NCBI RefSeq assembly: GCF_030848565.1
Contig: NZ_JAVDDV010000017.1
Span: 1 to 64,000 of the forward strand
Length of the DNA stretch: 64,000 bases
From: Natronolimnohabitans sp. A-GB9
Lineage (GTDB): Archaea > Halobacteriota > Halobacteria > Halobacteriales > Natrialbaceae
Direction of reading: 5' to 3'
Part shown: positions 1 through 64,000 of the stretch, one piece after another
How the letters are laid out: every line of letters begins with the position of its first letter
Numbering within the stretch: the stretch's first letter is position 1
Program-made: the position numbers and the translations under genes
Notes under the pieces: model-generated
Seen by the model: only the letters and a program-made list of their open reading frames with translations
Database searches by the model: none
Told to the model about the DNA's origin: nothing

Positions 1-1
1 A

Positions 2-49
2 GCTGAGGCGGTCGACCGAGCCGTCAAGCGGTTTCACCCACACGACTGA
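2..49 (+). CDS. 3' end of an unidentified gene cut by the window edge
   Basis: An open frame enters from outside the window and reads AEAVDRAVKRFHPHD before a TGA at 47-49. The residues look like the end of an amphipathic helix with haloarchaeal codon use, but 15 residues are too few to name a family. The stop codon is also the first three bases of repeat A1, the same arrangement found at seven complete genes here, which is the best support that this is a real gene end. Confidence 0.4.
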   Translation, partial: AEAVDRAVKRFHPHD

Positions 50-131
50 TACGGACTGCTGTCCCGGTCTCCCGCCGCTCGCCAGGGCGGGGTCGGTGAT
101 CGGCGGGCAGTGACGACAGGAGGCCGTATGA
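47..131. repeat. Dispersed palindromic repeat A, copy A1
   Basis: The left end TGATACGGACTGCTGT is matched in inverted form by the right end GACAGGAGGCCGTATGA. Another inverted end (ATACGGTCTCCTGT) follows at once, so 116-145 is itself a palindrome. The left TGA is the stop codon of the gene entering the window. Confidence 0.75.
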
Positions 132-181
132 TACGGTCTCCTGTTGTGGTTTCTGTCGTGTCGTCACTGCCGGTCAGTGAG

Positions 182-210
182 ATTGTACAATACTCACACA
201 ATCCTTTTAC
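182..210 (+). promoter_or_regulatory. Putative redox-regulator operator next to the TATA box
   Basis: The sequence ATTGTACAATACTCACACAA followed by TCCTTTTA lies 29-57 bases upstream of the regulator start at 239. It aligns without gaps with sites before the paralogous regulator (1482-1510) and trxA (7331-7359). Shared bases are ATTG....ATA..CACA.AA.C.TT. The 3' part is the likely TATA element, so a bound protein would touch the BRE/TATA region. Confidence 0.5.
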
Positions 211-238
211 CAGTGCACTCCCTATCGCTCAGTACGTC

Positions 239-643
239 ATGGCTAATTCGATGGCAGAACAACTCCAGCAGGATATGGAGTGTGAGGGGTTGCTGGAGTG
301 TATCCACGGTCTCAAGCAACTGGACAAGGAATGCTTTCGCGTACTGGTCGAGAGCGACGAACCGCTGACGATCGACGAGGTCGCCGACCGCGTCGACCGC
401 GAGCGCTCGACCGCCTATCGGTCGATCCAGCGACTGCTCCAGAGTGGCTTCATCCAGAAAGAACAGGTCAACTACGATCAGGGCGGCTACTACCACGTCT
501 ACTATCCGACTGACCCGTCCCAGATCGCAAACGACATGCAGCGGATGCTCAACGACTGGTACGCGAAGATGGGTCAACTCATCCAGGAGTTCGAGGACAA
601 GTACGAACACGTCGAGGACGGCCCGGTGCCCGCCGAGAGCTGA
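239..643 (+). CDS. TrmB-like single winged-helix regulator (possible thiol-redox sensor), paralog 1
   Basis: This is a 134-residue DNA-binding protein. A winged helix spans about residues 36-85 (EPLTIDEVADRVDRERSTAY is its helix-turn-helix part) and a C-terminal helix (NDWYAKMGQLIQEFEDKYEH) probably dimerises. Cysteines at 15, 21 and 32 are all kept in the paralog at 1533-1982. The ATG at 239 is chosen because it sits 29 bases after the TATA-like element and matches the paralog's start; the longer frame to 110 runs through repeat A1. From memory, the architecture resembles OxsR, a Haloferax TrmB-family regulator proposed as a thiol switch; I cannot confirm orthology. The same promoter motif lies before trxA, which supports a redox role by inference. 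Confidence 0.8.
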   Translation: MANSMAEQLQQDMECEGLLECIHGLKQLDKECFRVLVESDEPLTIDEVADRVDRERSTAYRSIQRLLQSGFIQKEQVNYDQGGYYHVYYPTDPSQIANDMQRMLNDWYAKMGQLIQEFEDKYEHVEDGPVPAES

Positions 644-863
644 CCGTCGCACTGTCGGCTCGCCATCGTCCATACATTCGTCGACCGGCGTTCATCAGAC
701 CTGACCGATTTCGCTTCGCCGACGTGTTTTCTTCCTCCTCGAGACGTGTACTGACATCGATTCGAGACGCACTCGAGAACTGTTTGCGGTCGTGACTGTA
801 ACGCGGTCGAACCGACGCCACGCAGTATTATGGTCTCGAGCGTGGCGAGGATAACCCGGACCG

Positions 864-1286
864 ATGCCAGTCGAAAACCTCGCACGGAGTGACGTCGTTA
901 CGGCAAGCACGGACGACTCGATCCAAGAAATCGCATCCACGATGGACGACGAGAGCGTTGGCAGCATCGTGATCACCGACGGCGGCGAACCCGCCGGAAT
1001 CGTGACCGATCGCGATCTGACGACACAGGTGATCGCCGAGGGCGAGAGCCCCGACGGACTCACCGCTGAGGACGTCATGTCGACGGACCTGTGTACGATC
1101 GAGCAAAACAGCGGCTTCTACGAAGCGACCGAACTGATGAGCGAACACGGCGTCCGGCGACTGCCGGTCGTCGATTCCGACGGCGAGCTGACGGGGATCA
1201 TCACTGTCGACGACCTAAACGAACTGCTCGCCGACGAACACCAGCAGCTCGCATCGGTTATTCAGGCACAGCGGCCACCCTACTGA
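864..1286 (+). CDS. Tandem CBS-domain protein
   Basis: This 140-residue protein is two CBS domains with little else. The first is at about residues 7-60 (DDESVGSIVITDGGEPAGIV then DRDL), the second at about 72-125 (HGVRRLPVVDSDGELTGIIT then DDL). CBS pairs bind adenosine nucleotides or other ligands and pass that signal to partners. No catalytic domain is attached, so it probably acts on another protein. It lies between the two near-identical TrmB-like regulators, so a link to them is possible but unproven. The TGA stop at 1284-1286 is also the first three bases of a partial A repeat. Confidence 0.88.
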   Translation: MPVENLARSDVVTASTDDSIQEIASTMDDESVGSIVITDGGEPAGIVTDRDLTTQVIAEGESPDGLTAEDVMSTDLCTIEQNSGFYEATELMSEHGVRRLPVVDSDGELTGIITVDDLNELLADEHQQLASVIQAQRPPY

Positions 1287-1312
1287 TTCGGTCCGCTGTA
1301 CCGATTTACCGG
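1284..1312. repeat. Partial repeat A (A9) starting on a stop codon
   Basis: TGATTCGGTCCGCTGTACC followed by GATTTACCGG matches the first 29 bases of copy A2 (2642-2726) at most positions. The opening TGA is the stop codon of the CBS gene. No full right half is seen, though GACGACAG follows. Confidence 0.5.
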
Positions 1313-1481
1313 ACGACAGCACGACAGGTCGCAGTCGCGCCGGAACTGACGGACAGCGATCCGTCCGAGTACGTGTTGTGAGCGACCGGGACCGGGGGTG
1401 CTTTCGAGCACAGCGACGATCGTCGTCGCCGCCGAGACGGATCGGCCACGGCGGACGTGGTACGCTTTTCTCCCATTTGGT

Positions 1482-1510
1482 ATTGTATGATATTCACAAA
1501 ACCCTTATGA
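1482..1510 (+). promoter_or_regulatory. Putative redox-regulator operator next to the TATA box
   Basis: ATTGTATGATATTCACAAAA followed by CCCTTATGA aligns with the sites at 182-210 and 7331-7359. It ends 23 bases before the ATG of the downstream regulator. It contains a TTGT-N9-ACAA partial dyad, suited to a dimeric winged-helix protein. Confidence 0.5.
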
Positions 1511-1532
1511 GCACGCGGAACCAATACTTGAT

Positions 1533-1982
1533 ATGACAATGGCGGACTCGATGGCCGAACAACTCCAGCAGGAGATGGTGTGTGAAGGACTGTTGGAGTG
1601 TATCCACGGCCTCAAACGACTCGACAAGGAGTGTTACAGGGTGCTGGTCGAGAGCGACGAACCGCTGACGATCGATGCGGTCGCCGACCGCGTCGACCGC
1701 GAGCGCTCGACTGCCTATCGGTCGATCCAGCGACTGCTCGAGAGCGGACTCCTCCAGAAAGAGCAGATCAACTACGACCAGGGCGGCTACTACCACGTCT
1801 ACTACCCGACCGATCCGACCCAGATCGCAAACGACATGCAACGGACGATCAACGACTGGTACGCGAAGATGAGTCAGTTGATCCAGGCGTTCGAAGACAA
1901 ATACGACCAGGCCGAAACTGTCGACACACCCGAGACCGACGACAGGACCGCCGCCAGTGGCGACGCCACCACCGTCGAATAG
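1533..1982 (+). CDS. TrmB-like single winged-helix regulator, paralog 2
   Basis: This 149-residue protein is a close paralog of the one at 239-643; most residues of the first 120 are identical, including the recognition helix RSTAYRSIQRLL and all three cysteines. The acidic C-terminal tail (QAETVDTPETDD...) is longer and unrelated. An ATG two codons downstream (1539) gives a start that lines up exactly with paralog 1. The promoter carries the same motif as paralog 1 and trxA, so cross-regulation or autoregulation is likely. The shared upstream site suggests the copy arose by duplication of gene plus promoter. It would act as a DNA-binding transcription factor. Confidence 0.8.
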   Translation: MTMADSMAEQLQQEMVCEGLLECIHGLKRLDKECYRVLVESDEPLTIDAVADRVDRERSTAYRSIQRLLESGLLQKEQINYDQGGYYHVYYPTDPTQIANDMQRTINDWYAKMSQLIQAFEDKYDQAETVDTPETDDRTAASGDATTVE

Positions 1983-2016
1983 TGCAGTTTTTCGGTCGGC
2001 AGCGACGGCCGTCGTG

Positions 2017-2101
2017 TGCGACGGTCCACTGTCGTCACGTGTGACCGATCGCCACACGGGATCGGCGGTAGATGACAGATCGGTACAGCAGTCCGTATGA
2101 G
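2017..2101. repeat. Dispersed palindromic repeat A, copy A8
   Basis: Read on the minus strand it begins TCATACGGACTGCTGTACC, contains ACCGCCGATC...GGCGATCGGT, and ends CGACAGTGGACCGTCGCA. It fills the space between two convergent genes (ends at 1982 and 2131), a position suited to a bidirectional terminator. Confidence 0.65.
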
Positions 2102-2130
2102 TGGGTACGAACTAACTATCAGTGGCCATG

Positions 2131-2577
2131 CTAGTTCCCCGTTTTTCGCCCAGTGAGCGTTTCGATCTCGAGTTCGTATATCTCGAGATCGATCGCTTCG
2201 ATGTCCTCGTCGAAGACTCGCAACTGGAGAAACGATTCGTTGACCGCCGTCGCGTCAAACGTCTCTCGCTCGTCACCGCTGAGTTTCCGTAGCGGTCCGG
2301 TAGCGATGATGCTCCAGGAGTCTCCCGATTCGTCGACGTCGTACAGGGTGAGACACGCGGTGTCCGTATCCTCGAGGTACGACAGCTTTGTGCTCGATTT
2401 GTCGGCTGACAGACGGATGTAGATCGATCCCTCGTCGTCGTAATGATGTGCCACCGGGATTGCGTACGCGTCCCCTGCCGAAGCGAGCGCGAGGACACCG
2501 GTGTCGACGCTCTCGAGATAGCCTTCGACCTCTTCGTCTTTCATCCCGACCGTGTAGACGTACTCGATTCGGTCCAT
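2131..2577 (-). CDS. Pyridoxamine 5'-phosphate oxidase family FMN-binding protein
   Basis: The 148-residue protein has the split-barrel pattern of the PNPOx-like FMN/F420-binding family: GVLALASAGDAYAIPVAHHY, then IYIRLSADKSSTKLSYLEDT, then CLTLYDVDESGDSWSIIATG. Such proteins use FMN, F420 or haem and usually have unknown substrates; this one lacks the C-terminal dimerisation domain of true pyridoxine oxidase. I start at the ATG encoding MDRIEYVYTVGM; the longer frame to 2604 runs upstream towards repeat A2. It is divergent from the reductase at 2954, with repeats A2 and B1 between them. Confidence 0.85.
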   Translation of the reverse strand: MDRIEYVYTVGMKDEEVEGYLESVDTGVLALASAGDAYAIPVAHHYDDEGSIYIRLSADKSSTKLSYLEDTDTACLTLYDVDESGDSWSIIATGPLRKLSGDERETFDATAVNESFLQLRVFDEDIEAIDLEIYELEIETLTGRKTGN

Positions 2578-2641
2578 AGGTCGACGAACGACCGCGACCA
2601 GCATGAAGCCGCCAGGGACGTTTTCGATCGACGTGACTGTC

Positions 2642-2726
2642 TCATACGGACTGCTGTACCTATTTACCGCCGATCGCCAGGACGGGGTCGGCGATCGGCG
2701 GTAATTGACTACAGTAGACCGTATCA
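2642..2726. repeat. Dispersed palindromic repeat A, copy A2 (best inner stem)
   Basis: The terminal inverted repeat is TCATACGGACTGCTGT / ACAGTAGACCGTATCA. Inside, ACCGCCGATCGCC and GGCGATCGGCGGT are perfect 13-base complementary arms around an 11-base loop. It lies between divergent genes, so it may shape both promoters. Confidence 0.75.
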
Positions 2727-2775
2727 GAGCAGGATACGTCCGTTCCGGTGGCGAACCCGACTCGAGTCGCCCGTC

Positions 2776-2889
2776 TCATACTGTCGGACAGCACGATTCA
2801 TCGACCGGTCGCGCTACTGCGGCCGTCACCCGCGGGGACGGCCGCGAGTTCGCGACCGACGTTTTACTGACTGCTGTCCGGCAGTATCA
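2776..2889. repeat. Dispersed palindromic repeat B, copy B1
   Basis: The ends are TCATACTGTCGGACAGCA and TGCTGTCCGGCAGTATCA, an almost perfect inverted repeat. The interior has GGCCGTCACC...GGACGGCC. It lies 64 bases before the start of the reductase at 2954. Confidence 0.75.
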
Positions 2890-2953
2890 ACTCTGGCGTC
2901 GGATCGGTGTTTTTGCGGACTGGTTTAAGTGACCTGACGGTGGCGATATCCAC

Positions 2954-4444
2954 ATGGAGATGGACGGCGACGCCTTCGACTTCCTGGTTATCGGTTCGGG
3001 GTCCGGACTTGACGTCGCGAACGCGGCGGCCAATCGCGGTCAGTCGGTCGCAGTCGTCGAGAAAGGACCACTCGGCGGAACCTGTCTCAACCGTGGGTGT
3101 ATACCCTCGAAGAAGCTGCTGTACCACGCGGAGGTGATGGAGACGGTCGATCGGGCCGACGAGTTCGGGATCCACGTCGACGTCACCGACGTCGAGTTCG
3201 CCGATATCGTTCGCGAGGTCACTGACGACGTCTCCGCGAGCGCCGACTCGATCCGACGCGGGCTGCGGTCGTCCGAGCAACACGACCTGCTCGAGGGCGA
3301 AGGCCAGTTTGTCGACGAGCGGACGATCGAAATCGTCGACGGGCGAGACGAGGGCCGACGCGTCGGGGCCGACACCGTCCTCGTCGCGGCCGGTACTCGG
3401 CCGGCGATCCCCCCAATCGATGGTATCGAGGACGTCGACTCCCTCACAAGCAAGGAGGCGCTCCAGTTGGAGACGCCGCCGGAGCAGCTCGTGATCGTCG
3501 GTGGCGGCTACATCGGTGCCGAACTCGCACATTTCTTCGGAACTTTCGGGAGCGACGTGGCGATCGTCGGACGCCGTCCTCACCTGCTCCCACAGGCAGA
3601 CGAGGCCGTCGGTGCCGCGTTCACCGAGCGCTACGCCGATCGGTTCGACGTCTACACCGGCTACGAAGCCGTCGCTGTTTCGGAGTCCGACGGTGAGGTG
3701 ACCGTCGAGGCACGACCGTATCCGCCCGCGTGGGACGACGCGGACGACCACGAAGACGTGACCGTCACCGGCGATACGCTACTCGTCGCGGCGGGACGGC
3801 GGCCCAATTCGGACCTGTTGAACCTCGAGGCCACGGGCGTCGAAACCGACGAACGCGGGTTCGTCGAGACCGACGAGTACCTGCGGACGACGGCCGACGG
3901 AATCTGGGCGCTCGGCGACATCGTCGGCGAGTACCTGCTGAAACACAACGCGAACCACGAGGCGCGTGCCGTCGCACGGAATCTGTTCGGAGATGAACTC
4001 GAGCCGGTCGACTACACCGCGATGCCGTTTGCGGTGTTCGCTTCACCCGAGGTTGCGGGCGTCGGCCTCCGCGAGCAGGACCTCGACGAGGAGTCCCGCG
4101 AGTACGCGACGCGGACGTACCGCTACGAGGACACCGCTCGCGGTCAGGCGATGCAGACCGAAGGGTTGGTCAAAGTGATCATCGAACCGGACGGCGAGAT
4201 TCTCGGCTGTCACATCGTCGGTCCGGAGGCGTCGAACCTCATCGAGGAAGTCGTCGTCGCGATGAAGGCGGGCACGGGTACCGTCTGGGACATCCGGGAG
4301 TCGGTTCACGTCCATCCTGCGCTCTCGGAGGTCGTCGATCGGGCCTTCAGCGGTCAGTTCACACGTCGTGGGGCCGGCGCACACGAACACCAACATCACG
4401 ATCATGACCACGACCACAGCCACAGCGACCACGATCACGACTGA
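2954..4444 (+). CDS. Dihydrolipoamide dehydrogenase-like flavoprotein disulfide reductase with His-rich C-terminus
   Basis: This 496-residue class I pyridine nucleotide-disulfide oxidoreductase has an FAD-binding start (LVIGSGSGLDVA), the redox pair in GGTCLNRGCIPSKK (Cys44, Cys49), a second dinucleotide fold (VIVGGGYIGAELAHFFGTFG) and the dimer-interface HVHPALSEVV that supplies the catalytic His-Glu pair. Family members transfer electrons between NAD(P)H and a disulfide such as lipoamide, or Hg(II). No 2-oxoacid dehydrogenase genes are adjacent, so the substrate is open. The last 20 residues (HEHQHHDHDHDHSHSDHDHD) are a metal-binding tail not typical of lipoamide dehydrogenases. TTTAAG upstream is a plausible TATA element. 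Confidence 0.85.
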   Translation: MEMDGDAFDFLVIGSGSGLDVANAAANRGQSVAVVEKGPLGGTCLNRGCIPSKKLLYHAEVMETVDRADEFGIHVDVTDVEFADIVREVTDDVSASADSIRRGLRSSEQHDLLEGEGQFVDERTIEIVDGRDEGRRVGADTVLVAAGTRPAIPPIDGIEDVDSLTSKEALQLETPPEQLVIVGGGYIGAELAHFFGTFGSDVAIVGRRPHLLPQADEAVGAAFTERYADRFDVYTGYEAVAVSESDGEVTVEARPYPPAWDDADDHEDVTVTGDTLLVAAGRRPNSDLLNLEATGVETDERGFVETDEYLRTTADGIWALGDIVGEYLLKHNANHEARAVARNLFGDELEPVDYTAMPFAVFASPEVAGVGLREQDLDEESREYATRTYRYEDTARGQAMQTEGLVKVIIEPDGEILGCHIVGPEASNLIEEVVVAMKAGTGTVWDIRESVHVHPALSEVVDRAFSGQFTRRGAGAHEHQHHDHDHDHSHSDHDHD

Positions 4445-4485
4445 CCGCGTGACGATCGCTCTCGAACGTTACTGACGTATCCGTA

Positions 4486-5418
4486 TCAAGCGTCTCGAGC
4501 GTCCGGCGAGCGAGTCGCGAGCGACTCGATGGCCTCGATAACCGCGTCCCAGTCTTGCTCGGTGACGATTTGAGCGCCGAAGATGATAATATACGGTGCA
4601 TCCGTTAGAATATCGTCTCCTGGACCCGGTCCGGGTCCTGGTCCGGGTCCGGGCATTTCGTCTTCAGGGCCGGGCCCAGGTCCAGGTCCGGGCATTTCGT
4701 CTTCAGGGCCGGGTCCTGGTCCGGGTCCGGGCATTTCGTCTTCAGGGCCGGGCCCAGGTCCGGGTCCGGGAATTTCGTCTTCAGGGCCGGGTCCTGGTCC
4801 AGGTCCGGGCATTTCGTCTTCGGGCTGGTCGTCCGTTGGTGGCCCGTTTTCCGGCTCGTCTATCGGTGCCCCGGCCATTGCCAGAAACATCGTTTCAGTT
4901 CCGGCACACTGATACAACGGCTGTGTCAGAAACGCGTACCCGTCGCTTCGGAACAACGTCCGCTGTGTTGGGGTACAGTCGTCGGCGAAACCGAGTTCCT
5001 CGAGGTACAGATCCAAAACTGGCTCCAGATCCGAACCCAGTTGTGTCGTCGTGTAAACCTCGAGGCCGGGAACGTCCCAGGTGGTGGCAAACCCGGCTAG
5101 ATCGGGAGCAGCCCAGATCGAGGGTCCGATCCCGGCCGGTGTACTATCCACGTCGCTCCAGACGCTTGGAACCGTGATTTCGATCGACCCAGTGTCGTCG
5201 GTGATCGTCTGTACCTCGTCGTAGTCGTCGGGTACCGTTTCGTCCCACTCGTCTGCTTCTGCTCCGTCTTCGGGCCCGCCGATGGGCCACTCGTCTTCCT
5301 GTGCGTTCACGTCCTGAACTGTCGATAGCGCCCCCAGTCCAGCCAGCGTGGTGCCGGCTGCGACGAGCATCGACCGCCTGTCCGTTCTCGGCCGTCTCGA
5401 GTCGTATCCGTCGCTCAT
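4486..5418 (-). CDS. Tat-exported acidic protein with Gly-Pro tandem repeats
   Basis: The 310-residue protein starts with a twin-arginine signal (TDRRSMLVAAGTTLAGLGAL, then Ala-rich to NAQ), so it is probably exported folded. I use the ATG at 5418, which puts the RR motif about 13 residues in. A globular part (about residues 60-180, TGSIEITVPSVWSDVDSTPA onwards, with conserved-looking cysteines) is joined by a linker of 13-residue units PGPGPGPGPEDEM to a short C-terminal part (YIIIFGAQIVTEQDWDAVIE). The two parts read like one split domain around a proline linker. Function unknown. Its TGA begins TGATACGGA, like a repeat A end. Confidence 0.75.
   Translation of the reverse strand: MSDGYDSRRPRTDRRSMLVAAGTTLAGLGALSTVQDVNAQEDEWPIGGPEDGAEADEWDETVPDDYDEVQTITDDTGSIEITVPSVWSDVDSTPAGIGPSIWAAPDLAGFATTWDVPGLEVYTTTQLGSDLEPVLDLYLEELGFADDCTPTQRTLFRSDGYAFLTQPLYQCAGTETMFLAMAGAPIDEPENGPPTDDQPEDEMPGPGPGPGPEDEIPGPGPGPGPEDEMPGPGPGPGPEDEMPGPGPGPGPEDEMPGPGPGPGPGPGDDILTDAPYIIIFGAQIVTEQDWDAVIEAIESLATRSPDARDA
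4654..4809. repeat. Four 39-bp tandem repeats coding for PGPGPGPGPEDE(M/I)
   Basis: Units start at 4654, 4693, 4732 and 4771, each opening (c/a)atttcgtcttcagggccggg on the plus strand. Synonymous codons alternate (cccagg / tcctgg), so the array has a 78-bp higher-order period that points to duplication of a pair. Partial Gly-Pro sequence flanks both sides. Such an array should vary in copy number between strains. Confidence 0.9.
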
Positions 5419-5576
5419 GCCGTCCGCCGTACACGCAGTAGGCATAAGAAATCCCATCCTCGTTTGGCGCGAACGTACGATCTCGAGTACGTTCGCCGAA
5501 TCGTAATCGATCGATACCCGTATCGATCGGGTGGAAAACGCAGACTGTCGGACAGTACCACCGGTAAACCGTCGGC

Positions 5577-6575
5577 TTACGCAGCCGTTTCCTCGGCCTC
5601 GAGCAGCTCCTGGTAGCGGTTCCGGATGGTCACTTCACTGATCTCCGACACCTCGCTGACGGCCGACTGCGTGATCTTCTCGTCGGTGTCCAGCGTCGCC
5701 GCGTAGACGGCAGCTGCCGCGAGCCCGACCGGACTCTTCCCGACGTGGACGGTTTCCTCCTTGCCGGTCCGGAGGAGCTCGCGAGCGCGGCGTTCGACCT
5801 CGCCCGAGAGGTCGAGCTCCGAGACGAACCGGCCGACGTAGCTTTCGGGGTCGGCTGGCTCGATCTCGAGGCCGAGTTCGCGGACGATGTAGCGATACGT
5901 TCGCTTGAACTCCATCTCGCCGACGCGGCTGACGGCGACGACCTCGTCGATACTGCGGGGCGTCTCGGCCTGTCGGGCCGCAGCGTAGGTGGCTGCCGAC
6001 GCGACGCCCTCGATCGAGCGGCCGGGGAGCAGATCCTCCTCGAGCGCTCGGCGATAGATCACGCTCGCGGTCTCGCGGACCGACTCGCCGAGACCGAGTG
6101 CGCTTCCCATCCGTTCGATTTCACCGAGCGCCTGTTTGAGGTTGCGCTCTTTCGAGTCGCGCGTCCGGAACCGCTCGTTCCAGGTGCGCAGGCGCTGCAT
6201 CTTCTGGCGCTGGCGGCTCGAGAGCGACTTGCCGTAGGCGTCTTTGTCCTGCCAGCCGATGTTCGTCGACAGCCCGTCGTCGTGCATCAGCTTCGTCGTC
6301 GGCGATCCGACGCGGCTCTTCTCGTCTTGCTCGGCGCTGTCGAACGCGCGCCATTCCGGCCCACGATCGATCTCGTCTTCCTCGACGACGAGGCCACACG
6401 CCTCACAGACCGTCTCCCCGTGTTCGTCGTCGCTGACGAGGCGGCCGCTACACTCCGGACAGCTGTGGTTCTCGTCGTCTCGTTTGCGTTCTCGTTCCGG
6501 CGTCGTTGCGCTCGTTGGTTCCGTGTTCGATCCGTGCGTCTGTTCGTCGTAGGTTCGGATACGTGCCTCTGTCAT
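5577..6575 (-). CDS. tfb: Transcription initiation factor TFB
   Basis: TFB recruits RNA polymerase to TBP-bound promoters and fixes transcription direction through the BRE. The 332-residue protein has the N-terminal zinc ribbon (Cys39, 42, 57, 60 in CPEC...CEAC), the B-reader/linker (GPEWRAFDSAEQDEKSRVG), and two cyclin repeats with the expected GRSIEGVASAATYAAARQ and GKSPVGLAAAAVYAATL signatures and a C-terminal helix-turn-helix (ISEVTIRNRYQELLE). I start at the ATG giving MTEARIRTYDEQ because haloarchaeal TFBs begin this way; another ATG lies three codons upstream. Haloarchaea carry several TFBs; which paralog this is cannot be told here. Confidence 0.95.
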   Translation of the reverse strand: MTEARIRTYDEQTHGSNTEPTSATTPERERKRDDENHSCPECSGRLVSDDEHGETVCEACGLVVEEDEIDRGPEWRAFDSAEQDEKSRVGSPTTKLMHDDGLSTNIGWQDKDAYGKSLSSRQRQKMQRLRTWNERFRTRDSKERNLKQALGEIERMGSALGLGESVRETASVIYRRALEEDLLPGRSIEGVASAATYAAARQAETPRSIDEVVAVSRVGEMEFKRTYRYIVRELGLEIEPADPESYVGRFVSELDLSGEVERRARELLRTGKEETVHVGKSPVGLAAAAVYAATLDTDEKITQSAVSEVSEISEVTIRNRYQELLEAEETAA

Positions 6576-6673
6576 GTCTCTCACCTGCGAATGGAGGGCA
6601 GGTTCGCGAGGACTACCGGACGGAGTAAAAAACCCGGAAGTCGCTCTTACTAACGTAGAGTTAGGACGAAAGA

Positions 6674-6686
6674 TACTTAAATATTT
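6674..6686 (-). promoter_or_regulatory. Probable TATA element for tfb
   Basis: On the minus strand this reads AAATATTTAAGTA, with a good haloarchaeal TATA core TTTAAG. It is about 100 bases before the tfb ATG, so transcription from it would leave a leader of roughly 70 bases. A small hairpin (CTAAC...GTTAG, 6650-6664) would fall near the start of that leader. Confidence 0.4.
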
Positions 6687-6868
6687 CGCCGGCCTTGGTG
6701 ATATCCTTTTCTATTGGTTTATAACGATCGGACTGGATCAGGTGGCAACCGAGACACACCTCCAGTACTCGGCGACGAGTCGTTTCGCTTGTAACTCGCC
6801 GCGTTCTGCATCGTCGGTTCTCGACGGTGTTGCCGTATCGCTCGATCGCCGGAACGGACTCGAGACAG

Positions 6869-6951
6869 CTCATACGGACTGCTGTCCCGAGTTCTTGGCG
6901 ATCGCCGACCCGTGTGGCGATCGGCGGCACGTGGCGACAGGAGACCGTCTC
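6869..6951. repeat. Dispersed palindromic repeat A, copy A3
   Basis: Ends CTCATACGGACTGCTGTCCC and CGACAGGAGACCGTCTCA. The interior holds GGCGATCGCCGA...TGGCGATCGGCGG. It lies 35 bases before the truncated methyltransferase frame at 6986. Confidence 0.7.
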
Positions 6952-6985
6952 AAGGACTTTGCCCGTCGTCGAAAACACACGACGT

Positions 6986-7315
6986 ATGCTCTCTCGACGG
7001 ACGATCGGAGCGCTCGTTTCAGTCGGTGCACTCGCCGCCATCGCCGGCGCGGTGTACGCACGCCGAAACCCGTCTCCGTGTCCCTACTCGCAGCGCCACT
7101 GGCTTGAACTCCCGCGGCCGGTCATCACCCGGGAACGGATCCACGACGTGCCAAACGACAGGGGTTCCGATTCGACGGTAAAACCGGCTCGTGGCTCGGC
7201 TACGTCGGACGGCTCTCAGTTCCAGCCGCGGCTAAAACTTGATCACCACCGGTATTGTGAGATAGCTTGTATGATGTGCCCGATCGATTCGTTTTCATTC
7301 GCCGACGTGACGTGA
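6986..7315 (+). pseudogene. N-terminal remnant of a membrane-anchored class I SAM methyltransferase
   Basis: The frame begins with an N-terminal membrane segment (RRTIGALVSVGALAAIAGAV) and then RNPSPCPYSQRHWLELPRPV-ITRERI. That segment matches, from memory, the start of a haloarchaeal class I methyltransferase family in which it is followed by the SAM-binding EVGPGTGYY motif. Here homology stops at about residue 52 (position 7140) and the remaining 57 codons look like ordinary intergenic sequence. The SAM-binding and catalytic parts are absent, so it is probably a truncated pseudogene, perhaps through deletion near the trxA promoter. A short functional membrane protein cannot be excluded. Confidence 0.5.
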
Positions 7316-7330
7316 GTCGTCGCACACTGT

Positions 7331-7359
7331 ATTGCGCGATACACACAAAACCTTTAAAC
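7331..7359 (+). promoter_or_regulatory. trxA promoter with putative redox-regulator operator
   Basis: ATTGCGCGATACACACAAAA followed by CCTTTAAAC aligns with the motifs before both TrmB-like regulators (182-210, 1482-1510). CTTTAAA is a good TATA box 32 bases before the trxA ATG. The conserved ATA..CACAAAA block sits where the BRE should be, so binding there could activate or block TFB. Confidence 0.55.
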
Positions 7360-7383
7360 GCTACTGGGCCCTACGGAGGAGTG

Positions 7384-7743
7384 ATGGCAACTGATTCCCA
7401 CAGCGGATCGGACGGAGCGGCGGTCGACGAACCACTCTCAGTCGACGGTAGTGACCACCTCGACGAGATCGTCGACGAATACGACGTCGTCCTCGTCGAC
7501 TTCTACGCCGACTGGTGTGGCCCATGTAAGATGCTCGAGCCGGTTCTCGAACGTCTGGCTGGCGAGACCGACGGCGTAATCGCGAAAGTCGACGTCGACG
7601 CCAACCAGCAGCTTGCGGGCGCCTACGGGGTTCGCGGCGTGCCGACGCTCGTGCTCTTTGCCGACGGCGAACAGGTCGAACAGCACACCGGCGCTCTGCC
7701 GGCAGACCGACTCCGTGACCTGATCGAGGGATACACTGAATGA
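7384..7743 (+). CDS. trxA: Thioredoxin
   Basis: This 119-residue thioredoxin reduces protein disulfides in the cytoplasm. It has the active site DFYADWCGPCKMLEP, the cis-proline loop GVRGVPTLVLFADG and full family length with a short acidic N-terminal extension. ATG 7384 is chosen because GGAGTG lies just before it and the TATA element fits; the longer frame to 7267 crosses the promoter. Its last codon and stop overlap the start of trxB (ATGA at 7740), so the two are translationally coupled and electrons pass from NAD(P)H through TrxB to TrxA. The promoter shares the motif found before the TrmB-like regulators. Confidence 0.95.
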   Translation: MATDSHSGSDGAAVDEPLSVDGSDHLDEIVDEYDVVLVDFYADWCGPCKMLEPVLERLAGETDGVIAKVDVDANQQLAGAYGVRGVPTLVLFADGEQVEQHTGALPADRLRDLIEGYTE

Positions 7744-8774
7744 ACGAGGCGACCGACACCGTTCACGACGTGGTGATCGTCGGCTCCGGCGTCGCCGGTC
7801 TCTCGGCTGCGGTCTACGCTGCACGAGCCGACCTCGAGCCGATCGTCCTCGAAGGCCCGGAGCCCGGCGGTCAGCTGACGCTGACCACCGACGTCGAGAA
7901 CTTCCTCGGATTCCCCGAGGGCGTCGGCGGCATGGAACTGATCCAGCGCGGGAAAGAACAGGCCGAGTCGTTCGGCGCCGAGTTCGTCCACGGCACTGTC
8001 GAGGAAGCGACCCTCGAGGATCGACCGTTCGAACTCGGGCTTTCAAACGGCGACACGCTCCGGACGACGGCGTTGATCGTCGCGAGCGGCGCCAGCGCCC
8101 GCTGGGTCGGTGCCGAGAACGAAGACGAGCTGATGGGCTATGGCGTCTCGACGTGTGCGACGTGTGACGGCGCGTTCCACCGTGGCGACGACGTCCTCGT
8201 CATCGGCGGCGGGGATAGCGCGATGGAAGAAGCGCTGTTCCTCACGAAGTTCGCCGACAGCGTCACGATCGTCCACCGCCGCGACGAACTGCGGGCCTCC
8301 GAGGTCATGGCCCAACGCGCCCACGACCACGAGAAAATCGAGATCCGCTGGAACACGGAACTGCTCGAGATCCACGGCTCACAGGACGACGGTGTCACCG
8401 GTGCGACGCTGGTCTCCCACCCCGACGGCTATCCGACGGAGAAACTCGAGTCGGGTCACGAGGTCGACCGCGAGGAAGTCGACGTCGGTGGGATCTTCTA
8501 CGGCGTCGGTCACGTCCCCAACACCGACTTCCTCGAGGACACGCCCGTCGAACTCGCCGATTCGGGTCACCTCGAGACGCTCGAGGGAATGACGACGGCA
8601 ACCGCCGTCGAGGGGGTCTTCGGTGCGGGTGACGTCATGGATCCCGACTACCGACAGGCGATCACGTCCGCCGGAACCGGAAGCATGGCCGCCCTCGATG
8701 CCGAGGAGTGGCTGGACGAACAGGCACTCGAGTCCGACGCGACGCCGGCCCCAGAGATCGAAGCGAACGACTGA
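7740..8774 (+). CDS. trxB: Thioredoxin reductase
   Basis: This 344-residue flavoenzyme reduces thioredoxin with NAD(P)H. Visible are the FAD-binding VIVGSGVAGLSAAVYAARAD, the redox-active CATC in GVSTCATCDGAFHRGDD, the nucleotide-binding VLVIGGGDSAMEEALFLTKF with HRRDELRAS, where the arginines fit NADPH preference, and the C-terminal FAD motif EGVFGAGDVMDPDYRQAITS. It overlaps trxA by four bases. The pair is the second member of the proposed redox regulon. The C-terminal tail (ALESDATPAPEIEAND) is the usual acidic haloarchaeal extension. Confidence 0.95.
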   Translation: MNEATDTVHDVVIVGSGVAGLSAAVYAARADLEPIVLEGPEPGGQLTLTTDVENFLGFPEGVGGMELIQRGKEQAESFGAEFVHGTVEEATLEDRPFELGLSNGDTLRTTALIVASGASARWVGAENEDELMGYGVSTCATCDGAFHRGDDVLVIGGGDSAMEEALFLTKFADSVTIVHRRDELRASEVMAQRAHDHEKIEIRWNTELLEIHGSQDDGVTGATLVSHPDGYPTEKLESGHEVDREEVDVGGIFYGVGHVPNTDFLEDTPVELADSGHLETLEGMTTATAVEGVFGAGDVMDPDYRQAITSAGTGSMAALDAEEWLDEQALESDATPAPEIEAND

Positions 8775-8897
8775 TCTGGGACTCGTTCGATCGCTACCCA
8801 CGCCTGTAGATCGCAGGCATCGTACTTCCAGCACTCCCCGTTCTGTTCTCGCCGTCGTTTCGTCCGTCTCGCGTCGAAAACGGCGGTGGTCGGTACG

Positions 8898-10127
8898 TCA
8901 CTCGTTTCCTTCGACGAGGTCCGCGTCCGTGGGCCCCTGCCCGTCGAACTCTCGGACGAACGCGTCTAGCGCCGCCGGATCCGACGCTCCCGGCAGGTCG
9001 GTCTCCGCAGTTTGACATGCAGTGTCGACGCCGAGGCGCTCCGAGACGAGATCGGCCGTCGTCTCGGCCATCCGTCGGTAGGTCGTCAGCTTCCCGCCGA
9101 CGACAGTGATGGCGTTCTCGACGCCGTCGTCTGCGTGCTCGAGCACGTGGAACCCGCGGGAGATGCCGCGACCGCCGTGCTCGGCCTCCTCGGGCTCGTA
9201 CAGCGGTCGAACGCCCCACCACGTCCGGACGTGGGCGGCGTCTTCGACCGGCGGTAGCATCGCCGCACACTCGGCGACCGTCGTGTCGATCTCCCAGTCG
9301 GCGGTCTCGTAGTCGTCGAGATCGTCGACCGGGACGCTCGTGGTGCCGAGAACGACCTGGTCGTCGTGTGGGACGACGATATCCCCGTCGGCAGGATCGC
9401 GACAGCGGTTGAGCACCGGCTCGAGATTCTCGTACTCGACCGAGATCATGACGCCCCGCGTCGGTCGCATCTCGACGGAGACGCCTGCCATCGCGGCGAC
9501 CTGACCGGCGTGGGCACCGGCCGCGTTCACGACGATCGTCGGCTCGATCGTCTCGACGCCACCGTCGCGCTCGAGGGTGACCGTCTCGATGCGGCCGTCC
9601 GCAACGCTCATCGACGTCACCGGCGCATGGGGACGGATTCGAGCGCCGTGGTCGCGAGCGTCGGCCGCGTTTGCTGCGACGAGTCTCGAGGGGACGACGA
9701 CGGCGTCGGGGACCCACATCGCGCGCTCGACCGCGTCCGCGAGGTCCGGAACTGCTGTTCGAGCCGTCTCGCCGTCGATCACGTCGACCGGGATCCCGAC
9801 GTCCTCACAGGCCACACGTTTCTCCTCGAAGTAGGCTGGATCGTCCTCGCGTCGCTGGACGAACAGCCCCTTCGTCTCCCGGATACACTCCCCTGCGATG
9901 GATCTCAGGATTCGATTCTCCTCGAGACACTCGCGTGCGCCTTCCGGATCGCTTTCGGCGTAGCGGGCCCCGCTGTGTAGTAACCCGTGTGAGCGGCCGG
10001 ATGTGCCGGCTGAAAGTCCGTCACGGTCGACCAGTGTCACGTCGATGTTCCGCAGTGCGAGGTCTCTGGCGATCCCGACACCGGTCGCACCGCCACCGAT
10101 GATGAGGACGTCCGTTCGAGTGGCCAT
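8898..10127 (-). CDS. glpA: Glycerol-3-phosphate dehydrogenase GlpA-like FAD oxidoreductase, short form
   Basis: This 409-residue protein oxidises sn-glycerol 3-phosphate to dihydroxyacetone phosphate in the GlpA/GlpD manner. It shows the N-terminal FAD fold VLIIGGGATGVGIARDLALR, the GlpA/D signature GTSGRSHGLLHSGARYAESD, and the closing VVGGKLTTYRRMAE. It ends soon after that, so the C-terminal BFD-type iron-sulfur domain of classical GlpA is missing, and glpB, glpC and glpK are not adjacent. Electron transfer may therefore go straight from FAD to quinone. The start at 10127 gives MATRTDVLIIGGG; the longer frame to 10202 adds unsupported residues. It converges with trxB. Confidence 0.85.
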   Translation of the reverse strand: MATRTDVLIIGGGATGVGIARDLALRNIDVTLVDRDGLSAGTSGRSHGLLHSGARYAESDPEGARECLEENRILRSIAGECIRETKGLFVQRREDDPAYFEEKRVACEDVGIPVDVIDGETARTAVPDLADAVERAMWVPDAVVVPSRLVAANAADARDHGARIRPHAPVTSMSVADGRIETVTLERDGGVETIEPTIVVNAAGAHAGQVAAMAGVSVEMRPTRGVMISVEYENLEPVLNRCRDPADGDIVVPHDDQVVLGTTSVPVDDLDDYETADWEIDTTVAECAAMLPPVEDAAHVRTWWGVRPLYEPEEAEHGGRGISRGFHVLEHADDGVENAITVVGGKLTTYRRMAETTADLVSERLGVDTACQTAETDLPGASDPAALDAFVREFDGQGPTDADLVEGNE

Positions 10128-10747
10128 ACAGTATCGATGGGTGCCGGACGGACGTATCTTTCCAGCTCGTGCGAGCGAACTCGAGTCGATGCAAGTGTGC
10201 ACACGAGAACGACGGATATCGTCACTGGTCTTCGGTTAGCGCACCTCAACCGTACGAAATCCTCGAAAAAGGGTCGCCGAGGATTAGGGCATGATGATCT
10301 GGGGCTTCCGCCGTGTATGGTATCGGCACAGTGGGTGAACATCACAGGCCACAGGGATCGTCTCCGGGTTAGTGTCGTTTCGTGTGGTTTGTTATCATCA
10401 CCACCTCATCATCACATATTGTCTGTCCAATAATAAAGCTTACTTCTCGGGTAAACACTGCTTTCCTGGCCGAGATATTATCTATACGTCCAGCTATAGA
10501 TGATTGACTTTGAAATAGTGGTAATATTCGCGGTCCAGTATCGGTTCCGTGGACGTTTGGACGTTCCGGCGAGCGTCTGTGGGTGACCGATACCCGTTGG
10601 CACAGCCGACTATTTTCGCTCTCCGGACACGAGCGACCGATTTCCGAAACTCCGTCGGAGAAAACTCGTCCCTCCAGACCGTCGGCCGCAGGATCGAATC
10701 GCTCCACACCACCGGATTCGACTCTGCAGTTCAGGCTTGGAACGCCA
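10128..10747. other. 620-bp intergenic stretch without a supported gene
   Basis: This holds the divergent upstream region of glpA and an AT-richer block at about 10380-10530 (ATTGTCTGTCCAATAATAAA among it). Open frames on either strand here have no recognisable motif and haloarchaeal codon use is poor. No repeat A or B copy is visible. An RNA gene cannot be excluded. Confidence 0.5.
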
Positions 10748-11272
10748 CTAGTCCGGTTTCGCTGCGAACTTCTCGCGGACCTTCTCGACTTTCGGTGCCG
10801 CGTGCATCGTACAGTAGGCGTCGTTTGGGTTCTTTTCGAAGTAGTCCTGATGATGCTCTTCGGCCTCGTAGAACGTCTCCAGCGGCTCGATCTCGGTGAC
10901 GATCCCTTCGTAGAGCCCTTCCTCCTCGAGTTCCGCCGCGAACGCCTCGGCAGTCTCGAGTTGCGTGTCGTCGTGGGCGTAGATCGCCGATCGATACTGC
11001 GAGCCGACGTCGGGGCCCTCGCGATCTTTCGTGGTCGGATCGTGGATCGTAAAGAAGACTTCGAGGAGATCCTCGTATGCGATCACGTCGGGATCGTACT
11101 CGAGTTGGACGACCTCTGCGTGTCCCGTCTGGCCCGAGCAGACTTCCTTGTAGGTGGGGTCGTCCGTATGACCGCCGGCGTACCCCGACGTGACCGATTC
11201 GACGCCATCGAGTTCCTTGAAAGCGGCCTCGACACACCAGAAACAGCCACCGCCAAACGTTGCGCGTTCCAT
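10748..11272 (-). CDS. msrA: Peptide methionine-(S)-sulfoxide reductase MsrA
   Basis: MsrA repairs oxidised methionine in proteins using thioredoxin as electron donor, so it is functionally linked to trxA-trxB nearby. The 174-residue protein has the catalytic GCFWC (Cys11), the substrate pocket VESVTSGYAGGHTDDPTYKE, EVV and DVGSQYRSAIY, and a typical C-terminus ending NPNDAYCTMHAAPKVEKVRE. The ATG at 11272 is used; a TTG two codons upstream is less likely. Its promoter does not carry the trxA motif. The downstream end lies next to the unannotated stretch before glpA. Confidence 0.95.
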   Translation of the reverse strand: MERATFGGGCFWCVEAAFKELDGVESVTSGYAGGHTDDPTYKEVCSGQTGHAEVVQLEYDPDVIAYEDLLEVFFTIHDPTTKDREGPDVGSQYRSAIYAHDDTQLETAEAFAAELEEEGLYEGIVTEIEPLETFYEAEEHHQDYFEKNPNDAYCTMHAAPKVEKVREKFAAKPD

Positions 11273-11527
11273 ACTCAAGTGTAGACCTCGCTCGAGGAAA
11301 GGTGTGACGGGACGTGTCGGCCTCGCTCGGCGTGGCTTCGTCGACAGCGGTTGCCGACGTCCGCCACTGCTCGCCCCGGACCCTCGCGCTCGAACTCGTC
11401 CGCTCGTCGAACCGACGGGTTCGTTCGTTCGGTCCGTCCGGGATACACCACTCGATTCGATCGCTCGAGTCCGGCCGGACCTGACACTTTCCGAAGGTAT
11501 TTCATGGCAGGGCTCGAACGCCGGGGT

Positions 11528-12301
11528 ATGTCATGGAATACCGTCGAACTCGAGTGGGATGGTGACGTCGCAACGCTGACCGTCGACCGTCCCGAGGCGA
11601 TGAACGCGCTGAACGTCGAGACCCTCGAGGTGATGGGCGAGGCGATCACTGAGGCCGCAGCCGAGGACGCCCGCGTGCTCGTAGTTACCGGTGCGGGCGA
11701 CGATGCGTTTATCGCCGGCGCCGATATCGCGTATATGCAGGATCTCGACACACCCGAGGCCCAGGAGTGGGGCGAACTCGGTCACGACGTCGCGGACGCG
11801 CTGGCTGAGTTTCCGGCACCGACGATCGCGGCGGTCAACGGCTACGCGTTCGGCGGCGGCTGCGAGATGGCACTGGCCTGTGACCTGCGAGTCGCAAGCG
11901 AGTCGGCACTCATCGGTAACACGGAGATCGATCTCGGTATCATTCCGGGCTGGGGCGGCACCCAGCGCTTGCCGGAACTCGTCGGCGACGAGACCGCACG
12001 CCGGATGATCTTCTTAGGCGAGCGCCTCGACGCCCAGTCGGCCGCCGAGGCCGGCCTGTTCGGCGACGTCGTCCCGGACGACGAACTCGAGGCAACCGTC
12101 GACGAACTGGCCGATCGACTCGCCGCGAAGCCGGCCGTCGCGATGCGTGCAGCCAAACAGACGCTCAACCAGCGCCACGAGGGCTCCCTGACCAGCGGAC
12201 TCGCCTTCGAGAAGCGGACGTTCGGCAGCCTGTTCGGAACGGCGGACCAGCGCGAGGGAATGGCGGCGTTCCTCGAGGATCGAGAGCCGGAGTTCGAGTA
12301 G
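11528..12301 (+). CDS. Enoyl-CoA hydratase/isomerase family protein
   Basis: This 257-residue crotonase-fold enzyme probably hydrates 2-enoyl-CoA in fatty acid or branched amino acid oxidation. It carries both oxyanion-hole segments (AFIAGADIAYMQ and AVNGYAFGGGCEMALACDLR) and the acid pair region NTEIDLGIIPGWGGTQRLPEL, where the two glutamates match the hydratase pattern rather than an isomerase or dehalogenase. The ATG at 11528 gives the usual family length; an in-frame ATG at 11504 (MAGLERRG-) is possible. It stands alone, so the substrate is not defined by neighbours. Confidence 0.9.
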   Translation: MSWNTVELEWDGDVATLTVDRPEAMNALNVETLEVMGEAITEAAAEDARVLVVTGAGDDAFIAGADIAYMQDLDTPEAQEWGELGHDVADALAEFPAPTIAAVNGYAFGGGCEMALACDLRVASESALIGNTEIDLGIIPGWGGTQRLPELVGDETARRMIFLGERLDAQSAAEAGLFGDVVPDDELEATVDELADRLAAKPAVAMRAAKQTLNQRHEGSLTSGLAFEKRTFGSLFGTADQREGMAAFLEDREPEFE

Positions 12302-12397
12302 CTCGGCACTGCTTACCGATCCGTTCGCGGACGGAGAACATCGCTGAGACGATCGACAGGACTGTAGAGCCCTGTCGAACCAGCGTCTTCGTTCGAG

Positions 12398-13060
12398 TCA
12401 GCTATCGACCGACCAGCACAACAACGCCCCATCGTCCAGTCGTTCCACGCGCTCGAGACTCAACAGCGGAAACTCGTCGACGAACCCGTCGCCGTCGGCA
12501 AGCGTGGGTGCGTCGCGGCCGCCGATGATCTTCGCCCCGACGTAGACACGTAGTTCGTCGACCAGCCTGGCCTCGAACAGCGAGAAGATGAGTTCGCCGC
12601 CGCCCTCGACCATGAGTCGCTCTATGCCCTGTTCCTGTAGCGCCGCGAACGCCCGCAGGAGGTCGACGCGATCGTCGCCGGCGGTCACGAGCTGTGCGTG
12701 ATCGGCGAGATCCATCCGCGTGCTGACGGGGGCGGCCTCACTCAGACAGACGTAGGTCGTCGCCGCGTCGTCGAGGATCGCGGCGTCGGTCGGCGTCCGT
12801 CCCTTCGAATCGATCACGACGCGTGCGGGATGTTCCGACTCGCCGCGCTCGAGTCGCCGTTCACACAGCGACTCGTCTTTGACGGTGAGATGGGGATCGT
12901 CGGCGAGGACGGTGCCGACGCCGACGACGACGGCGTCGCTGTCGGCCCGGAGTCGATCGACGCGAGCGAAGTCCTCCTCGCCGCTGATCGCGATCTGTTC
13001 GCGACGGCGCGAAGAGAGTTTCCCGTCCGCGCTCGTGGCGGCGTTGACGACGACGTGCAT
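12398..13060 (-). CDS. 2,5-diamino-6-(ribosylamino)-4(3H)-pyrimidinone 5'-phosphate reductase (RibD C-like)
   Basis: This 220-residue NAD(P)H-dependent reductase belongs to the RibD C-terminal/DHFR-like family. In archaea the stand-alone form reduces the ribose of the pyrimidine intermediate before deamination in riboflavin synthesis. It shows VVNAATSADGKLSS, the cofactor loop DAVVVGVGTVLADDPHLTVK, VVIDSKGRTPTDAAIL and the C-terminal GIERLMVEGGGELIFSLFEA. No deaminase domain is attached, as expected for the archaeal enzyme. No other riboflavin genes are adjacent. The start is the ATG shared with MHVVVNAATSADG. Confidence 0.9.
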   Translation of the reverse strand: MHVVVNAATSADGKLSSRRREQIAISGEEDFARVDRLRADSDAVVVGVGTVLADDPHLTVKDESLCERRLERGESEHPARVVIDSKGRTPTDAAILDDAATTYVCLSEAAPVSTRMDLADHAQLVTAGDDRVDLLRAFAALQEQGIERLMVEGGGELIFSLFEARLVDELRVYVGAKIIGGRDAPTLADGDGFVDEFPLLSLERVERLDDGALLCWSVDS

Positions 13061-13137
13061 ACGCCTGCTGTGTGGCCAACCCTAAAGAAAACACCCGTCG
13101 GCGACTCGAGCGTCGGCCGGATCGACAGGAGTCCATC

Positions 13138-13251
13138 TCATACTTCCGGACAAAACGATGCACACACCGATCGCACTCGAGACGCTGTCGCGGAACGCGA
13201 CAGACGTCGAGACGCGATCGGGTGTTTACTGACTGTTGTCCGGTAGTATCA
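13138..13251. repeat. Dispersed palindromic repeat B, copy B2
   Basis: Ends TCATACTTCCGGACAAAA and TGTTGTCCGGTAGTATCA. The interior differs from other B copies and has its own dyad (CACCGATCGC...GCGATCGGGTG). On the minus strand the right end begins TGATAC, whose TGA is the stop codon of the ZIP transporter gene. Confidence 0.75.
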
Positions 13252-14103
13252 CACCGCGAGCCCGACGTCGACGATCACCATCACGACGAAGCCGAGCACG
13301 AACGTAAGCGTCGCGTCGTCCGCGTACCCGTGGCCGTGACTGGCCGGAATCAGTTCCCGGAAGATGACGGCCATCATCGTCCCGGCGGCGAACCCAGCAG
13401 CTATCGGAAAAATCCCAGTAACGAGGACGACGAGTCCGAATCCGGCGGCTGCGGCGATCGGCTCGGGGACTGCACCGGAGAGGGTCGTATACAGGGTCGT
13501 CTTCGCGTTCGAAAGTCCCGTTCGACTCGCCGGAACGGCCATCGCGAACCCGTCGGGGACGTTCTGGATCGCGATGGCGATCGCGAGTGCGATTCCGACG
13601 CCCTCGAGGCCGCCCGCGAAGGCGATCCCGACCGCCAGCCCCTCGGGGACGTTGTGGATCGTGATGGCGCTCCCGACCAGTATCGCTCGCCGTCGGTTTT
13701 CGGCGGGATCGTCGGTATCGTCTGCATCCTCGGTCTCGACACCGTCCGACGCGACCGTGAGTTCGTCGGCTTCGACGGTCTCCTCGGCAGTCGTCGACGG
13801 ATAGGTCCGGTCGGCTTCGTCGGCGATGAGCAGGTGGACGTGCGGGAGCAATCGATTCACGGCGAGCAGAAACACCGCGCCGAGAAGGACGCCGAGGACG
13901 ACCTCCAGGAGCGAACCGACCTCGAGTCCCGGGACGACGAGCGCGAAGACGGCCGCGCCGAACATGATCCCCGCCGCGAGACCGACTGCGGCATCGTAGA
14001 GCCGGTGGCTGATTCGATCGGTGACGTATATCGGGAGTGCACCCAGTCCGGTCGCCGCGCCGGCCAACCCCGCGATCACGACGACTTCGCCGATCGAGAC
14101 CAC
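13249..14103 (-). CDS. ZIP family divalent metal transporter
   Basis: This 284-residue inner-membrane protein resembles ZupT-type zinc/iron permeases. Eight predicted membrane segments are interrupted by an acidic cytoplasmic loop (about residues 120-155, TVEADELTVASDGVETEDAD). The metal-binding helix 4 motif is intact (ITIHNVPEGLAVGIAFAGG); helix 5 reads AIAIQNVPDGFAMAV, with Gln in place of His. GTG at 14103 is the start: the open frame continues upstream but would collide with the divergent rpa1 promoter and gene. The stop TGA coincides with the end of repeat B2. Confidence 0.85.
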   Translation of the reverse strand: MVSIGEVVVIAGLAGAATGLGALPIYVTDRISHRLYDAAVGLAAGIMFGAAVFALVVPGLEVGSLLEVVLGVLLGAVFLLAVNRLLPHVHLLIADEADRTYPSTTAEETVEADELTVASDGVETEDADDTDDPAENRRRAILVGSAITIHNVPEGLAVGIAFAGGLEGVGIALAIAIAIQNVPDGFAMAVPASRTGLSNAKTTLYTTLSGAVPEPIAAAAGFGLVVLVTGIFPIAAGFAAGTMMAVIFRELIPASHGHGYADDATLTFVLGFVVMVIVDVGLAV

Positions 14104-14221
14104 TGCGATTCCGGTTTTCGGGCGGTCGTGAAAAGCGTTCGCACGAAATCGACATGAACGTACCGCAATCGGACGACCACTCGGACGACGTCGTCTTTTC
14201 TTCGTTCGGTTCTCTCGGGAA

Positions 14222-14233
14222 CGCTTTTTAAGC
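14222..14233 (+). promoter_or_regulatory. rpa1: TATA element of the rpa1 operon
   Basis: CGCTTTTTAAGC contains TTTTTAA 26 or so bases before the ATG at 14254. This spacing predicts a transcript starting at or next to the start codon, that is a leaderless mRNA. Confidence 0.6.
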
Positions 14234-14253
14234 CTCCGCTCGAAAGGCCGGTG

Positions 14254-15525
14254 ATGGAACTCGACGACCATGCCGAGGATCTCGCCTCCGACCTCGGTGT
14301 CGACAAAGAGGAGGTCAAATCCGACCTGCAGAATCTGGTAGAGTACAGCGTTCCTATCGACGAGGCCAAAGGGAGCCTTCGCCGGAAGTACGGCGACGGG
14401 GGTGGCGGCAGCGCCGCGCCCTCGAGCAAGGAGATCGCCGAGATCACGCCCGAGGACGGATCGGTCACCGTAACCGGTGTCGTCCTCACCGCGGGCAAGC
14501 GATCGATCCGATATCAGGGCTCCGATCACGTCATCGTCGAGGGGCGACTCGCTGACGAGAGCGGAACGATCGATTACACCGCCTGGGAGGACTTCGGTCT
14601 CACGCCGGGCGATACGATCACCGCGGGCAACGCGGGCGTCCGCGAGTGGGACGGCGAGCCCGAACTCAACCTCGGCGAGAGCACGTCGCTGTCACTCGAG
14701 GAGGACTCGCTCGAAATCGCCGCCGAAATCGGCGGCGACGCGGAGCTTGCCGACCTCCAGACGGGTGACCGTGCGGTAAACGTCGAGGTCGACGTCATCG
14801 AGTGTGAACGTCGGACGATCGACGGCCGCGACGGCGAGACCGAAATTCTGAGCGGCGTCTTCGGCGACGAGAGCGGCCGCCTTCCGTTTACGAACTGGGA
14901 TCCCGCGCCCGCGATCGAGGACGGCGGTCCAGTCCGGATCGAGAACGCCTACGTCCAGGAGTTCCGTGGCGTCCCCGAAGTGAACGTCTCGGAGTTCTCG
15001 ACGGTGACGCCCATCGACCGAGAGATCGAGGTTGGGGCCGACACGACGACGATGGACGTCGGCGAGGCCGTCGGCACTGGCGGCATCTACGACGTCGAAC
15101 TCGTCGGTAACGTCCTCGCCGTACGCGACGGCTCGGGACTCATCCAGCGCTGTCCGGAGTGTTACCGTGTCATCCAGAAAGGACAGTGCCGGACCCACGG
15201 CGACGTCGACGGCATCGACGATCTGCGCGTGAAGGCGATCCTCGACGACGGCACCGGCGCGCTCACGGTCGTCCTCGACGATGAACTGACCGAACAGGTC
15301 TACGGCGGCACTCTCGAGGACGCCTTAGAGCAAGCCCGCGAGGCGATGGATCAGGAAGTCGTCGCCGACACGATCCGTGAGCAGATCGTCGGCCGCGAGT
15401 TCCGCGTGCGTGGGCACCTCTCGGTCGACGAATACGGTGCTAATCTCGACGCCGAACAGTTCGAAGAGAGCGCCGAGGATCCCGAAGCGCGTGCAACTGC
15501 CTTCCTCGAGGAGGTGAACGCATGA
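14254..15525 (+). CDS. rpa1: Replication protein A, OB-fold and zinc-finger subunit (RPA1/RpaA-type)
   Basis: This single-stranded DNA-binding protein acts in replication and repair. The 423-residue chain has an N-terminal helical region, successive OB folds (about 60-150, 165-260 and 270 onward; DESGTIDYTAWEDFGLTPGD is typical) and a zinc finger C-x2-C-x9-C-x2-H near residues 300-316 (RCPECYRVIQKGQCRTHGD). The order rpa1-rpap1-rpe, with the partner and a phosphoesterase, is the haloarchaeal RPA1 operon described in Haloferax. The start is ATG 14254; a GTG lies one codon earlier. Its end overlaps rpap1 by ATGA. Confidence 0.93.
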   Translation: MELDDHAEDLASDLGVDKEEVKSDLQNLVEYSVPIDEAKGSLRRKYGDGGGGSAAPSSKEIAEITPEDGSVTVTGVVLTAGKRSIRYQGSDHVIVEGRLADESGTIDYTAWEDFGLTPGDTITAGNAGVREWDGEPELNLGESTSLSLEEDSLEIAAEIGGDAELADLQTGDRAVNVEVDVIECERRTIDGRDGETEILSGVFGDESGRLPFTNWDPAPAIEDGGPVRIENAYVQEFRGVPEVNVSEFSTVTPIDREIEVGADTTTMDVGEAVGTGGIYDVELVGNVLAVRDGSGLIQRCPECYRVIQKGQCRTHGDVDGIDDLRVKAILDDGTGALTVVLDDELTEQVYGGTLEDALEQAREAMDQEVVADTIREQIVGREFRVRGHLSVDEYGANLDAEQFEESAEDPEARATAFLEEVNA

Positions 15526-17327
15526 GCGCGACCGACGACGGCGAGGACGAGGCGGTTCCGGGACGTGAAATCGCCTATCGGCTGTTCGCCGCCGAGTACG
15601 ACGACGCCTCACTGTCCTACGCCGAGAGTGACGAGGAGCGTGCGCCCAACTACGTCATCTCGCCGACCGGTGCGCGACTCAACCGGCTGTTCGTGGTCGG
15701 GACGCTCACCGAAGTTACGTCGGTCAACGACGAGATGGTCCGGGCTCGCGTGGTCGATCCGACAGGCGCGTTCGTCGTCTACGCCGGCCAGTACCAACCC
15801 GACGAACTGGCGACCCTGGAGGGACTCGAGCCGCCCGCGTTCGTCGCGGTCACGGGGAAAGCCCGGACGTTCCAGCCCGAGGACGCCGAGCAGGTCTACA
15901 CCTCTATTCGTCCGGAAAGCATCGCGACGGTCGACGCCGACACCCGCGACCGCTGGGTCGTCAGCGCGGCCGAACAGACCCTCGAGCGCGTCGGGACGTA
16001 CGCCGAAGCTGCCACGAGCGACGCAAGCGGCGAGGAACTGACCGATGCGCTTTGCGAGGCCGGCGTCGAATCCGGCCTCGCCGCCGGAGTGGCGCTCGCA
16101 CAGGACCACTACGGCACGACGCCGGCCTACCTCGAGGCTCTGCGTGACGTTGCCATCGAGGCGGTCGAGGTCGTCGCCGACGAGCGCGATCAGGTCAGCG
16201 GCCTCTCGCTTGCCCCCGACGCGTCCGCTCCCGACAGCGACGCGACGTTCGACTCACTGGCTGCCGTCACCGACGTCGATCTCGCCGGCCCCGAGTCGTC
16301 CGTCTCGGACGAACCTGACACACAGCCGGCACAGGCTGCCGTCTCGGGCGCCGGAGAACGCGAAAGGGAAGCGGCCGTAGACACCGGTACCGAGACCGAA
16401 TCACTCGAGACCGATTCGGCCACCGGTACGGCGACGGGAACGGATCGCGAGTCCGCCACTGCGGCCGACACCGAGGTCGCCGAGGCGACGCTTGAGACGG
16501 CCCCATCGGCTGAATCGACGTCCGAAGACGCCGGTTCGACCGTCGAAACCCAGTCCGATCCGGAGCCGGACGAACCGACGGCGACGTTCGACGAGTCCTC
16601 GGAGTCGTCCGACGTCTCCGAGGCCGAGCCGTCCGATTCCGTCGACGAGGAGCCGGACGATCTCGGCGACTTCGACGACACCGGTATGTACGAGATGGAC
16701 GACGAGGAGCGCGAGCAACTCGAGGCGGAGTTCGGCGCCGAGTTCACGACGGGGACGGAGGTCGAGGAGCCCGGCGGGGCTGACATCGACGTGCCCGAAC
16801 CCGACGAAACGCCTGCTGCCGACGACTTCGAGACCGAAAGCGAGGCGGCCGCCGACGCCGCGGCGACCGACGATCCCGCCGGCGCCGACGACACTGGCAC
16901 GGTCGACGCAGTCGACGACGATCTCGGTGCGCCGCCGGAGTCGGGTCTCGAGGCCGACACCGAGTTCGAACCGACCGACGCCGAGCCGGAAGCCACGCCC
17001 GACCTCGAAGCAGAACCGTCGAACGTCGAGGACGAGGAGGCCGGTGTCGACGAGAGTACCGAGGCTCCCGAGCCGGAATCGGACGAGGCCGCGGACTCGG
17101 AAGACGACGAAGGCGACGAACTCGCCGCTGACGTCGACCTCCAGTCCTGCGTTATCGAGACGATGGAGGCGCTAGACGACGGCAGCGGTGCCGACCGGAC
17201 GGAACTCGTCGAGACAGTCGCCGCCGACACCGGCGCGGACGAATCGGCGATCGAGGACGCGATCGAGGACGCGCTGATGGGCGGCCAGTGTTACGAACCC
17301 GACGACGAGACGCTGAAAGCGATCTAA
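15522..17327 (+). CDS. rpap1: RPA-associated protein (COG3390 family)
   Basis: The 601-residue partner of RPA1 has an N-terminal OB-fold domain (about residues 8-140: GREIAYRLFAAEYDDASLSY, ARVVDPTGAFVVYAGQYQPD), a helical segment to about 235, a long very acidic low-complexity linker (about 235-530, rich in E, D, S, T, A) and a short C-terminal helical domain (QSCVIETMEALDDGSGADRT) resembling the wHTH-like end of RPA proteins. Known family members co-purify with RPA and act in DNA repair. It overlaps rpa1 by four bases, so expression is coupled. The acidic linker is longer than needed for halophily alone and may hold partners. Confidence 0.88.
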   Translation: MSATDDGEDEAVPGREIAYRLFAAEYDDASLSYAESDEERAPNYVISPTGARLNRLFVVGTLTEVTSVNDEMVRARVVDPTGAFVVYAGQYQPDELATLEGLEPPAFVAVTGKARTFQPEDAEQVYTSIRPESIATVDADTRDRWVVSAAEQTLERVGTYAEAATSDASGEELTDALCEAGVESGLAAGVALAQDHYGTTPAYLEALRDVAIEAVEVVADERDQVSGLSLAPDASAPDSDATFDSLAAVTDVDLAGPESSVSDEPDTQPAQAAVSGAGEREREAAVDTGTETESLETDSATGTATGTDRESATAADTEVAEATLETAPSAESTSEDAGSTVETQSDPEPDEPTATFDESSESSDVSEAEPSDSVDEEPDDLGDFDDTGMYEMDDEEREQLEAEFGAEFTTGTEVEEPGGADIDVPEPDETPAADDFETESEAAADAAATDDPAGADDTGTVDAVDDDLGAPPESGLEADTEFEPTDAEPEATPDLEAEPSNVEDEEAGVDESTEAPEPESDEAADSEDDEGDELAADVDLQSCVIETMEALDDGSGADRTELVETVAADTGADESAIEDAIEDALMGGQCYEPDDETLKAI

Positions 17328-17339
17328 CGCGGTCGACCG

Positions 17340-18188
17340 ATGTCGCCCGTGTCCCGTCGTGTGTCCCCCGCTCGCGTCGAACCGGTTCCCGGCGAGCCGG
17401 CCGCGACCGCCACGTTCGGTGCCGAACGTGCGCTGCTCGTCGCCGACTACCACGCCGGCTACGAGGCCGGACTGCGGTACGAACGCGGCGTCGACGTCCC
17501 TAGCCAGGCCCCCGACCGCCGGGAGCGACTGCTCGCACTGCTCGAGCGAACCGATCCCGACCGCCTCGTCGTGCTGGGCGATCTGATGCACTCGATCGGT
17601 GACCCCGGCGGCGCCGAACGCGGCGAACTCGAGGTCCTGTTCGACGCGATTCCGCGATCGCTCGAGATAACAGTCGTGAAGGGTAACCACGACGGCGGGA
17701 TCGAGTCCTGGCTCACGCCCGACGACGAGCGCGAGGCCGCGGCCCTCGAGTTCGATCCGGACACGGTGACCGTGGCTCCTGGACGGGGTGTCGCCCTCGG
17801 CGACGGCGCCGTCGGCGTCTGTCACGGCCACACCTGGCCCGCGCCGGCAGTTCTCGAGTGCGACGTCGTCTGTCTGGGCCACGAACATCCCTGTGTCCGC
17901 CTCGAGGACGAGATCGGCGGCAGCCGCGTCGAACGAGCGTGGCTCCGCGGCCGGCTCGATCCGGCGCCGTTTCTCGAGCGACCCGAGTACGAAGACGTGT
18001 CGTGGCTCGAGAGCGGCGGCGAATCACCGCGAGTCGTCGTCGTGCCCGCGTTCAACGACCTCGTCGGCGGGACGTGGGTGAACGTTCCGGAGCAGTCGTT
18101 TCTGGCGCCGTTTCTGCCCGGAGGACTGGTCGACGCTGAGGCGTATCTGCTGGACGGAACGCGACTCGGGCCATACGAGTCGGTGTAG
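17340..18188 (+). CDS. rpe: Calcineurin-like metallophosphoesterase of the rpa1 operon
   Basis: This 282-residue phosphoesterase shows all metal-binding blocks: ADYHAGYE (D-x-H), VVLGDLMHSIG (GD), VVKGNHDGG (GNHD), VCHGHTWP and VCLGHEHP. Family members hydrolyse phosphodiester or phosphomonoester bonds with two divalent metals. It lies 12 bases after rpap1, the third gene of the haloarchaeal RPA1 operon, which suggests processing of DNA ends or nucleotides in repair; the substrate is unknown. The start ATG 17340 follows directly on the operon; no competing start is better placed. Confidence 0.9.
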   Translation: MSPVSRRVSPARVEPVPGEPAATATFGAERALLVADYHAGYEAGLRYERGVDVPSQAPDRRERLLALLERTDPDRLVVLGDLMHSIGDPGGAERGELEVLFDAIPRSLEITVVKGNHDGGIESWLTPDDEREAAALEFDPDTVTVAPGRGVALGDGAVGVCHGHTWPAPAVLECDVVCLGHEHPCVRLEDEIGGSRVERAWLRGRLDPAPFLERPEYEDVSWLESGGESPRVVVVPAFNDLVGGTWVNVPEQSFLAPFLPGGLVDAEAYLLDGTRLGPYESV

Positions 18189-18272
18189 CGGTGATTCTTC
18201 GGCCATCTGCACGCGCCAGCCGCAAGCGTATGTAGGCCGAACCGCCATCCCTCACTCGAGTCAAGGGGTCGT

Positions 18273-18575
18273 ATGCCGATGGAAACGTACCACTTCGAGG
18301 TACGAGAGACGGAAACGGAGGGAATCGACGCCGACGTCTACGGTTCCGACGACGTTATCGAGGCATCGACTCGCGTCTCCTACACGGATTACGATCTCGA
18401 GCCGCCCGAATCACGGGACGAACAGCCGTCTCATACGGCGGAAGTTACCGCCGACGTGACGACGCTGTCCTTGCAGTACGAACGCGACGACGGTGGCTTC
18501 GAGTTTCGCTTGCTCGGTGATCGCGACGAACTGACGCGTGTTCGGGTCGACGACGAGGAGTGGGATCTCCAGTAA
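18273..18575 (+). CDS. Conserved haloarchaeal hypothetical protein, 100 aa
   Basis: An acidic soluble protein, about residues 1-100, alternating charged and beta-strand-like segments (METYHFEVRETETEGIDADV; TADVTTLSLQYERDDGGFEF). No catalytic motif is seen. An ATG at 18279 gives a slightly shorter form. It is 84 bases after rpe and converges with the membrane protein at 18605. I do not recognise a named family; codon use is typical of real genes here. Confidence 0.65.
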   Translation: MPMETYHFEVRETETEGIDADVYGSDDVIEASTRVSYTDYDLEPPESRDEQPSHTAEVTADVTTLSLQYERDDGGFEFRLLGDRDELTRVRVDDEEWDLQ

Positions 18576-18588
18576 CGGTGTGCCAATA

Positions 18589-18607
18589 GTGCCGTCCGCC
18601 AGTATCA
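18589..18607. repeat. Single repeat B end between convergent genes
   Basis: On the minus strand this reads TGATACTGGCGGACGGCA, one end of repeat B without the rest. Its TGA is the stop codon of the gene at 18605-18952. Confidence 0.55.
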
Positions 18608-18952
18608 ATCTTGAGAGTCGCCGAATCGCCGCGCCGCGACGCGACTGAGTCGCTCGAGCAGCGGGCTTCGCTCGGCATCGAGCCAGCGGTGCAAAAGCGC
18701 CTGAACGAGGCTCGGGAGCGCTGTGGCCAGAACCAACACACCAACGGCCGACGGGACGTCGCCACCGACCAGTAGCCACGCGATGGTTCCGACGCCGACG
18801 AGACAGAGAGCCGCCCCGCTGCCGGCGAAGGCTAGCCAGTATCGTGGTGCGCGAGCCCGTTGTTCGTCGGTATACGATACTGCCTCGTATACGACGAAGA
18901 CGCCACCGAAGGCGGCTACAAGTGCGATGATACCGTAAAAAACGCGTAGCAT
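18605..18952 (-). CDS. Small membrane protein, three predicted helices
   Basis: The 115-residue protein has hydrophobic segments at about 3-25 (VFYGIIALVAAFGGVFVVYE), 38-62 (YWLAFAGSGAALCLVGVGTI) and 67-90 (VPSAVGVLVLATALPSLVQA), followed by a cationic cytoplasmic tail. No family motif is recognised. The stop TGA is supplied by a repeat B end. It converges with the gene ending at 18575. Confidence 0.65.
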   Translation of the reverse strand: MLRVFYGIIALVAAFGGVFVVYEAVSYTDEQRARAPRYWLAFAGSGAALCLVGVGTIAWLLVGGDVPSAVGVLVLATALPSLVQALLHRWLDAERSPLLERLSRVAARRFGDSQD

Positions 18953-19041
18953 GGGGGATTGTCTCTCACGATATCAGTTAGGTATTGCGACGGGAACGGA
19001 TCGAACGAGACACCCAAATCCGAACAACTACCGTCGACGAC

Positions 19042-19365
19042 TCACTCGCGTTTGACCGTCTTCGACTCGATCCGATCCCCGTCGCGCCACTGGTAGTAGG
19101 TGTAGGTCGTGCCGGCGATCTCTTTGATCGTGACACTCGCCCGCTCTGGAACGCCGGGGGGATACTCGCGGTCGCTTTCGTCCGTCTCGTCTCCGTCATC
19201 TTGCTCGCCGTTTGTCGCTACCTTCCATGCTGCGAGCGTTTTGAGATACTCTCCGGCGGCTCGGAGCTGGTCGACGTCCCGCTCTTCGAGGGTCGAAAGC
19301 GCCGCTCGAGCGTCGTCGTCCAGCTCGGTCGGTGGTGTCGGCCGATCGCGATCGGTCGTCGTCAT
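19042..19365 (-). CDS. Conserved hypothetical protein with DUF6788-like C-terminus
   Basis: The 107-residue protein has an N-terminal helical part (ELDDDARAALSTLEERDVDQ), an acidic linker and a C-terminal beta segment RASVTIKEIAGTTYTYYQWR-DGDRIESKTV. The last part resembles the short DUF6788-like domain that also occurs in mobile-element-associated proteins (from memory). The ATG at 19365 (MTTTDRDRP) is preferred over the GTG at 19380. Function unknown. Confidence 0.6.
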   Translation of the reverse strand: MTTTDRDRPTPPTELDDDARAALSTLEERDVDQLRAAGEYLKTLAAWKVATNGEQDDGDETDESDREYPPGVPERASVTIKEIAGTTYTYYQWRDGDRIESKTVKRE

Positions 19366-19514
19366 CGAGTCGAGAGTCACGACACGGAGCCAAAATGCCT
19401 GCCGGTCTCGAGACGGAGACGACCGGTCTTGGGAGACTGTATTGCTGTCCAGGCGAAATCACGACCTCTCCGAGATCTCGCCGATATTGGCGAACAAAAG
19501 ACTGTACGAGCGCC

Positions 19515-19612
19515 ACATCGTATAATGTATACTAACTATAACGAAGGATTATACTAATTCCCTCATATGGATATATACTCAATATACGTACAGATTTATA
19601 TACGAAAACGGT
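19515..19612 (+). promoter_or_regulatory. AT-rich promoter region of the small wHTH gene
   Basis: About 95 bases are far more AT-rich than the surroundings and hold repeated TATACTAA, TATATAC and TTATATACG blocks upstream of the ATG at 19630. The closest TATA-like element, GATTTATATACG, is about 30 bases before the ATG. Several overlapping TATA-like boxes suggest a strong or tightly regulated promoter. Confidence 0.45.
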
Positions 19613-19629
19613 GGACGGTCGTGGTGACA

Positions 19630-19869
19630 ATGAGTTCACAGGAGTATCGACTCAGTTCCGACGTCGAACCGGTTCCAGACGAACTCGAGTCCGCCCAGGC
19701 CAAACTCGTCTACCTCTGTCTCGAGGCCACGGGTGGTGCGACGGTCGACGACTTGGGTGAGTTCCTGGCGATGGAGAAGCTCTCGGTCCTGACGCTGTTG
19801 CAGACGCTCTCGAATGCCGGCTTGATCGAGCAGCGCGGCGAGGAGTACGTCGTCACGAGAGTTCGATAG
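19630..19869 (+). CDS. Small winged-helix DNA-binding protein
   Basis: This 79-residue protein is essentially one winged helix: helix 1 ELESAQAKLVYLCLEA, helix-turn-helix GGATVDDLGEFLAMEKLSVL, wing GLIEQRGEEYVVT. ATG 19630 removes 21 residues that would be encoded by the AT-rich promoter. It converges with glnA, with repeat B3 between them. It may be a local regulator; a link with nitrogen metabolism is only positional. Confidence 0.75.
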   Translation: MSSQEYRLSSDVEPVPDELESAQAKLVYLCLEATGGATVDDLGEFLAMEKLSVLTLLQTLSNAGLIEQRGEEYVVTRVR

Positions 19870-19949
19870 TACTCGGTTGGCTGCACTGAGACGGATCGCC
19901 GTCACTGTTTGCCACTTCGATCGCAGAACACTCGCGGTTGTGCCGAAGC

Positions 19950-20033
19950 TGATACTGCCGGACAGCACTATCGTGAGCAGTCGCCGCTTCCGTCCGGCGA
20001 CCCCGCTGCAGTGACTGCTGTCCGACAGTCTGA
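19950..20033. repeat. Dispersed palindromic repeat B, copy B3 (short form)
   Basis: Ends TGATACTGCCGGACAGCA and TGACTGCTGTCCGACAGTCTGA around a 45-base interior with TTCCGTCCGGCGA. It sits between convergent genes (stops at 19869 and 20131). Confidence 0.7.
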
Positions 20034-20130
20034 CGGACGGTTGGCCACTATCGCGCTCGACCAGCAACTGCTATTGGCTCTCGATATCGGTAAACGAAAA
20101 ACCGATCAGCGTCTCAGCCGGGAGCCGTCC

Positions 20131-21486
20131 TCAGAACGTCTCGAGGTAGCGGTCGAGTTCCCACTGGGAGACGTCGACGAGGTACTCCTCGAACTCCTGA
20201 GTCTTGGCTTCGACGAACTTGGGAGCGACGTGTTCGCCGAGTGCGCTGTAGATGGCTTCGTCTTCCTCGAGGGCCTCGACGGCTTCGCCGAGGTTCGACG
20301 GCAGCGTGTCGATACCGTACGCCTCGCGTTTCTGTTCGTCGAACTCGTAGATGTTCTCGCGGATCGGATCCGGACAGTCCAGATCCTGTTCGATGCCGTC
20401 GAGACCAGCGTGGATCATGACGGCGAAGGCGAGGTATGGGTTACACGAGGGGTCCGGCGAGCGCAACTCGACGCGTGAGGCCGCGGGGACGCGAGCCGCG
20501 GGTTTGCGGACCAGCGCCGAGCGGTTGCGGTCCGACCAGGCGACGTAGACGGGCGCCTCGTAGCCGGGCACCAGGCGCTTGTAGCTGTTGACCGTCGGGT
20601 TCGCGACGGCCGTGATCGCCGGTGCGTGCTCGAGAATGCCGGCGAGGTAGGAGTGGGCGGTATCGCTGAGGTTGAACTCGTCGTCCTCGTCGTGGAAGGC
20701 GTTCTCGCCGTCCTCGGTCATCAGCGACATGTGCGTGTGCATCCCCGAGCCGTTGATCTTCGGGATCGGCTTGGGCATGAACGTCGCGTGAAGGTCGTGT
20801 TCGGCGGCGATGGCGCGGACGACCGTCCGGAAGGTCGCGACGTTGTCAGCCGTCGACAGCGCATCGTCGTACTCGAAGTTGATCTCGTACTGGCCGCGGG
20901 CGACCTCGTGGTGGCTGGCTTCGATCTCGAAGCCCATGTCCTCGAGCCCGTAGATGATGTCACGGCGGACGTCCGAGGCGAGGTCCTTCGGCGCGACGTC
21001 GAAGTAGCCGCCGTGGTCGGCGGTCTCGGTCGTCGCGCGACCGTCCTCGTCTTCCTCGAACATGAAGAACTCGGGCTCGGGCGCGAAGTTGACCTCGTAC
21101 CCCATCTCCTCGGCGCGCTCGATCGCCTGCCTGAGCACGTATCGTGGGTCTCCCTCGAACGGCTCGCCCGTGGAGGTGTCGTAGACGTCACAGATCATCC
21201 GGGCCGCGGCGCTGTCTTCCTTCTGGCGCCATGGGAGGACCGCGAACGTCTCCGGGTCCGGAACCAGACGCATGTCCGACTCCTGGATCCGGACGAAGCC
21301 CTCGATCGAGGAGCCATCGAAGTAGATCCCTTCGGTGAAGGCCTTCTCGGCCTGGCGGGCCGGAACGGAGACGTTCTTCACCGTTCCGAGGATGTCGGTA
21401 AACTGCAAGCGCAGGAAGTCGACGTCCTGCTCTTCGATCTCGTCCAACACGGCCTGTTCCGCGGAGGTCAGTTTTCCGCTTGTCAT
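20131..21486 (-). CDS. glnA: Glutamine synthetase, type I
   Basis: GlnA joins ammonia to glutamate with ATP and is the main entry of nitrogen. The 451-residue protein has the N-terminal beta-grasp ([40 protein letters not shown]), the catalytic domain with metal-binding [38 protein letters not shown], the ATP-site [34 protein letters not shown] and [19 protein letters not shown]. Length is that of the shorter GSI-alpha class; the bacterial adenylylation-site tyrosine motif is not seen. No PII gene is next to it. Confidence 0.97.
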
Positions 21487-21789
21487 CTTTTGCTCGAGTA
21501 AGACATTGGATTCTACTACTAAAGCTCTACTGTTGTGGGCGAATATACCTATAGGGGCTCAGAATTGGCCATATGTGGTTTAATAAATCGAATATCATGG
21601 GTGTGAATGACAACGATAGAAAAACACCGGGAAAAACTGTATGGCTGTCTGGAATATATTCGAACCTCGACATGAGTCGTCCGGACCGACGGTGGTCGGC
21701 GTGACATTACTGGCGGTTTTCGAGCCCCTCGCTGTCGTCGGACGTCGCTGCTCACATCGGACTCACGGCATCGCGAGAGGCACTCGTCG
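21487..21789. other. glnA upstream region
   Basis: The 300 bases upstream of glnA include an AT-richer block (about 21500-21620) with ATATACCTATAGG and TTTAATAAATCGAATATC. These are likely promoter elements for glnA on the minus strand. No open frame here has recognisable content. Confidence 0.4.
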
Positions 21790-22026
21790 CTACGGTGTGG
21801 CCGATCGGGCCGTCGATCGATCGTCGCCAGTTCCGTCGCGGTCGGCGTTTTCGCGACGCGGCCGTCTCGTGAGCGTCGTCTCACAGTCGGGACAGACGTA
21901 CTCGATGTGACGATCACGGGTTCGTAGGACCCAGTCGCCGTCGATCGGGCTCGAGTGGTCACACTCCCAGCAGAACAGGGTCGATTTCCGTCGCGATGTG
22001 TGTCCATCGAGAGTCGGTACAGTCAT
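21790..22026 (-). CDS. Small zinc-ribbon protein, 78 aa
   Basis: A single two-CxxC zinc ribbon (STLFCWECDHSSPIDGDWVL, then EYVCPDCETTL) occupies residues 15-53, followed by a basic and acidic tail. This compact fold is common in haloarchaeal small proteins and may bind nucleic acid or protein. The ATG at 22026 is used because the longer frame crosses repeat A sequence. Function unknown. Confidence 0.75.
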   Translation of the reverse strand: MTVPTLDGHTSRRKSTLFCWECDHSSPIDGDWVLRTRDRHIEYVCPDCETTLTRRPRRENADRDGTGDDRSTARSATP

Positions 22027-22288
22027 CGGACCGTCGTATGTGGATGGAACATAAAGCCCCCCTCGACGGTTCGTTTCAGCCGATCGATTATACGGATGGT
22101 TTCGGTCGAAACAGTGAGATACCGATCGACGAAAACCGGTCACACCGTCGGCTAGTGGCGCATCGACCGTCGATTCGACGGCGTATCGGCTGAGAGGTGT
22201 TCGCTCCCCGTTCTCGATCGCTTCAGGTGAATTCATTCCAGTGGATCGACGCCGAGTTCGTTCATCGCGGTCGATCCGACCCCTCTCT

Positions 22289-22350
22289 GGTGATCGGCGG
22301 GACAGCGGCACAGCAGTCCGTATGAGGGGTGGGTACAGCAATCCGTATCA
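22289..22350. repeat. Partial repeat A with two successive right ends (A4)
   Basis: GGTGATCGGCGGGACAGCGG and ACAGCAGTCCGTATGA form the right half of repeat A; a second end GTACAGCAATCCGTATCA follows within 10 bases. The left half is missing. It ends 22 bases before the thioredoxin-like gene at 22373 and so may carry part of its promoter. Confidence 0.6.
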
Positions 22351-22372
22351 GCGTACAGCCACTACGTATCGT

Positions 22373-22720
22373 ATGGAAGACACAGCCAAACCGACACGAC
22401 TCACAGACAGTGATGAACTCGAGACGTTCCTCGAACGACACGAGGTCGCTCTCGTCGAGTTCTACACCAACGGCTGCTCGAAGTGTCAGGCGATGGAACC
22501 GGTGTTGGGAAACGTCGCCCGGGCGACTGACGTGCCGGTCGGCCTGCTCAACCCCGGTGACGATATCGGGCTCGTCGAACGGTTCGATATCAGTTCGGTC
22601 CCGACACTGCTCCTGTTTGCCGACGGCGAGGTGATCGATCGCCGTGCCGAGGGGTTCGTCAGTGCCGACGACGTCACCGAGATGCTCGAGACACACGTCC
22701 CGAACGCCGTCGACGGATAA
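22373..22720 (+). CDS. Thioredoxin family protein with CSKC active site
   Basis: The 115-residue protein keeps the thioredoxin fold (ALVEFYTNGCSKCQAMEPVL, cis-proline loop FDISSVPTLLLFADGEVIDR) but the active site is CSKC instead of CGPC. Replacing Gly-Pro by Ser-Lys should make the disulfide more oxidising and change partner choice, so it may not be reduced by TrxB. It lacks the trxA promoter motif. It converges with the small wHTH gene at 22754. Confidence 0.88.
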   Translation: MEDTAKPTRLTDSDELETFLERHEVALVEFYTNGCSKCQAMEPVLGNVARATDVPVGLLNPGDDIGLVERFDISSVPTLLLFADGEVIDRRAEGFVSADDVTEMLETHVPNAVDG

Positions 22721-22753
22721 CGGTGACGCCCTCGTGGGCTAGACGGTTCCAAC

Positions 22754-23053
22754 TTAGAGGTCTTCGAAGGCGGTTTTCTCGAGTTCGTCGGGGTCGACCT
22801 CGCCCTCGAGGTATCGCTCGCCGGTTTCAGTGATGTCGTACATTCCGATGGCTAGCCGCTCGAGTAGCCCGTGTTTTGCGAGCGCCCGACACCGGTTGGC
22901 CGCGTCCGGGCCGCGACAGATCCCCGCGTCGTCGATGTGGGACGGCTCGAAGACGTCCGGATCTTGCATCAATTCGAGGATCTCGTCGTCGACGGGCTCC
23001 ATCCAGCTGTCGTCCGGTTCGTCGTCGCGTTCGTCCGGATTCGTATCGGTCAT
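22754..23053 (-). CDS. Winged-helix protein of the PhiH1-repressor-like type
   Basis: The 99-residue protein has an acidic N-terminus and a winged helix (VDDEILELMQDPDVFEPSHI, NRCRALAKHGLLERLAIGMY, DITETGERYLEGEVD). The pattern is that of the halophage PhiH1 repressor-like regulators common in haloarchaeal chromosomes. The target is unknown. Repeat B4 lies 74 bases before its start. Confidence 0.75.
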   Translation of the reverse strand: MTDTNPDERDDEPDDSWMEPVDDEILELMQDPDVFEPSHIDDAGICRGPDAANRCRALAKHGLLERLAIGMYDITETGERYLEGEVDPDELEKTAFEDL

Positions 23054-23126
23054 AGTTTGCTCGTTTCGTTCGGAACGGTCGTCCGATAGATACCGCGCAC
23101 GCTACAAGATACTGTTGTCTCCTACC

Positions 23127-23239
23127 TGATACTGTCGGACAGCAGTCAGTGAGCCGTCGGTCGCGAACGCGCGGCCATCACCGTCGGGACGGCCGCAGTC
23201 GCGCGACCGATCGTCGAATCGTGCTGTCCAACAGTATGA
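23127..23239. repeat. Dispersed palindromic repeat B, copy B4
   Basis: Ends TGATACTGTCGGACAGCAG and GTGCTGTCCAACAGTATGA. The interior GGTCGCGAACGCGCGGCC...GGACGGCCGCAGTCGCGCGACC is itself a long dyad. Length is 113 bases, as in B5. Confidence 0.78.
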
Positions 23240-23312
23240 ACGGATCGTCTCCGACGGTGGCGGCCACGAACTCGCGTTCGACCCGGTATCGACGTCTCCG
23301 ATACTGTTACGA

Positions 23313-23690
23313 TCAGGACTGCTCGGGGGCGGCGTAGTCGACGTGGACGTTCGGTGCGGTCGCCGGCGAGACGCCCGTGATCTGCCGATCGACGAACGTG
23401 ATGTCCGTGAGTTCGCCGGTAAACGCAAAGCGGATCGTGTCGCTTTCGATCGTTCCTTCGACCGTCGACCCCGATACGACGGTCGAGGTGGCGGAACGCT
23501 CCGCCTCGAGGACGTCGATTTCGCCGTCGACGGTGATCTCGAAACTCGAGGGCGTCTCGTGTCCGATGATCGTCACCACGTTTGCCGGTTCGGCAGTGCC
23601 GTCCCGTCGCGTCCGTGTCGCTGTGATCGTCGCCGTCGCTGTACGTCCCTCGTCCGGTTCCGCGTCGTGGTCCGTCGCTTCGTATTCCAT
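23313..23690 (-). CDS. Conserved hypothetical beta-rich protein, 125 aa
   Basis: A soluble acidic protein of alternating beta strands (VVTIIGHETPSSFEITVDGE, TFVDRQITGVSPATAPNVHV). No signal peptide or catalytic motif is visible. The ATG at 23690 (MEYEATDHDAE) is better placed than the upstream ATG at 23732, which leads through AT-rich promoter sequence. No family recognised. Confidence 0.6.
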   Translation of the reverse strand: MEYEATDHDAEPDEGRTATATITATRTRRDGTAEPANVVTIIGHETPSSFEITVDGEIDVLEAERSATSTVVSGSTVEGTIESDTIRFAFTGELTDITFVDRQITGVSPATAPNVHVDYAAPEQS

Positions 23691-23873
23691 ATACTGAGAT
23701 GAAGTCCAGTATGCAAACGTAAACCTTCTCACTCAACTAATGGTTGAATTCGGTGAAATATACGATCTCGTGCCGATCAGAACGGATTTTTGGTGTTAGG
23801 AGTCGTTACTCGATTGTGACCGATCGCGAAACACTTATCAGTGAATCGCAATAACTGCCAGTATCCGAGTTCT

Positions 23874-24077
23874 ATGAGTCTCTCTCGCCTGTTGTCCGGC
23901 CTCTTCGCTGGATCGGAACCCGACACCGACTCGCCGGCGGCGACAGCAGACGATGGCGAGAACGATCACGTGACGGTCATCTACGAGTGTCGCAACTGCG
24001 GGACGACTGTCTCGGCCGATACGACCCGGTGTCCGGCCTGTGAGGGCGAGGATATCGTTCGCTACTCGATCGATTGA
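23874..24077 (+). CDS. Small zinc-ribbon protein, 67 aa (paralog of 42500-42664)
   Basis: The C-terminal half is a zinc ribbon (VIYECRNCGTTVSADTTRCP-ACEGEDIVRYSID) with two CxxC pairs. The N-terminus is MSLSRLLSGLFAG. The protein at 42500 has the same plan and the same ECR-CGTTVS core. ATG 23874 fits the 3' ribbon and the upstream promoter. It overlaps the convergent glycosyltransferase gene by 16 bases. Confidence 0.75.
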   Translation: MSLSRLLSGLFAGSEPDTDSPAATADDGENDHVTVIYECRNCGTTVSADTTRCPACEGEDIVRYSID

Positions 24078-25123
24078 CTCGGCGATCGTTCGACGTTGGA
24101 ACCGACCCCGCTGTACTCGTATCTGGTCACTTCGAGTTCCTCGTTCTCCTCGGCGTCGAAGTAGATCGCGATACCGAGCGCGACCAGTCCAACGACGAGG
24201 GCCACGAACGAAGCGATCGCACCGGAAAAGCCGTCTTTCCCGCGAAGTGACCGGGCCAGCGAGGCACCGAGGCCGGCGCTGCCACCGACCAGTCCGGCGC
24301 TGCCGGCGCCGTAGAAGACGACGGCTGGGTGGAACCGCTGGACGACGTACCGCTGTTTCAGTCGCCAGAGGAAACTCCGGAGCAACAGCAGGGAGACGTA
24401 CCGGACGAACGGGACGTATCGAATACTGGAGGTCTCGTCGCCGTAGACGGCCGACATCGCGACGTCGGCGACCCGACAGTCGTTGACGTTGAGGTGTGTA
24501 AGGAGATGATTGAGGAAGCCGTACTGGTCGGTGATCGACTCGAGGTCGAGCTCCTCGATCGCCTCCCGTGAGATAGCCGTATAGCCGTTCTGTGGGTCGC
24601 TGATCGTCCAGTAGCCCGAAGCGAACTTCGAGAGACCAGTGAGCAGGGAGTTGCCAACGAATCGGAACGTCGACATCCCCTCGCGGTCGTCGGGGTGAAG
24701 CAGGCGGTTCCCCTTCGCGTAGTCGGCCTCACCTTCGACGATCGGGTCGATGATCCGATCCAGGATGTCGGGATCCATCTGTCCGTCGCCGTTCATCACG
24801 GCCACGACGTCCATTCCGTCGTCGGCGGCGTGTCTGTACCCCGTTTTGACCGCCGCGCCGTAGCCACGGTTTTCTTCGTGACGGATCGGGACGACACGAC
24901 GCGCGTCACCGCCGTCGGTGACCGTAAGCTCCGGCTCCGGTTCGGCGTGTTCGTTGACCCGCGATGCGACCTGCTGGATCACGGCCCAGCTGTCGTCCGG
25001 CGAGGCGTCGTCGACGGCGTAGATCCGGTCGACGAAGTCGGGAACCGTCTCGATGACCTCGCCGACGAACGCCGCCTCGTCGTAGGCCGTGATTACGACG
25101 CCGATTCGGTTGTCCTTATACAT
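24062..25123 (-). CDS. Family 2 glycosyltransferase with C-terminal membrane helices
   Basis: The 353-residue protein has the GT-A fold of dolichyl-phosphate sugar synthases or glycan elongating enzymes: IGVVITAYDEAAFVGEVIET, IYAVDDASPDDSW, RGYGAAVKTGYRHA, and the metal-binding NGDGQMDP. Two hydrophobic segments near residues 270-325 anchor it to the membrane. It is the last gene of a five-gene overlapping operon making a nucleotide sugar, so it probably transfers that sugar to a lipid carrier or to a surface glycan. Its start overlaps the dehydrogenase gene by eight bases. Confidence 0.88.
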   Translation of the reverse strand: MYKDNRIGVVITAYDEAAFVGEVIETVPDFVDRIYAVDDASPDDSWAVIQQVASRVNEHAEPEPELTVTDGGDARRVVPIRHEENRGYGAAVKTGYRHAADDGMDVVAVMNGDGQMDPDILDRIIDPIVEGEADYAKGNRLLHPDDREGMSTFRFVGNSLLTGLSKFASGYWTISDPQNGYTAISREAIEELDLESITDQYGFLNHLLTHLNVNDCRVADVAMSAVYGDETSSIRYVPFVRYVSLLLLRSFLWRLKQRYVVQRFHPAVVFYGAGSAGLVGGSAGLGASLARSLRGKDGFSGAIASFVALVVGLVALGIAIYFDAEENEELEVTRYEYSGVGSNVERSPSQSIE

Positions 25124-26645
25124 CGTTTCCGTCGGTCGTCTCGTCGTTGCTGTCTGAATCGGTCGCTTGCCCGACGACGCCGCCGTCCGCAGTCACCGAC
25201 CGATCGTCCGGGGGGATCCGTTCGCTTCCGCCGTCGGCTTCGGTCGGTGATCGACCGTCCACGGTCCCCGCGAGGGTGTACTCCCGATGTGGCGTCTCTG
25301 AGAGGTCGACTGCGTCTCGGCCGTCGACGACGACCATCGGCTCGAGGTCGGCCCACGGGATTTCCTCGAACGCTTCGTGGGGCGTGACGATCACTGCGGC
25401 GTCGAACGCCATCTCGGTGAGGTCGTCGACGTCGACGGCTCGAGCGCCGTACTCGGCCGGATCGACGAGTGGGTCGACACCCGCGACGTCCGCGCCGCGG
25501 TCGTTTAACTCGTCGATGACGCCGATCGCGGGCGAGGCACGCGTTTCCTCGACGCCCGGTCGATAGGTAATGCCGAGGACGACCACCGACGCGCCCTCGA
25601 GTTCGGTTCCGGTCGTCGACAGTTCGCTCTCGAGGCGATCGACGACGACCGCCGGCATTTCGTCGTTGATCCGTCGGGCGGTCCGTGTCAGATCCATCGG
25701 CGCTTCGTTCTGCGAGAGCAGGAAGTGTGGATAGTAGGGAATGCAATGGCCCCCGACGCCCGGGCCAGGATCGTGGAGCTGACACATCGGCAGATCGTTG
25801 GCCGTCTCGATCGCTTCGCGGACCGAAATACCGAGTTCGTCGGCCAGCCGACCGAGTTCGTTGGCCAATCCGATGTTGACGTCGCGGTAGACGCCCTCGA
25901 ACACCTTGACGGCTTCCGCCGTCGTCGCGTCCGAGACCGGATGGACCTCGTTGTCCGAGAGTTCGTCGTAGACGACCGCGGCGGCGCGCGTGCTCTCGTC
26001 GTCGACGCCGCCGACGACCTTCGGATACGCACCGCGGATATCCTCGAGTGCGCGGCCGCTCGAGGTCCGCTCGGGACAAAACGCGAGCCCGAACTCGTCG
26101 GCTGCGAGGCCGCTCTCTTGCTCGAGGTGGGGCTCGAGGACGTCACGACAGCTCGTCGGCGGCAGCGTCGACTCGGCGATCACCAGATCGCCCGGAGCCA
26201 GTCCGGCTGCGATGTCGTCGACGACAGATTCGACCGTTGCCAGGTTGGGCTCGTTCTCGTCGTCGAGCAGCGTCGGCACGATGATGACGTGGATCGCTGC
26301 GTCAGTGGCCGCCGCCGGGCCGTCGGTCGTCGCCTCGAGCCGTCCGTCAGCGACCTGTTCGGCGACGAGGCCGTCCAGTCCCGGTTCGCCGACGACGTGG
26401 CTCTCGCCGTCGTTGATCGTCTCGACGACGTCGGGGTCGACGTCGACGCCGGTCACGTTGCCCGTCGTCTCCGCGTAGACACCGGCAAGCGGGAGCCCCA
26501 TCTTCCCGAGGCCGTAGACGGCGACTGGAAGCTCGCCCGCCGTGAGCAGTTCGCGCTGACGAGCGAGCGACTCGCTCGAGCCGTAGAGCCCGACGCTCGA
26601 GCCGTCGCGACTCGGTGTCTCCGTTTCGTTCGTCTCGCTGCTCAT
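25116..26645 (-). CDS. UDP-N-acetylhexosamine 6-dehydrogenase family (WbpA/WecC-like)
   Basis: This 509-residue nucleotide sugar dehydrogenase oxidises C6 of a UDP-hexose to a carboxylate with two NAD. It shows the N-terminal NAD fold VAVYGLGKMGLPLAGVYAET, EPGLDGLVAEQV, AESTLPPTSC, CPERTSSGRALEDI, the catalytic cysteine in GPGVGGHCIPYYPHFLLS and the C-terminal VVVLGITYRPGVEETRASP. An acidic tail follows. Neighbours match the WbpA-WbpB-WbpE-WbpD set, so UDP-GlcNAc is the likely substrate by inference. ATG 26645 overlaps the preceding stop as ATGA. Confidence 0.9.
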   Translation of the reverse strand: MSSETNETETPSRDGSSVGLYGSSESLARQRELLTAGELPVAVYGLGKMGLPLAGVYAETTGNVTGVDVDPDVVETINDGESHVVGEPGLDGLVAEQVADGRLEATTDGPAAATDAAIHVIIVPTLLDDENEPNLATVESVVDDIAAGLAPGDLVIAESTLPPTSCRDVLEPHLEQESGLAADEFGLAFCPERTSSGRALEDIRGAYPKVVGGVDDESTRAAAVVYDELSDNEVHPVSDATTAEAVKVFEGVYRDVNIGLANELGRLADELGISVREAIETANDLPMCQLHDPGPGVGGHCIPYYPHFLLSQNEAPMDLTRTARRINDEMPAVVVDRLESELSTTGTELEGASVVVLGITYRPGVEETRASPAIGVIDELNDRGADVAGVDPLVDPAEYGARAVDVDDLTEMAFDAAVIVTPHEAFEEIPWADLEPMVVVDGRDAVDLSETPHREYTLAGTVDGRSPTEADGGSERIPPDDRSVTADGGVVGQATDSDSNDETTDGNDV

Positions 26646-27628
26646 CGGGCTTCCACCTCCCGTCGCTGTGTTCCCTCTCCGATGAGCGATTCGACCGTCG
26701 TGACCGTCTCGAGGGCTTCGATACCGTCTTCCGCAGTGACGACGGGCTCGGAGTCGGTCCGGACAGCCTCGAGGAAGGCCTCGAGTTCGTGGCGCAACGG
26801 TTCGCCGTTGTCGACCCGCGGGCGCTCGATGACGCTTTCGTGTCGATACCGGCGCTTTCCGTCGTCGACGACGTACTCGGGGTAGGAGTTGCGGTGGATC
26901 AGGACGGACTGCTCGAGGTAGTCGACCTCGAGGAGACACTCGCGGGCGGTGATGGTGAGCTTTCGAACCTTCTTCTGGGTCACGCGACTCGCCGTCAGCG
27001 AGGCGACGACGTCGTCGAACTCCATCGTCGCCGTCGCGTACTGGCCGGATTCGGTACCCATCGCGGTCACCGAATCGGGCTGGTCGTCGAGTAATGCGCC
27101 GACGATGTCGATGTCGTGGACCATCAGGTCCGAGACGACGTTGCCAAGCGCGTCACGATCGAGCGGTGGCCCGAGCCGTTCGGCCTCGAGACTGATGACG
27201 TCTACGTCGTCGATCAACTCGGTGACGGTCCGGACGGCCGGGTTGAACCGCTCGATGTGACCGACTTGCAAGACGAGATCGTTTGCCGCGGCCTGCTGGG
27301 CTAAGTCCCGACCCTGTTCGATCGTCTCGGCGATCGGTTTCTCGACGAGGACGTGGACGCCGGCGTCGAGACAGTCCGACACGACGTCGTAGTGGGCCGC
27401 CGTCGGCACCGCGACCGTGACGACGTCACAGCGCCCGAGAGCGGTTTCGAACCCGACGGCCTCGGTTCCGTACTCGACGGCGACCCGTCGGGCGATGTCG
27501 CCGTCGTGGTCCGTAACACAGGTGAGTTCGACGTCGGAGAGTTCACTATACACGCGCGCATGATTCTCACCCATCGAGCCGACGCCGATGACGCCGGCTC
27601 GAATCGGTCGTGAAGGTGTTTCGTTCAT
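26642..27628 (-). CDS. Gfo/Idh/MocA family oxidoreductase (WbpB-like)
   Basis: This 328-residue NAD-dependent sugar oxidoreductase has an N-terminal Rossmann fold (AGVIGVGSMGENHARVYSEL), the EKP motif (GVHVLVEKPIAETI) and the catalytic HIERFNPAVRTVTEL and HDIDIVGALL region. In the WbpB role it oxidises C3 of a UDP-GlcNAc-uronic acid so that the next enzyme can add an amino group. It overlaps both neighbours by four bases, so stoichiometric translation is likely. Confidence 0.9.
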   Translation of the reverse strand: MNETPSRPIRAGVIGVGSMGENHARVYSELSDVELTCVTDHDGDIARRVAVEYGTEAVGFETALGRCDVVTVAVPTAAHYDVVSDCLDAGVHVLVEKPIAETIEQGRDLAQQAAANDLVLQVGHIERFNPAVRTVTELIDDVDVISLEAERLGPPLDRDALGNVVSDLMVHDIDIVGALLDDQPDSVTAMGTESGQYATATMEFDDVVASLTASRVTQKKVRKLTITARECLLEVDYLEQSVLIHRNSYPEYVVDDGKRRYRHESVIERPRVDNGEPLRHELEAFLEAVRTDSEPVVTAEDGIEALETVTTVESLIGEGTQRREVEAR

Positions 27629-28851
27629 TGGGAGTTGAAGTGACCCTGCACTGCTTCGACGACGGTTCGTCGACCCGCTTCGGAGAGATTCGGATGGACG
27701 GGAAGCGAGAGGACCGTCTCGGCAGCCCGTTCGGCGTTTGGCAGCGACGCTGCCGCGGAACTCACCGTCTCGTAGGCCGGCTGACGGTGGATCGGTGTGC
27801 CGTAGTAAACACCGGTATCGACGCCGTGGTCGTCGAGCGTCGCTGCGAGCGTTTTTCGGTCGTCGGTCCGGATCGTATACTGATGGTAGACGTGCCGATA
27901 CCCGTCGGGTTCGGTCGGTGTCTCGACGGGGAGTTCCGCCAGTTGCTCGTCGTAGTAGGCGGCGGTTTCTCGCCGGTTCCGGTTGAATTCGGGGAGCCGC
28001 TCGAGTTGCGCTCGACCGATCGCGGCGGCGAGACTCGTCATGCGGAAGTTGTGCCCGAGGTCGACGTGTTCGTAGCTGCCGCCGTTGCCGACGTCTCGGC
28101 CGTGGTTGACGTAGCCTGCGGCCCGGTCGGCGACGTCGTCGCGGTCGGTCGTGATGATCCCGCCTTCGCCGGTTGTCATGTTCTTCGTCGGGTAAAACGA
28201 GAAGCAGGCGGCGTCACCGAGTGAGCCGACGCGGTCGCCGTTGATCGTCGCACCGTGTGCCTGACAGGCATCCTCGAGGACGAACAGGTCGTGGGCGTCG
28301 GCGATCGCACGGAGTCGATCCATCTCGGCTGCCAGCCCGTAGAGGTGGACCGGGAGCAGGCCGACGACGTCGTCGCGTTCCTCGAGCGTCCGCTCGACAT
28401 CGTTCGGATCGAGTGTGTACGTCTCGGGATCGATATCGGCGAAGACAGGTTTGCCGCCGGCGAGCCTGATCGCGTTCGCGCTGGCGACGAAAGAAAACGG
28501 TGACGTGATTACGGCCTGTCCCTCCTCGAGACCGAGTGCTTCGAGCGCGGCGTGGAGGGCGGTCGTCCCGTTCGAGGTCGCGACGGCTCGATCGGTCCCG
28601 CAGTAGGCGGCGAACTCGTCCTCGAAGCTCCGAACTTCGGGTCCGTCGGCGAGCATGCCGCTCTCGAGGACCGACTCGACGCGCTCGACGGCACCGGCAC
28701 CGAGCTCGGGAGCCGCGATCGAGACGTCGGTCGTCGTTCCCGTCGCTTCGGTTGAGCCGGTGCTCGACGACTCCGCCTCCGAGACACCGCCGTCCGTCTC
28801 GGCCGGTTCCGTGTCGGACGCGGTCTCCGTATTGGTGTCGTCGACCGTCAT
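27625..28851 (-). CDS. DegT/DnrJ/EryC1/StrS aminotransferase (WbpE-like)
   Basis: This PLP-dependent sugar aminotransferase has 408 residues. The family features are [37 protein letters not shown], the DACQAHGA segment, the PLP lysine in [18 protein letters not shown], and [11 protein letters not shown]. The first 70 residues are an acidic Ser/Thr/Glu-rich extension not needed for the fold. In the WbpE role it adds an amino group at C3. It overlaps its neighbours by ATGA at both ends. Confidence 0.92.
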
Positions 28852-29426
28852 GCGATCTGGTTTGCTCCCTCGAGCGGTTCGGGCAACGCCTGGGTCGTCG
28901 CCGGTGTCCCGACGGCGAGCGTGTTCGGCGGAACGTCTTCCGTGACGACCGACCCGGCCGCAACGAAGGCGTTCTCACCGACCGTGACGCCGGGCAACAG
29001 CGTGGCGTTGGCGCCGATCGATGCGCCTTCCTCGATCGTCGGCCCTTCGAGGCCGTTGTCCGTCCGAATCGGATACTCGTCGTTGGTCAGTGCCGCACTC
29101 GGCCCGATGAAGACGTTGTCCTCGATAGTCGTCTCTGTCGGGATGTAGACGTTCGTCTGGAGACTGACGTGCGAGCCGATCGTCGTCTGGCCATCGATGA
29201 CCGTCTTCGTCCCGACGAGGACGTCGTCACCGATCGTCGTTCCTTCCCGGACCAAGACGTCGTGGCCCGTGGTGAACTCGTCACCGATGGTGACGTCGCC
29301 GTAGACGATCGAACCGGCCCTGATCGTCGCTCCATCGCCGATACGGGTCGGCTCGTCGAACTCGCCGTGTCCGACCGTCGCGTCGTCGTCGACTGTACAG
29401 TCGTCGCCGTGAACGAATCCATTCAT
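28848..29426 (-). CDS. Left-handed beta-helix N-acetyltransferase (WbpD-like)
   Basis: The 192-residue protein is built of hexapeptide repeats ([LIV]-G-x4), e.g. [20 protein letters not shown] and [20 protein letters not shown], ending [20 protein letters not shown]. Such trimeric enzymes acetylate sugar amines with acetyl-CoA; the N-terminal half begins like WbpD/WlbB. It is the first gene of the operon, so the promoter lies upstream of 29426. It completes the set needed for a 2,3-diacetamido-uronate. Confidence 0.9.
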
Positions 29427-29829
29427 CGAGCGACACCTCCGTTGCTCGAGTCCGTACCGTCGGATCCGAACGTTCGTTTTCGTTGATGCATCATCGATTA
29501 CTCGACACCCGCGTGGGCAATCGTGCTGTTACAGCCGGTAACACGGCTTTGTTATCCCCGACCTGACGGGCTCGTAGTCAGGAACTATACCGTGGTCGTT
29601 CGATCGCGTTATGTGAAACGGCGATACAGCCGTTAGAGTCCGCGATTAGTCGGATATCACTGCTTCCTCTTCGATACATATCAGTATAGATGTCAGTTAC
29701 GGCCGTCAACTGGTACAATTCCATTTCGAGTGGGTAGCCGAGTGATAGTAAAGTGTCAGAGTCTGGCATTCGGTGGCGTGAGGTATCCGAACACCCCTGT
29801 AGATCGGATTTGGGAGCGCGAGGACGCTT
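29427..29829. other. Divergent promoter region, 400 bp, no gene seen
   Basis: The sequence separates the sugar operon (minus) from the DUF7344-type gene (plus). GATGCATCATCGATTACTCG and TTACAGCCGGTAACACGGCT lie nearer the operon. No repeat A or B copy is present and open frames lack recognisable content. Confidence 0.4.
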
Positions 29830-30363
29830 ATGTCTGACCACGAACTAACACAGGCCGAACTGTTCGACGTTTTTAGCAACGCTCGTCGGCGACGGGCCGT
29901 CCAGTACCTCAAACAACAGGGCGGGAGCTGTGATCTCGCCCCGCTCGTCGAACAGGTCGCTGCCTGGGAGAACGACACCGACACGGACGACGTAACGCGC
30001 ACGCAACGTCGGCGAGTGTACATCTCTCTGTACCAGACCCACTTGCCGATGCTCGAAGATCACGGGATCGTCGACTGGGATCCCGACGATCACGCGATCG
30101 AACTGCTGCCCCGCGAGGACGTCTTCGATCCGTATCTCGATCAGCGACTCGAGAACGATCGGCAGTGGGACCAGATATACGTCGCGATGACCGGCGTCGG
30201 TGTCCTGGCGCTTGCACTCTCGTGGTTCTCGATTGGCCCGTTGACGGCGACGGTCGCGCCGGCCGTTGCGCTGGGACTCTGTCTACTCGTCCTCGTCGTC
30301 TCGATCGTCCAGCACGTCTCGCGCCGACCCGATCTCGAGTTGCCGTTCGGACTCGCGAGTTGA
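29830..30363 (+). CDS. DUF7344-type membrane-anchored winged-helix protein
   Basis: The 177-residue protein has an N-terminal winged helix (ELFDVFSNARRRRAVQYLKQ, RRRVYISLYQTHLPMLEDHG) and two C-terminal membrane helices (about 118-138 and 140-160). This haloarchaeal layout joins DNA binding with membrane anchoring. A paralog lies at 33818-34321 with the same SLQQTHLPQL pattern. The ATG at 29830 gives MSDHELTQAELF. Target genes are unknown; the divergent sugar operon is a candidate. Confidence 0.8.
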   Translation: MSDHELTQAELFDVFSNARRRRAVQYLKQQGGSCDLAPLVEQVAAWENDTDTDDVTRTQRRRVYISLYQTHLPMLEDHGIVDWDPDDHAIELLPREDVFDPYLDQRLENDRQWDQIYVAMTGVGVLALALSWFSIGPLTATVAPAVALGLCLLVLVVSIVQHVSRRPDLELPFGLAS

Positions 30364-30454
30364 TGCGTAGAGTCCGTACGGACCGTACGAGACTCGCCGT
30401 GTTCGAGCACTGATTCTCGCCGCCTCACTGTTCCCGCTTCGCCGAGAACTGCTC

Positions 30455-30496
30455 TCTCATACGGTCTCCTGTCGTCATTACAGCAGTCCGTATCAC
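30455..30496. repeat. Internally deleted repeat A (A5)
   Basis: TCTCATACGGTCTCCTGTCG is followed almost at once by TTACAGCAGTCCGTATCA, so both ends are present but the inner 45 bases are gone. Sequence resembling the left part of repeat B2 (GGACAACA...CACACCGATCGCACTCGAG) follows directly at 30497-30540. Confidence 0.65.
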
Positions 30497-30590
30497 TGCC
30501 GGACAACATACTGTACACACCGATCGCACTCGAGACGCCGTCGCGGGTGTGTCGGTACAGGAACCGAACTGCGATCGTCAGTGCAGACGG

Positions 30591-30703
30591 TCATACTGGC
30601 GGACAGCAGTCAGTGAACCGTCGGTCGCGAATTCGCGGTTGTCACCGCCGGCGACGGCCGCAGTAGTGCGACCGATGGTGAATAGTTCTGTCCGCCAGTA
30701 TCA
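30591..30703. repeat. Dispersed palindromic repeat B, copy B5
   Basis: Ends TCATACTGGCGGACAGCAG and GTTCTGTCCGCCAGTATCA, 113 bases, interior GGTCGCGAATTCGCGG...GACGGCCGCAGT close to B4 and B7. The minus-strand end TGATAC supplies the TGA stop of the gene at 30701-31687. Confidence 0.78.
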
Positions 30704-31687
30704 GCCCTCGACTGTCACCCAGAAGTACGTGTCTTCATCCGCGTTCTCGTTTGTCGGCTCCGACGGTGCCTCTCCCTCGAACAGCAGAACGCTGATACGG
30801 ACGGTTTCGCCCTCCGTTGCGGTCGGTGCGACGTTCAGGTCGTCGTATCCCGTCGTTTCATCGTCGAGTGTCGTCTCGAGTTCCTCGAGTTCCGTCTGCT
30901 CGACGATCTCGTCGTCCTCGAGGGATTGCTCCTGGACGACGACCGTGTAGTCGGTCTCCTCGCCTTCCTGGTTATCGATCGAGACGGTGACTGGGATGGA
31001 TTCGTTCGGGCCGATCTCGCCATCGATGTTGTCGGCGATCAGTTCACCGTCTTCGTCTTCAGTGTAGAGTGCCAGTTCGGTGAATCCGCCCGTCGATACC
31101 GGGGCGAGAAAGCCCACGAGTAACGCACCGGCCGCCAGCCCGATCGCGAGAACGAGTACGATCGACGAAGCCGTCGCGACGGCATTTTCCTCGCGCCGAA
31201 GTCTCCGTATTGCCTGCAGTGGGGAGACAGTAAACCGCTCGGCGGTCGGCGTTTTGAGTCGGCGAACGACGCCGAGTTGTGCGAGCACCACCGTGAGTAC
31301 GGTGAGTGTTGCTGCAGCCGGGACGGTTGCCAGACCCCACTGTGTCAGCGGCAGGACGAGCCCGACGACCGGCACGACCGCCAGTGAGAGTGCGACCGAC
31401 AACCCCAGGCGCTCGACAACGTCGATACCGCGTGGCTCTCGTTCGATCGTGGTTGCCGTCGCCTCTCGAGCACTCCTGTTGCCTGCCGGAAACAGAACGG
31501 AAACGAGCGCATATCCCGGAAGAAAAAGCGCTAACGGGAAGGTCGCTAGCAGTCGCGCCACGCTTCCCTCCTGAAGGGACGTTACGGCTCCGTAGGCCAG
31601 TATCGCGCCGACGGAAACGACAGCGAGATCGAACGGATACTGGCGAACGACACTGAATCGTGTCAGCGTACTCGTTTCGTGACTCAT
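30701..31687 (-). CDS. DUF1616 membrane protein
   Basis: The 328-residue protein has an N-terminal block of four or five membrane helices (VVSVGAILAYGAVTSLQ, FPLALFLPGYALVSVLFPAG, ALSLAVVPVVGLVLPL), a cytoplasmic linker, one more helix (SSIVLVLAIGLAAGALLVGF) and an outside beta domain (SIPVTVSIDNQEGEETDYTV). The family often accompanies cell-surface glycosylation loci in archaea (from memory), which fits the sugar operon about 1.3 kb away. The stop TGA belongs to repeat B5. Confidence 0.85.
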   Translation of the reverse strand: MSHETSTLTRFSVVRQYPFDLAVVSVGAILAYGAVTSLQEGSVARLLATFPLALFLPGYALVSVLFPAGNRSAREATATTIEREPRGIDVVERLGLSVALSLAVVPVVGLVLPLTQWGLATVPAAATLTVLTVVLAQLGVVRRLKTPTAERFTVSPLQAIRRLRREENAVATASSIVLVLAIGLAAGALLVGFLAPVSTGGFTELALYTEDEDGELIADNIDGEIGPNESIPVTVSIDNQEGEETDYTVVVQEQSLEDDEIVEQTELEELETTLDDETTGYDDLNVAPTATEGETVRISVLLFEGEAPSEPTNENADEDTYFWVTVEG

Positions 31688-31921
31688 CGCTTGGACACCG
31701 GACGTTGTGTGGTAGTAACCGACCTAACTGGAGACGACACGCAGAGCATTCTCGGATGTTGGCTCAGTGCACGCTGTACCGCTTTGTTATGGCCGGGTTA
31801 TCGGATCTGATCGTTCGAGAGACGACGGTCCCACCGCGACCGACCGTCGATCGCGTGGCCGGCGACACCGCTCCGAACGATCGGTAGGACAGTTTTCGAC
31901 TGCGCGGCCTCGAACGCGACC

Positions 31922-32197
31922 CTAAAAATCGACGTACTGCTCCTCCCACTCGCGACGTTCATCGATTCGCTCCCGACCAGTCTCCGTGATCGCGTAGTAG
32001 TTCGTTCGTCTGTCGAGTTGCCCTTTCTCGACCAGCTCCTTGTTGACGAGCGTGTCGAGATTCGGATAGAGGCGACCGTGATTGATTTCCGAACTATAGT
32101 ACTTCTCGACTTCGTCTTTGACGGTCTGTCCCGACGGTTGATCGGCGCCTGCGATCACGTACAGGAGGTCCCGTTGGAAGCCGGTCAGATCGTGCAT
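31922..32197 (-). CDS. PadR family transcriptional regulator
   Basis: The 91-residue regulator has the PadR winged helix (GFQRDLLYVIAGADQPSGQT, INHGRLYPNLDTLVNKELVE, NYYAITETGRERIDERREW). It is a short PadR with little C-terminal dimerisation helix. A dyad CTCAAT-N15-ATTGAG overlaps the predicted transcription start just before its ATG, so it may repress itself. No effector transporter is adjacent. Confidence 0.88.
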   Translation of the reverse strand: MHDLTGFQRDLLYVIAGADQPSGQTVKDEVEKYYSSEINHGRLYPNLDTLVNKELVEKGQLDRRTNYYAITETGRERIDERREWEEQYVDF

Positions 32198-32199
32198 TG

Positions 32200-32226
32200 C
32201 TCAATCACAGTGACCATTCCATTGAG
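32200..32226 (-). promoter_or_regulatory. Candidate PadR operator over the transcription start
   Basis: CTCAAT (32200-32205) and ATTGAG (32221-32226) are perfect inverted arms directly upstream of the PadR start codon. On the minus strand AAATATCTA, a TATA-like element, lies just before, so a protein bound to the dyad would block the start of a leaderless transcript. Confidence 0.45.
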
Positions 32227-32433
32227 TAGATATTTGTTATCCGTATCATACAGCATTGTTAGCCCTTCTTTCAATATATGTTCACGGAACTAAAGTGCAC
32301 GTTCCGGAGATTCTCTTTCACGTGAGAACGAAGCCCACCGCGACGCCAGGAGGACAGTACGAGCGGTATACGTCACCGTAGTAGTCTCTCGCCAGTCCGA
32401 TCGAGTCGATCGGGACCGATCCTACCGGCTCGC

Positions 32434-32766
32434 TTACTCGTCAGCCGTCGACATCGAGACGTCGATACCGTCCGACTGGATCTGCACGTGAAGCGATTCG
32501 ATCGTCGCCTCGTAGGCGGTCGTGTGTGATCCATCGTCGTCGAACCGAACGCACTCCGACAGGAGATCGCTCTCGAGGAGATTGTTGATCCGGCGGTACA
32601 CCGTCGCGGACGAGCTGTCCGTTCGCTTGGTTAGTTCCTTTGCCGTCTTCGGACCGTCGCTCGTGGCGACGAGGATCGTCCGCGCACACTCATCGCCGAG
32701 AACGTCGAGTTGGGCGGACGGGTCAGCCGTCGATTCCGATCGCGTGTTACTTGCTTGCATTGACAT
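32434..32766 (-). CDS. ArsR-like winged-helix regulator, 110 aa
   Basis: The protein is a winged helix (LDVLGDECARTILVATSDGP-KTAKELTKRTDSSSATVYRR) with a beta wing (ECVRFDDDGSHTTAYEATIE) and a short C-terminal strand. The TVYRRINNLLES recognition helix is of the haloarchaeal HTH type also seen at 60451. The ATG at 32766 (MSMQASN) is preferred; another at 32760 is two codons in. Upstream about 150 bases are AT-rich promoter sequence. Confidence 0.78.
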   Translation of the reverse strand: MSMQASNTRSESTADPSAQLDVLGDECARTILVATSDGPKTAKELTKRTDSSSATVYRRINNLLESDLLSECVRFDDDGSHTTAYEATIESLHVQIQSDGIDVSMSTADE

Positions 32767-33353
32767 CGTCGTATTCACCGGGTTCGGGGAGGTCGACTCG
32801 AGTCGCTCTCGCGGGAGCGGAGACGAGGGGGGTCGGCCGGGAGCACGGTCCACCGCTGCCGCGAGCACCGCTTGTACATTCCAGCACGACGATCGGTAAG
32901 CGATAGTGGTATTTTATAACGATGTACCTTATACAACGGAAATAAGATAATTCGGTGGCTAAACATCTCGTTTCGGGTAATAAATGATACCTTTCCGACC
33001 ACGCGAACGGTGTCAAGTCCTCGTTTGGAAGCCGAATACTGGCAAAGCCGCCTGAATCCGGTGTCGTTCTCGAAGGGACGAAATTCCGTTACTGGCCGTT
33101 TCACCGGGGAATACCAGTTGCTAACGCCCGGAAACTGCGTATTTCGCGGTTCTCACGGCCCGTCGCCGGCTGAACGGTCTCCGTCCTTTATTCACGTCAG
33201 ACCCCCTCGGTAGGATGACGCCTGGACGTCTTCGGAGAACACGCGACCACGTTCGTCGTGGATGGCTCGTCTCGGTTTGCTACGACCGACCGGTCGACCC
33301 GTCCACGCGAGACGCTGTGGTCTCCAGGACTGTCCGCGTACACCCCCTCAACC
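32767..33353. other. 587-bp intergenic stretch with AT-rich core
   Basis: The centre (about 32900-33000) is AT-rich, with GTATTTTATAACGATG and GGGTAATAAATGATACC, and is probably the promoter of the flanking regulator on the minus strand. Frames to 33353 on the plus strand lack conserved content; the first recognisable codons are those of the zinc-ribbon gene. Confidence 0.4.
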
Positions 33354-33545
33354 ATGAAATCCACGCAACAAGACTGGAAACCCATGGAATCGTCGTCAGC
33401 AGGCGCTCGCTGTCGAAACTGCGGGACACACGTTACCCAGCAGTTCGCACGCGTCTTCGGTGATAACGGTGACGTCGTCCATGGTTGTCCGGCCTGCACG
33501 ACCTATCGCGAGATGCAGTCCGGTGGACACCTGCCGGGTGAATAG
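33354..33545 (+). CDS. DUF7563-type zinc-ribbon protein, 63 aa
   Basis: Residues 21-63 (ARCRNCGTHVTQQFARVFGD-NGDVVHGCPACTTYREMQSG) match a short haloarchaeal zinc-ribbon family with two CxxC pairs and the VFGDN core. The first 10-20 residues are less conserved; an ATG at 33384 would give a 53-residue form closer to family length. Function unknown; probably nucleic acid or protein binding. Confidence 0.75.
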   Translation: MKSTQQDWKPMESSSAGARCRNCGTHVTQQFARVFGDNGDVVHGCPACTTYREMQSGGHLPGE

Positions 33546-33618
33546 TACCCGCCATTGGGATCGCTCCTGCTTCCGATTACTTTTGCCCTTGCTGTCGTTC
33601 CCGTACTGTAGTCGCCAC

Positions 33619-33643
33619 TGATACTGCTGTCCGACAGTATGAA
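33619..33643. repeat. Minimal repeat B (fused ends)
   Basis: TGATACTGCTGTCCGACAG followed by TATGA is a left end joined to a right end with no interior. It may be a solo scar left by loss of the element body. Confidence 0.5.
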
Positions 33644-33817
33644 CGTCGGTGCCGATTGTATCCTGCCCTTACGCCACGGGATCGTTCCTCGGCCGCCTCG
33701 TCGTCCATCCGACTCTGGCCTAGCCTGCAAAAGTTAAAGTCAGTGGTCTGCGAAACGCCGTCGTGTATGGTAACTGGTGGTGGACTGTCCGTCGCTAATG
33801 CACACGCCGTCTGACCG

Positions 33818-34321
33818 ATGTCCGTCCAAACGAATCGTACCGATTCTCTCGAGGAAAGTGAGGTGTTTCACATCCTCGGCAACGACAGGCGACGGGCTAT
33901 CGTGCAACTGCTCGCCGAGGAGTCCGGCCAGGTCGACGTTTCGGATATCGCTTCGGAGATCGCCGCCAGTGAAACCGATACCACGCCCGTTCCGAACAAT
34001 CTCTACAAAAGCGTCTACGTTTCCCTCCAACAGACACATCTGCCACAGTTACAGGAAGACGCCGTCATCGAGTACGATTCGGACGCGAAGACGATCCAGC
34101 CGGGTGAGCACTTCGATGACGTCTTACAGTATATCGACGGCCACAACGAGGCGCAGTCGACGATCCTCCAGTTGCATCTGGGGCTCTGTATCCTTGGACT
34201 CGCGGTCATCGCGCTCACCGGCCTCGGGATTCCGCTGCTCTCAGATCTCGATCCCGTGCTCTCGAGCGTCCTCGTCCTGTCGATCGTTGCCGCGAGTAGC
34301 CTCTATCAGCTGTTGAGTTGA
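33818..34321 (+). CDS. DUF7344-type membrane-anchored winged-helix protein, second copy
   Basis: The 167-residue protein has the same plan as the one at 29830: winged helix (EVFHILGNDRRRAIVQLLAE, SVYVSLQQTHLPQLQEDAVI) and two membrane helices at the C-terminus (LGLCILGLAVIALTGLGIPL and VLSSVLVLSIVAASSLYQLL). ATG 33818 matches the paralog's start. It converges with the DUF7282-type gene at 34365. Confidence 0.8.
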   Translation: MSVQTNRTDSLEESEVFHILGNDRRRAIVQLLAEESGQVDVSDIASEIAASETDTTPVPNNLYKSVYVSLQQTHLPQLQEDAVIEYDSDAKTIQPGEHFDDVLQYIDGHNEAQSTILQLHLGLCILGLAVIALTGLGIPLLSDLDPVLSSVLVLSIVAASSLYQLLS

Positions 34322-34364
34322 AAACATCGAACGGTTTCGTCTGTCGGAACTGTTCCACTGCTCG

Positions 34365-35156
34365 CTATCGACCGTCGGTAGCGTCTTCTCCGTACTCGTT
34401 TTCGGTCCCGTCGTCCGATTCGTCGATGGCTTCGTCCGGTGGCTCGACGAACACGAAAACGGTCGCCTGCTCGATACCGACCTCGATTACGTCATCCTCG
34501 AGAGCGTCGGGTTCATCGACCGGCTCTTCCTCGATCGGTTCCGCTTCGGGATCGGCAGTGACGACGGCGCGGTCAGTTACCGGTTCGTCCTCGGGAGTTA
34601 GATACGGGCCGTCCTCTTCACCGTCGGTCTCGACGAAGTCGAACGCCTCGTCGTCGTTCGTGTCCAGGTGAGCCATCGCGATCAGTGTCTCGTCCTCCTC
34701 GAGCGGTTCGTCGAGAGCCACTTCGACGTTCTCGTGCTCACCCGGCTCGAGATACTCCGAGACGCCGATGACGCTTCCGATGACGTTGCCCACGAGCAGG
34801 CTACTGTCGTGGATCACGACGAAGCCGCCGTCCTCGAGTTCGACGTCGTCGACGACGACGGTGTCGTCCTCGATGGATTGGTCGCTGAACGTGATGGCTG
34901 CGTCGAACTCGGCCGCTTCGGGTGGGGCCGTTTCGGCGGTCTCCTCGTTCATCGGCTCGTCATCGATCGGTTCTTCCTCGTCCGTTACGTTCTCCGGTGG
35001 CCCGTCGGCAGTATCGTTCGGTTCCGTGTCGTGGTCGTCTGGTACGGCTTCCGTGTCGTCTGCGGCCGCCGGGGCTGCGCCGGCGACCATCGCACCGCTT
35101 GCACAGGCCATCATCAACGCGGTGAGTACCACGAGTAGCTGATTGCGTGCGTTCAT
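34365..35156 (-). CDS. Secreted DUF7282-type protein
   Basis: The 263-residue protein starts with a Sec-type signal peptide (LLVVLTALMMACASGAMVAG-AAPAAA) and then an acidic linker. The domain at about 85-200 (ITFSDQSIEDDTVVVDDVEL, GGFVVIHDSSLLVGNVIGSV, GVSEYLEPGEHENVEVALDE, AMAHLDTNDDEAFDFV) matches a haloarchaeal secreted beta-domain family usually found in tandem; here one copy is seen. Role unknown, probably cell surface. The ATG at 35156 places the signal peptide at the true N-terminus. Confidence 0.82.
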   Translation of the reverse strand: MNARNQLLVVLTALMMACASGAMVAGAAPAAADDTEAVPDDHDTEPNDTADGPPENVTDEEEPIDDEPMNEETAETAPPEAAEFDAAITFSDQSIEDDTVVVDDVELEDGGFVVIHDSSLLVGNVIGSVIGVSEYLEPGEHENVEVALDEPLEEDETLIAMAHLDTNDDEAFDFVETDGEEDGPYLTPEDEPVTDRAVVTADPEAEPIEEEPVDEPDALEDDVIEVGIEQATVFVFVEPPDEAIDESDDGTENEYGEDATDGR

Positions 35157-35289
35157 GTCTCTGCCCTCGAAAGGCAACGGCTACTCACCAGTTCGGTAGA
35201 TAAACCAGCGGAACTATTTCGACCCGTAACGGACAACTATGGCGGCACACAGCCGACCACGACCGTCGGTCGCCGTCGGAAAACAACTG

Positions 35290-35366
35290 TTATACGGACT
35301 GCTGTCCCGAGTGCCCCCTGACCCGTTCTGGCGAGCGACGGGACGTGACGACAGGGGACCGTATCA
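35290..35366. repeat. Dispersed palindromic repeat A, copy A6
   Basis: Ends TTATACGGACTGCTGTCCC and CGACAGGGGACCGTATCA. The interior is shorter and its stem is degenerate. The minus-strand end TGATAC gives the TGA stop of the gene at 35364-35864. Confidence 0.7.
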
Positions 35367-35864
35367 CTCGTTTTTCGGCTGTTCGGGGGATTGAGACGCG
35401 GTCGGTTCGTGACCTGGCAGACAGATCAGGTTCTCCCGACCGAGTCGTAGTTTCGTGATTCGGTCCTCCTCCTCGAGTTCGGCGAGCAGCCGGCTGACTT
35501 TCGCCTTCGACCAGTCGACCGAGTCGACGATCGCCGACTGTTTCATCCGGCCGCCGTTCTCGCGGATGAGTTGCTGGACGCGTTCCCGATCGGTCAGAAA
35601 CTCCTCGTGGTGTGGTTCCGGATCGGCAACGAACGCGTTTTGTTCGTCGATCCGATTCCGTGCGACGAGCACGCCGCCGAGAAACACGAGTGCCAGAATG
35701 CCGACCAGGGCCGCCAGATGCGGACTCCAGTCGAGTTGGAACGGTCGGACGTGGCCCGGTGGGATGATCGGAATGAGTGGCTCGATGCTCTCGGCTGTCG
35801 ACACTGCGATTTCGGCGGGCGAGTCGGGAGCGACGCGCATCGTGATGTGGACTCGAGTGCTCAT
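35364..35864 (-). CDS. Membrane-anchored winged-helix regulator (DUF7343-like)
   Basis: The 166-residue protein begins with an external segment (RVHITMRVAPDSPAEIAVST), one membrane helix (LAALVGILALVFLGGVLVAR) and a cytoplasmic winged helix (DRERVQQLIRENGGRMKQSA-IVDSVDWSKAKVSRLLAELE). The wHTH is of the MarR/Lrp-like DUF7343 type. A membrane tether with an outer domain suggests it senses something outside. Its stop is formed by repeat A6. Confidence 0.8.
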   Translation of the reverse strand: MSTRVHITMRVAPDSPAEIAVSTAESIEPLIPIIPPGHVRPFQLDWSPHLAALVGILALVFLGGVLVARNRIDEQNAFVADPEPHHEEFLTDRERVQQLIRENGGRMKQSAIVDSVDWSKAKVSRLLAELEEEDRITKLRLGRENLICLPGHEPTASQSPEQPKNE

Positions 35865-36377
35865 GTCGGCTGGAGTAGGCTGGACTCACTCACGTCTCTC
35901 TGTAGCGTCGTGACGGCTCCACAAAGTGTTTTTTATCAACATCTTGCTTTTCTTGTATCATTGTTCTTGATATGATGTATTTCACTGATTCTGACTGTCG
36001 GAAGGTCGGAGACGGCAGTACGGTCAGTCGACGCCTACCGTTTCGTATCCGTACCCTGCAGACGCAGCGTCGGTGAGTGCTATCGGTCCGGTCCCCGGAC
36101 GTGTGGACGGATACTTCGGCCACCTCGTTGACTGTTGCCGTCGCCGAAACCTGTCAGGGGGTGGTACAGCGGACCGTTGCTCGAGAGTTCGAATAAACTC
36201 GGTCGGACGTTCGATACGGTTAGCACGGATTCGGGCCGATTCAGTCGGTAATCGATCTATTCTGTGACCGTCTTGATCGAGGAGAATAATACACTACCGG
36301 ACAAAACGAGTGTGAGCTGTCGTCGTTCCTGTCCGGCGAACTCGCGGCCGTCACCCGTCGGGACCGACAGCGAGCCA
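35865..36377. other. Intergenic stretch with AT-rich promoter
   Basis: About 35930-35990 is AT-rich (TTTTTTATCAACATCTTGC; TGATATGATGTATTTCACTG) and should hold the promoter of the membrane regulator. The right part carries a degenerate B repeat. Open frames here are not supported. Confidence 0.4.
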
Positions 36378-36380
36378 CTA
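36288..36380. repeat. Degenerate repeat B (B8)
   Basis: ATACACTACCGGACAAAACG resembles the left end of B2, and CTCGCGGCCGTCACCCGTCG-GGACCGACAG the interior of B1. The right terminal repeat is lost: it runs into the stop (TAG) of the gene at 36378. Confidence 0.5.
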
Positions 36381-36731
36381 GACGCCCGGCACGCCGGCGG
36401 CCTCGTATCCGGTGACACCGATGAGCGCGAGGACATACAGGACGATCAGCACCGATAGCCAGGCGACGATCGTGATCGCGGCTGCATCGATCCAGCCACC
36501 GGGGTACCGGGCGTTGATGACTGCGAGATAGGCGATGAAGACGAGTAGCGGACCCAAAAGCGGGACCCAACCGAAGAAGAATCCGACGACTCCCCAGACG
36601 ATCGCTCCGAGTAACGCCGTGATAATCGCGTACGTGTAGTCTTCGGTGTCGACGACGACTTTCGCACCGACGTAGATCCCTGCTGCGCCGATCAGGAGGC
36701 TAACGGCGAAGACGATGAGGCTTTCGATCAT
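36378..36731 (-). CDS. Small four-helix membrane protein
   Basis: The 117-residue protein is nearly all hydrophobic, with helices at about 3-24, 33-53, 54-72 and 84-108 (VSLLIGAAGIYVGAKVVVD, IITALLGAIVWGVVGFFFGW, LLGPLLVFIAYLAVINARYP, AAITIVAWLSVLIVLYVLAL). No functional motif is seen. It stands alone downstream of the epimerase region on the same strand. Confidence 0.7.
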   Translation of the reverse strand: MIESLIVFAVSLLIGAAGIYVGAKVVVDTEDYTYAIITALLGAIVWGVVGFFFGWVPLLGPLLVFIAYLAVINARYPGGWIDAAAITIVAWLSVLIVLYVLALIGVTGYEAAGVPGV

Positions 36732-36848
36732 GTGGCTCTGTGAGCCTCCGCATACCGTTAGTTATCTCTCACCTACACTCATAGAAGTCCCGTATAGGGC
36801 CTCAGACGTCGGTTTACGAGAGATTCATCGGGTTCTAATGTTCAGGCC

Positions 36849-37838
36849 TCAACGCGCAGGATTCCCTTCGCGCATCGAATCGCTGGCCGGTTCGGCGTTC
36901 GCTTCCATCGGTGATAGTCGGGTCCCGTCGACGAGCGACTGAATGCCGCTCTCGAGACTCACTCGCGACTCGAACCCGAGCCTCCGATTGGCTTTGGAGA
37001 TGTCCGCACCGCTGTGTCTGATGTCCCCGGGTCGAGGATCGCGGTGGACGATCGGCGACGAGGAGTCGGTCGCCGCTTTGATCGTCTCTGCTAGCGATCG
37101 AATCGACGTTCGGCTACCGGTCCCGATGTTGAACGCCTCGCCGGTCGCCTCGGTCGTCGCCGCCTGCAGGTTCGCCCGGACGATGTCGCTGACGTGGACG
37201 AAGTCCCGCGTCTGCTCGCCGTCGCCTTCGATCGTGATCGGTTCGTCCGCACGGGCCTGCTCGAGAAACGTCGAGATGACACCGCTGTAGGGGCCCTGCT
37301 GACGTGGGCCGTAGGCGTTGAAGTAGCGGAGTGCGACCGTCTCCAGATCGTACAGTTCCGCGTAGCGACGGGTGTACTGATCGACGGCGAGCTTCTGGAT
37401 GCCGTAGGGGGAGGTCGGTTCGGTCGAGGCGCTCTCCGAGATCGGGAGTTCGTCGGGATGCCCGTAGACTGCCGCACTCGAGGCGACGACGACCCGAGCG
37501 TCCTCTTGTCGCGCCTGTTCGAGCAGGAGGAGACTCGCCTCGAGATTCGTCTCGTTGCTCCGGCGTGGGGCGTCGACGCTACGGGAGACGCTGACGACCG
37601 CGGCGTGGTGGAAGATGACGTCCACGCCGCGGGCGGCTTCCTGGAGTGCGATCGGATCGCCGACGTCCCCCTCGACGATCGTCACGTCGTCGGGGAGGTG
37701 CGATCGATCACCCGAGGAGAAGTTATCGAGGACCCGGACCTCGTTGTGGGGGGCCAGCGCTTCGACGAGGTGACTCCCGATAAAGCCCGCGCCACCGGTC
37801 ACGAGCACCGTCTTGTCGCGGATCGCTTGCGAATCCAT
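36849..37838 (-). CDS. NAD-dependent UDP-sugar epimerase (extended SDR, GalE-like)
   Basis: The 329-residue enzyme has the NAD-binding TGGAGFIGSHLVEALAP, the D-N-F-S-S-G segment of GalE-type epimerases, and the catalytic SSAAVYG...SPYGIQKLAVDQY triad (Ser, Tyr-x3-Lys). RYFNAYGPRQQGPYSGVIST and GDGEQTRDFVHVSDIV are standard sugar-binding blocks. It probably interconverts UDP-glucose/galactose or their N-acetyl forms and may feed the glycan operon 8 kb away. Confidence 0.9.
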   Translation of the reverse strand: MDSQAIRDKTVLVTGGAGFIGSHLVEALAPHNEVRVLDNFSSGDRSHLPDDVTIVEGDVGDPIALQEAARGVDVIFHHAAVVSVSRSVDAPRRSNETNLEASLLLLEQARQEDARVVVASSAAVYGHPDELPISESASTEPTSPYGIQKLAVDQYTRRYAELYDLETVALRYFNAYGPRQQGPYSGVISTFLEQARADEPITIEGDGEQTRDFVHVSDIVRANLQAATTEATGEAFNIGTGSRTSIRSLAETIKAATDSSSPIVHRDPRPGDIRHSGADISKANRRLGFESRVSLESGIQSLVDGTRLSPMEANAEPASDSMREGNPAR

Positions 37839-38023
37839 TTACTCGCCGAACCACCTCTTTGCCGTTTAGTATAGCATTCGTACCCCGTCGTATCCCGCCC
37901 CTAGAGCTATGACCGTTGGCTGACCGTCCCTCCCTCGAGAGAGCACCGTTGCGGTGGCTACGACAGGACACGTGCTGGTCGCCCAACAGAAGCTATATGC
38001 CGGCCCCTCGGCAATTCCCGCCA

Positions 38024-39391
38024 ATGACTGTCGATCTCGTCGTGCACAACTGTACCGTCGTCACCCCTGCCGGACGGACGCCCGACGCCGGCGTCGCCGT
38101 CGAAGACGGGGACATCGTCGCCGTCGGACGCAGTGACCGGCTTCCGGACGCTGACCGAATCGTCGACGGTGACGGAAAGGTTCTGGTTCCCGGAATCGTC
38201 GACTGTCACATCCACAACCGCGAACCCGGCCTCGAGTACAAGGAGGACTGGGAGTCGGCCACGCGGGCCGCGGCCGCCGGCGGCGTGACGACCGTCGTCG
38301 GGATGCCGAATACGGATCCGGTCATCGACCGCCCGGCGAACCTCGAGTTGAAGTTCGAACGCGGTGAGGCCTCGGCTCACGTCGACTTCCAGAGCTACGT
38401 CGTCGTCACGAGCGAGAACCTCGAGTTGATCCCCGACCTCGACGAGGCCGGTGCACTCGGCTATAAGATCTTCCTCGGGTCGACGGTCGGTGACGTTCCG
38501 CCGCCGAACGACGGCGAGATCATAGAGGCGATGGAGCGGATCCGCGAGACGGGCAAACGGCTCGGCTTCCACGAGGAGAACGGCGAGATCATCGACCATT
38601 ACACGGCGCAGTTCAAGGCCGAAGGACGAAACGACCCCATCGATCACTCCCACTCGCGGCCCGTCGTCGCCGAACGGGAGGCCGTCGAGCGCATGATCAC
38701 GTTCGCCGAGGAGACCGGCGCGAAGATCCATATGTTCCACGTCTCCTCTGGCTCGGCCGCCGAGGCCGTCGCCCGCGGGAAAGAACGGGGTGTCGACGTC
38801 ACCGCCGAGACGACCCCCCACTACCTCTGGTTTACTGAGGAGGTGATGCGTGAGAAGGGTAATCCGGCTCGTATCCAGCCCCCGATTCGGGACGCCGACG
38901 AGCGCGAGAAACTCTGGGACGTCGGGATCGACGAGGGCACGATCGACTGCATCGCGACCGACCACGCACCCCATACACCCGAGGAGAAGAAAGTCGACGA
39001 TCCGTTCGGGAACACCTGGGACGCGATCTCGGGTTTCGTCGGCCTCGAGACCGAGGTGCCAGCCATGCTTACGTTCGTCGACGACGGGCGACTCACGCTG
39101 GAGGAGTGGGTCCGTCGCCACTCGACCCGGCCCGCCCAGGTGTGGGGGATGTACCCCCAGAAGGGATCGCTGCAGATCGGTACCGACGCCGACTTCACGA
39201 TCGTCGACCCCGACGTCGAGTGGACCCTCGAGGACGGCGACGAACTCCACTCGAAAAACTGCGTGACACCGTTCGTCGGCGAGTCCTTTACCGGGACGGC
39301 AGTCACGACGGTCGTTCGCGGCGAGGTCGTCTACGAGGACGGCGACGTCGTCGGCGAGTCGGGATACGGGACTCGAGTCGACGTCAACTGA
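38024..39391 (+). CDS. pyrC: Dihydroorotase
   Basis: PyrC closes carbamoyl-aspartate to dihydroorotate in pyrimidine synthesis. The 455-residue amidohydrolase has DCHIHNREPGLEYKEDWESA with metal-binding histidines, GVTTVVGMPNTDPVIDRP, a possible carbamylated lysine (LGYKIFLGSTVGD), metal-binding HEENGEI and FHVSSGSAAEAV, and the aspartate in CIATDHAPHTPEEKK. pyrD lies 400 bases away, convergent. ATG 38024 is used; one at 37997 is possible. Allantoinase is the main alternative but the PyrD neighbour favours dihydroorotase. The TGA coincides with a repeat A end. Confidence 0.88.
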   Translation: MTVDLVVHNCTVVTPAGRTPDAGVAVEDGDIVAVGRSDRLPDADRIVDGDGKVLVPGIVDCHIHNREPGLEYKEDWESATRAAAAGGVTTVVGMPNTDPVIDRPANLELKFERGEASAHVDFQSYVVVTSENLELIPDLDEAGALGYKIFLGSTVGDVPPPNDGEIIEAMERIRETGKRLGFHEENGEIIDHYTAQFKAEGRNDPIDHSHSRPVVAEREAVERMITFAEETGAKIHMFHVSSGSAAEAVARGKERGVDVTAETTPHYLWFTEEVMREKGNPARIQPPIRDADEREKLWDVGIDEGTIDCIATDHAPHTPEEKKVDDPFGNTWDAISGFVGLETEVPAMLTFVDDGRLTLEEWVRRHSTRPAQVWGMYPQKGSLQIGTDADFTIVDPDVEWTLEDGDELHSKNCVTPFVGESFTGTAVTTVVRGEVVYEDGDVVGESGYGTRVDVN

Positions 39392-39415
39392 GCCGGACTG
39401 CTGTCCGTCAGTGCC
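39389..39415. repeat. Partial repeat A/B end (A10) starting on the pyrC stop codon
   Basis: TGAGCCGGACTGCTGTCCG then TCAGTGCC combines an A-type left end (CGGACTGCTGTCC) with a B-like tail (GTCAGT). The TGA is the pyrC stop. Confidence 0.5.
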
Positions 39416-39496
39416 GACGCGACCACGATCCGGCTGCGGTCGTGCCGGCTGACCATCTCCGTTCCACCGACCAGTTACAAATTCTGAAATTCGTGA

Positions 39497-39512
39497 GAGA
39501 GTATATATTCTC
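39497..39512 (+). promoter_or_regulatory. TATA-type promoter inside a small palindrome
   Basis: GAGAGTATATATTCTC is a near-perfect palindrome around TATATA, about 35 bases before the ATG at 39544. The dyad could be an operator over the TATA box. Confidence 0.5.
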
Positions 39513-39543
39513 GTCATCCGTCGAGACCGATGCGGGTTGTCAC

Positions 39544-39765
39544 ATGTCCGAAACTGGAACCGAACTCGATACCGAGCCGAACGAGACGGAACGACTCAAA
39601 TCGGTGTATCTCTCAGTTACCGGCGGCGAGACGGAGCCGGTGGTAGAGAGACAGGAACCTGATTCGAACACTCGTGAGATCCCGGACGATACACCCTCCG
39701 ACGTCGTCGGTCCGGCCGAACATCACGGTCTCGACGACGCGATCGACGACCACGAACCGGGCTGA
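39544..39765 (+). CDS. Conserved small acidic protein, 73 aa
   Basis: The protein (MSETGTELDTEPNETERLKS-VYLSVTGGETEPVVERQEPD) has a central block ERLKSVYLSVTGGE...VVERQEPDSNTREI that looks conserved, with acidic, flexible ends. No CxxC or catalytic motif. The strong TATA element upstream supports expression. Between pyrC and convergent pyrD; no role assigned. Confidence 0.68.
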   Translation: MSETGTELDTEPNETERLKSVYLSVTGGETEPVVERQEPDSNTREIPDDTPSDVVGPAEHHGLDDAIDDHEPG

Positions 39766-39790
39766 CTCCCGCTGACCTCGCTTATCGCGG

Positions 39791-40861
39791 TTACTCGAGG
39801 TCGGCCCCGACCGCGTCTTCGATCGATTCGAACCCGTCGCGCTCGAGCAGCGCCACGAGGCCTCGGTTGATCCGTTTTGCCGTCGATGGTCCCCGATAGA
39901 CGAACCCGGTATACAACTGGACGAGCGAGGCACCGGCACGGATCTTCGCGTAGGCACTGCCCGGTGAGTCGACGCCACCGACGCCGATGATGGGCAACTC
40001 GCCGTCGGTATAGTCGGCGATCGTTCGGATAACGTCGGTCGATCGGTCCTCGACCGGTTTCCCGCTGAGTCCGCCCCACTCCTCGCGGTTTGGTGACTCG
40101 AGTCCCTCGCGGCTCGTCGAGGTGTTCGTCGCGACGATGCCGTCGAGGCCGAACTCCTGGACGATGTCGACGAGATCGAGGATCGAGTCCGTTGGTTCGT
40201 CCGGCCCGATCTTCACCAGCATCGGGACGTCCGCGTCGTTTTCGGCTTCGAGAGTCTCGAAAATCGTCCGGAGATGGTCGGGCGAGGCTTCGTCGAACTC
40301 GTCGGGCGTGTTCGGACAGGAGACGTTGACGACGACGTAGTCGGCAAACGGTGAGAGCCGATCGAAAACGCGGCGGTAGTCCTCGATCGCTTCCTCCTTC
40401 GTCGAGGAGTTCATCTTGCCGATGTTGACGCCCAGCGGGAACGCGGGCGTCCCGTCGGCCTCGAGTCGCTCCTTGACTCGTTCCATGCCCTGGCCGTTGA
40501 ACCCCATTCGATTGATCATCGCTTCGTCCTCCCGCAGTCGGAAGAGTCGCGGTCGGTCGTTGCCCTCCTGTGGGTACGGGGTGACGGTGCCAATCTCGAC
40601 GAAGCCAAAGCCAAGCGCCTCGAGAGCGTGGGTCACTTCGGCGTTCTTGTCGAAGCCAGCCGCGATGCCGACAGGGTTCGGAAACGTCGTATCGAACAGG
40701 TCGACTTCGAGGGCTGGATGCTCGTACCGATACGCAGCAGCGAGCGCTTTCCGGGTCGGGCACGTCGACTGAGTCGCTCGGAGCGTCCGTTTGCCGAGGT
40801 CGTGGGCCGTCTCGGCCGGCAGTCTGAATGCGAGGGGGCGAACTCGCGAATACAGCGTCAT
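39791..40861 (-). CDS. pyrD: Dihydroorotate dehydrogenase (quinone-type, class 2)
   Basis: PyrD oxidises dihydroorotate to orotate and passes electrons to the membrane quinone. The 356-residue protein has the class 2 N-terminal helices (LYSRVRPLAFRLPAETAHDL), FMN-binding NPVGIAAGFDKNAE, GFGFVEIGTVTP, NRMGFNGQGM, the catalytic serine in YVVVNVSCPNTPDEF, and IIGVGGVDSPGSAYAKIRAG with GASLVQLYTGFVYRGP. ATG 40861 (MTLYSRVR) is preferred to one three codons upstream. It is convergent with pyrC; the other pyr genes are elsewhere. Confidence 0.94.
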   Translation of the reverse strand: MTLYSRVRPLAFRLPAETAHDLGKRTLRATQSTCPTRKALAAAYRYEHPALEVDLFDTTFPNPVGIAAGFDKNAEVTHALEALGFGFVEIGTVTPYPQEGNDRPRLFRLREDEAMINRMGFNGQGMERVKERLEADGTPAFPLGVNIGKMNSSTKEEAIEDYRRVFDRLSPFADYVVVNVSCPNTPDEFDEASPDHLRTIFETLEAENDADVPMLVKIGPDEPTDSILDLVDIVQEFGLDGIVATNTSTSREGLESPNREEWGGLSGKPVEDRSTDVIRTIADYTDGELPIIGVGGVDSPGSAYAKIRAGASLVQLYTGFVYRGPSTAKRINRGLVALLERDGFESIEDAVGADLE

Positions 40862-40921
40862 TTGACACACCTCGTAACGGCTGCTACCTAAACGTCTCGA
40901 AGGACGAGCCAGCTTCCCCTG

Positions 40922-42109
40922 TTAGGGCGCCTCGAGCAGCCCCATGATCGCTCCGCCACCGCCGATACTCATGCCGACCAGCCCGCGATCGACGTCAGGG
41001 TCGTCCCGGAGTTGGGAGGCGAGACTCGCCGCGAGCATGCCGCCGGAGGCGCCGATCGGATGACCGAACGCGATTGCACCGCCGCTGGGGTTCATCTTCT
41101 CGCGTGGAATTCCGAGCTGGTCCATGACGTACACCGACTGGGCCGCGAAGGCCTCGTTGATCCAGCAGGCGTCGACGTCGTCGACCGCGAGATCGTTCGC
41201 CTCAAGGACTGCCTCGACGGCGTCGACGACGACTTCGTTGAACGCCGCGGGATCACGGTAGGCGGTGGCGTAGTCGACGAGTCGTGCCATCGGCTCGAGG
41301 CCGCGGTCGACGGCCGTCGCTTCGTCGGCCAGCAGGACGGTTCCGGCGCCGTCGCTGAGCTTCGAGGCGTTGCCGGGCGTGATAGTGCCGTCTTCGCGAA
41401 ACGGTGTCGGGAGCGCGGCCAGATCGGACAGCGTCGAGTCGGGTCGGGGTCCCTGGTCGGTGTCGACCGTCCCGTCACTGGTTTCGACGGGGACGATCTC
41501 CTCGTCGAACGCGCCCGACTCGATGGCGTCGGCCGCTCGCTGGTGACTCTCGAGTGCATACTCGTCCTGTTCCTCCCGGCTGATGTCTTCGCGGCCGACC
41601 ATCCGCTCGGTGATCTCGCCCATGTGGAGATCGAGGTTGACGTCCCACAGCGAGTCCAACAGCATCGAGTCTTTGAGTTTGACGTCGCCGTGGCGTTTTC
41701 CTTTCCGGTAGTCGGGGAGGACCCACGGTGCGTTCGTCATCGACTCGAAGCCGCCTGCGATCGCCAGTTCGGCGCGCCCGGTCGCGATCCGATCCGCTGC
41801 GAGGGAGATCGCGCTCATACCTGACCCCGAGGCCTCGTTGATCGTCGTCGCCCGCGTCTCGTTTGGGAGCGTCGACTCCACGACGACCTGCCGTCCCGGC
41901 ACCTGGCCGATACCGGCCTGGATCGCGTTACCGAGTCCGACCCAGTCGACTGCGGTTTCGTCGATATCGACGCGCTCGAGGAGTCCGTCCATCGCCGTCC
42001 GGCCGAGTTCGACCGGGTCGACGCCCGCGAGCGATCCGAGAAGCGTTCCGTGTGGCGTGCGTGCCCCGTCGACGAACACCACGTCAGTGTCAGTATCTGC
42101 ACTTGACAT
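40922..42109 (-). CDS. Thiolase family protein with Ser in place of both catalytic Cys
   Basis: The 395-residue protein has the full thiolase fold (VVFVDGARTPHGTLLGSLAG, WINEAFAAQSVYVM, NPSGGAIAFGHPIGASGGML with the catalytic His). The nucleophile segment reads TINEASGSGMSAIS, so Ser94 replaces Cys, and the second cysteine in C-x-GGG is also serine (GMSIGGGGAIMG). From memory, haloarchaeal beta-ketothiolases of the BktB/PhaA type use a Ser nucleophile and need a separate OB-fold subunit; that partner is not adjacent. It may form or cleave acetoacetyl-CoA, or be an SCP-x-like protein. Confidence 0.85.
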   Translation of the reverse strand: MSSADTDTDVVFVDGARTPHGTLLGSLAGVDPVELGRTAMDGLLERVDIDETAVDWVGLGNAIQAGIGQVPGRQVVVESTLPNETRATTINEASGSGMSAISLAADRIATGRAELAIAGGFESMTNAPWVLPDYRKGKRHGDVKLKDSMLLDSLWDVNLDLHMGEITERMVGREDISREEQDEYALESHQRAADAIESGAFDEEIVPVETSDGTVDTDQGPRPDSTLSDLAALPTPFREDGTITPGNASKLSDGAGTVLLADEATAVDRGLEPMARLVDYATAYRDPAAFNEVVVDAVEAVLEANDLAVDDVDACWINEAFAAQSVYVMDQLGIPREKMNPSGGAIAFGHPIGASGGMLAASLASQLRDDPDVDRGLVGMSIGGGGAIMGLLEAP

Positions 42110-42160
42110 GTGTAAGCCGCCTACGTGGAACAGGATGAAAGTTTGTGATGGATTAGCTAC

Positions 42161-42245
42161 TCATACAGTCTACTGTCGTCACGTCCCGCCGATCACCAGG
42201 ACGGGGTCGGCGATCTGCGGTCACTCGGTACAGCAGTCCGTATCA
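42161..42245. repeat. Dispersed palindromic repeat A, copy A7
   Basis: Ends TCATACAGTCTACTGTCGTC and GGTACAGCAGTCCGTATCA with inner CCGCCGATCACCAGGACGGG-GTCGGCGATCTGCGG. It sits about 50 bases upstream of the thiolase start. Confidence 0.72.
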
Positions 42246-42310
42246 CCCGACGTACAGGGATGAAAATTCGACCGGTTACGGTGGGCAGCCGTGTTCGTCG
42301 AGGTCGTGTG

Positions 42311-42351
42311 TCAACTGCCACGGGCGCGGTGGCCCGTGGCTTGTCAGTTGA
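42311..42351. other. Strong hairpin of unknown role
   Basis: GCCACGGGC (42317-42325) and GCCCGTGGC (42332-42340) form a perfect 9-bp stem with a GCGGTG loop; TCAACTG and CAGTTGA flank it as a second pair of arms. The stem resembles CCACGGG-type hairpins at the ends of some haloarchaeal IS200/IS605-group elements (from memory). No transposase gene is near. Confidence 0.55.
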
Positions 42352-42499
42352 ATGGTTGTTTCGATGGTAGTGATAGTAATTACACGACAGATATTGTTAC
42401 TAGGAAGTAAATAACTAGAACTAGTCTATAAATTCCAGGAATAGGCGGAAAGTATTTATGGGTTCGATAATCAGGTTTCAACGATAGTCACGATTACGA

Positions 42500-42664
42500 A
42501 TGACAATACTGGAGAAACTATCCGACTGGGTTTCCGGCGCTCGTAGTGAGACGTCTGGAGCACGGGTTCACCACGAGTGTCGCCGCTGTGGGACGACGGT
42601 CTCGGGGGCCGAGACGACCTGTCCGTCCTGTGGATCGTGCGACATCGTGACAATTTCCCTCTGA
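42500..42664 (+). CDS. Small zinc-ribbon protein, 54 aa
   Basis: The short frame reads MTILEKLSDWVSGARSETSG and then a ribbon HHECRRCGTTVSGAETTCPS-CGSCDIVTISL with two CxxC pairs. It parallels the protein at 23874 (ECRNCGTTVSADTTRCPACEG, then DIV). Similarity of both ribbons and N-terminal amphipathic helices indicates paralogs. GTATTTATGGG lies about 45 bases upstream as a weak TATA. Role unknown. Confidence 0.7.
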   Translation: MTILEKLSDWVSGARSETSGARVHHECRRCGTTVSGAETTCPSCGSCDIVTISL

Positions 42665-42946
42665 TATCTCGTGGACTCGGTTGCAGTGTGACTGTTGACG
42701 GAGTATCCGCCGTGTGGACTCTGTCCGTCAGCACCGACATACCGCGACCGGCTGTGAGTTGCTCGTCAGTTGATTCCACTGCTGTCCTATACGACTCCGC
42801 TTTACACACGCGGGCGTTAGAAAATCACTAGTTTGGTGAGTCGTGTCTCTCGTCGACTCGCCGAGGTGACGGTCACGAACGTATCGGCACACGCGATATC
42901 CGAGAACCGGTGGATCACGCGGCCGTTCTCGGTTCTCTACCGTCGG
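42665..42946. other. Intergenic, no gene seen
   Basis: About 280 bases with a solo repeat-like TGTGGACTCTGTCCGTCAGC at 42713-42732 that resembles the A10 end, and an AT-rich patch near 42820. Open frames have no recognisable content. Confidence 0.35.
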
Positions 42947-43294
42947 TCAGTCGCGTGTCTGTCCGGTGTCGCCGGCGAGTCGCTGGGCGTTCGGTCCGAA
43001 CTCGGCCTCGAGTAGGTCCGGGACGTCCTCGGGTCGGACATCGGAGAACCACTCGTTTCGGGGCTGGATCGTGATCGCGGTACCACCCTCGCTACAGAGG
43101 GCGAGACAGTCGGTCGTCGAGACGCCGATCGGCGACCAGAAGGCGTTACGCTCCCGGAGCCAGGATTTGACGGCGTCGACGGTCTCGTCCGCACCAGCGT
43201 CGCCACAGCAGGCGTACTCTGAGTCGCGGTCGTTCGTACAGACGAAGACGTGGGCCGCGAGTCGATCGCGCTGTTGTTCGGTTCGTCGTTTCAT
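42947..43294 (-). CDS. Thioredoxin-like [2Fe-2S] ferredoxin
   Basis: The 115-residue protein matches thioredoxin-fold [2Fe-2S] ferredoxins: AAHVFVCTNDRDSEYACCGD with the first cysteines, then GVSTTDCLALCSEGGTAITI with the last two ligands, and WFSDVRPEDVPDLLEAEFG. Such proteins carry electrons or act in cobalamin/tetrapyrrole metabolism. It stands alone, so its partner is unknown. Start ATG 43294. Confidence 0.88.
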   Translation of the reverse strand: MKRRTEQQRDRLAAHVFVCTNDRDSEYACCGDAGADETVDAVKSWLRERNAFWSPIGVSTTDCLALCSEGGTAITIQPRNEWFSDVRPEDVPDLLEAEFGPNAQRLAGDTGQTRD

Positions 43295-43674
43295 CTGCGT
43301 CAGGGGCTCGCGAGGAGTTCGTCGTGTGTCTCAGCAGTTTCGACGGTTTCGTTCGTCGCCATAAACTCTACTTTTTCTACTGAAAATTAGATTGTAAACG
43401 TTGTGGTCTGTGTCGACTCATGGCCCGATTCTGCCGCCTCTCGCCATAATCCCGATGGTGCTCCCCCGTAATCGAGGTCCGGTATTGAACGTGTGTTTCG
43501 ACTATTGCCGAAAACTAAAACGTATACAAAGATACATGAATGCGAGACGGCAATTTATCGATCCTACGGGCTAACTGGCGGATAACGAAATAGTTTTCCT
43601 ACGGGTAACGCTTGGGTCGACTAACGAGAAGTGAGTCATGAGTAGTAAACAACGGTCACCTGGAGGGGGAGACC
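43295..43674. other. Upstream region of the Mnh operon
   Basis: The 380 bases hold AT-richer blocks (about 43370-43400, 43500-43560, ACTAAAACGTATACAAAGA) that should contain the ferredoxin promoter and the Mnh operon promoter. A frame beginning MSSKQRSPGGGDRGG (43638-43685) ends after 15 residues. No repeat A or B copy is seen. Confidence 0.4.
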
Positions 43675-43851
43675 GTGGCGGTTGATCGACCGCTCGCACC
43701 GCTGCTGGACGACGGTCGCGTCCAGCAGTCGGTTCGGGCCGCCGCCGCGGACACGCTCGAGTCGTGTGACGTGCTCGACCGGCGATCAGCAGTCATACGG
43801 CTCGCAGAACCCGTTCTGTGTGCCACACCGAACCGGAGGTGGCCGAGATGA
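43675..43851 (+). CDS. Possible small leader gene of the Mnh operon
   Basis: A GTG at 43675 follows a strong Shine-Dalgarno-like GGAGGGGGA (43662-43670) and opens 58 codons (MAVDRPLAPLLDDGRVQQSV-RAAAADTLESCDVLDRRSAV...) with good third-position GC. Its TGA overlaps the mnhE ATG as ATGA, like the other junctions of this operon. No homolog is recognised, and the predicted product is a simple amphipathic helix; it could be a decayed gene or chance. Confidence 0.35.
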   Translation: MAVDRPLAPLLDDGRVQQSVRAAAADTLESCDVLDRRSAVIRLAEPVLCATPNRRWPR

Positions 43852-44930
43852 GCGACCGTGGCGGGATCCTCGTTCCGGTCGCACCGTCGTCGACGCTCGA
43901 GGAGACGGTGTCGTACGCCGTCGACGTCGCGCGGGAGACCGACGGCGGTATTCATCTCGTCCGGACCGTTCCGGGCCACCACGTCGACAGGGGCACACTC
44001 GAAACCGACGAACGGGTCCTAGAGCGGGCCGAACGCCGCGCTCGAGAGGCTGCACCGGATGAGTTTCCGGTGACGTCGGCACTGCTCGGGGCAGACCAGT
44101 ATATCGCCGGCCCAGCCGAGCACGTCGAACTGTTTCTCGAGTACGCCTATCGGCACGCGCTGGATCGAATCGTCGTCGATCCGGATTACTCGATCGATGC
44201 GACGGCACCGACACTGCAGTCACTCGAGTCACTGCTAGACGACGCGGCTATCGAGTACGAACGGGCGCCGGTCGCGGAACCGAGCGTGCGGCCGACGTGG
44301 GACGAACTGGTCCGTGGTGGCGTGGTCGGTATCGTCGCCTTCGGCTTCTACCTCGCACTCGGCGGAACGGTCTACGGACTGCTCGATCCCTTCGTGCTCG
44401 GCTCGGCCGTGGTCACCGCGCTCATCGCCGCGGGGCTGTTGCGAAACGTCGCGTTCGAGACGACACCGACTGCCGGCCCGCTTCTTTCGACGATCGGGCG
44501 CGGCATCGTGTTCGTTCCGTACCTGCTGTGGGAGATCACGAAGGCGAACGTCCTGTTTGCCTACGTCGTGTTACACCCGAAACTCCCGATCGATCCGCGA
44601 TTGGATCGCGTCGACGCCGCCGTCGGTAGCGGCATGTCGGTGACGGCGTTTGCAAACAGCATCACGCTGACGCCGGGGACGCTGACCGTCGACGCCGACG
44701 GTCATTGCCTGCTCGTTCACTCGCTCAACGCGAGCGCACAGGAGGACCTCTTCGACGGCGTCCACGAACGCGCCGTCCGGTACCTTTTCTATGGCCGCGA
44801 GGGCCTCGAGTTACCGGGACCAGCCGAACGAGGCGACGCCAGTCCCATCATCGGCCCGGACGCTCCGGAGTCCGAGGACGGCGGCGCCGTCGCCGCCGAA
44901 CCGTCTACGGGAGGTGATGACGATGAGTGA
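43848..44930 (+). CDS. mnhE: Cation/proton antiporter subunit E fused to an N-terminal UspA-like domain
   Basis: Residues 1-150 (GGILVPVAPSSTLEETVSYA, LDRIVVDPDYS) form a UspA-type nucleotide-binding-like domain. After a short linker come two or three membrane helices (GVVGIVAFGFYLALGGTVYG, PFVLGSAVVTALIAAGLLRN) and the MnhE core (IGRGIVFVPYLLWEITKANV...VVLHPKLPIDPRLDRVD; NSITLTPGTLTVDADGHCLL), then an acidic tail. MnhE is a peripheral part of the Mrp Na+(K+)/H+ antiporter. The N-terminal addition could sense ATP or stress. ATG 43848 follows GGAGGTGGCC. Confidence 0.9.
   Translation: MSDRGGILVPVAPSSTLEETVSYAVDVARETDGGIHLVRTVPGHHVDRGTLETDERVLERAERRAREAAPDEFPVTSALLGADQYIAGPAEHVELFLEYAYRHALDRIVVDPDYSIDATAPTLQSLESLLDDAAIEYERAPVAEPSVRPTWDELVRGGVVGIVAFGFYLALGGTVYGLLDPFVLGSAVVTALIAAGLLRNVAFETTPTAGPLLSTIGRGIVFVPYLLWEITKANVLFAYVVLHPKLPIDPRLDRVDAAVGSGMSVTAFANSITLTPGTLTVDADGHCLLVHSLNASAQEDLFDGVHERAVRYLFYGREGLELPGPAERGDASPIIGPDAPESEDGGAVAAEPSTGGDDDE
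44910..44918 (+). promoter_or_regulatory. Shine-Dalgarno site fixing the mnhF start
   Basis: GGAGGTGAT is a near-complete match to the 16S rRNA 3' end and lies 5 bases before ATG 44923. It overlaps the in-frame ATG at 44917, so the start must be 44923. It is inside the end of mnhE, as expected for translational re-initiation in an operon. Confidence 0.7.
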
Positions 44931-45207
44931 ACTCGCAAACACTGCCTTGCTGGCTGGGGCTGCGATCGTCGTGGTCCTTGCAGCGATCGTCCTCTACCGG
45001 GTCGTCGCCGGACCGACGACCCACGATCGCGTCGTTGCCGTCAACGTGATCGGAACGAGTATCGTCATCGTGCTCGCGTTGATCGCTGCCGGTACCGATC
45101 GACCGGAGTATCTCGACATCGCGATCGTCTATTCCCTGCTCAACTTCGTGTTGAGCCTGGTCGTCGGCCGGTTTACGTACAGTAGCGAGGGGGTGGAGTG
45201 GCGATGA
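44923..45207 (+). CDS. mnhF: Cation/proton antiporter subunit F
   Basis: The 94-residue protein has three membrane helices (ALLAGAAIVVVLAAIVLYRV, VNVIGTSIVIVLALIA, IVYSLLNFVLSLVVGRF) and the MnhF signature VVAGPTTHDRVVAVNVIG with the conserved AGPT..DR..A. It overlaps mnhE by eight bases and mnhG by ATGA. MrpF is a small structural subunit of the antiporter, with a conserved Asp in DR involved in ion transfer. Confidence 0.93.
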   Translation: MSELANTALLAGAAIVVVLAAIVLYRVVAGPTTHDRVVAVNVIGTSIVIVLALIAAGTDRPEYLDIAIVYSLLNFVLSLVVGRFTYSSEGVEWR

Positions 45208-45530
45208 CACTCGTAACCGCACTCATCGTGCTCCTCGTCGCCCTCGGAGTCTTTTTCACCTTCGTCGCCGCCGTGGGGATGATCCGACTTCCCGACGTCT
45301 ACTCGCGATCGCACGCGGCAACGAAGGCGGACACGCTCGGTGCCGGCTTCGCGATCCTCGCCGTCGCCATCTACTTCGGAACGGTCGGCGAGGTGCTTCG
45401 AGCGGCGCTCTTGCTCGTGTTCATCTACTACACGAATCCGACGGCGGCCCACGCGATCACCCGGGCCGCATACAGCCGCGGTGTCGATGTCTGGACGACT
45501 GACGATAGCTCACAGGAGGGATCACGATGA
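45204..45530 (+). CDS. mnhG: Cation/proton antiporter subunit G
   Basis: The 108-residue protein carries three membrane helices and the MnhG signature VGMIRLPDVYSRSHAATKAD-TLGAGF, the conserved RLPD.Y.R.HA..K..TLG block. The start ATG 45204 overlaps the mnhF stop; a GTG two codons earlier is less likely. It works with E and F as the small-subunit part of the complex. Confidence 0.93.
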   Translation: MTLVTALIVLLVALGVFFTFVAAVGMIRLPDVYSRSHAATKADTLGAGFAILAVAIYFGTVGEVLRAALLLVFIYYTNPTAAHAITRAAYSRGVDVWTTDDSSQEGSR

Positions 45531-46120
45531 TCTGGCTCGAACTCGCACTGATTGCCTTCGTTATCATCGGCGCGTTGTTCGTCGCCTTCGCGAACGACGT
45601 CGTCGGTGCAATCGTTACGTTCGCCGCCCTTACGCTCGGGATCGCGGTGATCTGGGTCCTGCTGGCTGCGCCGGACGTAGCGCTGATCGAGGCTGCTGTC
45701 GGCGCCGGGGTCACCTCGGTGCTGTTTCTCATCGCCGTCGTCCGGACGGTCGGCATGTCCGGCGACGAGGATGAGGATGAGGATGAAGCGGACGGAAGCC
45801 GTCTCCGATCGTTCCGATCCCCGAACGTTCCCGCGATGATGGTCATCGGCGCACTCGCGATTCCGCTCGCCTACACGTTCCTGTCGCTGCCGGAGATCGG
45901 CACGGAGACCGCTCCCGCTGTCGCAGAGACCTACGCGAACGGAGACCAGACGCCGTATGGCTACTACGTCGCGGAGACGCTCGAGGAGACCGGCTTCCCC
46001 AACGCAGTCGTCGCAGTGCTGGTCGTGTATCGTGGACTGGACACGCTCGGTGAACTCATCGTCGCCTTCGCCGCGGCGGTGAGCATCCTCATCGTACTCG
46101 AACGGGAGGATATCCTATGA
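45527..46120 (+). CDS. DUF4040/MbhD-type antiporter subunit (C-terminal part of MnhA as separate gene)
   Basis: The 197-residue protein has five membrane helices. The first half (LIAFVIIGALFVAFANDVVG-AIVTFAALTLGIAVIWVLLA, then APDVALIEAAVGAGVTSVLF) is the MbhD/DUF4040 domain; after an acidic linker (GDEDEDEDEADG) the second half (YVAETLEETGFPNAVVAVLV, RGLDTLGELIVAFAAAVSIL) resembles MbhE. In bacterial MnhA these are fused to the proton-pumping part; here they are separate, as in archaeal and hydrogenase-type systems. Confidence 0.88.
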   Translation: MIWLELALIAFVIIGALFVAFANDVVGAIVTFAALTLGIAVIWVLLAAPDVALIEAAVGAGVTSVLFLIAVVRTVGMSGDEDEDEDEADGSRLRSFRSPNVPAMMVIGALAIPLAYTFLSLPEIGTETAPAVAETYANGDQTPYGYYVAETLEETGFPNAVVAVLVVYRGLDTLGELIVAFAAAVSILIVLEREDIL

Positions 46121-46740
46121 CGGGAGACGACTACGACGCCGACAACGACGTCGAGTCCGACGGGGGACGGAATCCAAACTCCTCCGACGAGATCCACGGC
46201 TACCCCGTCGAGGACGAATCCCACGAGGATCCAGGAGCTGCTGCACACGATACCGCCGAGGACGCAGCGCCGATCGGTCCCGAACAGGGCGCCGATCAGT
46301 TGAAGCAGACGACCGACGTCGTCGAGAGTCCCGTCGTCAAGACGGCCGCGCGGACGATCACGCCGTTCGTCGTCGCGTTCGGGATCTACCTGACGCTGTT
46401 CGGTACCAGCCTCCCCGGTGGCGCGTTCCAGGGTGGTGTGGTGATGGCTACGTCGGTCGTCCTGGTCGCGATGGCATTCGGCTTCGAGCCGACACAGAAG
46501 TGGCTCGACGCACGAGCGCTCGCCGGCCTGTTCCTGCTCGGTGCCGGTATCTTCGGTGGTGTCGCGTTCGGTGCCATCGTGCTCGGTGGCGACGTCCTCG
46601 AGTTGTTCGTCTTCCCGCTGACGGTCGAAGACATGGTCAAACTCGTCGAGGTCGCTATCGCCGCGCTCGTCGCTGGCGTCATCATCGGCCTCATCGTCTG
46701 GCTTGCCTCGGGATTCGAGGACGGAGGTGAATCCATATGA
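46117..46740 (+). CDS. mnhB: Cation/proton antiporter subunit B
   Basis: The 207-residue protein begins with an acidic soluble region of about 75 residues, then four membrane helices of MnhB: VVKTAARTITPFVVAFGIYL, PGGAFQGGVVMATSVVLVAM, GLFLLGAGIFGGVAFGAIVL, LVEVAIAALVAGVIIGLIVW. The LPGGAFQGG block is the subunit B signature (PGGGFQGG). The long acidic extension is unusual compared with the bacterial subunit. Overlaps both neighbours by ATGA. Confidence 0.92.
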   Translation: MTGDDYDADNDVESDGGRNPNSSDEIHGYPVEDESHEDPGAAAHDTAEDAAPIGPEQGADQLKQTTDVVESPVVKTAARTITPFVVAFGIYLTLFGTSLPGGAFQGGVVMATSVVLVAMAFGFEPTQKWLDARALAGLFLLGAGIFGGVAFGAIVLGGDVLELFVFPLTVEDMVKLVEVAIAALVAGVIIGLIVWLASGFEDGGESI

Positions 46741-47123
46741 TCGAAGCCTATCACTACTACTTCACGTCGTTCGCCCTGTTCCTGATCGGGCTGTACATGA
46801 TGATCGACAATCCGAACCTGATCAAGAAGGTAATCGGACTCAATTTCGCCCAGATCGCGGTCTACCTGATGCTCGTCACCATCGGCTACGTCGACGGGGC
46901 TACGCCGCCGATCATCGGTATGGAAGAACCCCATGCGAACCCACTGGTTCACGTGCTCGTGTTGACCGCGATTGTCGTGGGTGTCGCGCTAACGGCGCTG
47001 GCACTGGCGCTGACGATCCGGCTCTACGCCGAGTTCGGCACGTTAGACGCCCGCGAGATCGAGGCGGCGATCGCCGCCGACGATACCACGTCGTCGAACA
47101 ACGGGGGTGGAAGCGATGACTGA
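46737..47123 (+). CDS. mnhC: Cation/proton antiporter subunit C (NuoK-like)
   Basis: The 128-residue protein has three membrane helices with the MnhC/NuoK pattern: FALFLIGLYMMIDNPNLIKK-VIGLNFAQIAVYLMLV, then EEPHANPLVHVLVLTAIVVG-VALTALALALTIRLYAEFG. The ANPLVHVLVLTAIVVG block is the subunit C signature. It overlaps mnhD1 by eight bases. Confidence 0.94.
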   Translation: MIEAYHYYFTSFALFLIGLYMMIDNPNLIKKVIGLNFAQIAVYLMLVTIGYVDGATPPIIGMEEPHANPLVHVLVLTAIVVGVALTALALALTIRLYAEFGTLDAREIEAAIAADDTTSSNNGGGSDD

Positions 47124-48792
47124 GGCCGTTCTCGCGAGTACGACGGAAGTCTCGTCGCTCCGGCCGGCTGCAGTCCTGGTCATCCCGATCCTGGCGATGG
47201 CCCTGATCTTCCTCTCGAAGAGTCGGCCAAACGTCCGTGAGGCGTGGTCGTTGCTCGCGGCCATCTCGATGTTTACCATCGTCGCCAGTATGGTCCCGGA
47301 CGTCCTCGATGGTCGCGTCCACGTGACCGAGTTCGGGATGTTCGTCGAAGGGATCGAACTGGCCCTCCGTGCCGACGCGCTCGGCATGGTGTTCGCACTC
47401 GTCTCGAGTGGCCTCTACGTGGTTACGGCGCTGTACAGCATCGGCTACATGCGCGGTCACCACGAGCCGTATCAGACGCGGTTCTTCGCGATGCTGTGTG
47501 CCAGCGTCGGCGCCGCACTCGGCGTTGCCTTTGCCGCGAACATCTTCGTGTTGCTCGTCTTCTACGAGGTCCTGACGCTTGCGACCTACCCGCTGGTCGC
47601 TCACGACGAGTCGACCGAAGCCCGCGTCTCGGGCTATAAGTACCTCGCGTACGCGCTCTCCGGCGGTCTCGCCGTCTTCGGCGGACTGGTCGCAGTGTTC
47701 TGGCTCGCTGGCGACATCTCCTTTACCCGCGGCGGGATCGAAGGACTCGCGACGCTCGCCGAAGACGATCCGTGGGCCGCACGAGCCGCGTTCGCACTGC
47801 TGGCGGGTGGCTTCGCCGTGAAGGCCGGTGTCATGCCGGTCCACGCCTGGCTACCGAGCGCGATGGTCGCGCCGACGCCCGTCTCGGGACTGCTCCACGC
47901 TGTCGCGGTCGTCAAGGCCGGCGCCTTCGGCGTCGCCCGGACCGTGATCGACGTCTTCGGACCGGAGACGGTCTACGCGATCGGGATGGGAACGCCGCTG
48001 GCGATCCTCGCCGGTGCGACGATCGTCATCTCGAGTCTGTTCGCGCTCCGTCAGGACAACCTCAAGGCCAGACTCGCCTACTCGACGATTGCACAGCTGT
48101 CGTACATCGTCCTCGGGATGGCGCTGCTGTATCCGATGGCGCTGACCGGCGGCTTACTGCACATTCCCGCACACGCGTTCGCGAAGCTTACCCTGTTCCT
48201 CTGTGCCGGTGCGTTGTACGTCCAACTCGACATCAAGTACATCAGCGAGATGCCCGGCGTCGCGAAACGGATGCCGATCACCATGTCGGCGTTCACGATC
48301 GGGAGCTTGAGTATGGCCGGGATCCCGATTCTCGCTGGCTTCGTCAGCAAGTGGCACCTCATCTGGGGTGGTGCCGAGGCCGGCAACCTGCTGGTTGCAG
48401 CCGTGCTCGTCACGTCGGGTGCGCTGAACGTCGCGTACTTCTGGCCGATCATCTACACTGCGTTCTTCGAGACGGCGACGTACCACGGCGAGAAGCCGGT
48501 GCTCGAGAGCCCGTTCGGCGGCACGCCGGCCGAATCCCAGGAGTTCCGTACCGACGGTGGCGACGACCACGACGACGATCACGGTCACGGTCACGGCCAC
48601 GTCGAACTCCCGCCGAGTGACGGCTGGAGCCATCCGGACGGCCGCTTCTCCGAAACGACGCTGCTGATGCTCGTACCACTGATGACGACTGCGACGCTCG
48701 TACTACTGTTCGGAATCGTGCCGGATCACATGGTCTTCTTCGACCTGATCCAGGGAATCGTCGACGGTGCTGGGGAGGTGAGTGCTGAATGA
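47116..48792 (+). CDS. mnhD: Cation/proton antiporter subunit D, first copy
   Basis: The 558-residue protein is a proton-pumping subunit of the NuoL/M/N type with about 14 helices. It shows YEVLTLATYPLVAHDES (Glu in TM5), KAGVMPVHAWLPSAMVAPTPVSGLLHAVAVVKAGAF split as two blocks (conserved Lys, HAWLP), ARLAYSTIAQLSYIVLGMAL, and HAFAKLTLFLCAGALYVQL. A His/Asp-rich cytoplasmic loop near residue 480 (DDHDDDHGHGHGH) is unusual. ATG 47116 follows GGGGGTGG; the upstream GTG is not needed. Confidence 0.93.
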   Translation: MTEAVLASTTEVSSLRPAAVLVIPILAMALIFLSKSRPNVREAWSLLAAISMFTIVASMVPDVLDGRVHVTEFGMFVEGIELALRADALGMVFALVSSGLYVVTALYSIGYMRGHHEPYQTRFFAMLCASVGAALGVAFAANIFVLLVFYEVLTLATYPLVAHDESTEARVSGYKYLAYALSGGLAVFGGLVAVFWLAGDISFTRGGIEGLATLAEDDPWAARAAFALLAGGFAVKAGVMPVHAWLPSAMVAPTPVSGLLHAVAVVKAGAFGVARTVIDVFGPETVYAIGMGTPLAILAGATIVISSLFALRQDNLKARLAYSTIAQLSYIVLGMALLYPMALTGGLLHIPAHAFAKLTLFLCAGALYVQLDIKYISEMPGVAKRMPITMSAFTIGSLSMAGIPILAGFVSKWHLIWGGAEAGNLLVAAVLVTSGALNVAYFWPIIYTAFFETATYHGEKPVLESPFGGTPAESQEFRTDGGDDHDDDHGHGHGHVELPPSDGWSHPDGRFSETTLLMLVPLMTTATLVLLFGIVPDHMVFFDLIQGIVDGAGEVSAE

Positions 48793-50588
48793 ACGAACTA
48801 CTCACCGTTCCCCCGGCGTTGATCGTCGCCGTCGCAATCGCTCTCGTCCCGCTGCTATCGCGGCGGTTGGCCCACGGCGTCGCCACGCTCTCGTTGATCG
48901 CGGTCGTCGCCTGGGGGCTGCTCGCACCCGAGGGTGTCGGCCCGACGGCGACGTTCATGGGATTCGAGATCATCGTCCTCGAGGTCGATCAGTTCTCGCG
49001 GCTGATGGCGATCATCTTCGGTGGGTTCGGTGCCTTCGCGGTCGCCTATGCCTACTTCGCCGAGACGAACAACCGTCACCTCATGTGGGGGCTCGGCTAC
49101 GTCACCGCCTCGCTGTGGACGGTCATGGTCGGCGACTGGCTCGGCCTGCTGGTCGGCTGGGAAGCTATGGCCATCGCCAGCACGATCTTCATCTGGCACA
49201 CCGGCGGCCGTGCGATTCGGACCGGGTTCCGATACGCGCTGGCTCATGCCATCGGTGGTAGTCTCCTGCTGGCCGGGATCGTCCTCTATCTGTTCACGCT
49301 CGATCCGGGTCCGACCGCACTCCACTTCGACGGCACCGGAATCGGTGGGATGGAGGTTCCGATCTTCGGCCTCGATGTCTCGGTGCCGGCGCTGTTGGCT
49401 GGCGTCGGGATCGGGCTGAACGCGGCGATCATCGGCTTCCACGCCTGGCTGCCCGACACCTATCCGAGCCCACACGTCGCGACGTCGGTGTTCCTTGCCT
49501 GCTATACCACCAAGACTGCCGTCTACGCCGCTTACCGCGCGTTCCCCGAAGGGAACCTCTACCTCGCGTACATGGGCGGCGCGATGGCGATCTACGGGGC
49601 GGCGTTCGCGCTGGCCCAGAAGGACATGCGCCGACTCCTCTCCTATCACATCCAGGGACAGGTCGGGTTCATGCTCGTCGGCATCGGCGTCGGGACGCAA
49701 CTCGGCATCGCCGGCGGCTTCGCCCACCTGTTCAACCACATCCTCTACAAGGGGCTGTTGTTCATGGCCGCGGGGATCATCATCCTCAAGATCGGCAAGG
49801 AGGGTCTCGATCAGTTCGGTGCCATCGGTACGACCGCGCCGATCGCGCTTGGCGCCTTCCTCGTCGGTGCGCTGTCGATTTCCGGCGTTCCTGGCTTCAA
49901 TGGCTTCGTCAGCAAGGGGATGTTGACCGACGCGGTCATCGCCCGGGAGCTCGGGGTCCTCGAGTGGATGCTCTATCTAGGCAGCGTCGGTACCTTCGCT
50001 TCGTTCATCAAGTTCGGCTACTACGCCTTCCTCGATGGCAAGCCGATCGATATGCCCGATGCTGACTGGGGCCACGGGCTGGTTACCGGCGGCGTCGCCG
50101 CTGGCTGTATCGGCTTCGGGCTCTACTATCCGGCGCTGTACGCGATCGTTCCATTCAGCGACGCGTGGGGGGCCGAACCGTACACCCTCTATCAGTTCAC
50201 GAAAACGTCCCTCCTCGCGGCCGGCGGCCTGTTAGTCTTCGTCGTCGGAAAGCCGCTGTTCGATCGGCTCCACGGCGGTATCGACGTCAACCGGGGTCAC
50301 GATCCGCTCGCGTTCTACGGCGCGAAGGGGCTGTCCGGTGGCATCGGCGGCACGTACAACCGGGTCAACGACGCCGTCGTCGACACCGGCTGGGCCCTGG
50401 TCCGGACCGCCCACGACCCGAGTCGGACGATCCGAACGGCCGTTCCGACCGGCTGGCGTGACCGGTACGACCAGCGGTTGGAGCGAACTCCCGGAAAGAC
50501 TGGCGGGAAACTCGGTATCGGACTGACGATCTACGTCGCGACCGGCGTGCTCATGCTCGCACTCGGATTCGCGCTGTTCATCCACTAA
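48789..50588 (+). CDS. mnhD: Cation/proton antiporter subunit D, second copy (NuoL/MnhA-like)
   Basis: The 599-residue protein has about 14-15 helices and the NuoL/M core: GWEAMAIASTIFIWH (Glu in TM5), IIGFHAWLPDTYPSPHVATS (Lys replaced; HAWLP kept), KDMRRLLSYHIQGQVGFMLV and HLFNHILYKGLLFMAAGIII. The C-terminal part (GTYNRVNDAVVDTGWALVRT) is longer than in the other copies and recalls the lateral region of the MnhA/NuoL type. It overlaps mnhD1 by ATGA. Confidence 0.9.
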   Translation: MNELLTVPPALIVAVAIALVPLLSRRLAHGVATLSLIAVVAWGLLAPEGVGPTATFMGFEIIVLEVDQFSRLMAIIFGGFGAFAVAYAYFAETNNRHLMWGLGYVTASLWTVMVGDWLGLLVGWEAMAIASTIFIWHTGGRAIRTGFRYALAHAIGGSLLLAGIVLYLFTLDPGPTALHFDGTGIGGMEVPIFGLDVSVPALLAGVGIGLNAAIIGFHAWLPDTYPSPHVATSVFLACYTTKTAVYAAYRAFPEGNLYLAYMGGAMAIYGAAFALAQKDMRRLLSYHIQGQVGFMLVGIGVGTQLGIAGGFAHLFNHILYKGLLFMAAGIIILKIGKEGLDQFGAIGTTAPIALGAFLVGALSISGVPGFNGFVSKGMLTDAVIARELGVLEWMLYLGSVGTFASFIKFGYYAFLDGKPIDMPDADWGHGLVTGGVAAGCIGFGLYYPALYAIVPFSDAWGAEPYTLYQFTKTSLLAAGGLLVFVVGKPLFDRLHGGIDVNRGHDPLAFYGAKGLSGGIGGTYNRVNDAVVDTGWALVRTAHDPSRTIRTAVPTGWRDRYDQRLERTPGKTGGKLGIGLTIYVATGVLMLALGFALFIH

Positions 50589-50694
50589 CAATGACGAGGA
50601 GTACACTTCCCGAGACGACCCTTACGACACGGACGGATAGCCGGAGCGAGTACGGAGCGGACACACTGTGTGTTCCGGGGGAGGTGAGCTGATC

Positions 50695-52164
50695 ATGTCG
50701 GAACTCGATTGGCTCGTCGGCGCCATCGTCCTCTTACCGCTGCTGACGGCGACGATCCCCATCGCTGCCAGCCTCCGCTGGAAGAACGTCGGCTGGAGCT
50801 TCGCCGCGGTGATCCTCTCGACGACGTTTGCCCTCGCTGTAACGGTCGCGTGGAACATCTACCAGAACGGATCGATCCGCTACGAAGTCGCCGGCATCGA
50901 GGTTCCGTTCGGTATCGAACTGTTCGCCGACGAGTTCTCGATGCTCGTCGTCGTCCTCGTCTTGCTGATCTGCCTTGGCGTCCTCGTCTACACCCGTATC
51001 GGCGGGCCACGTGGAAACGCCTTCTACGGCGGCTTCCTGCTGTTGACCGGTGGAATGCTCGGTGTCGTGCTCACCGGCGACATCTTCAACCTCTACGTTT
51101 TCCTCGAGATCATGGCGATCTCCTCGTACGCCCTGGTCTCGTCTTCGAAGTACCGCTGGTCGACCTACGCGGCGTTCAAGTACTTGCTGGTCGGTACCGT
51201 CGGGGCGTCGTTTTACCTGCTTGGCGTCGCGCTCGTGCTCGCGGCGACGGGGACGCTGACGATGAACGAGCTGCCCGAACAGCTCGCGGCGGCCGGCTAC
51301 ACCGAACCCGTCGTCGTCACTGCGTTCGTGTTGATGGGTGTCGGACTCGCGATCAAAATCGCGCTGTTCCCGGTCCATACGTGGCTGGCCGACGCTCACG
51401 CCTCGGCACCCGACGGGATCAGTGCCGTCATCTCGGCGCTGATGCCCGCGGTCGCGGTGTATGCGTTCGCGCGGATCATCTTCACCGTCTTCACGCCCGC
51501 GTTCCTCGAGGCGAACCCGATGATCTCACAGCTCCTGCTCGTCGGTGCGCTCTTGAGCCTCTTCGCCGGAAGCCTCTTTGCGCTCCTACAGGATCACATC
51601 AAGCTCGTGTTGGCGTACTCGACGGTCTCGCAGTTCGGCCTCATCCTTATCGGGATCGCCGTCGCGAACGAGACCGCGCTCTTCGGCTCGATGCTTCATA
51701 TCTTCGGTCACGGCATCGTCAAGGCCTCGCTGTTCATCCTGGCAGGCATGTTCGCGTTGCGCTTTGGCGGTATCCGGACCGTCGACGAGTACGCTGGCCT
51801 CGCGAAACGTGCTCCGGTGATGGCCGGTGCCTTCGCCGTCCTCGGGATCGCGATGATCGGTCTTCCGCCGACGGTTGGGTTCGTCGGGAAGTGGTACATC
51901 GCGCTCGGTGCCTTCGAGGAGGGAATGTGGCTCGTCACCCTGCTCGTCCTCGGCAGCACGCTGCTGTCGGCAGGGTACATCCTACCGTTTATCAACCGGA
52001 TCTACTTCCATCCCTTCGACGGCGAGGACGTCGACCGAGCCTCGATCACCTACGGGATGGTGATCGCCATCGTCCTCGGTGCCGGACTCGGGTTGATCCT
52101 CGGGTTCTTCTCGGCGGAGATCCAGCTCCTCCTCGAGAGTGCCGTCGAGGACATGGTGGCCTGA
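50695..52164 (+). CDS. mnhD: Cation/proton antiporter subunit D, third copy
   Basis: The 489-residue protein is the most canonical MnhD: YVFLEIMAISSYALVSSSKY (Glu), AIKIALFPVHTWLADAHASA-PDGISAVISALMPAVAVYAF (Lys, HTWL), DHIKLVLAYSTVSQFGLILI and HIFGHGIVKASLFILAGMFA. It is separated from the second copy by 106 bases and has its own Shine-Dalgarno site (GGAGGTGA, 7 bases before ATG 50695), so it may be made at a different level. It closes the operon. Confidence 0.94.
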   Translation: MSELDWLVGAIVLLPLLTATIPIAASLRWKNVGWSFAAVILSTTFALAVTVAWNIYQNGSIRYEVAGIEVPFGIELFADEFSMLVVVLVLLICLGVLVYTRIGGPRGNAFYGGFLLLTGGMLGVVLTGDIFNLYVFLEIMAISSYALVSSSKYRWSTYAAFKYLLVGTVGASFYLLGVALVLAATGTLTMNELPEQLAAAGYTEPVVVTAFVLMGVGLAIKIALFPVHTWLADAHASAPDGISAVISALMPAVAVYAFARIIFTVFTPAFLEANPMISQLLLVGALLSLFAGSLFALLQDHIKLVLAYSTVSQFGLILIGIAVANETALFGSMLHIFGHGIVKASLFILAGMFALRFGGIRTVDEYAGLAKRAPVMAGAFAVLGIAMIGLPPTVGFVGKWYIALGAFEEGMWLVTLLVLGSTLLSAGYILPFINRIYFHPFDGEDVDRASITYGMVIAIVLGAGLGLILGFFSAEIQLLLESAVEDMVA

Positions 52165-52256
52165 TCCGGCTGCTCCTCTTTTCCTGGAACGGCTTGCAAT
52201 AACCCGCTGTCCGGAACGATTGTACAGCGTTACTCGAGCGGGAGGAACAGTCGTCG

Positions 52257-53411
52257 TTACTCGGAGTCCGTCGCGTCGTCGGGTTCGGTCGTCGAGTCGA
52301 GTCGTTCGACGAGCGGCCGCTCTCGTGGGACGGCGATCGCTCGCTCGGACGGTGGTGATCGCAGTTGTGGTTTCGAGGGGCTCGCTTCCTGTCGGGTCTG
52401 CTCGTCGGTTCGGTCGCCGCGGACGCCACGAGGCGTCAGGTAGTCGCCGTCGATGTCGACGCCGGCTTCCTTACAGAGGCGTTTGAGCACTGATCGGGCG
52501 CCTTCGGTCGTGATCGCCGGCGGGGCGATCGCCCGTTCGCGGGCGAGTTCCGTCGCCGTCCGTGACTCGAGTAACTCCTCGACAGCCTCCTCGTCGTGGC
52601 CCCGTTCCCGGAGCGTCTCCCGGACTTGCCGGGCGATCGAAGGCGCATGGCGGGTCGGGAACAGCGGCCAGTCGTTGGCGGGCGGATCGAGCACGACACG
52701 ATACCGCCGCAGTGCCGTCCGGGCCGGCGCGAGCACGGCGACTTCCTCCAGGCGCTGGGACTTGCCGAGAACGCGGATCGTCCCCGTATAGAAGTCGACG
52801 TCGTCCCAGGTGGCACCGGTGCGCCGGTCGTCGTCAGGGACGCGGAACAGTTCCGACCCGCGCACGCCGGAGTGTGCGAGCAACGCTACCATGGCGTACT
52901 CCCGAAGTCGAGAGATCCGTTCGTCGCGGTCGTCGACCGACGCGGCCTCGAGAGCGCGAGTGCGGACGTAGTCCTCGAGTCGACGGCGTTGGTCGGTCGT
53001 CCAGTAGTCACCGTTCGACCGCTCCTCGGCAGTCGGCAGTGTGGCTTCGGCTGCATCGGTCGCTGCCGGATTCGACTCGAGAATGCCGCCGCGAACGCAC
53101 CACGAGAGAAACGCACGGACGACCGCGTAGTAGGTGCCAGCCGTGGAGGCAGTGTACTCGCCGCGGTCGGCCCGGGCGCGTAACTCGTCGGCGTAGGCCC
53201 GCATGTGCGCGACCTCGAGAGCGAACAGGGAGGAGACGCCGTGATCGCGCTCGAGCCAGTCAGCCCACCGTCGCAGGATCGATTCTGCGTTCGAGGCGTA
53301 CGTGCCCGCGCCCGTGCCGTCGGGATTGCCGACAGCCTTGCGTTGGAGGTAGGTATCGATCGCATCAACGACGGTAATCTCCCCGTTCGATCCCGCCTCG
53401 GAGTCACTCAC
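52257..53411 (-). CDS. Tyrosine recombinase-like protein with decayed catalytic C-terminus
   Basis: The 384-residue protein has an N-terminal SAM-like core-binding domain (VVDAIDTYLQRK, TAGTYYAVVRAFLSWCVRGG) and a catalytic domain with the first Arg (ALLAHSGVRGSELFRV) and the segment ITTEGARSVLKRLCKEAGVD shared with the recombinase at 57132. After GDYLTPRGVRGDRTDEQ it diverges: the HxxR box reads PRGVR, and the H/W and Tyr-nucleophile positions are missing, replaced by an Arg/Glu/Ser-rich tail. It is probably inactive as an integrase. The start is GTG 53411; no closer ATG precedes the first domain. Confidence 0.75.
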   Translation of the reverse strand: MSDSEAGSNGEITVVDAIDTYLQRKAVGNPDGTGAGTYASNAESILRRWADWLERDHGVSSLFALEVAHMRAYADELRARADRGEYTASTAGTYYAVVRAFLSWCVRGGILESNPAATDAAEATLPTAEERSNGDYWTTDQRRRLEDYVRTRALEAASVDDRDERISRLREYAMVALLAHSGVRGSELFRVPDDDRRTGATWDDVDFYTGTIRVLGKSQRLEEVAVLAPARTALRRYRVVLDPPANDWPLFPTRHAPSIARQVRETLRERGHDEEAVEELLESRTATELARERAIAPPAITTEGARSVLKRLCKEAGVDIDGDYLTPRGVRGDRTDEQTRQEASPSKPQLRSPPSERAIAVPRERPLVERLDSTTEPDDATDSE

Positions 53412-53700
53412 GGTTTGACACCCCCATTCGGGACTGTTCGACGTGTTTCGGCCGCTGTCCGGTCCGGACGCCGTCGTCTCCCGGTCGCTCGCGGCTGTCG
53501 ACGAGTCGACGAGAACGCCTGTTGAGATCGACGCCGCGGATCATCTACTCGTACAGTACTGGTCCACCACCCTAAATCTGTGTTTCGATACGCAGAACGT
53601 GTAAAAAACAGTTCGGACGAACACGTCGATAGTCGGTTCGACGTGACTGTTGGCTCCACTAACTGTCGGCATTATGTCGCCCCCTGAGGTACGCCACCGT

Positions 53701-54534
53701 ATGCGTTACTCGACCTCACGGCGTTCGATGGTAGCCAGCGGTGCCGTCGTGGGTGTCTGTGGGCTCGCTGGCTGTCTTTCCGGCGATCGGGACGTCGAGC
53801 GGACGGTTACCGAGACTTACACCGCCGACGAACTGACCGCGATCGCCGTCGAGACGACTATCGGCGACGTCGCCGTCGAGACGGCTTCTGACGGCGGGAT
53901 CGACATCGAGGGCCAGAAGGCGGCGATCAGTCGGGACGACCTCGAGATGGTCGGACTCGAGGCGACCGTCGACGACGGCGTCCTCGAACTGTCGGTCGAC
54001 CACGACGAGTCACGGTCGCTGTTCGGTCTCCGACCCGATCCAGTCCTCGATCTGTCCGTCGCCGTTCCGGAGGAACTCTCCGTTGAGCGCGTCGAGTCGG
54101 GTTCAGGTGCGGTCGATGCGACCGACGTCGTCGGCGACCTAACCGTGATTACGGAGACCGGCGACGTCACGCTGGCCGCCGTCGACGGAACCGTCTCTGT
54201 CGCGAGCGAGACTGGAGCGATCACCGTCTCCGATCCCGCGTCGATCGATCGGCTAACGAACGAGTCTGGAGACGTCACGGCGTCGATTCCCGGTCTCGAC
54301 GGTGATGCGACGATCGAGACGACCACGGGTGCCGTCGAACTCCGACTGCCCGACCGACTCGATCTGACGCTCGACCTCACGACCGACACCGGTGAGATAA
54401 CGGTCTCCGACGTCGCGGACCTCCCGGAGATGGCAGGTGATTCGTTGATCGAGGCCGTCATCGGGGACGGAACGCATCGACTCGAGGTCACGACCGAACG
54501 CGGCGACGTGATGGTGACGGGACGAGAGCAGTGA
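53701..54534 (+). CDS. Tat-exported lipoprotein with DUF4097-like beta repeats
   Basis: The 277-residue protein begins with a twin-arginine signal and lipobox (SRRSMVASGAVVGVCGLAGC), so it is exported folded and lipid-anchored at Cys27 or so. The rest is a run of beta strands with repeated TGDVTLAAVDGTVSVASETG and SGDVTASIPGLDGDATIETT-TGAVEL units, the pattern of the DUF4097 right-handed beta-helix 'adhesin-like' family. The start ATG 53701 puts RR eight residues in. Role at the cell surface unknown. Confidence 0.82.
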   Translation: MRYSTSRRSMVASGAVVGVCGLAGCLSGDRDVERTVTETYTADELTAIAVETTIGDVAVETASDGGIDIEGQKAAISRDDLEMVGLEATVDDGVLELSVDHDESRSLFGLRPDPVLDLSVAVPEELSVERVESGSGAVDATDVVGDLTVITETGDVTLAAVDGTVSVASETGAITVSDPASIDRLTNESGDVTASIPGLDGDATIETTTGAVELRLPDRLDLTLDLTTDTGEITVSDVADLPEMAGDSLIEAVIGDGTHRLEVTTERGDVMVTGREQ

Positions 54535-54615
54535 TCCTTCTAAACGACACCGGGCTACTAGTGTAGTTCAGTGACGGTCAATGACATGGAGTTAACTGGT
54601 GATCCATCGATCGAG

Positions 54616-54636
54616 TATAGGGGAGGGGATTCGAAC
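54616..54636 (-). other. Sequence resembling a tRNA 3' end (possible attachment-site relic)
   Basis: On the minus strand it reads GTTCGAATCCCCTCCCCTAT, like a tRNA T-loop, 3' T-stem and acceptor strand. The matching 5' T-stem and the rest of a tRNA are absent. Tyrosine recombinases often leave such 3' fragments at one edge of an integrated element, and two recombinase genes lie nearby. The match is short and may be chance. Confidence 0.25.
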
Positions 54637-54648
54637 AGAAGCCAGTGA

Positions 54649-54765
54649 AGTGCCACGGGGGCAAGTTGCTCGAGAATCGAAGATTCTCGTGACCACGGAA
54701 ATCTCCGATTTCCGGACGACTCCGTGGCATTCGCCTTAACCGTCTGTAAGCGCCAGTGCTTACAG
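54649..54765. other. Multi-hairpin structured element
   Basis: Four perfect 8-bp helices lie in 117 bases: an outer pair TGCCACGG (54651-54658) / CCGTGGCA (54722-54729) encloses hairpins CGAGAATC-GAA-GATTCTCG (54671-54689) and CGGAAATC-TCC-GATTTCCG (54696-54714); a fourth, CTGTAAGC-N6-GCTTACAG (54744-54765), follows. The first three make a three-way junction. It could be a non-coding RNA or the folded end of an IS200/IS605-type element. The fourth covers the last stop codon of the disrupted hydrolase and may be its terminator. Confidence 0.6.
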
Positions 54766-55050
54766 CTGTCCGCTATTCGATCCTGACTTTGACGATTGCT
54801 TAGGAAGTGCCGATGCTAGGCGTTCCTCACCACCAACAACTGGAATCCGCACCGAGCTATCGTTGAGATTAACTGTAATCTCGACTCGAATTTCAGGTGG
54901 CTGGAACATTCCGTGGCCAGAGTCAGTCAATAAGAATGTGATCCCGGGTCGATTACCAGCTTCAAAGACCCGATCGGTCGCCTGAAGATTGAAGCCGACA
55001 TGGTACGGTCTGCCTGGTGAATTCAGGGCGAACGTCTCGCTGACCGATTT
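54760..55050 (-). pseudogene. Severed C-terminal part of the CocE-type hydrolase
   Basis: Directly after the TGA at 55051-55053 the same minus-strand frame stays open for 96 codons to a TAA at 54760-54762. It reads KSVSETFALNSPGRPYHVGF, NLQATDRVFEAGNRPGITFL and ends VRIPVVGGEERLASALPKQS..., which is the expected last part of the X-Pro dipeptidyl-peptidase C-terminal beta domain. In relatives the residue at the stop is usually Arg (PQNR-x-S), so a CGA to TGA change is likely. See the main entry. Confidence 0.7.
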
Positions 55051-56700
55051 TCAGTTTTGTGGGTTCATCCAGCCTCGGTTGACGATATCGGCCCCACCAG
55101 TTTCGTCGTATTCGACCAGTAGTGCTGTGACGTTCGCAGCTGGTTCGTCAAATGAAAGTGTTAGATCTGGGAAGACGCTTCCACTAACGCGGATGTCCTC
55201 TTCGAGTGGATCGGTCGTATAGACGAGTCGGTGTTCGGATTCGTCAGCATTGGCGTGGCTATTGATATGAATATCCGGGTTATCGACAAAACTCTCTTCG
55301 ACGGGCTGACCGTTGGATTTCTCGAGGACGAGTCCGCCTTGGGTTTGGCCACCAGGTGTAAAATTGACATCGACGTGTTCAGTTTCAGGATGGGGCCAAT
55401 CAGGTTCGGCTGTCAGTGAGCCATCCTCGCGCTCGATCGTAACTGGTGGCTCGTCCATAACACCGTTATCGACATTAAAGAGCCAGTAGGTGTACCAACG
55501 ATTGAGGAGGTCAAACCAGGCCTCTCGCTGGATCGGAACGTGATGACCTCCTTGGTGAAGCCATACGCGGTATGGCTTATTATGCTCTCTAAGCTCGTTT
55601 ACGAGTTTGGATGTGTTCGATGTTTCGACATTAAAGTCATAAATACCGTGGCAGACAAACACACCACAGTCGATATTCTCGACGTCTGGTAAGTAATTCC
55701 GTTCGTGCCACCAGTCGTTGTAATTTCCAGTGGTTCGGTCTTGGCCTTCCTCAACTCGTTCCCGTGCTGTGTCACAGACATGGCCGTTTTCTCGACTCAT
55801 GATGAAGTCGAAAAGTCCACCCATATCCATTCTCGACGCGACGTGGCCATTTGCCCGGTAGTAGTCGTACCAGTTCGAAATCGATACTATCGGGACGATC
55901 GCTTCGAGACCGCTAACACCTGTCGTCGCAACGCCATTAGCGAGTGTCCCATTGTATGAGACTCCCATAGCAGCGCATTTTCCAGTTGTCCAATCTGCGG
56001 TGACCTTTTGACCGCCTTCGCGACGATCGTACGCGTCCGCCCGCCCGTTCAGCCAGTCAACAACCGTTTTGATTCCTTCAATTTCGTTCTCTCCACCGAC
56101 GTCAGGACAGCCGGTGGACTGCTCGGTACCGATTGAAGCAGGGTACGCCCAGATGAACCCACGTTGTAGCAACTGCTCTTCGAAAGGTCCTGGCCCAATA
56201 TTTGGACCCTCTCGACCGGTGAATTCGGCTAAGTCGGAATAATCCTCGTAGACTTTCCGTGAACGCGCTTCTGCGCTTTCGTCGAGATCGCGGCCCGGTT
56301 TATCCGGGACATATAACTCTTCGCTCGGCGGATAGCCCCACGCTGCTTGATATTCCCCATAGTATGGGCTAGGCTCCATCACGACCGGGAGCCGTAGGTC
56401 GCTGGTTTCGGTTGATGCAGGCCGTGCGATTTCAACATGAACACGGTCTGGTTCGCCCGTCCCATCCGAATCTAATGACGTCTCGACCCAGTAATCTTCC
56501 CGAATTACTTCGTCGTCAGCGAAGACTGGCTGAGCGCGTCCATTTTCGAACCTCGGCTCAGCATTAGCCGCAACTGGGGTCGCAAATGTAGCAGCCGCGA
56601 CGCTCGTCACTGCCCCCGTTGTTGCTGCGGTTCGCAGAACCCGTCGTCGGGTGGTATTTTGACTTTGATCTTTCTCTTTTCCTGACTTTCTATTTAGCAT
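55051..56700 (-). CDS. CocE/NonD (X-Pro dipeptidyl-peptidase-like) hydrolase, Tat-exported, prematurely stopped
   Basis: The 549-residue open frame begins with a Tat signal (NTTRRRVLRTAATTGAVTSV ... ATPVAANA). The alpha/beta hydrolase domain has the nucleophile Ser248 in GVSYNG, an Asp in HGIYDFNVET and a His in HQGGHHV; an all-beta C-terminal domain follows. The family cleaves X-Pro peptides or acyl esters. The frame stops at TGA 55051-55053 inside the C-terminal domain, which continues in frame beyond it to 54760, so the full product would be about 646 residues. The gene is clearly more AT-rich than its neighbours, suggesting recent transfer. Start ATG 56700 (MLNRKSG); the frame to 56754 is longer. 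Confidence 0.8.
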   Translation of the reverse strand: MLNRKSGKEKDQSQNTTRRRVLRTAATTGAVTSVAAATFATPVAANAEPRFENGRAQPVFADDEVIREDYWVETSLDSDGTGEPDRVHVEIARPASTETSDLRLPVVMEPSPYYGEYQAAWGYPPSEELYVPDKPGRDLDESAEARSRKVYEDYSDLAEFTGREGPNIGPGPFEEQLLQRGFIWAYPASIGTEQSTGCPDVGGENEIEGIKTVVDWLNGRADAYDRREGGQKVTADWTTGKCAAMGVSYNGTLANGVATTGVSGLEAIVPIVSISNWYDYYRANGHVASRMDMGGLFDFIMSRENGHVCDTARERVEEGQDRTTGNYNDWWHERNYLPDVENIDCGVFVCHGIYDFNVETSNTSKLVNELREHNKPYRVWLHQGGHHVPIQREAWFDLLNRWYTYWLFNVDNGVMDEPPVTIEREDGSLTAEPDWPHPETEHVDVNFTPGGQTQGGLVLEKSNGQPVEESFVDNPDIHINSHANADESEHRLVYTTDPLEEDIRVSGSVFPDLTLSFDEPAANVTALLVEYDETGGADIVNRGWMNPQN

Positions 56701-57131
56701 TACATAATTATATACATGAAGATATATTTTAGTAGTAACTATATACCAATTCATTTATAAGTCATGGGAGTGATGACGAGATTGTCGCTGGCACGACTGA
56801 GCGTCAACTATAGTAACAACTGGAACTGTTTGTACACCGATCGCACGACCGCTATGCGATCGGGTACTCACTGGCGTTCAGTGACTACTATCGTCCGTGG
56901 GTGGTTTGTAGAATTTGAAATCCCGCACTTGTGCACGAACTCTCTGGGGACGAGCTCAGTTCGATATAGCTATATAAGATTTATACATGCAGCGGGAATT
57001 GCGATTCACGCTCTGTAGCGCCCAACGGGGCCGCAAGCAAACAGAACGGCCGAATAGATAATCCACTTTGGATTAGACGAGTAATCACAAGTGGCTTTAT
57101 TGTTCGAAACGCCGTACAGTCATCGCAAGCG
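56701..57131. other. AT-rich intergenic region between hydrolase and recombinase
   Basis: Around 56700-56760 the sequence is very AT-rich (ATTACATAATTATATACATG), with likely TATA elements for the hydrolase on the minus strand. A second AT-rich patch (TATAGCTATATAAGATTTAT, 56966-56985) lies before the recombinase gene. No gene seen. Confidence 0.45.
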
Positions 57132-58277
57132 ATGGAATCCAGTAAGCGGGGAACGCCACTCGAGGACGCTCTCGCGGAGTGTCTCGCATCAAAGCGCGGG
57201 ACATCGCCGAACTACCGGACGAACTTCGAGCGAGTCGTCGGTTCGTGGATCGAGTTCTGCGAGCAAACGGGCGTGACCGAACTCGAGTCGGTTTCGAAAC
57301 AGACGATGAGCAAGTACGCGGGCCACCTCGCGCGGCGGATCGAAGCCGGCAATTCCGACACCGTCGAGGGCGGTATCTCTGCAACGACTGCGTGGACCTA
57401 CTACGACTACGTCTCGGCGTTTCTCTCGTGGGCCGTCACGTGGGATTACCTCCCGGAGAACCCGGCCGACAAAGCAGCGGCCCGCGAAAGCCTCCCCGAT
57501 CGCCCCTCGAGTGGCGAGTACGACCGCCAGTACTGGCAGCCCGAGCAGCGGAAAGCGGTCGTGGACTGGGTTCACAACCGCGTCGAGAGCGCCGATCGAG
57601 CGCCGATCGCTCCGACGCCGATCCTCCACAAACGACTGCGTGACCGTGCACTCGTCGCGACGATCGCCTACTCCGGAGTTCGTGGCGGAGAAGTGCTGAG
57701 GGATCCGAACGATCCGCGCCGAACCGGACTCCAGTGGGCAGACGTCGATTTCGACGAGGGGATCGCGTGGATCCGCGGGAAGAATCAGGACCGCGAAGCC
57801 GCGCAGTTCCCCGACCAGGTCGTCGGCCCACTCGAGCGGTGGCGTGACGCCTACGAGCCACCGAGCGAGGAGTGGCCGGTGTTCCCGTCGATGCACGTTC
57901 CGACGCTCTCGAGGCGCATCGCGACCGAACTCGGCGACGAGGAGCGTGACCGACGGACGGCCGACCGCCACTACTGGACGGTCGCGCTCGAGGCCGGCGT
58001 ACAACCGCCGTCGATCACGACCGAAGGGGCACGCTCGCTCATGAAACGACTGAGCGCGGTCGTGGACGTTCCGGGTCTCGACGGCGAGGACGGCGAGTAT
58101 CTGACGCTTCACGGTGCCCGTCGCGGTGTCGGTGAGTTCCTGTATCGAAACGTCGGCCACGAGCAGGCCCAGCGGACGCTTCGCCACGCCGATCCGCAGA
58201 CGACCAGCCAGATGTACTCACATATCGACGCAGGCGAGTTGGCAGAAGACAATACGAAGGTGTTCGACAGCGAGTGA
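57132..58277 (+). CDS. Tyrosine recombinase/integrase, catalytically complete
   Basis: The 381-residue protein has an N-terminal core-binding domain (NYRTNFERVVGSWIEFCEQT, TTAWTYYDYVSAFLSWAVTW) and the full catalytic set: first Arg in VATIAYSGVRGGEVL, the HxxR box LHGARRGVGEFLYRNVGHEQ, the second His in RTLRHADPQTTSQ and the Tyr nucleophile in MYSHIDAGEL. It belongs to the haloarchaeal integrase group and shares its domain order with the decayed protein at 52257. It could integrate or excise the 52-58 kb segment; no flanking direct repeats were found by eye. Confidence 0.88.
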   Translation: MESSKRGTPLEDALAECLASKRGTSPNYRTNFERVVGSWIEFCEQTGVTELESVSKQTMSKYAGHLARRIEAGNSDTVEGGISATTAWTYYDYVSAFLSWAVTWDYLPENPADKAAARESLPDRPSSGEYDRQYWQPEQRKAVVDWVHNRVESADRAPIAPTPILHKRLRDRALVATIAYSGVRGGEVLRDPNDPRRTGLQWADVDFDEGIAWIRGKNQDREAAQFPDQVVGPLERWRDAYEPPSEEWPVFPSMHVPTLSRRIATELGDEERDRRTADRHYWTVALEAGVQPPSITTEGARSLMKRLSAVVDVPGLDGEDGEYLTLHGARRGVGEFLYRNVGHEQAQRTLRHADPQTTSQMYSHIDAGELAEDNTKVFDSE

Positions 58278-58470
58278 CGGTATCGACGATTCAAGACCAC
58301 GTCGTAAGTCACTGGACAGATTCAGATACAGAACTATACACTACGGGCGACGCTCTCGAGTACCGACGCCGTGACGATACCGACGATATCGCTCGACCGA
58401 AATTCGATCGAGTCGAAAATCGACAGCGACCGCACCGCTACTGACACGGAGTCGCTGGCTCAGAAGGGCA

Positions 58471-58782
58471 ATGGCTGTGACTGACGCCACGGTCAGACGC
58501 GGCTGGCTACTCTCGGTCGCGTCGCTTTCGCTCTGGGCGATCAGCAGCCTGATACTCGCGAGCTACGTCTTCGTCGTCGGTCCCGCCGGCGACCAGCAGC
58601 AGGCGGCTCGACAGTTCACCCAACGACCTCTCGAGACGATCTCCGAGCCGTTGATCGCGTTGCTGGTTACGACGCTCGCATTCGGCGCGTTCGCCGTTCT
58701 CTCACTGCTATACTACGTCTACACACAGTGGCGATACGCCCGACGCCGGCGGCGGACGCTCGAGCGTGGCCCGAGAAACTAG
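58471..58782 (+). CDS. Small two-helix membrane protein
   Basis: The 103-residue protein has two membrane helices (LLSVASLSLWAISSLILASY-VFVVGPAG and PLIALLVTTLAFGAFAVLSL-LYYVYTQW) with an outside loop and a strongly cationic C-terminus (RYARRRRRTLERGPRN). No family recognised. It converges with the lipoprotein at 58800. Confidence 0.68.
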   Translation: MAVTDATVRRGWLLSVASLSLWAISSLILASYVFVVGPAGDQQQAARQFTQRPLETISEPLIALLVTTLAFGAFAVLSLLYYVYTQWRYARRRRRTLERGPRN

Positions 58783-58799
58783 ATCGGCACTCGATCGGA

Positions 58800-59060
58800 T
58801 TACTCGCCTTCGTGGTCTTCGTGGTCTTCGTGGGCTTCTTCCGTCTCGTTTGCTTCCGGCGCGTATCCGGTCGGTTCCTCCGTTTCTTCGGCATCCGCGT
58901 CCCCGTCTTCGCCGACCTCGTCGGGATGATTGGGTTGATCGTTCTCTTCCCCGTCTGCGTCGTCTTCAGGCTCGTCGTCGCCACAGCCGGCAAGCAGTGC
59001 AGTCGATCCGACTGCGCCGAGTCCGGACAGTTCGAGCGTCCGTCTACGGGAGAGATCCAT
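58800..59060 (-). CDS. Small Tat lipoprotein with acidic, His-containing tail
   Basis: The 86-residue protein has a twin-arginine signal with lipobox (LSRRRTLELSGLGAVGSTAL-LAGC), after which 60 residues are almost all acidic with a final HEDHEDHEGE. ATG 59060 puts RRR at residue 5; an ATG at 59093 is 11 codons upstream. The tail suggests loosely bound metal ions at the cell surface, but this is inference. A similar His/Asp pattern ends the reductase at 2954. Confidence 0.75.
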   Translation of the reverse strand: MDLSRRRTLELSGLGAVGSTALLAGCGDDEPEDDADGEENDQPNHPDEVGEDGDADAEETEEPTGYAPEANETEEAHEDHEDHEGE

Positions 59061-59176
59061 CGTCGTACTCCAGGATAGTTCAGTGCCGTCCATATCGGCC
59101 GTGCTTGCGATGCCGTACCGACGGGCGACGGGCCGGCGCTTCGGGGATATCGATCGTTGTGCTGTCGCCGAATGGG

Positions 59177-59341
59177 TCAGGACGGATGTTGGTGGCGCAC
59201 CTTCTCGGCGATCTGACTCGGGACGGGGGTTCCACAGTCCGTACACTTCCAGGTCGGCGCCGCGACTCCCGACTCCTTTTCTAAGTCCTGTTTGTACTCG
59301 AGGAGCGCGCCGCAGGTGCATCTGTACGTCGTTCGAGTCAT
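59177..59341 (-). CDS. Small zinc-ribbon (rubredoxin-like) protein, 54 aa
   Basis: The short frame reads MTRTTYRCTCGALLEYKQDL-EKESGVAAPTWKCTDCGTPV-PSQIAEKVRHQHPS, with CxC and CxxC pairs at residues 8/10 and 33/36. The second knuckle (WKCTDCG) is rubredoxin-like, the first is CTC, so it is a zinc ribbon rather than an iron rubredoxin. Role unknown. It lies between the lipoprotein and hydrolase genes. Confidence 0.7.
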   Translation of the reverse strand: MTRTTYRCTCGALLEYKQDLEKESGVAAPTWKCTDCGTPVPSQIAEKVRHQHPS

Positions 59342-59488
59342 ATCCGACGGCTACCAGCCCAGGGAGAATGAACTTACCGCACCCGTTTTTATTTCTACTC
59401 GGTCCCGAGGAGACGGATTCCGAGCCGGCTGTACCGACGGCGTGTCCAGTCGAACGGATAGCAACGCCTACGGACACGGGCGCCGTCG

Positions 59489-60208
59489 ATGACGGCGATG
59501 ACCGAAACGGACGTTCGAGTGTCGGTCGCCGACGACGAGTCCGTCGTCGCCGTCCACCACGAGGCGCCCAGCGACGACTGGATCGCGTTCTGTCATGGCT
59601 TCCTGAGCGACAAGACCGGAAGCTACGAACACCGCTGTCGGCGGGCCGTCGAGCGCGGGTACAACGCCGTTCGATTCGACTTTCGCGGCTGTGGTGAGTC
59701 CGACGGACAGTTCGTCGAGCAGACGTTGAGCGACAAACTCGCGGATCTGCAGGCCGTCGTCGATCACTTCGATCCACCGTCGCTGGCCCTCTTTGGCTCG
59801 AGTTTCGGCGGAAAAGTCGCGTTTCATACCGCAGTCCGTGACGAGCGGGTCGAGGCGGTCGTCACGCGAGCGCCCGTAACGTACAACGACGCGTTCGACG
59901 AGTACCGATCGATCGTCGCGGACGAAGGCGAGTGCCGGTTCGATACTGGCGATCGGATCGATCAGCGGTTTTTCGACGATTTCGATGCCTACCCATTCGC
60001 CGACGTCGAGGCGTCGCTGTCGGTTCCAGTAGCGATCTTCCACGGCGACACGGACGACTCCGTTCCCGTCGATTTTAGCTTCGAGGCGGCATCGAACCTC
60101 GAGACCGACGTCCTCCTCGAGACGTTCGCCGGGGAGGGCCACCGGTTCTCGAGGGACGCCGAGGATCGGCTGCTAGATCGGACGTTCCACTGGCTCGAGA
60201 CCGTCTGA
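59489..60208 (+). CDS. Alpha/beta hydrolase (serine aminopeptidase S33 type)
   Basis: The 239-residue cytoplasmic hydrolase has the oxyanion segment IAFCHGFLSDKTGSYEHR, the RFDFRGCGESDGQF loop, the nucleophile elbow ALFGSSFGGKVAFH (Ser in GSSFGG), the acid IFHGDTDDSVPVD and the His in FAGEGHRFSRDAE. Such enzymes cleave esters or small peptides; substrate unknown. A second in-frame ATG at 59498 (MTETDVRV) would remove three residues. Confidence 0.9.
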   Translation: MTAMTETDVRVSVADDESVVAVHHEAPSDDWIAFCHGFLSDKTGSYEHRCRRAVERGYNAVRFDFRGCGESDGQFVEQTLSDKLADLQAVVDHFDPPSLALFGSSFGGKVAFHTAVRDERVEAVVTRAPVTYNDAFDEYRSIVADEGECRFDTGDRIDQRFFDDFDAYPFADVEASLSVPVAIFHGDTDDSVPVDFSFEAASNLETDVLLETFAGEGHRFSRDAEDRLLDRTFHWLETV

Positions 60209-60450
60209 TCCGCTGCCGGATGGTGTCTCATCCGCCTGAGTCGGGATCGTCGTTTCTCTAGTCTCGAGATAAATCATATGTCGGTATATCTTTTGAAGGT
60301 CCCGAGCCGAGCACCCGTCGTACTGTCTGCCGTCTTTCGAGGATCGAAACGGCAGTCACAGTAAACAACCAGACGGCAGTCGGACGCGAGTTTTCTCGGT
60401 CAGAAAAACCGGACGGCTTTTCATACTAATACGGGAACGAACAGGTAGCA

Positions 60451-60798
60451 GTGAGTGAGGATACCGACCTCTCGACGGTGCTCGCCGTACTCGACGACGA
60501 GTACGCACGCGAAATCCTCACCCATACAAGCGTCGAATCCATGTCCGCCAGTACCCTGAGTGAACGGTGTGATGCGTCCCTGCCTACGATCTATCGTCGA
60601 CTCGACCGACTCGAGGAGTGTCACCTCGTCACCGAGGAGACGGAGCTTGCACCCGACGGCAACCACTACAGCGTCTACAGTGCGAACCTCGACCGACTCG
60701 AACTCTCCCTAGAGGAGGGATCGTTCGAACTCGAGTTGACGTATCGCGAGGAGGACGTCGCCGACAAGTTCACCCGACTGTGGGAGGGGATACGATGA
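60451..60798 (+). CDS. Winged-helix regulator paired with a DUF7521-type membrane protein
   Basis: The 115-residue protein is a winged helix (LSTVLAVLDDEYAREILTHT, SMSASTLSERCDASLPTIYR-RLDRLEECHLVTE) with a beta wing and C-terminal strand region. The start is GTG 60451; a TATA-like sequence lies near 60420. Its stop overlaps the next gene by ATGA. In haloarchaea such wHTH genes are found fused in operon with DUF7521 membrane proteins, suggesting a sensing pair. Confidence 0.82.
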   Translation: MSEDTDLSTVLAVLDDEYAREILTHTSVESMSASTLSERCDASLPTIYRRLDRLEECHLVTEETELAPDGNHYSVYSANLDRLELSLEEGSFELELTYREEDVADKFTRLWEGIR

Positions 60799-61106
60799 GC
60801 CAGGACGTCGTTCGCATCGACGAGGCGCCCTTGTTCGAACTGTTGACCGTCGCGAGTCTCTTCCTGGTCGCGCTGATGGGGACACTCATCGCGTATCAGG
60901 CCTATCGCGGCTATCGACGCAACGACGCCCTCTCGATGCTCTATCTCGCCGCCGGTTTGCTCTTGCTTACACTGTGTCCCTTCCTGATCAACCTCACCGT
61001 CACGACGATGTTCAGCCTGGATCAGGTCGTGACGGTGTTTTTCGAAAACGTCAGCCGACTCCTCGGACTGGTCGCGATCATGTACTCGCTGTACGGCCAG
61101 CACTGA
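60795..61106 (+). CDS. DUF7521-type three-helix membrane protein
   Basis: The 103-residue protein has three membrane helices (LTVASLFLVALMGTLIAYQA-YRGYRR, LSMLYLAAGLLLLTLCPFLI, VFFENVSRLLGLVAIMYSLY). It overlaps the wHTH gene by four bases, so both are made together. The membrane protein may hold or signal to the regulator; no metal or redox motif is visible. Confidence 0.82.
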   Translation: MSQDVVRIDEAPLFELLTVASLFLVALMGTLIAYQAYRGYRRNDALSMLYLAAGLLLLTLCPFLINLTVTTMFSLDQVVTVFFENVSRLLGLVAIMYSLYGQH

Positions 61107-61533
61107 GACGGACGACTCGAGCAGCACAGGGACCGTACGAGGCAGTCACGCCGAAGAAGACACGGGGCGACTGTACCCCCAGGGCCGAAGCAGCGCCACG
61201 GGGAGCGGCGGCGGGGTCTCAGACGACTGTGGGGGCAGGGACAGTCGTCGTCGGAACGGGGCGGCGTCCGCGAGTGGATGATGGGAGTGATCGGATTCGG
61301 AAGCGCTGTGCCACCCAACTTGGCTGTGTAACCCCAGTCGTTGCTTTCGGCTGTCCCCTAATAGTGCCACGAGTGCGTTTTCTGAGTCGGAAAACTCACT
61401 CGGACCGAACGGATCGGTCGGACACCCGACGTGAACGACGAACGTAGCGACCGCGACGAGCGGCGAACTCGTCGAAACCTCCTCGAAAGGACTGTCCCAT
61501 AGGCTCTTGTGGCCGCCGCTCGAGGACGTCGGT
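61107..61533. other. 427-bp intergenic region without a gene
   Basis: The stretch is GC-rich and has no convincing frame on either strand. No repeat A or B copy, hairpin or TATA element stands out. It lies between a membrane protein and a UspA gene on the same strand. Confidence 0.4.
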
Positions 61534-61923
61534 ATGCACTACCTCGTCGGCACCACGTCCGTACACACGACAGCGGCGATCTGTGACTACCTCGACGATC
61601 GAGCGACGAGCGACGACACCGTTACGGTCGTTGCCGTGACGAACGACGAGAACGGGACTGCCCGTCGAGACGCACAAGAGGCGCTCAACGTCGCCCCCAT
61701 CAGGTTGGCGACCGTCGGCACCGTCGAGACCGAACTCCGAGAGACCGACGACGAACCGGCCGCGGTGTTACTCGAGGCGGCGACGGCGGTCGACGCCGAC
61801 GAGATTCTGATTTCGTCCCACGGCGGGACGGGTGACACATCGAGCGGCCTGTGTTCGACGATACGTGACCGGCTAGTGGATGCGTCATTGCCCGTCATCG
61901 TGGTTCCACGACCCGAACCGTAA
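61534..61923 (+). CDS. UspA-domain protein without the ATP-binding loop
   Basis: The 129-residue protein has the universal stress protein fold (YLVGTTSVHTTAAICDYLDD, TVTVVAVTNDENG, AVDADEILISSHGGTGDTSS, ASLPVIVVPRPEP). The ATP-binding G-2x-G-9x-G-S/T loop is degenerate (SSHGGTGDTSSGLCSTIRDR), so nucleotide binding is uncertain. Start ATG 61534. It converges with a canonical UspA gene at 61993. Confidence 0.8.
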   Translation: MHYLVGTTSVHTTAAICDYLDDRATSDDTVTVVAVTNDENGTARRDAQEALNVAPIRLATVGTVETELRETDDEPAAVLLEAATAVDADEILISSHGGTGDTSSGLCSTIRDRLVDASLPVIVVPRPEP

Positions 61924-61992
61924 GCACGCCACGGGTGAGTATCACTCTCATCGGTCGAACGAACCAACTGACGTCGCTCCATCACGTACCCA

Positions 61993-62394
61993 TCACTCGA
62001 CGACGAGAACGGACGTCGACGCCTCCTCTGAGACCTGATCGGAGACGCTCTTTCGGAAAAAGCGATCGAGACCGCGGTGACGTCCCATCACGATCAGGTC
62101 GATGTCGTGACTGTCGGCGTAATCGAGGATCGACTGGTGGCGAAGCCCATGTGTAACAGAGGTCCGTACGTCGTTGACCCCTGCCGCTTGGGCCTGGGAC
62201 TCGACGTATTCGACTGCCTCGGTGCCGATTGGCTCGAGATCGTCGAAATCAAGTCCTGGAGCGATTTCGGCGGAGTTGATGACGTACAGCGCGTGAAGCG
62301 TTGCATCGTGGACACTCGCGAGTTCGATCGCCTCTTCGATCGCACGTTCAGTGTTCGGCCGGCCGTCAGTCGGGATCAAAATCGCGTCGTACAT
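61993..62394 (-). CDS. Universal stress protein UspA
   Basis: The 133-residue protein has the canonical UspA fold: DAILIPTDGRPNTERAIEEA, LHALYVINSAEIAP, DLIVMGRHRGLDRFFRKSVS-DQVSEEASTSVLVVE. The loop GRHRGLDRFFRKSVSDQV matches the ATP-binding form. It should be a cytoplasmic dimer. ATG 62394 is used; the TTG at 62400 adds two residues. Confidence 0.92.
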   Translation of the reverse strand: MYDAILIPTDGRPNTERAIEEAIELASVHDATLHALYVINSAEIAPGLDFDDLEPIGTEAVEYVESQAQAAGVNDVRTSVTHGLRHQSILDYADSHDIDLIVMGRHRGLDRFFRKSVSDQVSEEASTSVLVVE

Positions 62395-62541
62395 CGTCAA
62401 TCGTGTTCGAGTTTCAGCGTCCGAACCCTAAAGTCACCGCCAACGGAGTCGTCGATTCACTATCGTAGCTACTGGACGTCACTGCACACCCGATCGTCGG
62501 GAGCGCACCGATCGGTGTGTACATCGTTTCAGTTGGTACTA

Positions 62542-62653
62542 TAATACTGTCGGACAGCGGTCAGTGGCCCGTCGGCCGCGAATTTGCGGCCGTCACCCGG
62601 GGATGGCCGCAGTCGTGCGACCGATCGCTGAATAGTTCTGGCCGGTAATATGA
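62542..62653. repeat. Dispersed palindromic repeat B, copy B7
   Basis: Ends TAATACTGTCGGACAGCGG and CTGGCCGGTAATATGA, with interior GGCCGCGAATTTGCGGCC and GGGATGGCCGCAGTCG close to B4 and B5. It lies 22 bases from the stop of the Nramp-like gene. Confidence 0.75.
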
Positions 62654-62674
62654 GTAGCACGAGCTGGTGGACGG

Positions 62675-63937
62675 TCAGAACCCACCACCAGTGATAAGTT
62701 CAGTGAAGTCCTGGATCGATAGAACCGCCAGAATGACTGCGAGTAGTACGAGCAATGCATTGACGGCGTTTAGTGCACCGGTGTTACAATACTCACCCAT
62801 CGTATCACGATCATTAACCGCCCAGAACAGCAGCGTAGCCGCGATCGGCAGCGCAAAGATTCCGTTGTACATCGGAAACAGGATGACCATATCGACGACC
62901 GACAGATCCAGCCACCAACTCACCAGTGGTGAGAACACGCCGATCCCGGTCAGTGCCGCGAACAGCACGTTGAACAGCCGATCACCCTTCTGAACTGTAT
63001 ACCCTGCAGCCTGTGGAATAATGTAAGCCGGCGTCCACATAATCGGAATAATGCTGTTGAACGCCGCGGCGATCACGCCGCCGACAAACAACACCATTGC
63101 CCAGGTCCCGAGCACCTCAACCATCGCTTCGCCAGGCGTAATGAACGACTCGAGTTCGGTAAAGCCCATCGGGCGCAGCAACGCAGCTGCGGCGATCAGA
63201 ATCGCGATCGTCGTAATCCCGCCGACGGCATAGCCGATCGCCAGGTCCGTTCGAACCTCTGGGAGGTCGCTCTCGTCGGTCCAGCCCTTGGTATGGACGA
63301 GAATCGACTCCAGAAAGAAGTTCGGCCATAGCGCGGTCGTTCCGAGCAAGCCTGCTGCCATTGCTAATGCACCCAGCGTATCGGTATCCGGTACGAATCC
63401 GGTCGTGACACTGCTTGGGTCAGCACCGCTTGGTAGGGCGACGATCACGTAGACGGCCATCAGCGCGAACATCATTCCAATCATCATGTTCTCGACGGTG
63501 TCGTAGCGTAGCAGTCCGACGCCGATCGCGGCGAAGGTCGTGAGTACGGCGATAGGCTGCCACGGCACGGCCCCACCGAGAAGGAACGAAATACCGGCAC
63601 CGACCGCAGCGACCAGTCCGAGTGTCCAGGCGATGCAACCGATCGACAGAAAAACGGCGATCATCGTGGCCAATGGCCGGCCCAGTTTCTCGCGAGTGAA
63701 CACCATCAGTGACTCGCCGTGGATGCCCAGCCGAGCGCTCATGTCCTGAGCAATAAACCCGAGGAACGCTGCTCCGAGGACGGCCCATAGCAGCGTGTAC
63801 CCGTGCATGATGCCTGCCTGGCTAGCGATGAATACCGATCCGGAACCGAAGTAGCTGGCGACCATCACGAACGCCAATCCATACTTCTGTGAGAGCGCGG
63901 CCAGATCTTGAAACGGAGTGAAGTGTTTTGTACTCAT
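62675..63937 (-). CDS. Nramp-family transporter relative lacking the canonical metal ligands
   Basis: The 420-residue membrane protein has 11-12 helices in the Nramp (LeuT-fold) order. In TM1 the DPGN metal-binding motif is replaced (ASYFGSGSVFIASQAG), and in TM6 MPHNLYLHS reads LWPNFFLES, so the Asp, Asn and Met ligands are gone. Other parts (LGFIAQDMSARLGI) keep the family pattern. It may carry Mg2+ or another substrate, as in NRMT-type relatives. ATG 63937 is the likely start; the frame runs on to the window edge. Repeat B7 follows the gene. Confidence 0.85.
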   Translation of the reverse strand: MSTKHFTPFQDLAALSQKYGLAFVMVASYFGSGSVFIASQAGIMHGYTLLWAVLGAAFLGFIAQDMSARLGIHGESLMVFTREKLGRPLATMIAVFLSIGCIAWTLGLVAAVGAGISFLLGGAVPWQPIAVLTTFAAIGVGLLRYDTVENMMIGMMFALMAVYVIVALPSGADPSSVTTGFVPDTDTLGALAMAAGLLGTTALWPNFFLESILVHTKGWTDESDLPEVRTDLAIGYAVGGITTIAILIAAAALLRPMGFTELESFITPGEAMVEVLGTWAMVLFVGGVIAAAFNSIIPIMWTPAYIIPQAAGYTVQKGDRLFNVLFAALTGIGVFSPLVSWWLDLSVVDMVILFPMYNGIFALPIAATLLFWAVNDRDTMGEYCNTGALNAVNALLVLLAVILAVLSIQDFTELITGGGF

Positions 63938-64000
63938 ACGCTGCTGATAGCTCTTCGACGGTCGATACGCAACAGTGACTGGAATCCGACACATCTCCAC

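Follow-up and report, generated by a model that had tools for sequence, protein, structure and literature searches.

X-prolyl dipeptidyl-peptidase-like proteins (MEROPS S15; PRK05371/NF003780; PDB 6nff, 1lns) combine a Peptidase_S15 domain with a PepX_C domain, and both are shared by the gene described here, which lies in a stretch of 64,000 nucleotides from Natronolimnohabitans sp. A-GB9 (the window). The window gene departs from these proteins in ending at PepX_C position 137 of 217 and in carrying a Tat-type signal; its peptidase activity is a prediction. A literature search found no report on haloarchaeal X-prolyl dipeptidyl peptidases.

The gene is interrupted by an in-frame TGA. Stop-codon read-through in archaea has been demonstrated only for selenocysteine and pyrrolysine, according to a review (PMC8211752). 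Relatives alone make it possible to tell apart sequencing error, read-through and truncation at an in-frame stop of a draft genome, once the evolutionary rate on the affected branch is compared between the parts preceding and following that stop. For the window gene, this comparison points to a probable lineage-specific nonsense mutation, in which TGA acts as a true stop, the product is 549 amino acids long and the tail is drifting. Biologically this would be an ordinary case, in which a single haloarchaeal lineage sheds the C-terminal end of a single-copy accessory peptidase gene.

The interrupted gene and its family

The window genome is a 4.3 Mb draft in 72 contigs and contains a single copy of the PepX-like gene, on the minus strand. 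Its open part (55054-56700, 549 codons) likely starts at the ATG at 56700-56698, with a further in-frame ATG at 56754, and encodes a twin-arginine (Tat-type) signal with the motif TTRRRVLRTAA, followed by Peptidase_S15 and the first part of PepX_C. Re-reading of the frame reproduced exactly the coordinates given in the original prediction, i.e. the TGA at 55051-55053, 96 same-frame codons behind it (54763-55050, minus strand) and a closing TAA (54760-54762, minus strand), which lies ~14 codons beyond the usual end of the orthologs. The TGA is the sole lesion across 646 codons.

In profile searches, the front of the gene matches Peptidase_S15 (PF02129) with 172 bits against a cut-off of 23. PepX_C (PF08530) is found before the TGA with 78.6 bits but covers only profile positions 1-137 of 217, while an intact ortholog covers 1-195; the domain is therefore incomplete in the translated product. 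The best curated family for both pieces of the gene is the X-prolyl dipeptidyl-peptidase subfamily NF003780, of which the piece upstream of the TGA covers positions 11-513 and the tail the directly adjoining positions 516-591. Its curated cut-off of 642 bits is reached by neither the truncated protein (541 bits) nor the tail (45 bits). The tail on its own nevertheless yields an E-value of 6.7e-12, in agreement with the earlier claim that the frame beyond the TGA continues with C-terminal-domain sequence.

The Ser-Asp-His columns of the hydrolase, S274, D381 and H412, show no variation across 24 aligned sequences, the window gene among them, and presumably hold the catalytic residues of the family. 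The gene had first been labelled CocE-type, which holds at the level of the CocE superfamily, but profile and structure matches place it closer to the PepX-like proteins of the PRK05371 group. With cocaine esterase and the CocE-NonD family it shares superfamily and domain order; the matches are weaker, however, with ~17% identity across the structural alignment, and the PepX group is the better fit.

Relatives and the codon at the stop

Searches across the family and order retrieved 17 distinct full-length orthologs and paralogs, seven of them close (64-77% identical; those with a genus name come from Natrialba and Natronococcus) and ten more distant. All 17 are intact at the position of the TGA and carry a sense codon there. 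As originally predicted, arginine is the usual residue, present in 13 of the 17 and in all seven close orthologs. The distant clade has Tyr, Ala or Phe instead, and the position is therefore not catalytic. A change from CGA to TGA had been proposed, and CGA is indeed one step away from TGA. It is not the sole candidate, however, because AGA is likewise one step away and CGA is absent from the close relatives, which use CGG, CGC or AGA; CGA is confined to a clade of ~50% identity. The relatives thus leave both CGA and AGA as possible ancestral codons.

The tail aligns without indels as far as residue 650 with the orthologs of Natrialba, Natronococcus and one further genome (G180). When 391 genomes of the class were searched, tail matches lay within a longer intact frame, except for broken remnants in G092 and in a second copy in G089. 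The tail is therefore no chance open frame, since it matches the family profile, aligns with its relatives and is embedded in their intact frames. The remnant in G092 (L017:1254-1677, minus strand) is a frameshifted C-terminal piece, whose frame disturbance adjoins the position of the window TGA and which contains a TAG further on. The second copy in G089 (L120; G089:C1:3262300-3263400) has suffered an internal deletion that fuses the N-terminus (residues 66-88) to the tail (577 onward). Because of these decayed copies, loss of the PepX-like accessory gene is, judging from the genomes compared, a recurrent and ordinary event. The PepX-like gene was not found in G098, the one other genome of the genus, and the search for a sister strain of the window organism returned none. 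The viral contigs searched contained no close relatives of the gene, and the plasmid records searched nothing beyond distant bacterial homologs with <37% identity.

Predicted structural consequences of the stop

The structure of the intact ortholog L103 was predicted from the alignment of 24 sequences (mean pLDDT 78.7, pTM 0.80, domains mostly >90). The best matches of the model are the X-prolyl dipeptidyl aminopeptidases 6nff and 1lns, followed by cocaine esterases. Ten β-strands of the C-terminal domain precede the stop position, while five strands and the C-terminal helix lie behind it. The truncated C-terminal domain would probably be less stable.

Genomic setting

The gene and its flanks (54500-57000) have a GC content of ~52%, against 59-68% (about 63%) in the surrounding DNA. 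This low-GC patch suggests acquired DNA. The PepX-like gene sits between two integrase-like genes. In one of these (52257-53411, minus strand), unrelated sequence takes the place of the C-terminal region expected to carry the last catalytic residues of a tyrosine recombinase; the match of its protein to Phage_integrase stays below the cut-off and is limited to profile positions 20-118 of 172. A frameshift in this gene was ruled out, because the unusual C-terminus is kept in G098 (L094), with 76% identity over the whole protein; the product may be related to recombinases but serve a different function.

Two repeated sequences flank the PepX-like gene. Short palindromes occur in the 100 bases just behind the TAA (54643-54742), which recur in part at C1:360283 and at C39:7657; a TnpB-like frame (L038) lies close to the C39 copy, and the 100-base stretch possibly represents the end of an IS200/IS605-type element. 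Upstream of the gene, a repeat of ~85 bases (56805-56891) recurs ~38 more times in the genome, in full or in part, with 73-93% identity; the copies often match both strands at one place, i.e. the repeat is partly palindromic.

Evolutionary rate before and after the stop

If the TGA were a base error or were efficiently read through, tail and front should evolve alike on the window branch. The rates were compared in eight sequences on a fixed topology, using 501 columns before and 80 columns after the stop. The ratio of the window branch to the rest of the tree rose from 0.145 in the front to 0.459 in the tail, a 3.2-fold difference in a result that covers one lineage and 80 tail columns. Neither the 100 resamples, each of 80 front columns, nor the 43 contiguous front blocks included one that equalled the ratio of the tail, and the tail-to-front fold was <=1.2 on all other terminal branches. 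Allowing an extra tail multiplier on the window branch gave a likelihood ratio of 11.5 (p ~7e-4), with a best multiplier of 3. Omitting L008, L103 or the last 12 columns does not abolish the acceleration, nor does comparing the tail with the remaining PepX_C domain alone; adding the distant clade lowers it to 2.1-fold, a value reached by 2 of 60 resamples. The front is not in excess, with 0.153 for the window branch compared to 0.135 for the nearest ortholog.

Of the sites that do not vary among the seven orthologs, 49 lie in the tail and 285 in the front; the window gene has changed 8 of the former and 11 of the latter (Fisher p 0.0026). The original prediction had named random changes gathered in the downstream frame as evidence against it, and such changes are partly borne out: the tail is about threefold faster and has lost invariant sites, but its frame is open, free of additional stops and indels, and identity to the orthologs is still ~75-90% at first and second codon positions. 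Such an open and still similar tail would fit either a young stop or a tail that is still partly used. In a simple simulation, ~25 neutral substitutions produced ~16 amino-acid changes, and the frame stayed stop-free in 40% of the runs; the open tail therefore does not prove translation. Third-position identity to L103 is 41% both before and after the stop, and the tail is therefore unlikely to be of different origin.

Truncation and its alternatives

In the proposed sequence of events, a nonsense substitution would have converted an Arg codon to TGA in this lineage alone, in the sole copy of a gene for a Tat-exported, PepX-like serine peptidase. Translation would end at the TGA and yield a 549-amino acid protein whose C-terminal β-sandwich domain lacks the final third, while the 96 codons beyond would be freed from protein selection and would have begun to drift. 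The relaxed constraint on the tail, together with the lack of a UCA-anticodon tRNA or a tRNA-Sec above cut-off (see below), makes TGA most likely a true stop. We infer that this stop is genuine in the cell's DNA and is not read through. As the front, unlike the tail, shows no drift, the truncated form may still serve the cell, or the tail may have been lost fairly recently. Continued use of the truncated product is favoured by this difference, with recent loss of the whole gene as a possible reading of data from one lineage and 80 columns.

A dead pseudogene is a special case of truncation, with a likelihood that overlaps with that of truncation, and by itself a plausible though distinctly less probable outcome; error and read-through, considered below, have no such overlap. 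Here, the whole gene would recently have become useless, with the TGA as the first visible lesion and the product unused. The truncated β-sandwich would probably misfold and fail Tat export, the gene lies in a low-GC patch between two integrase-like genes, and two other genomes contain decayed copies of the same family. Had the whole gene been freed for as long as the tail, however, a similar excess would be expected in the front, and none was found. The pseudogene suggested in the original prediction is thus borne out insofar as the gene is disrupted in the window genome and intact in relatives, but relaxed selection is confined to the tail and does not extend to the front.

Divergence of the tail through adaptation or recombination ahead of a very recent stop, in which case the speed of the tail would provide no date for the stop, is unlikely. 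The small number of columns (80) and a C-terminal end that exceeds that of most orthologs by 14 codons are compatible with such prior divergence, but the equal third-position identity on both sides of the stop speaks against it. A sequencing or assembly error in a gene that is really intact is decidedly improbable. A single base would account for the stop in a draft of 72 contigs and in a frame otherwise free of lesions, but an error, which was one of the options considered originally, would not speed up the tail alone ~3-fold on the window branch and leaves the tail-only relaxation of constraint unaccounted for.

Read-through or recoding that yields some full-length enzyme, the remaining original option, is highly improbable despite an open, in-frame and recognizable tail, because the constraint on this tail is reduced, the stop occurs in one genome only and is a sense codon in all 17 relatives, the affected Arg position is not catalytic and varies in the distant clade, and the archaeal cases that the review gives as demonstrated are restricted to the two amino acids named above. 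In addition, UCA is not among the anticodons of the 44 tRNA genes listed for the window genome (a list that may miss a few intron-bearing tRNAs), and a search of this genome for tRNA-Sec gave nothing above the cut-off. The faintest chance of all is given to low-level UGA read-through by a normal tRNA, which would yield small amounts of the full-length peptidase in addition to a functional truncated form and leave selection on the tail weakened but non-zero.

Comparison with known recoded and truncated genes

With archaeal recoding, i.e. selenocysteine at UGA and pyrrolysine at UAG, the window gene shares the presence of an in-frame stop within a conserved reading frame. It differs in that no dedicated tRNA was found for it, the stop is not conserved and the constraint on the tail has been lost. 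With nonsense-truncated prokaryotic genes and pseudogenes, it shares a lone premature stop, an in-frame remnant and relaxed constraint behind the stop; what sets it apart from them is that its part before the stop is still unrelaxed.
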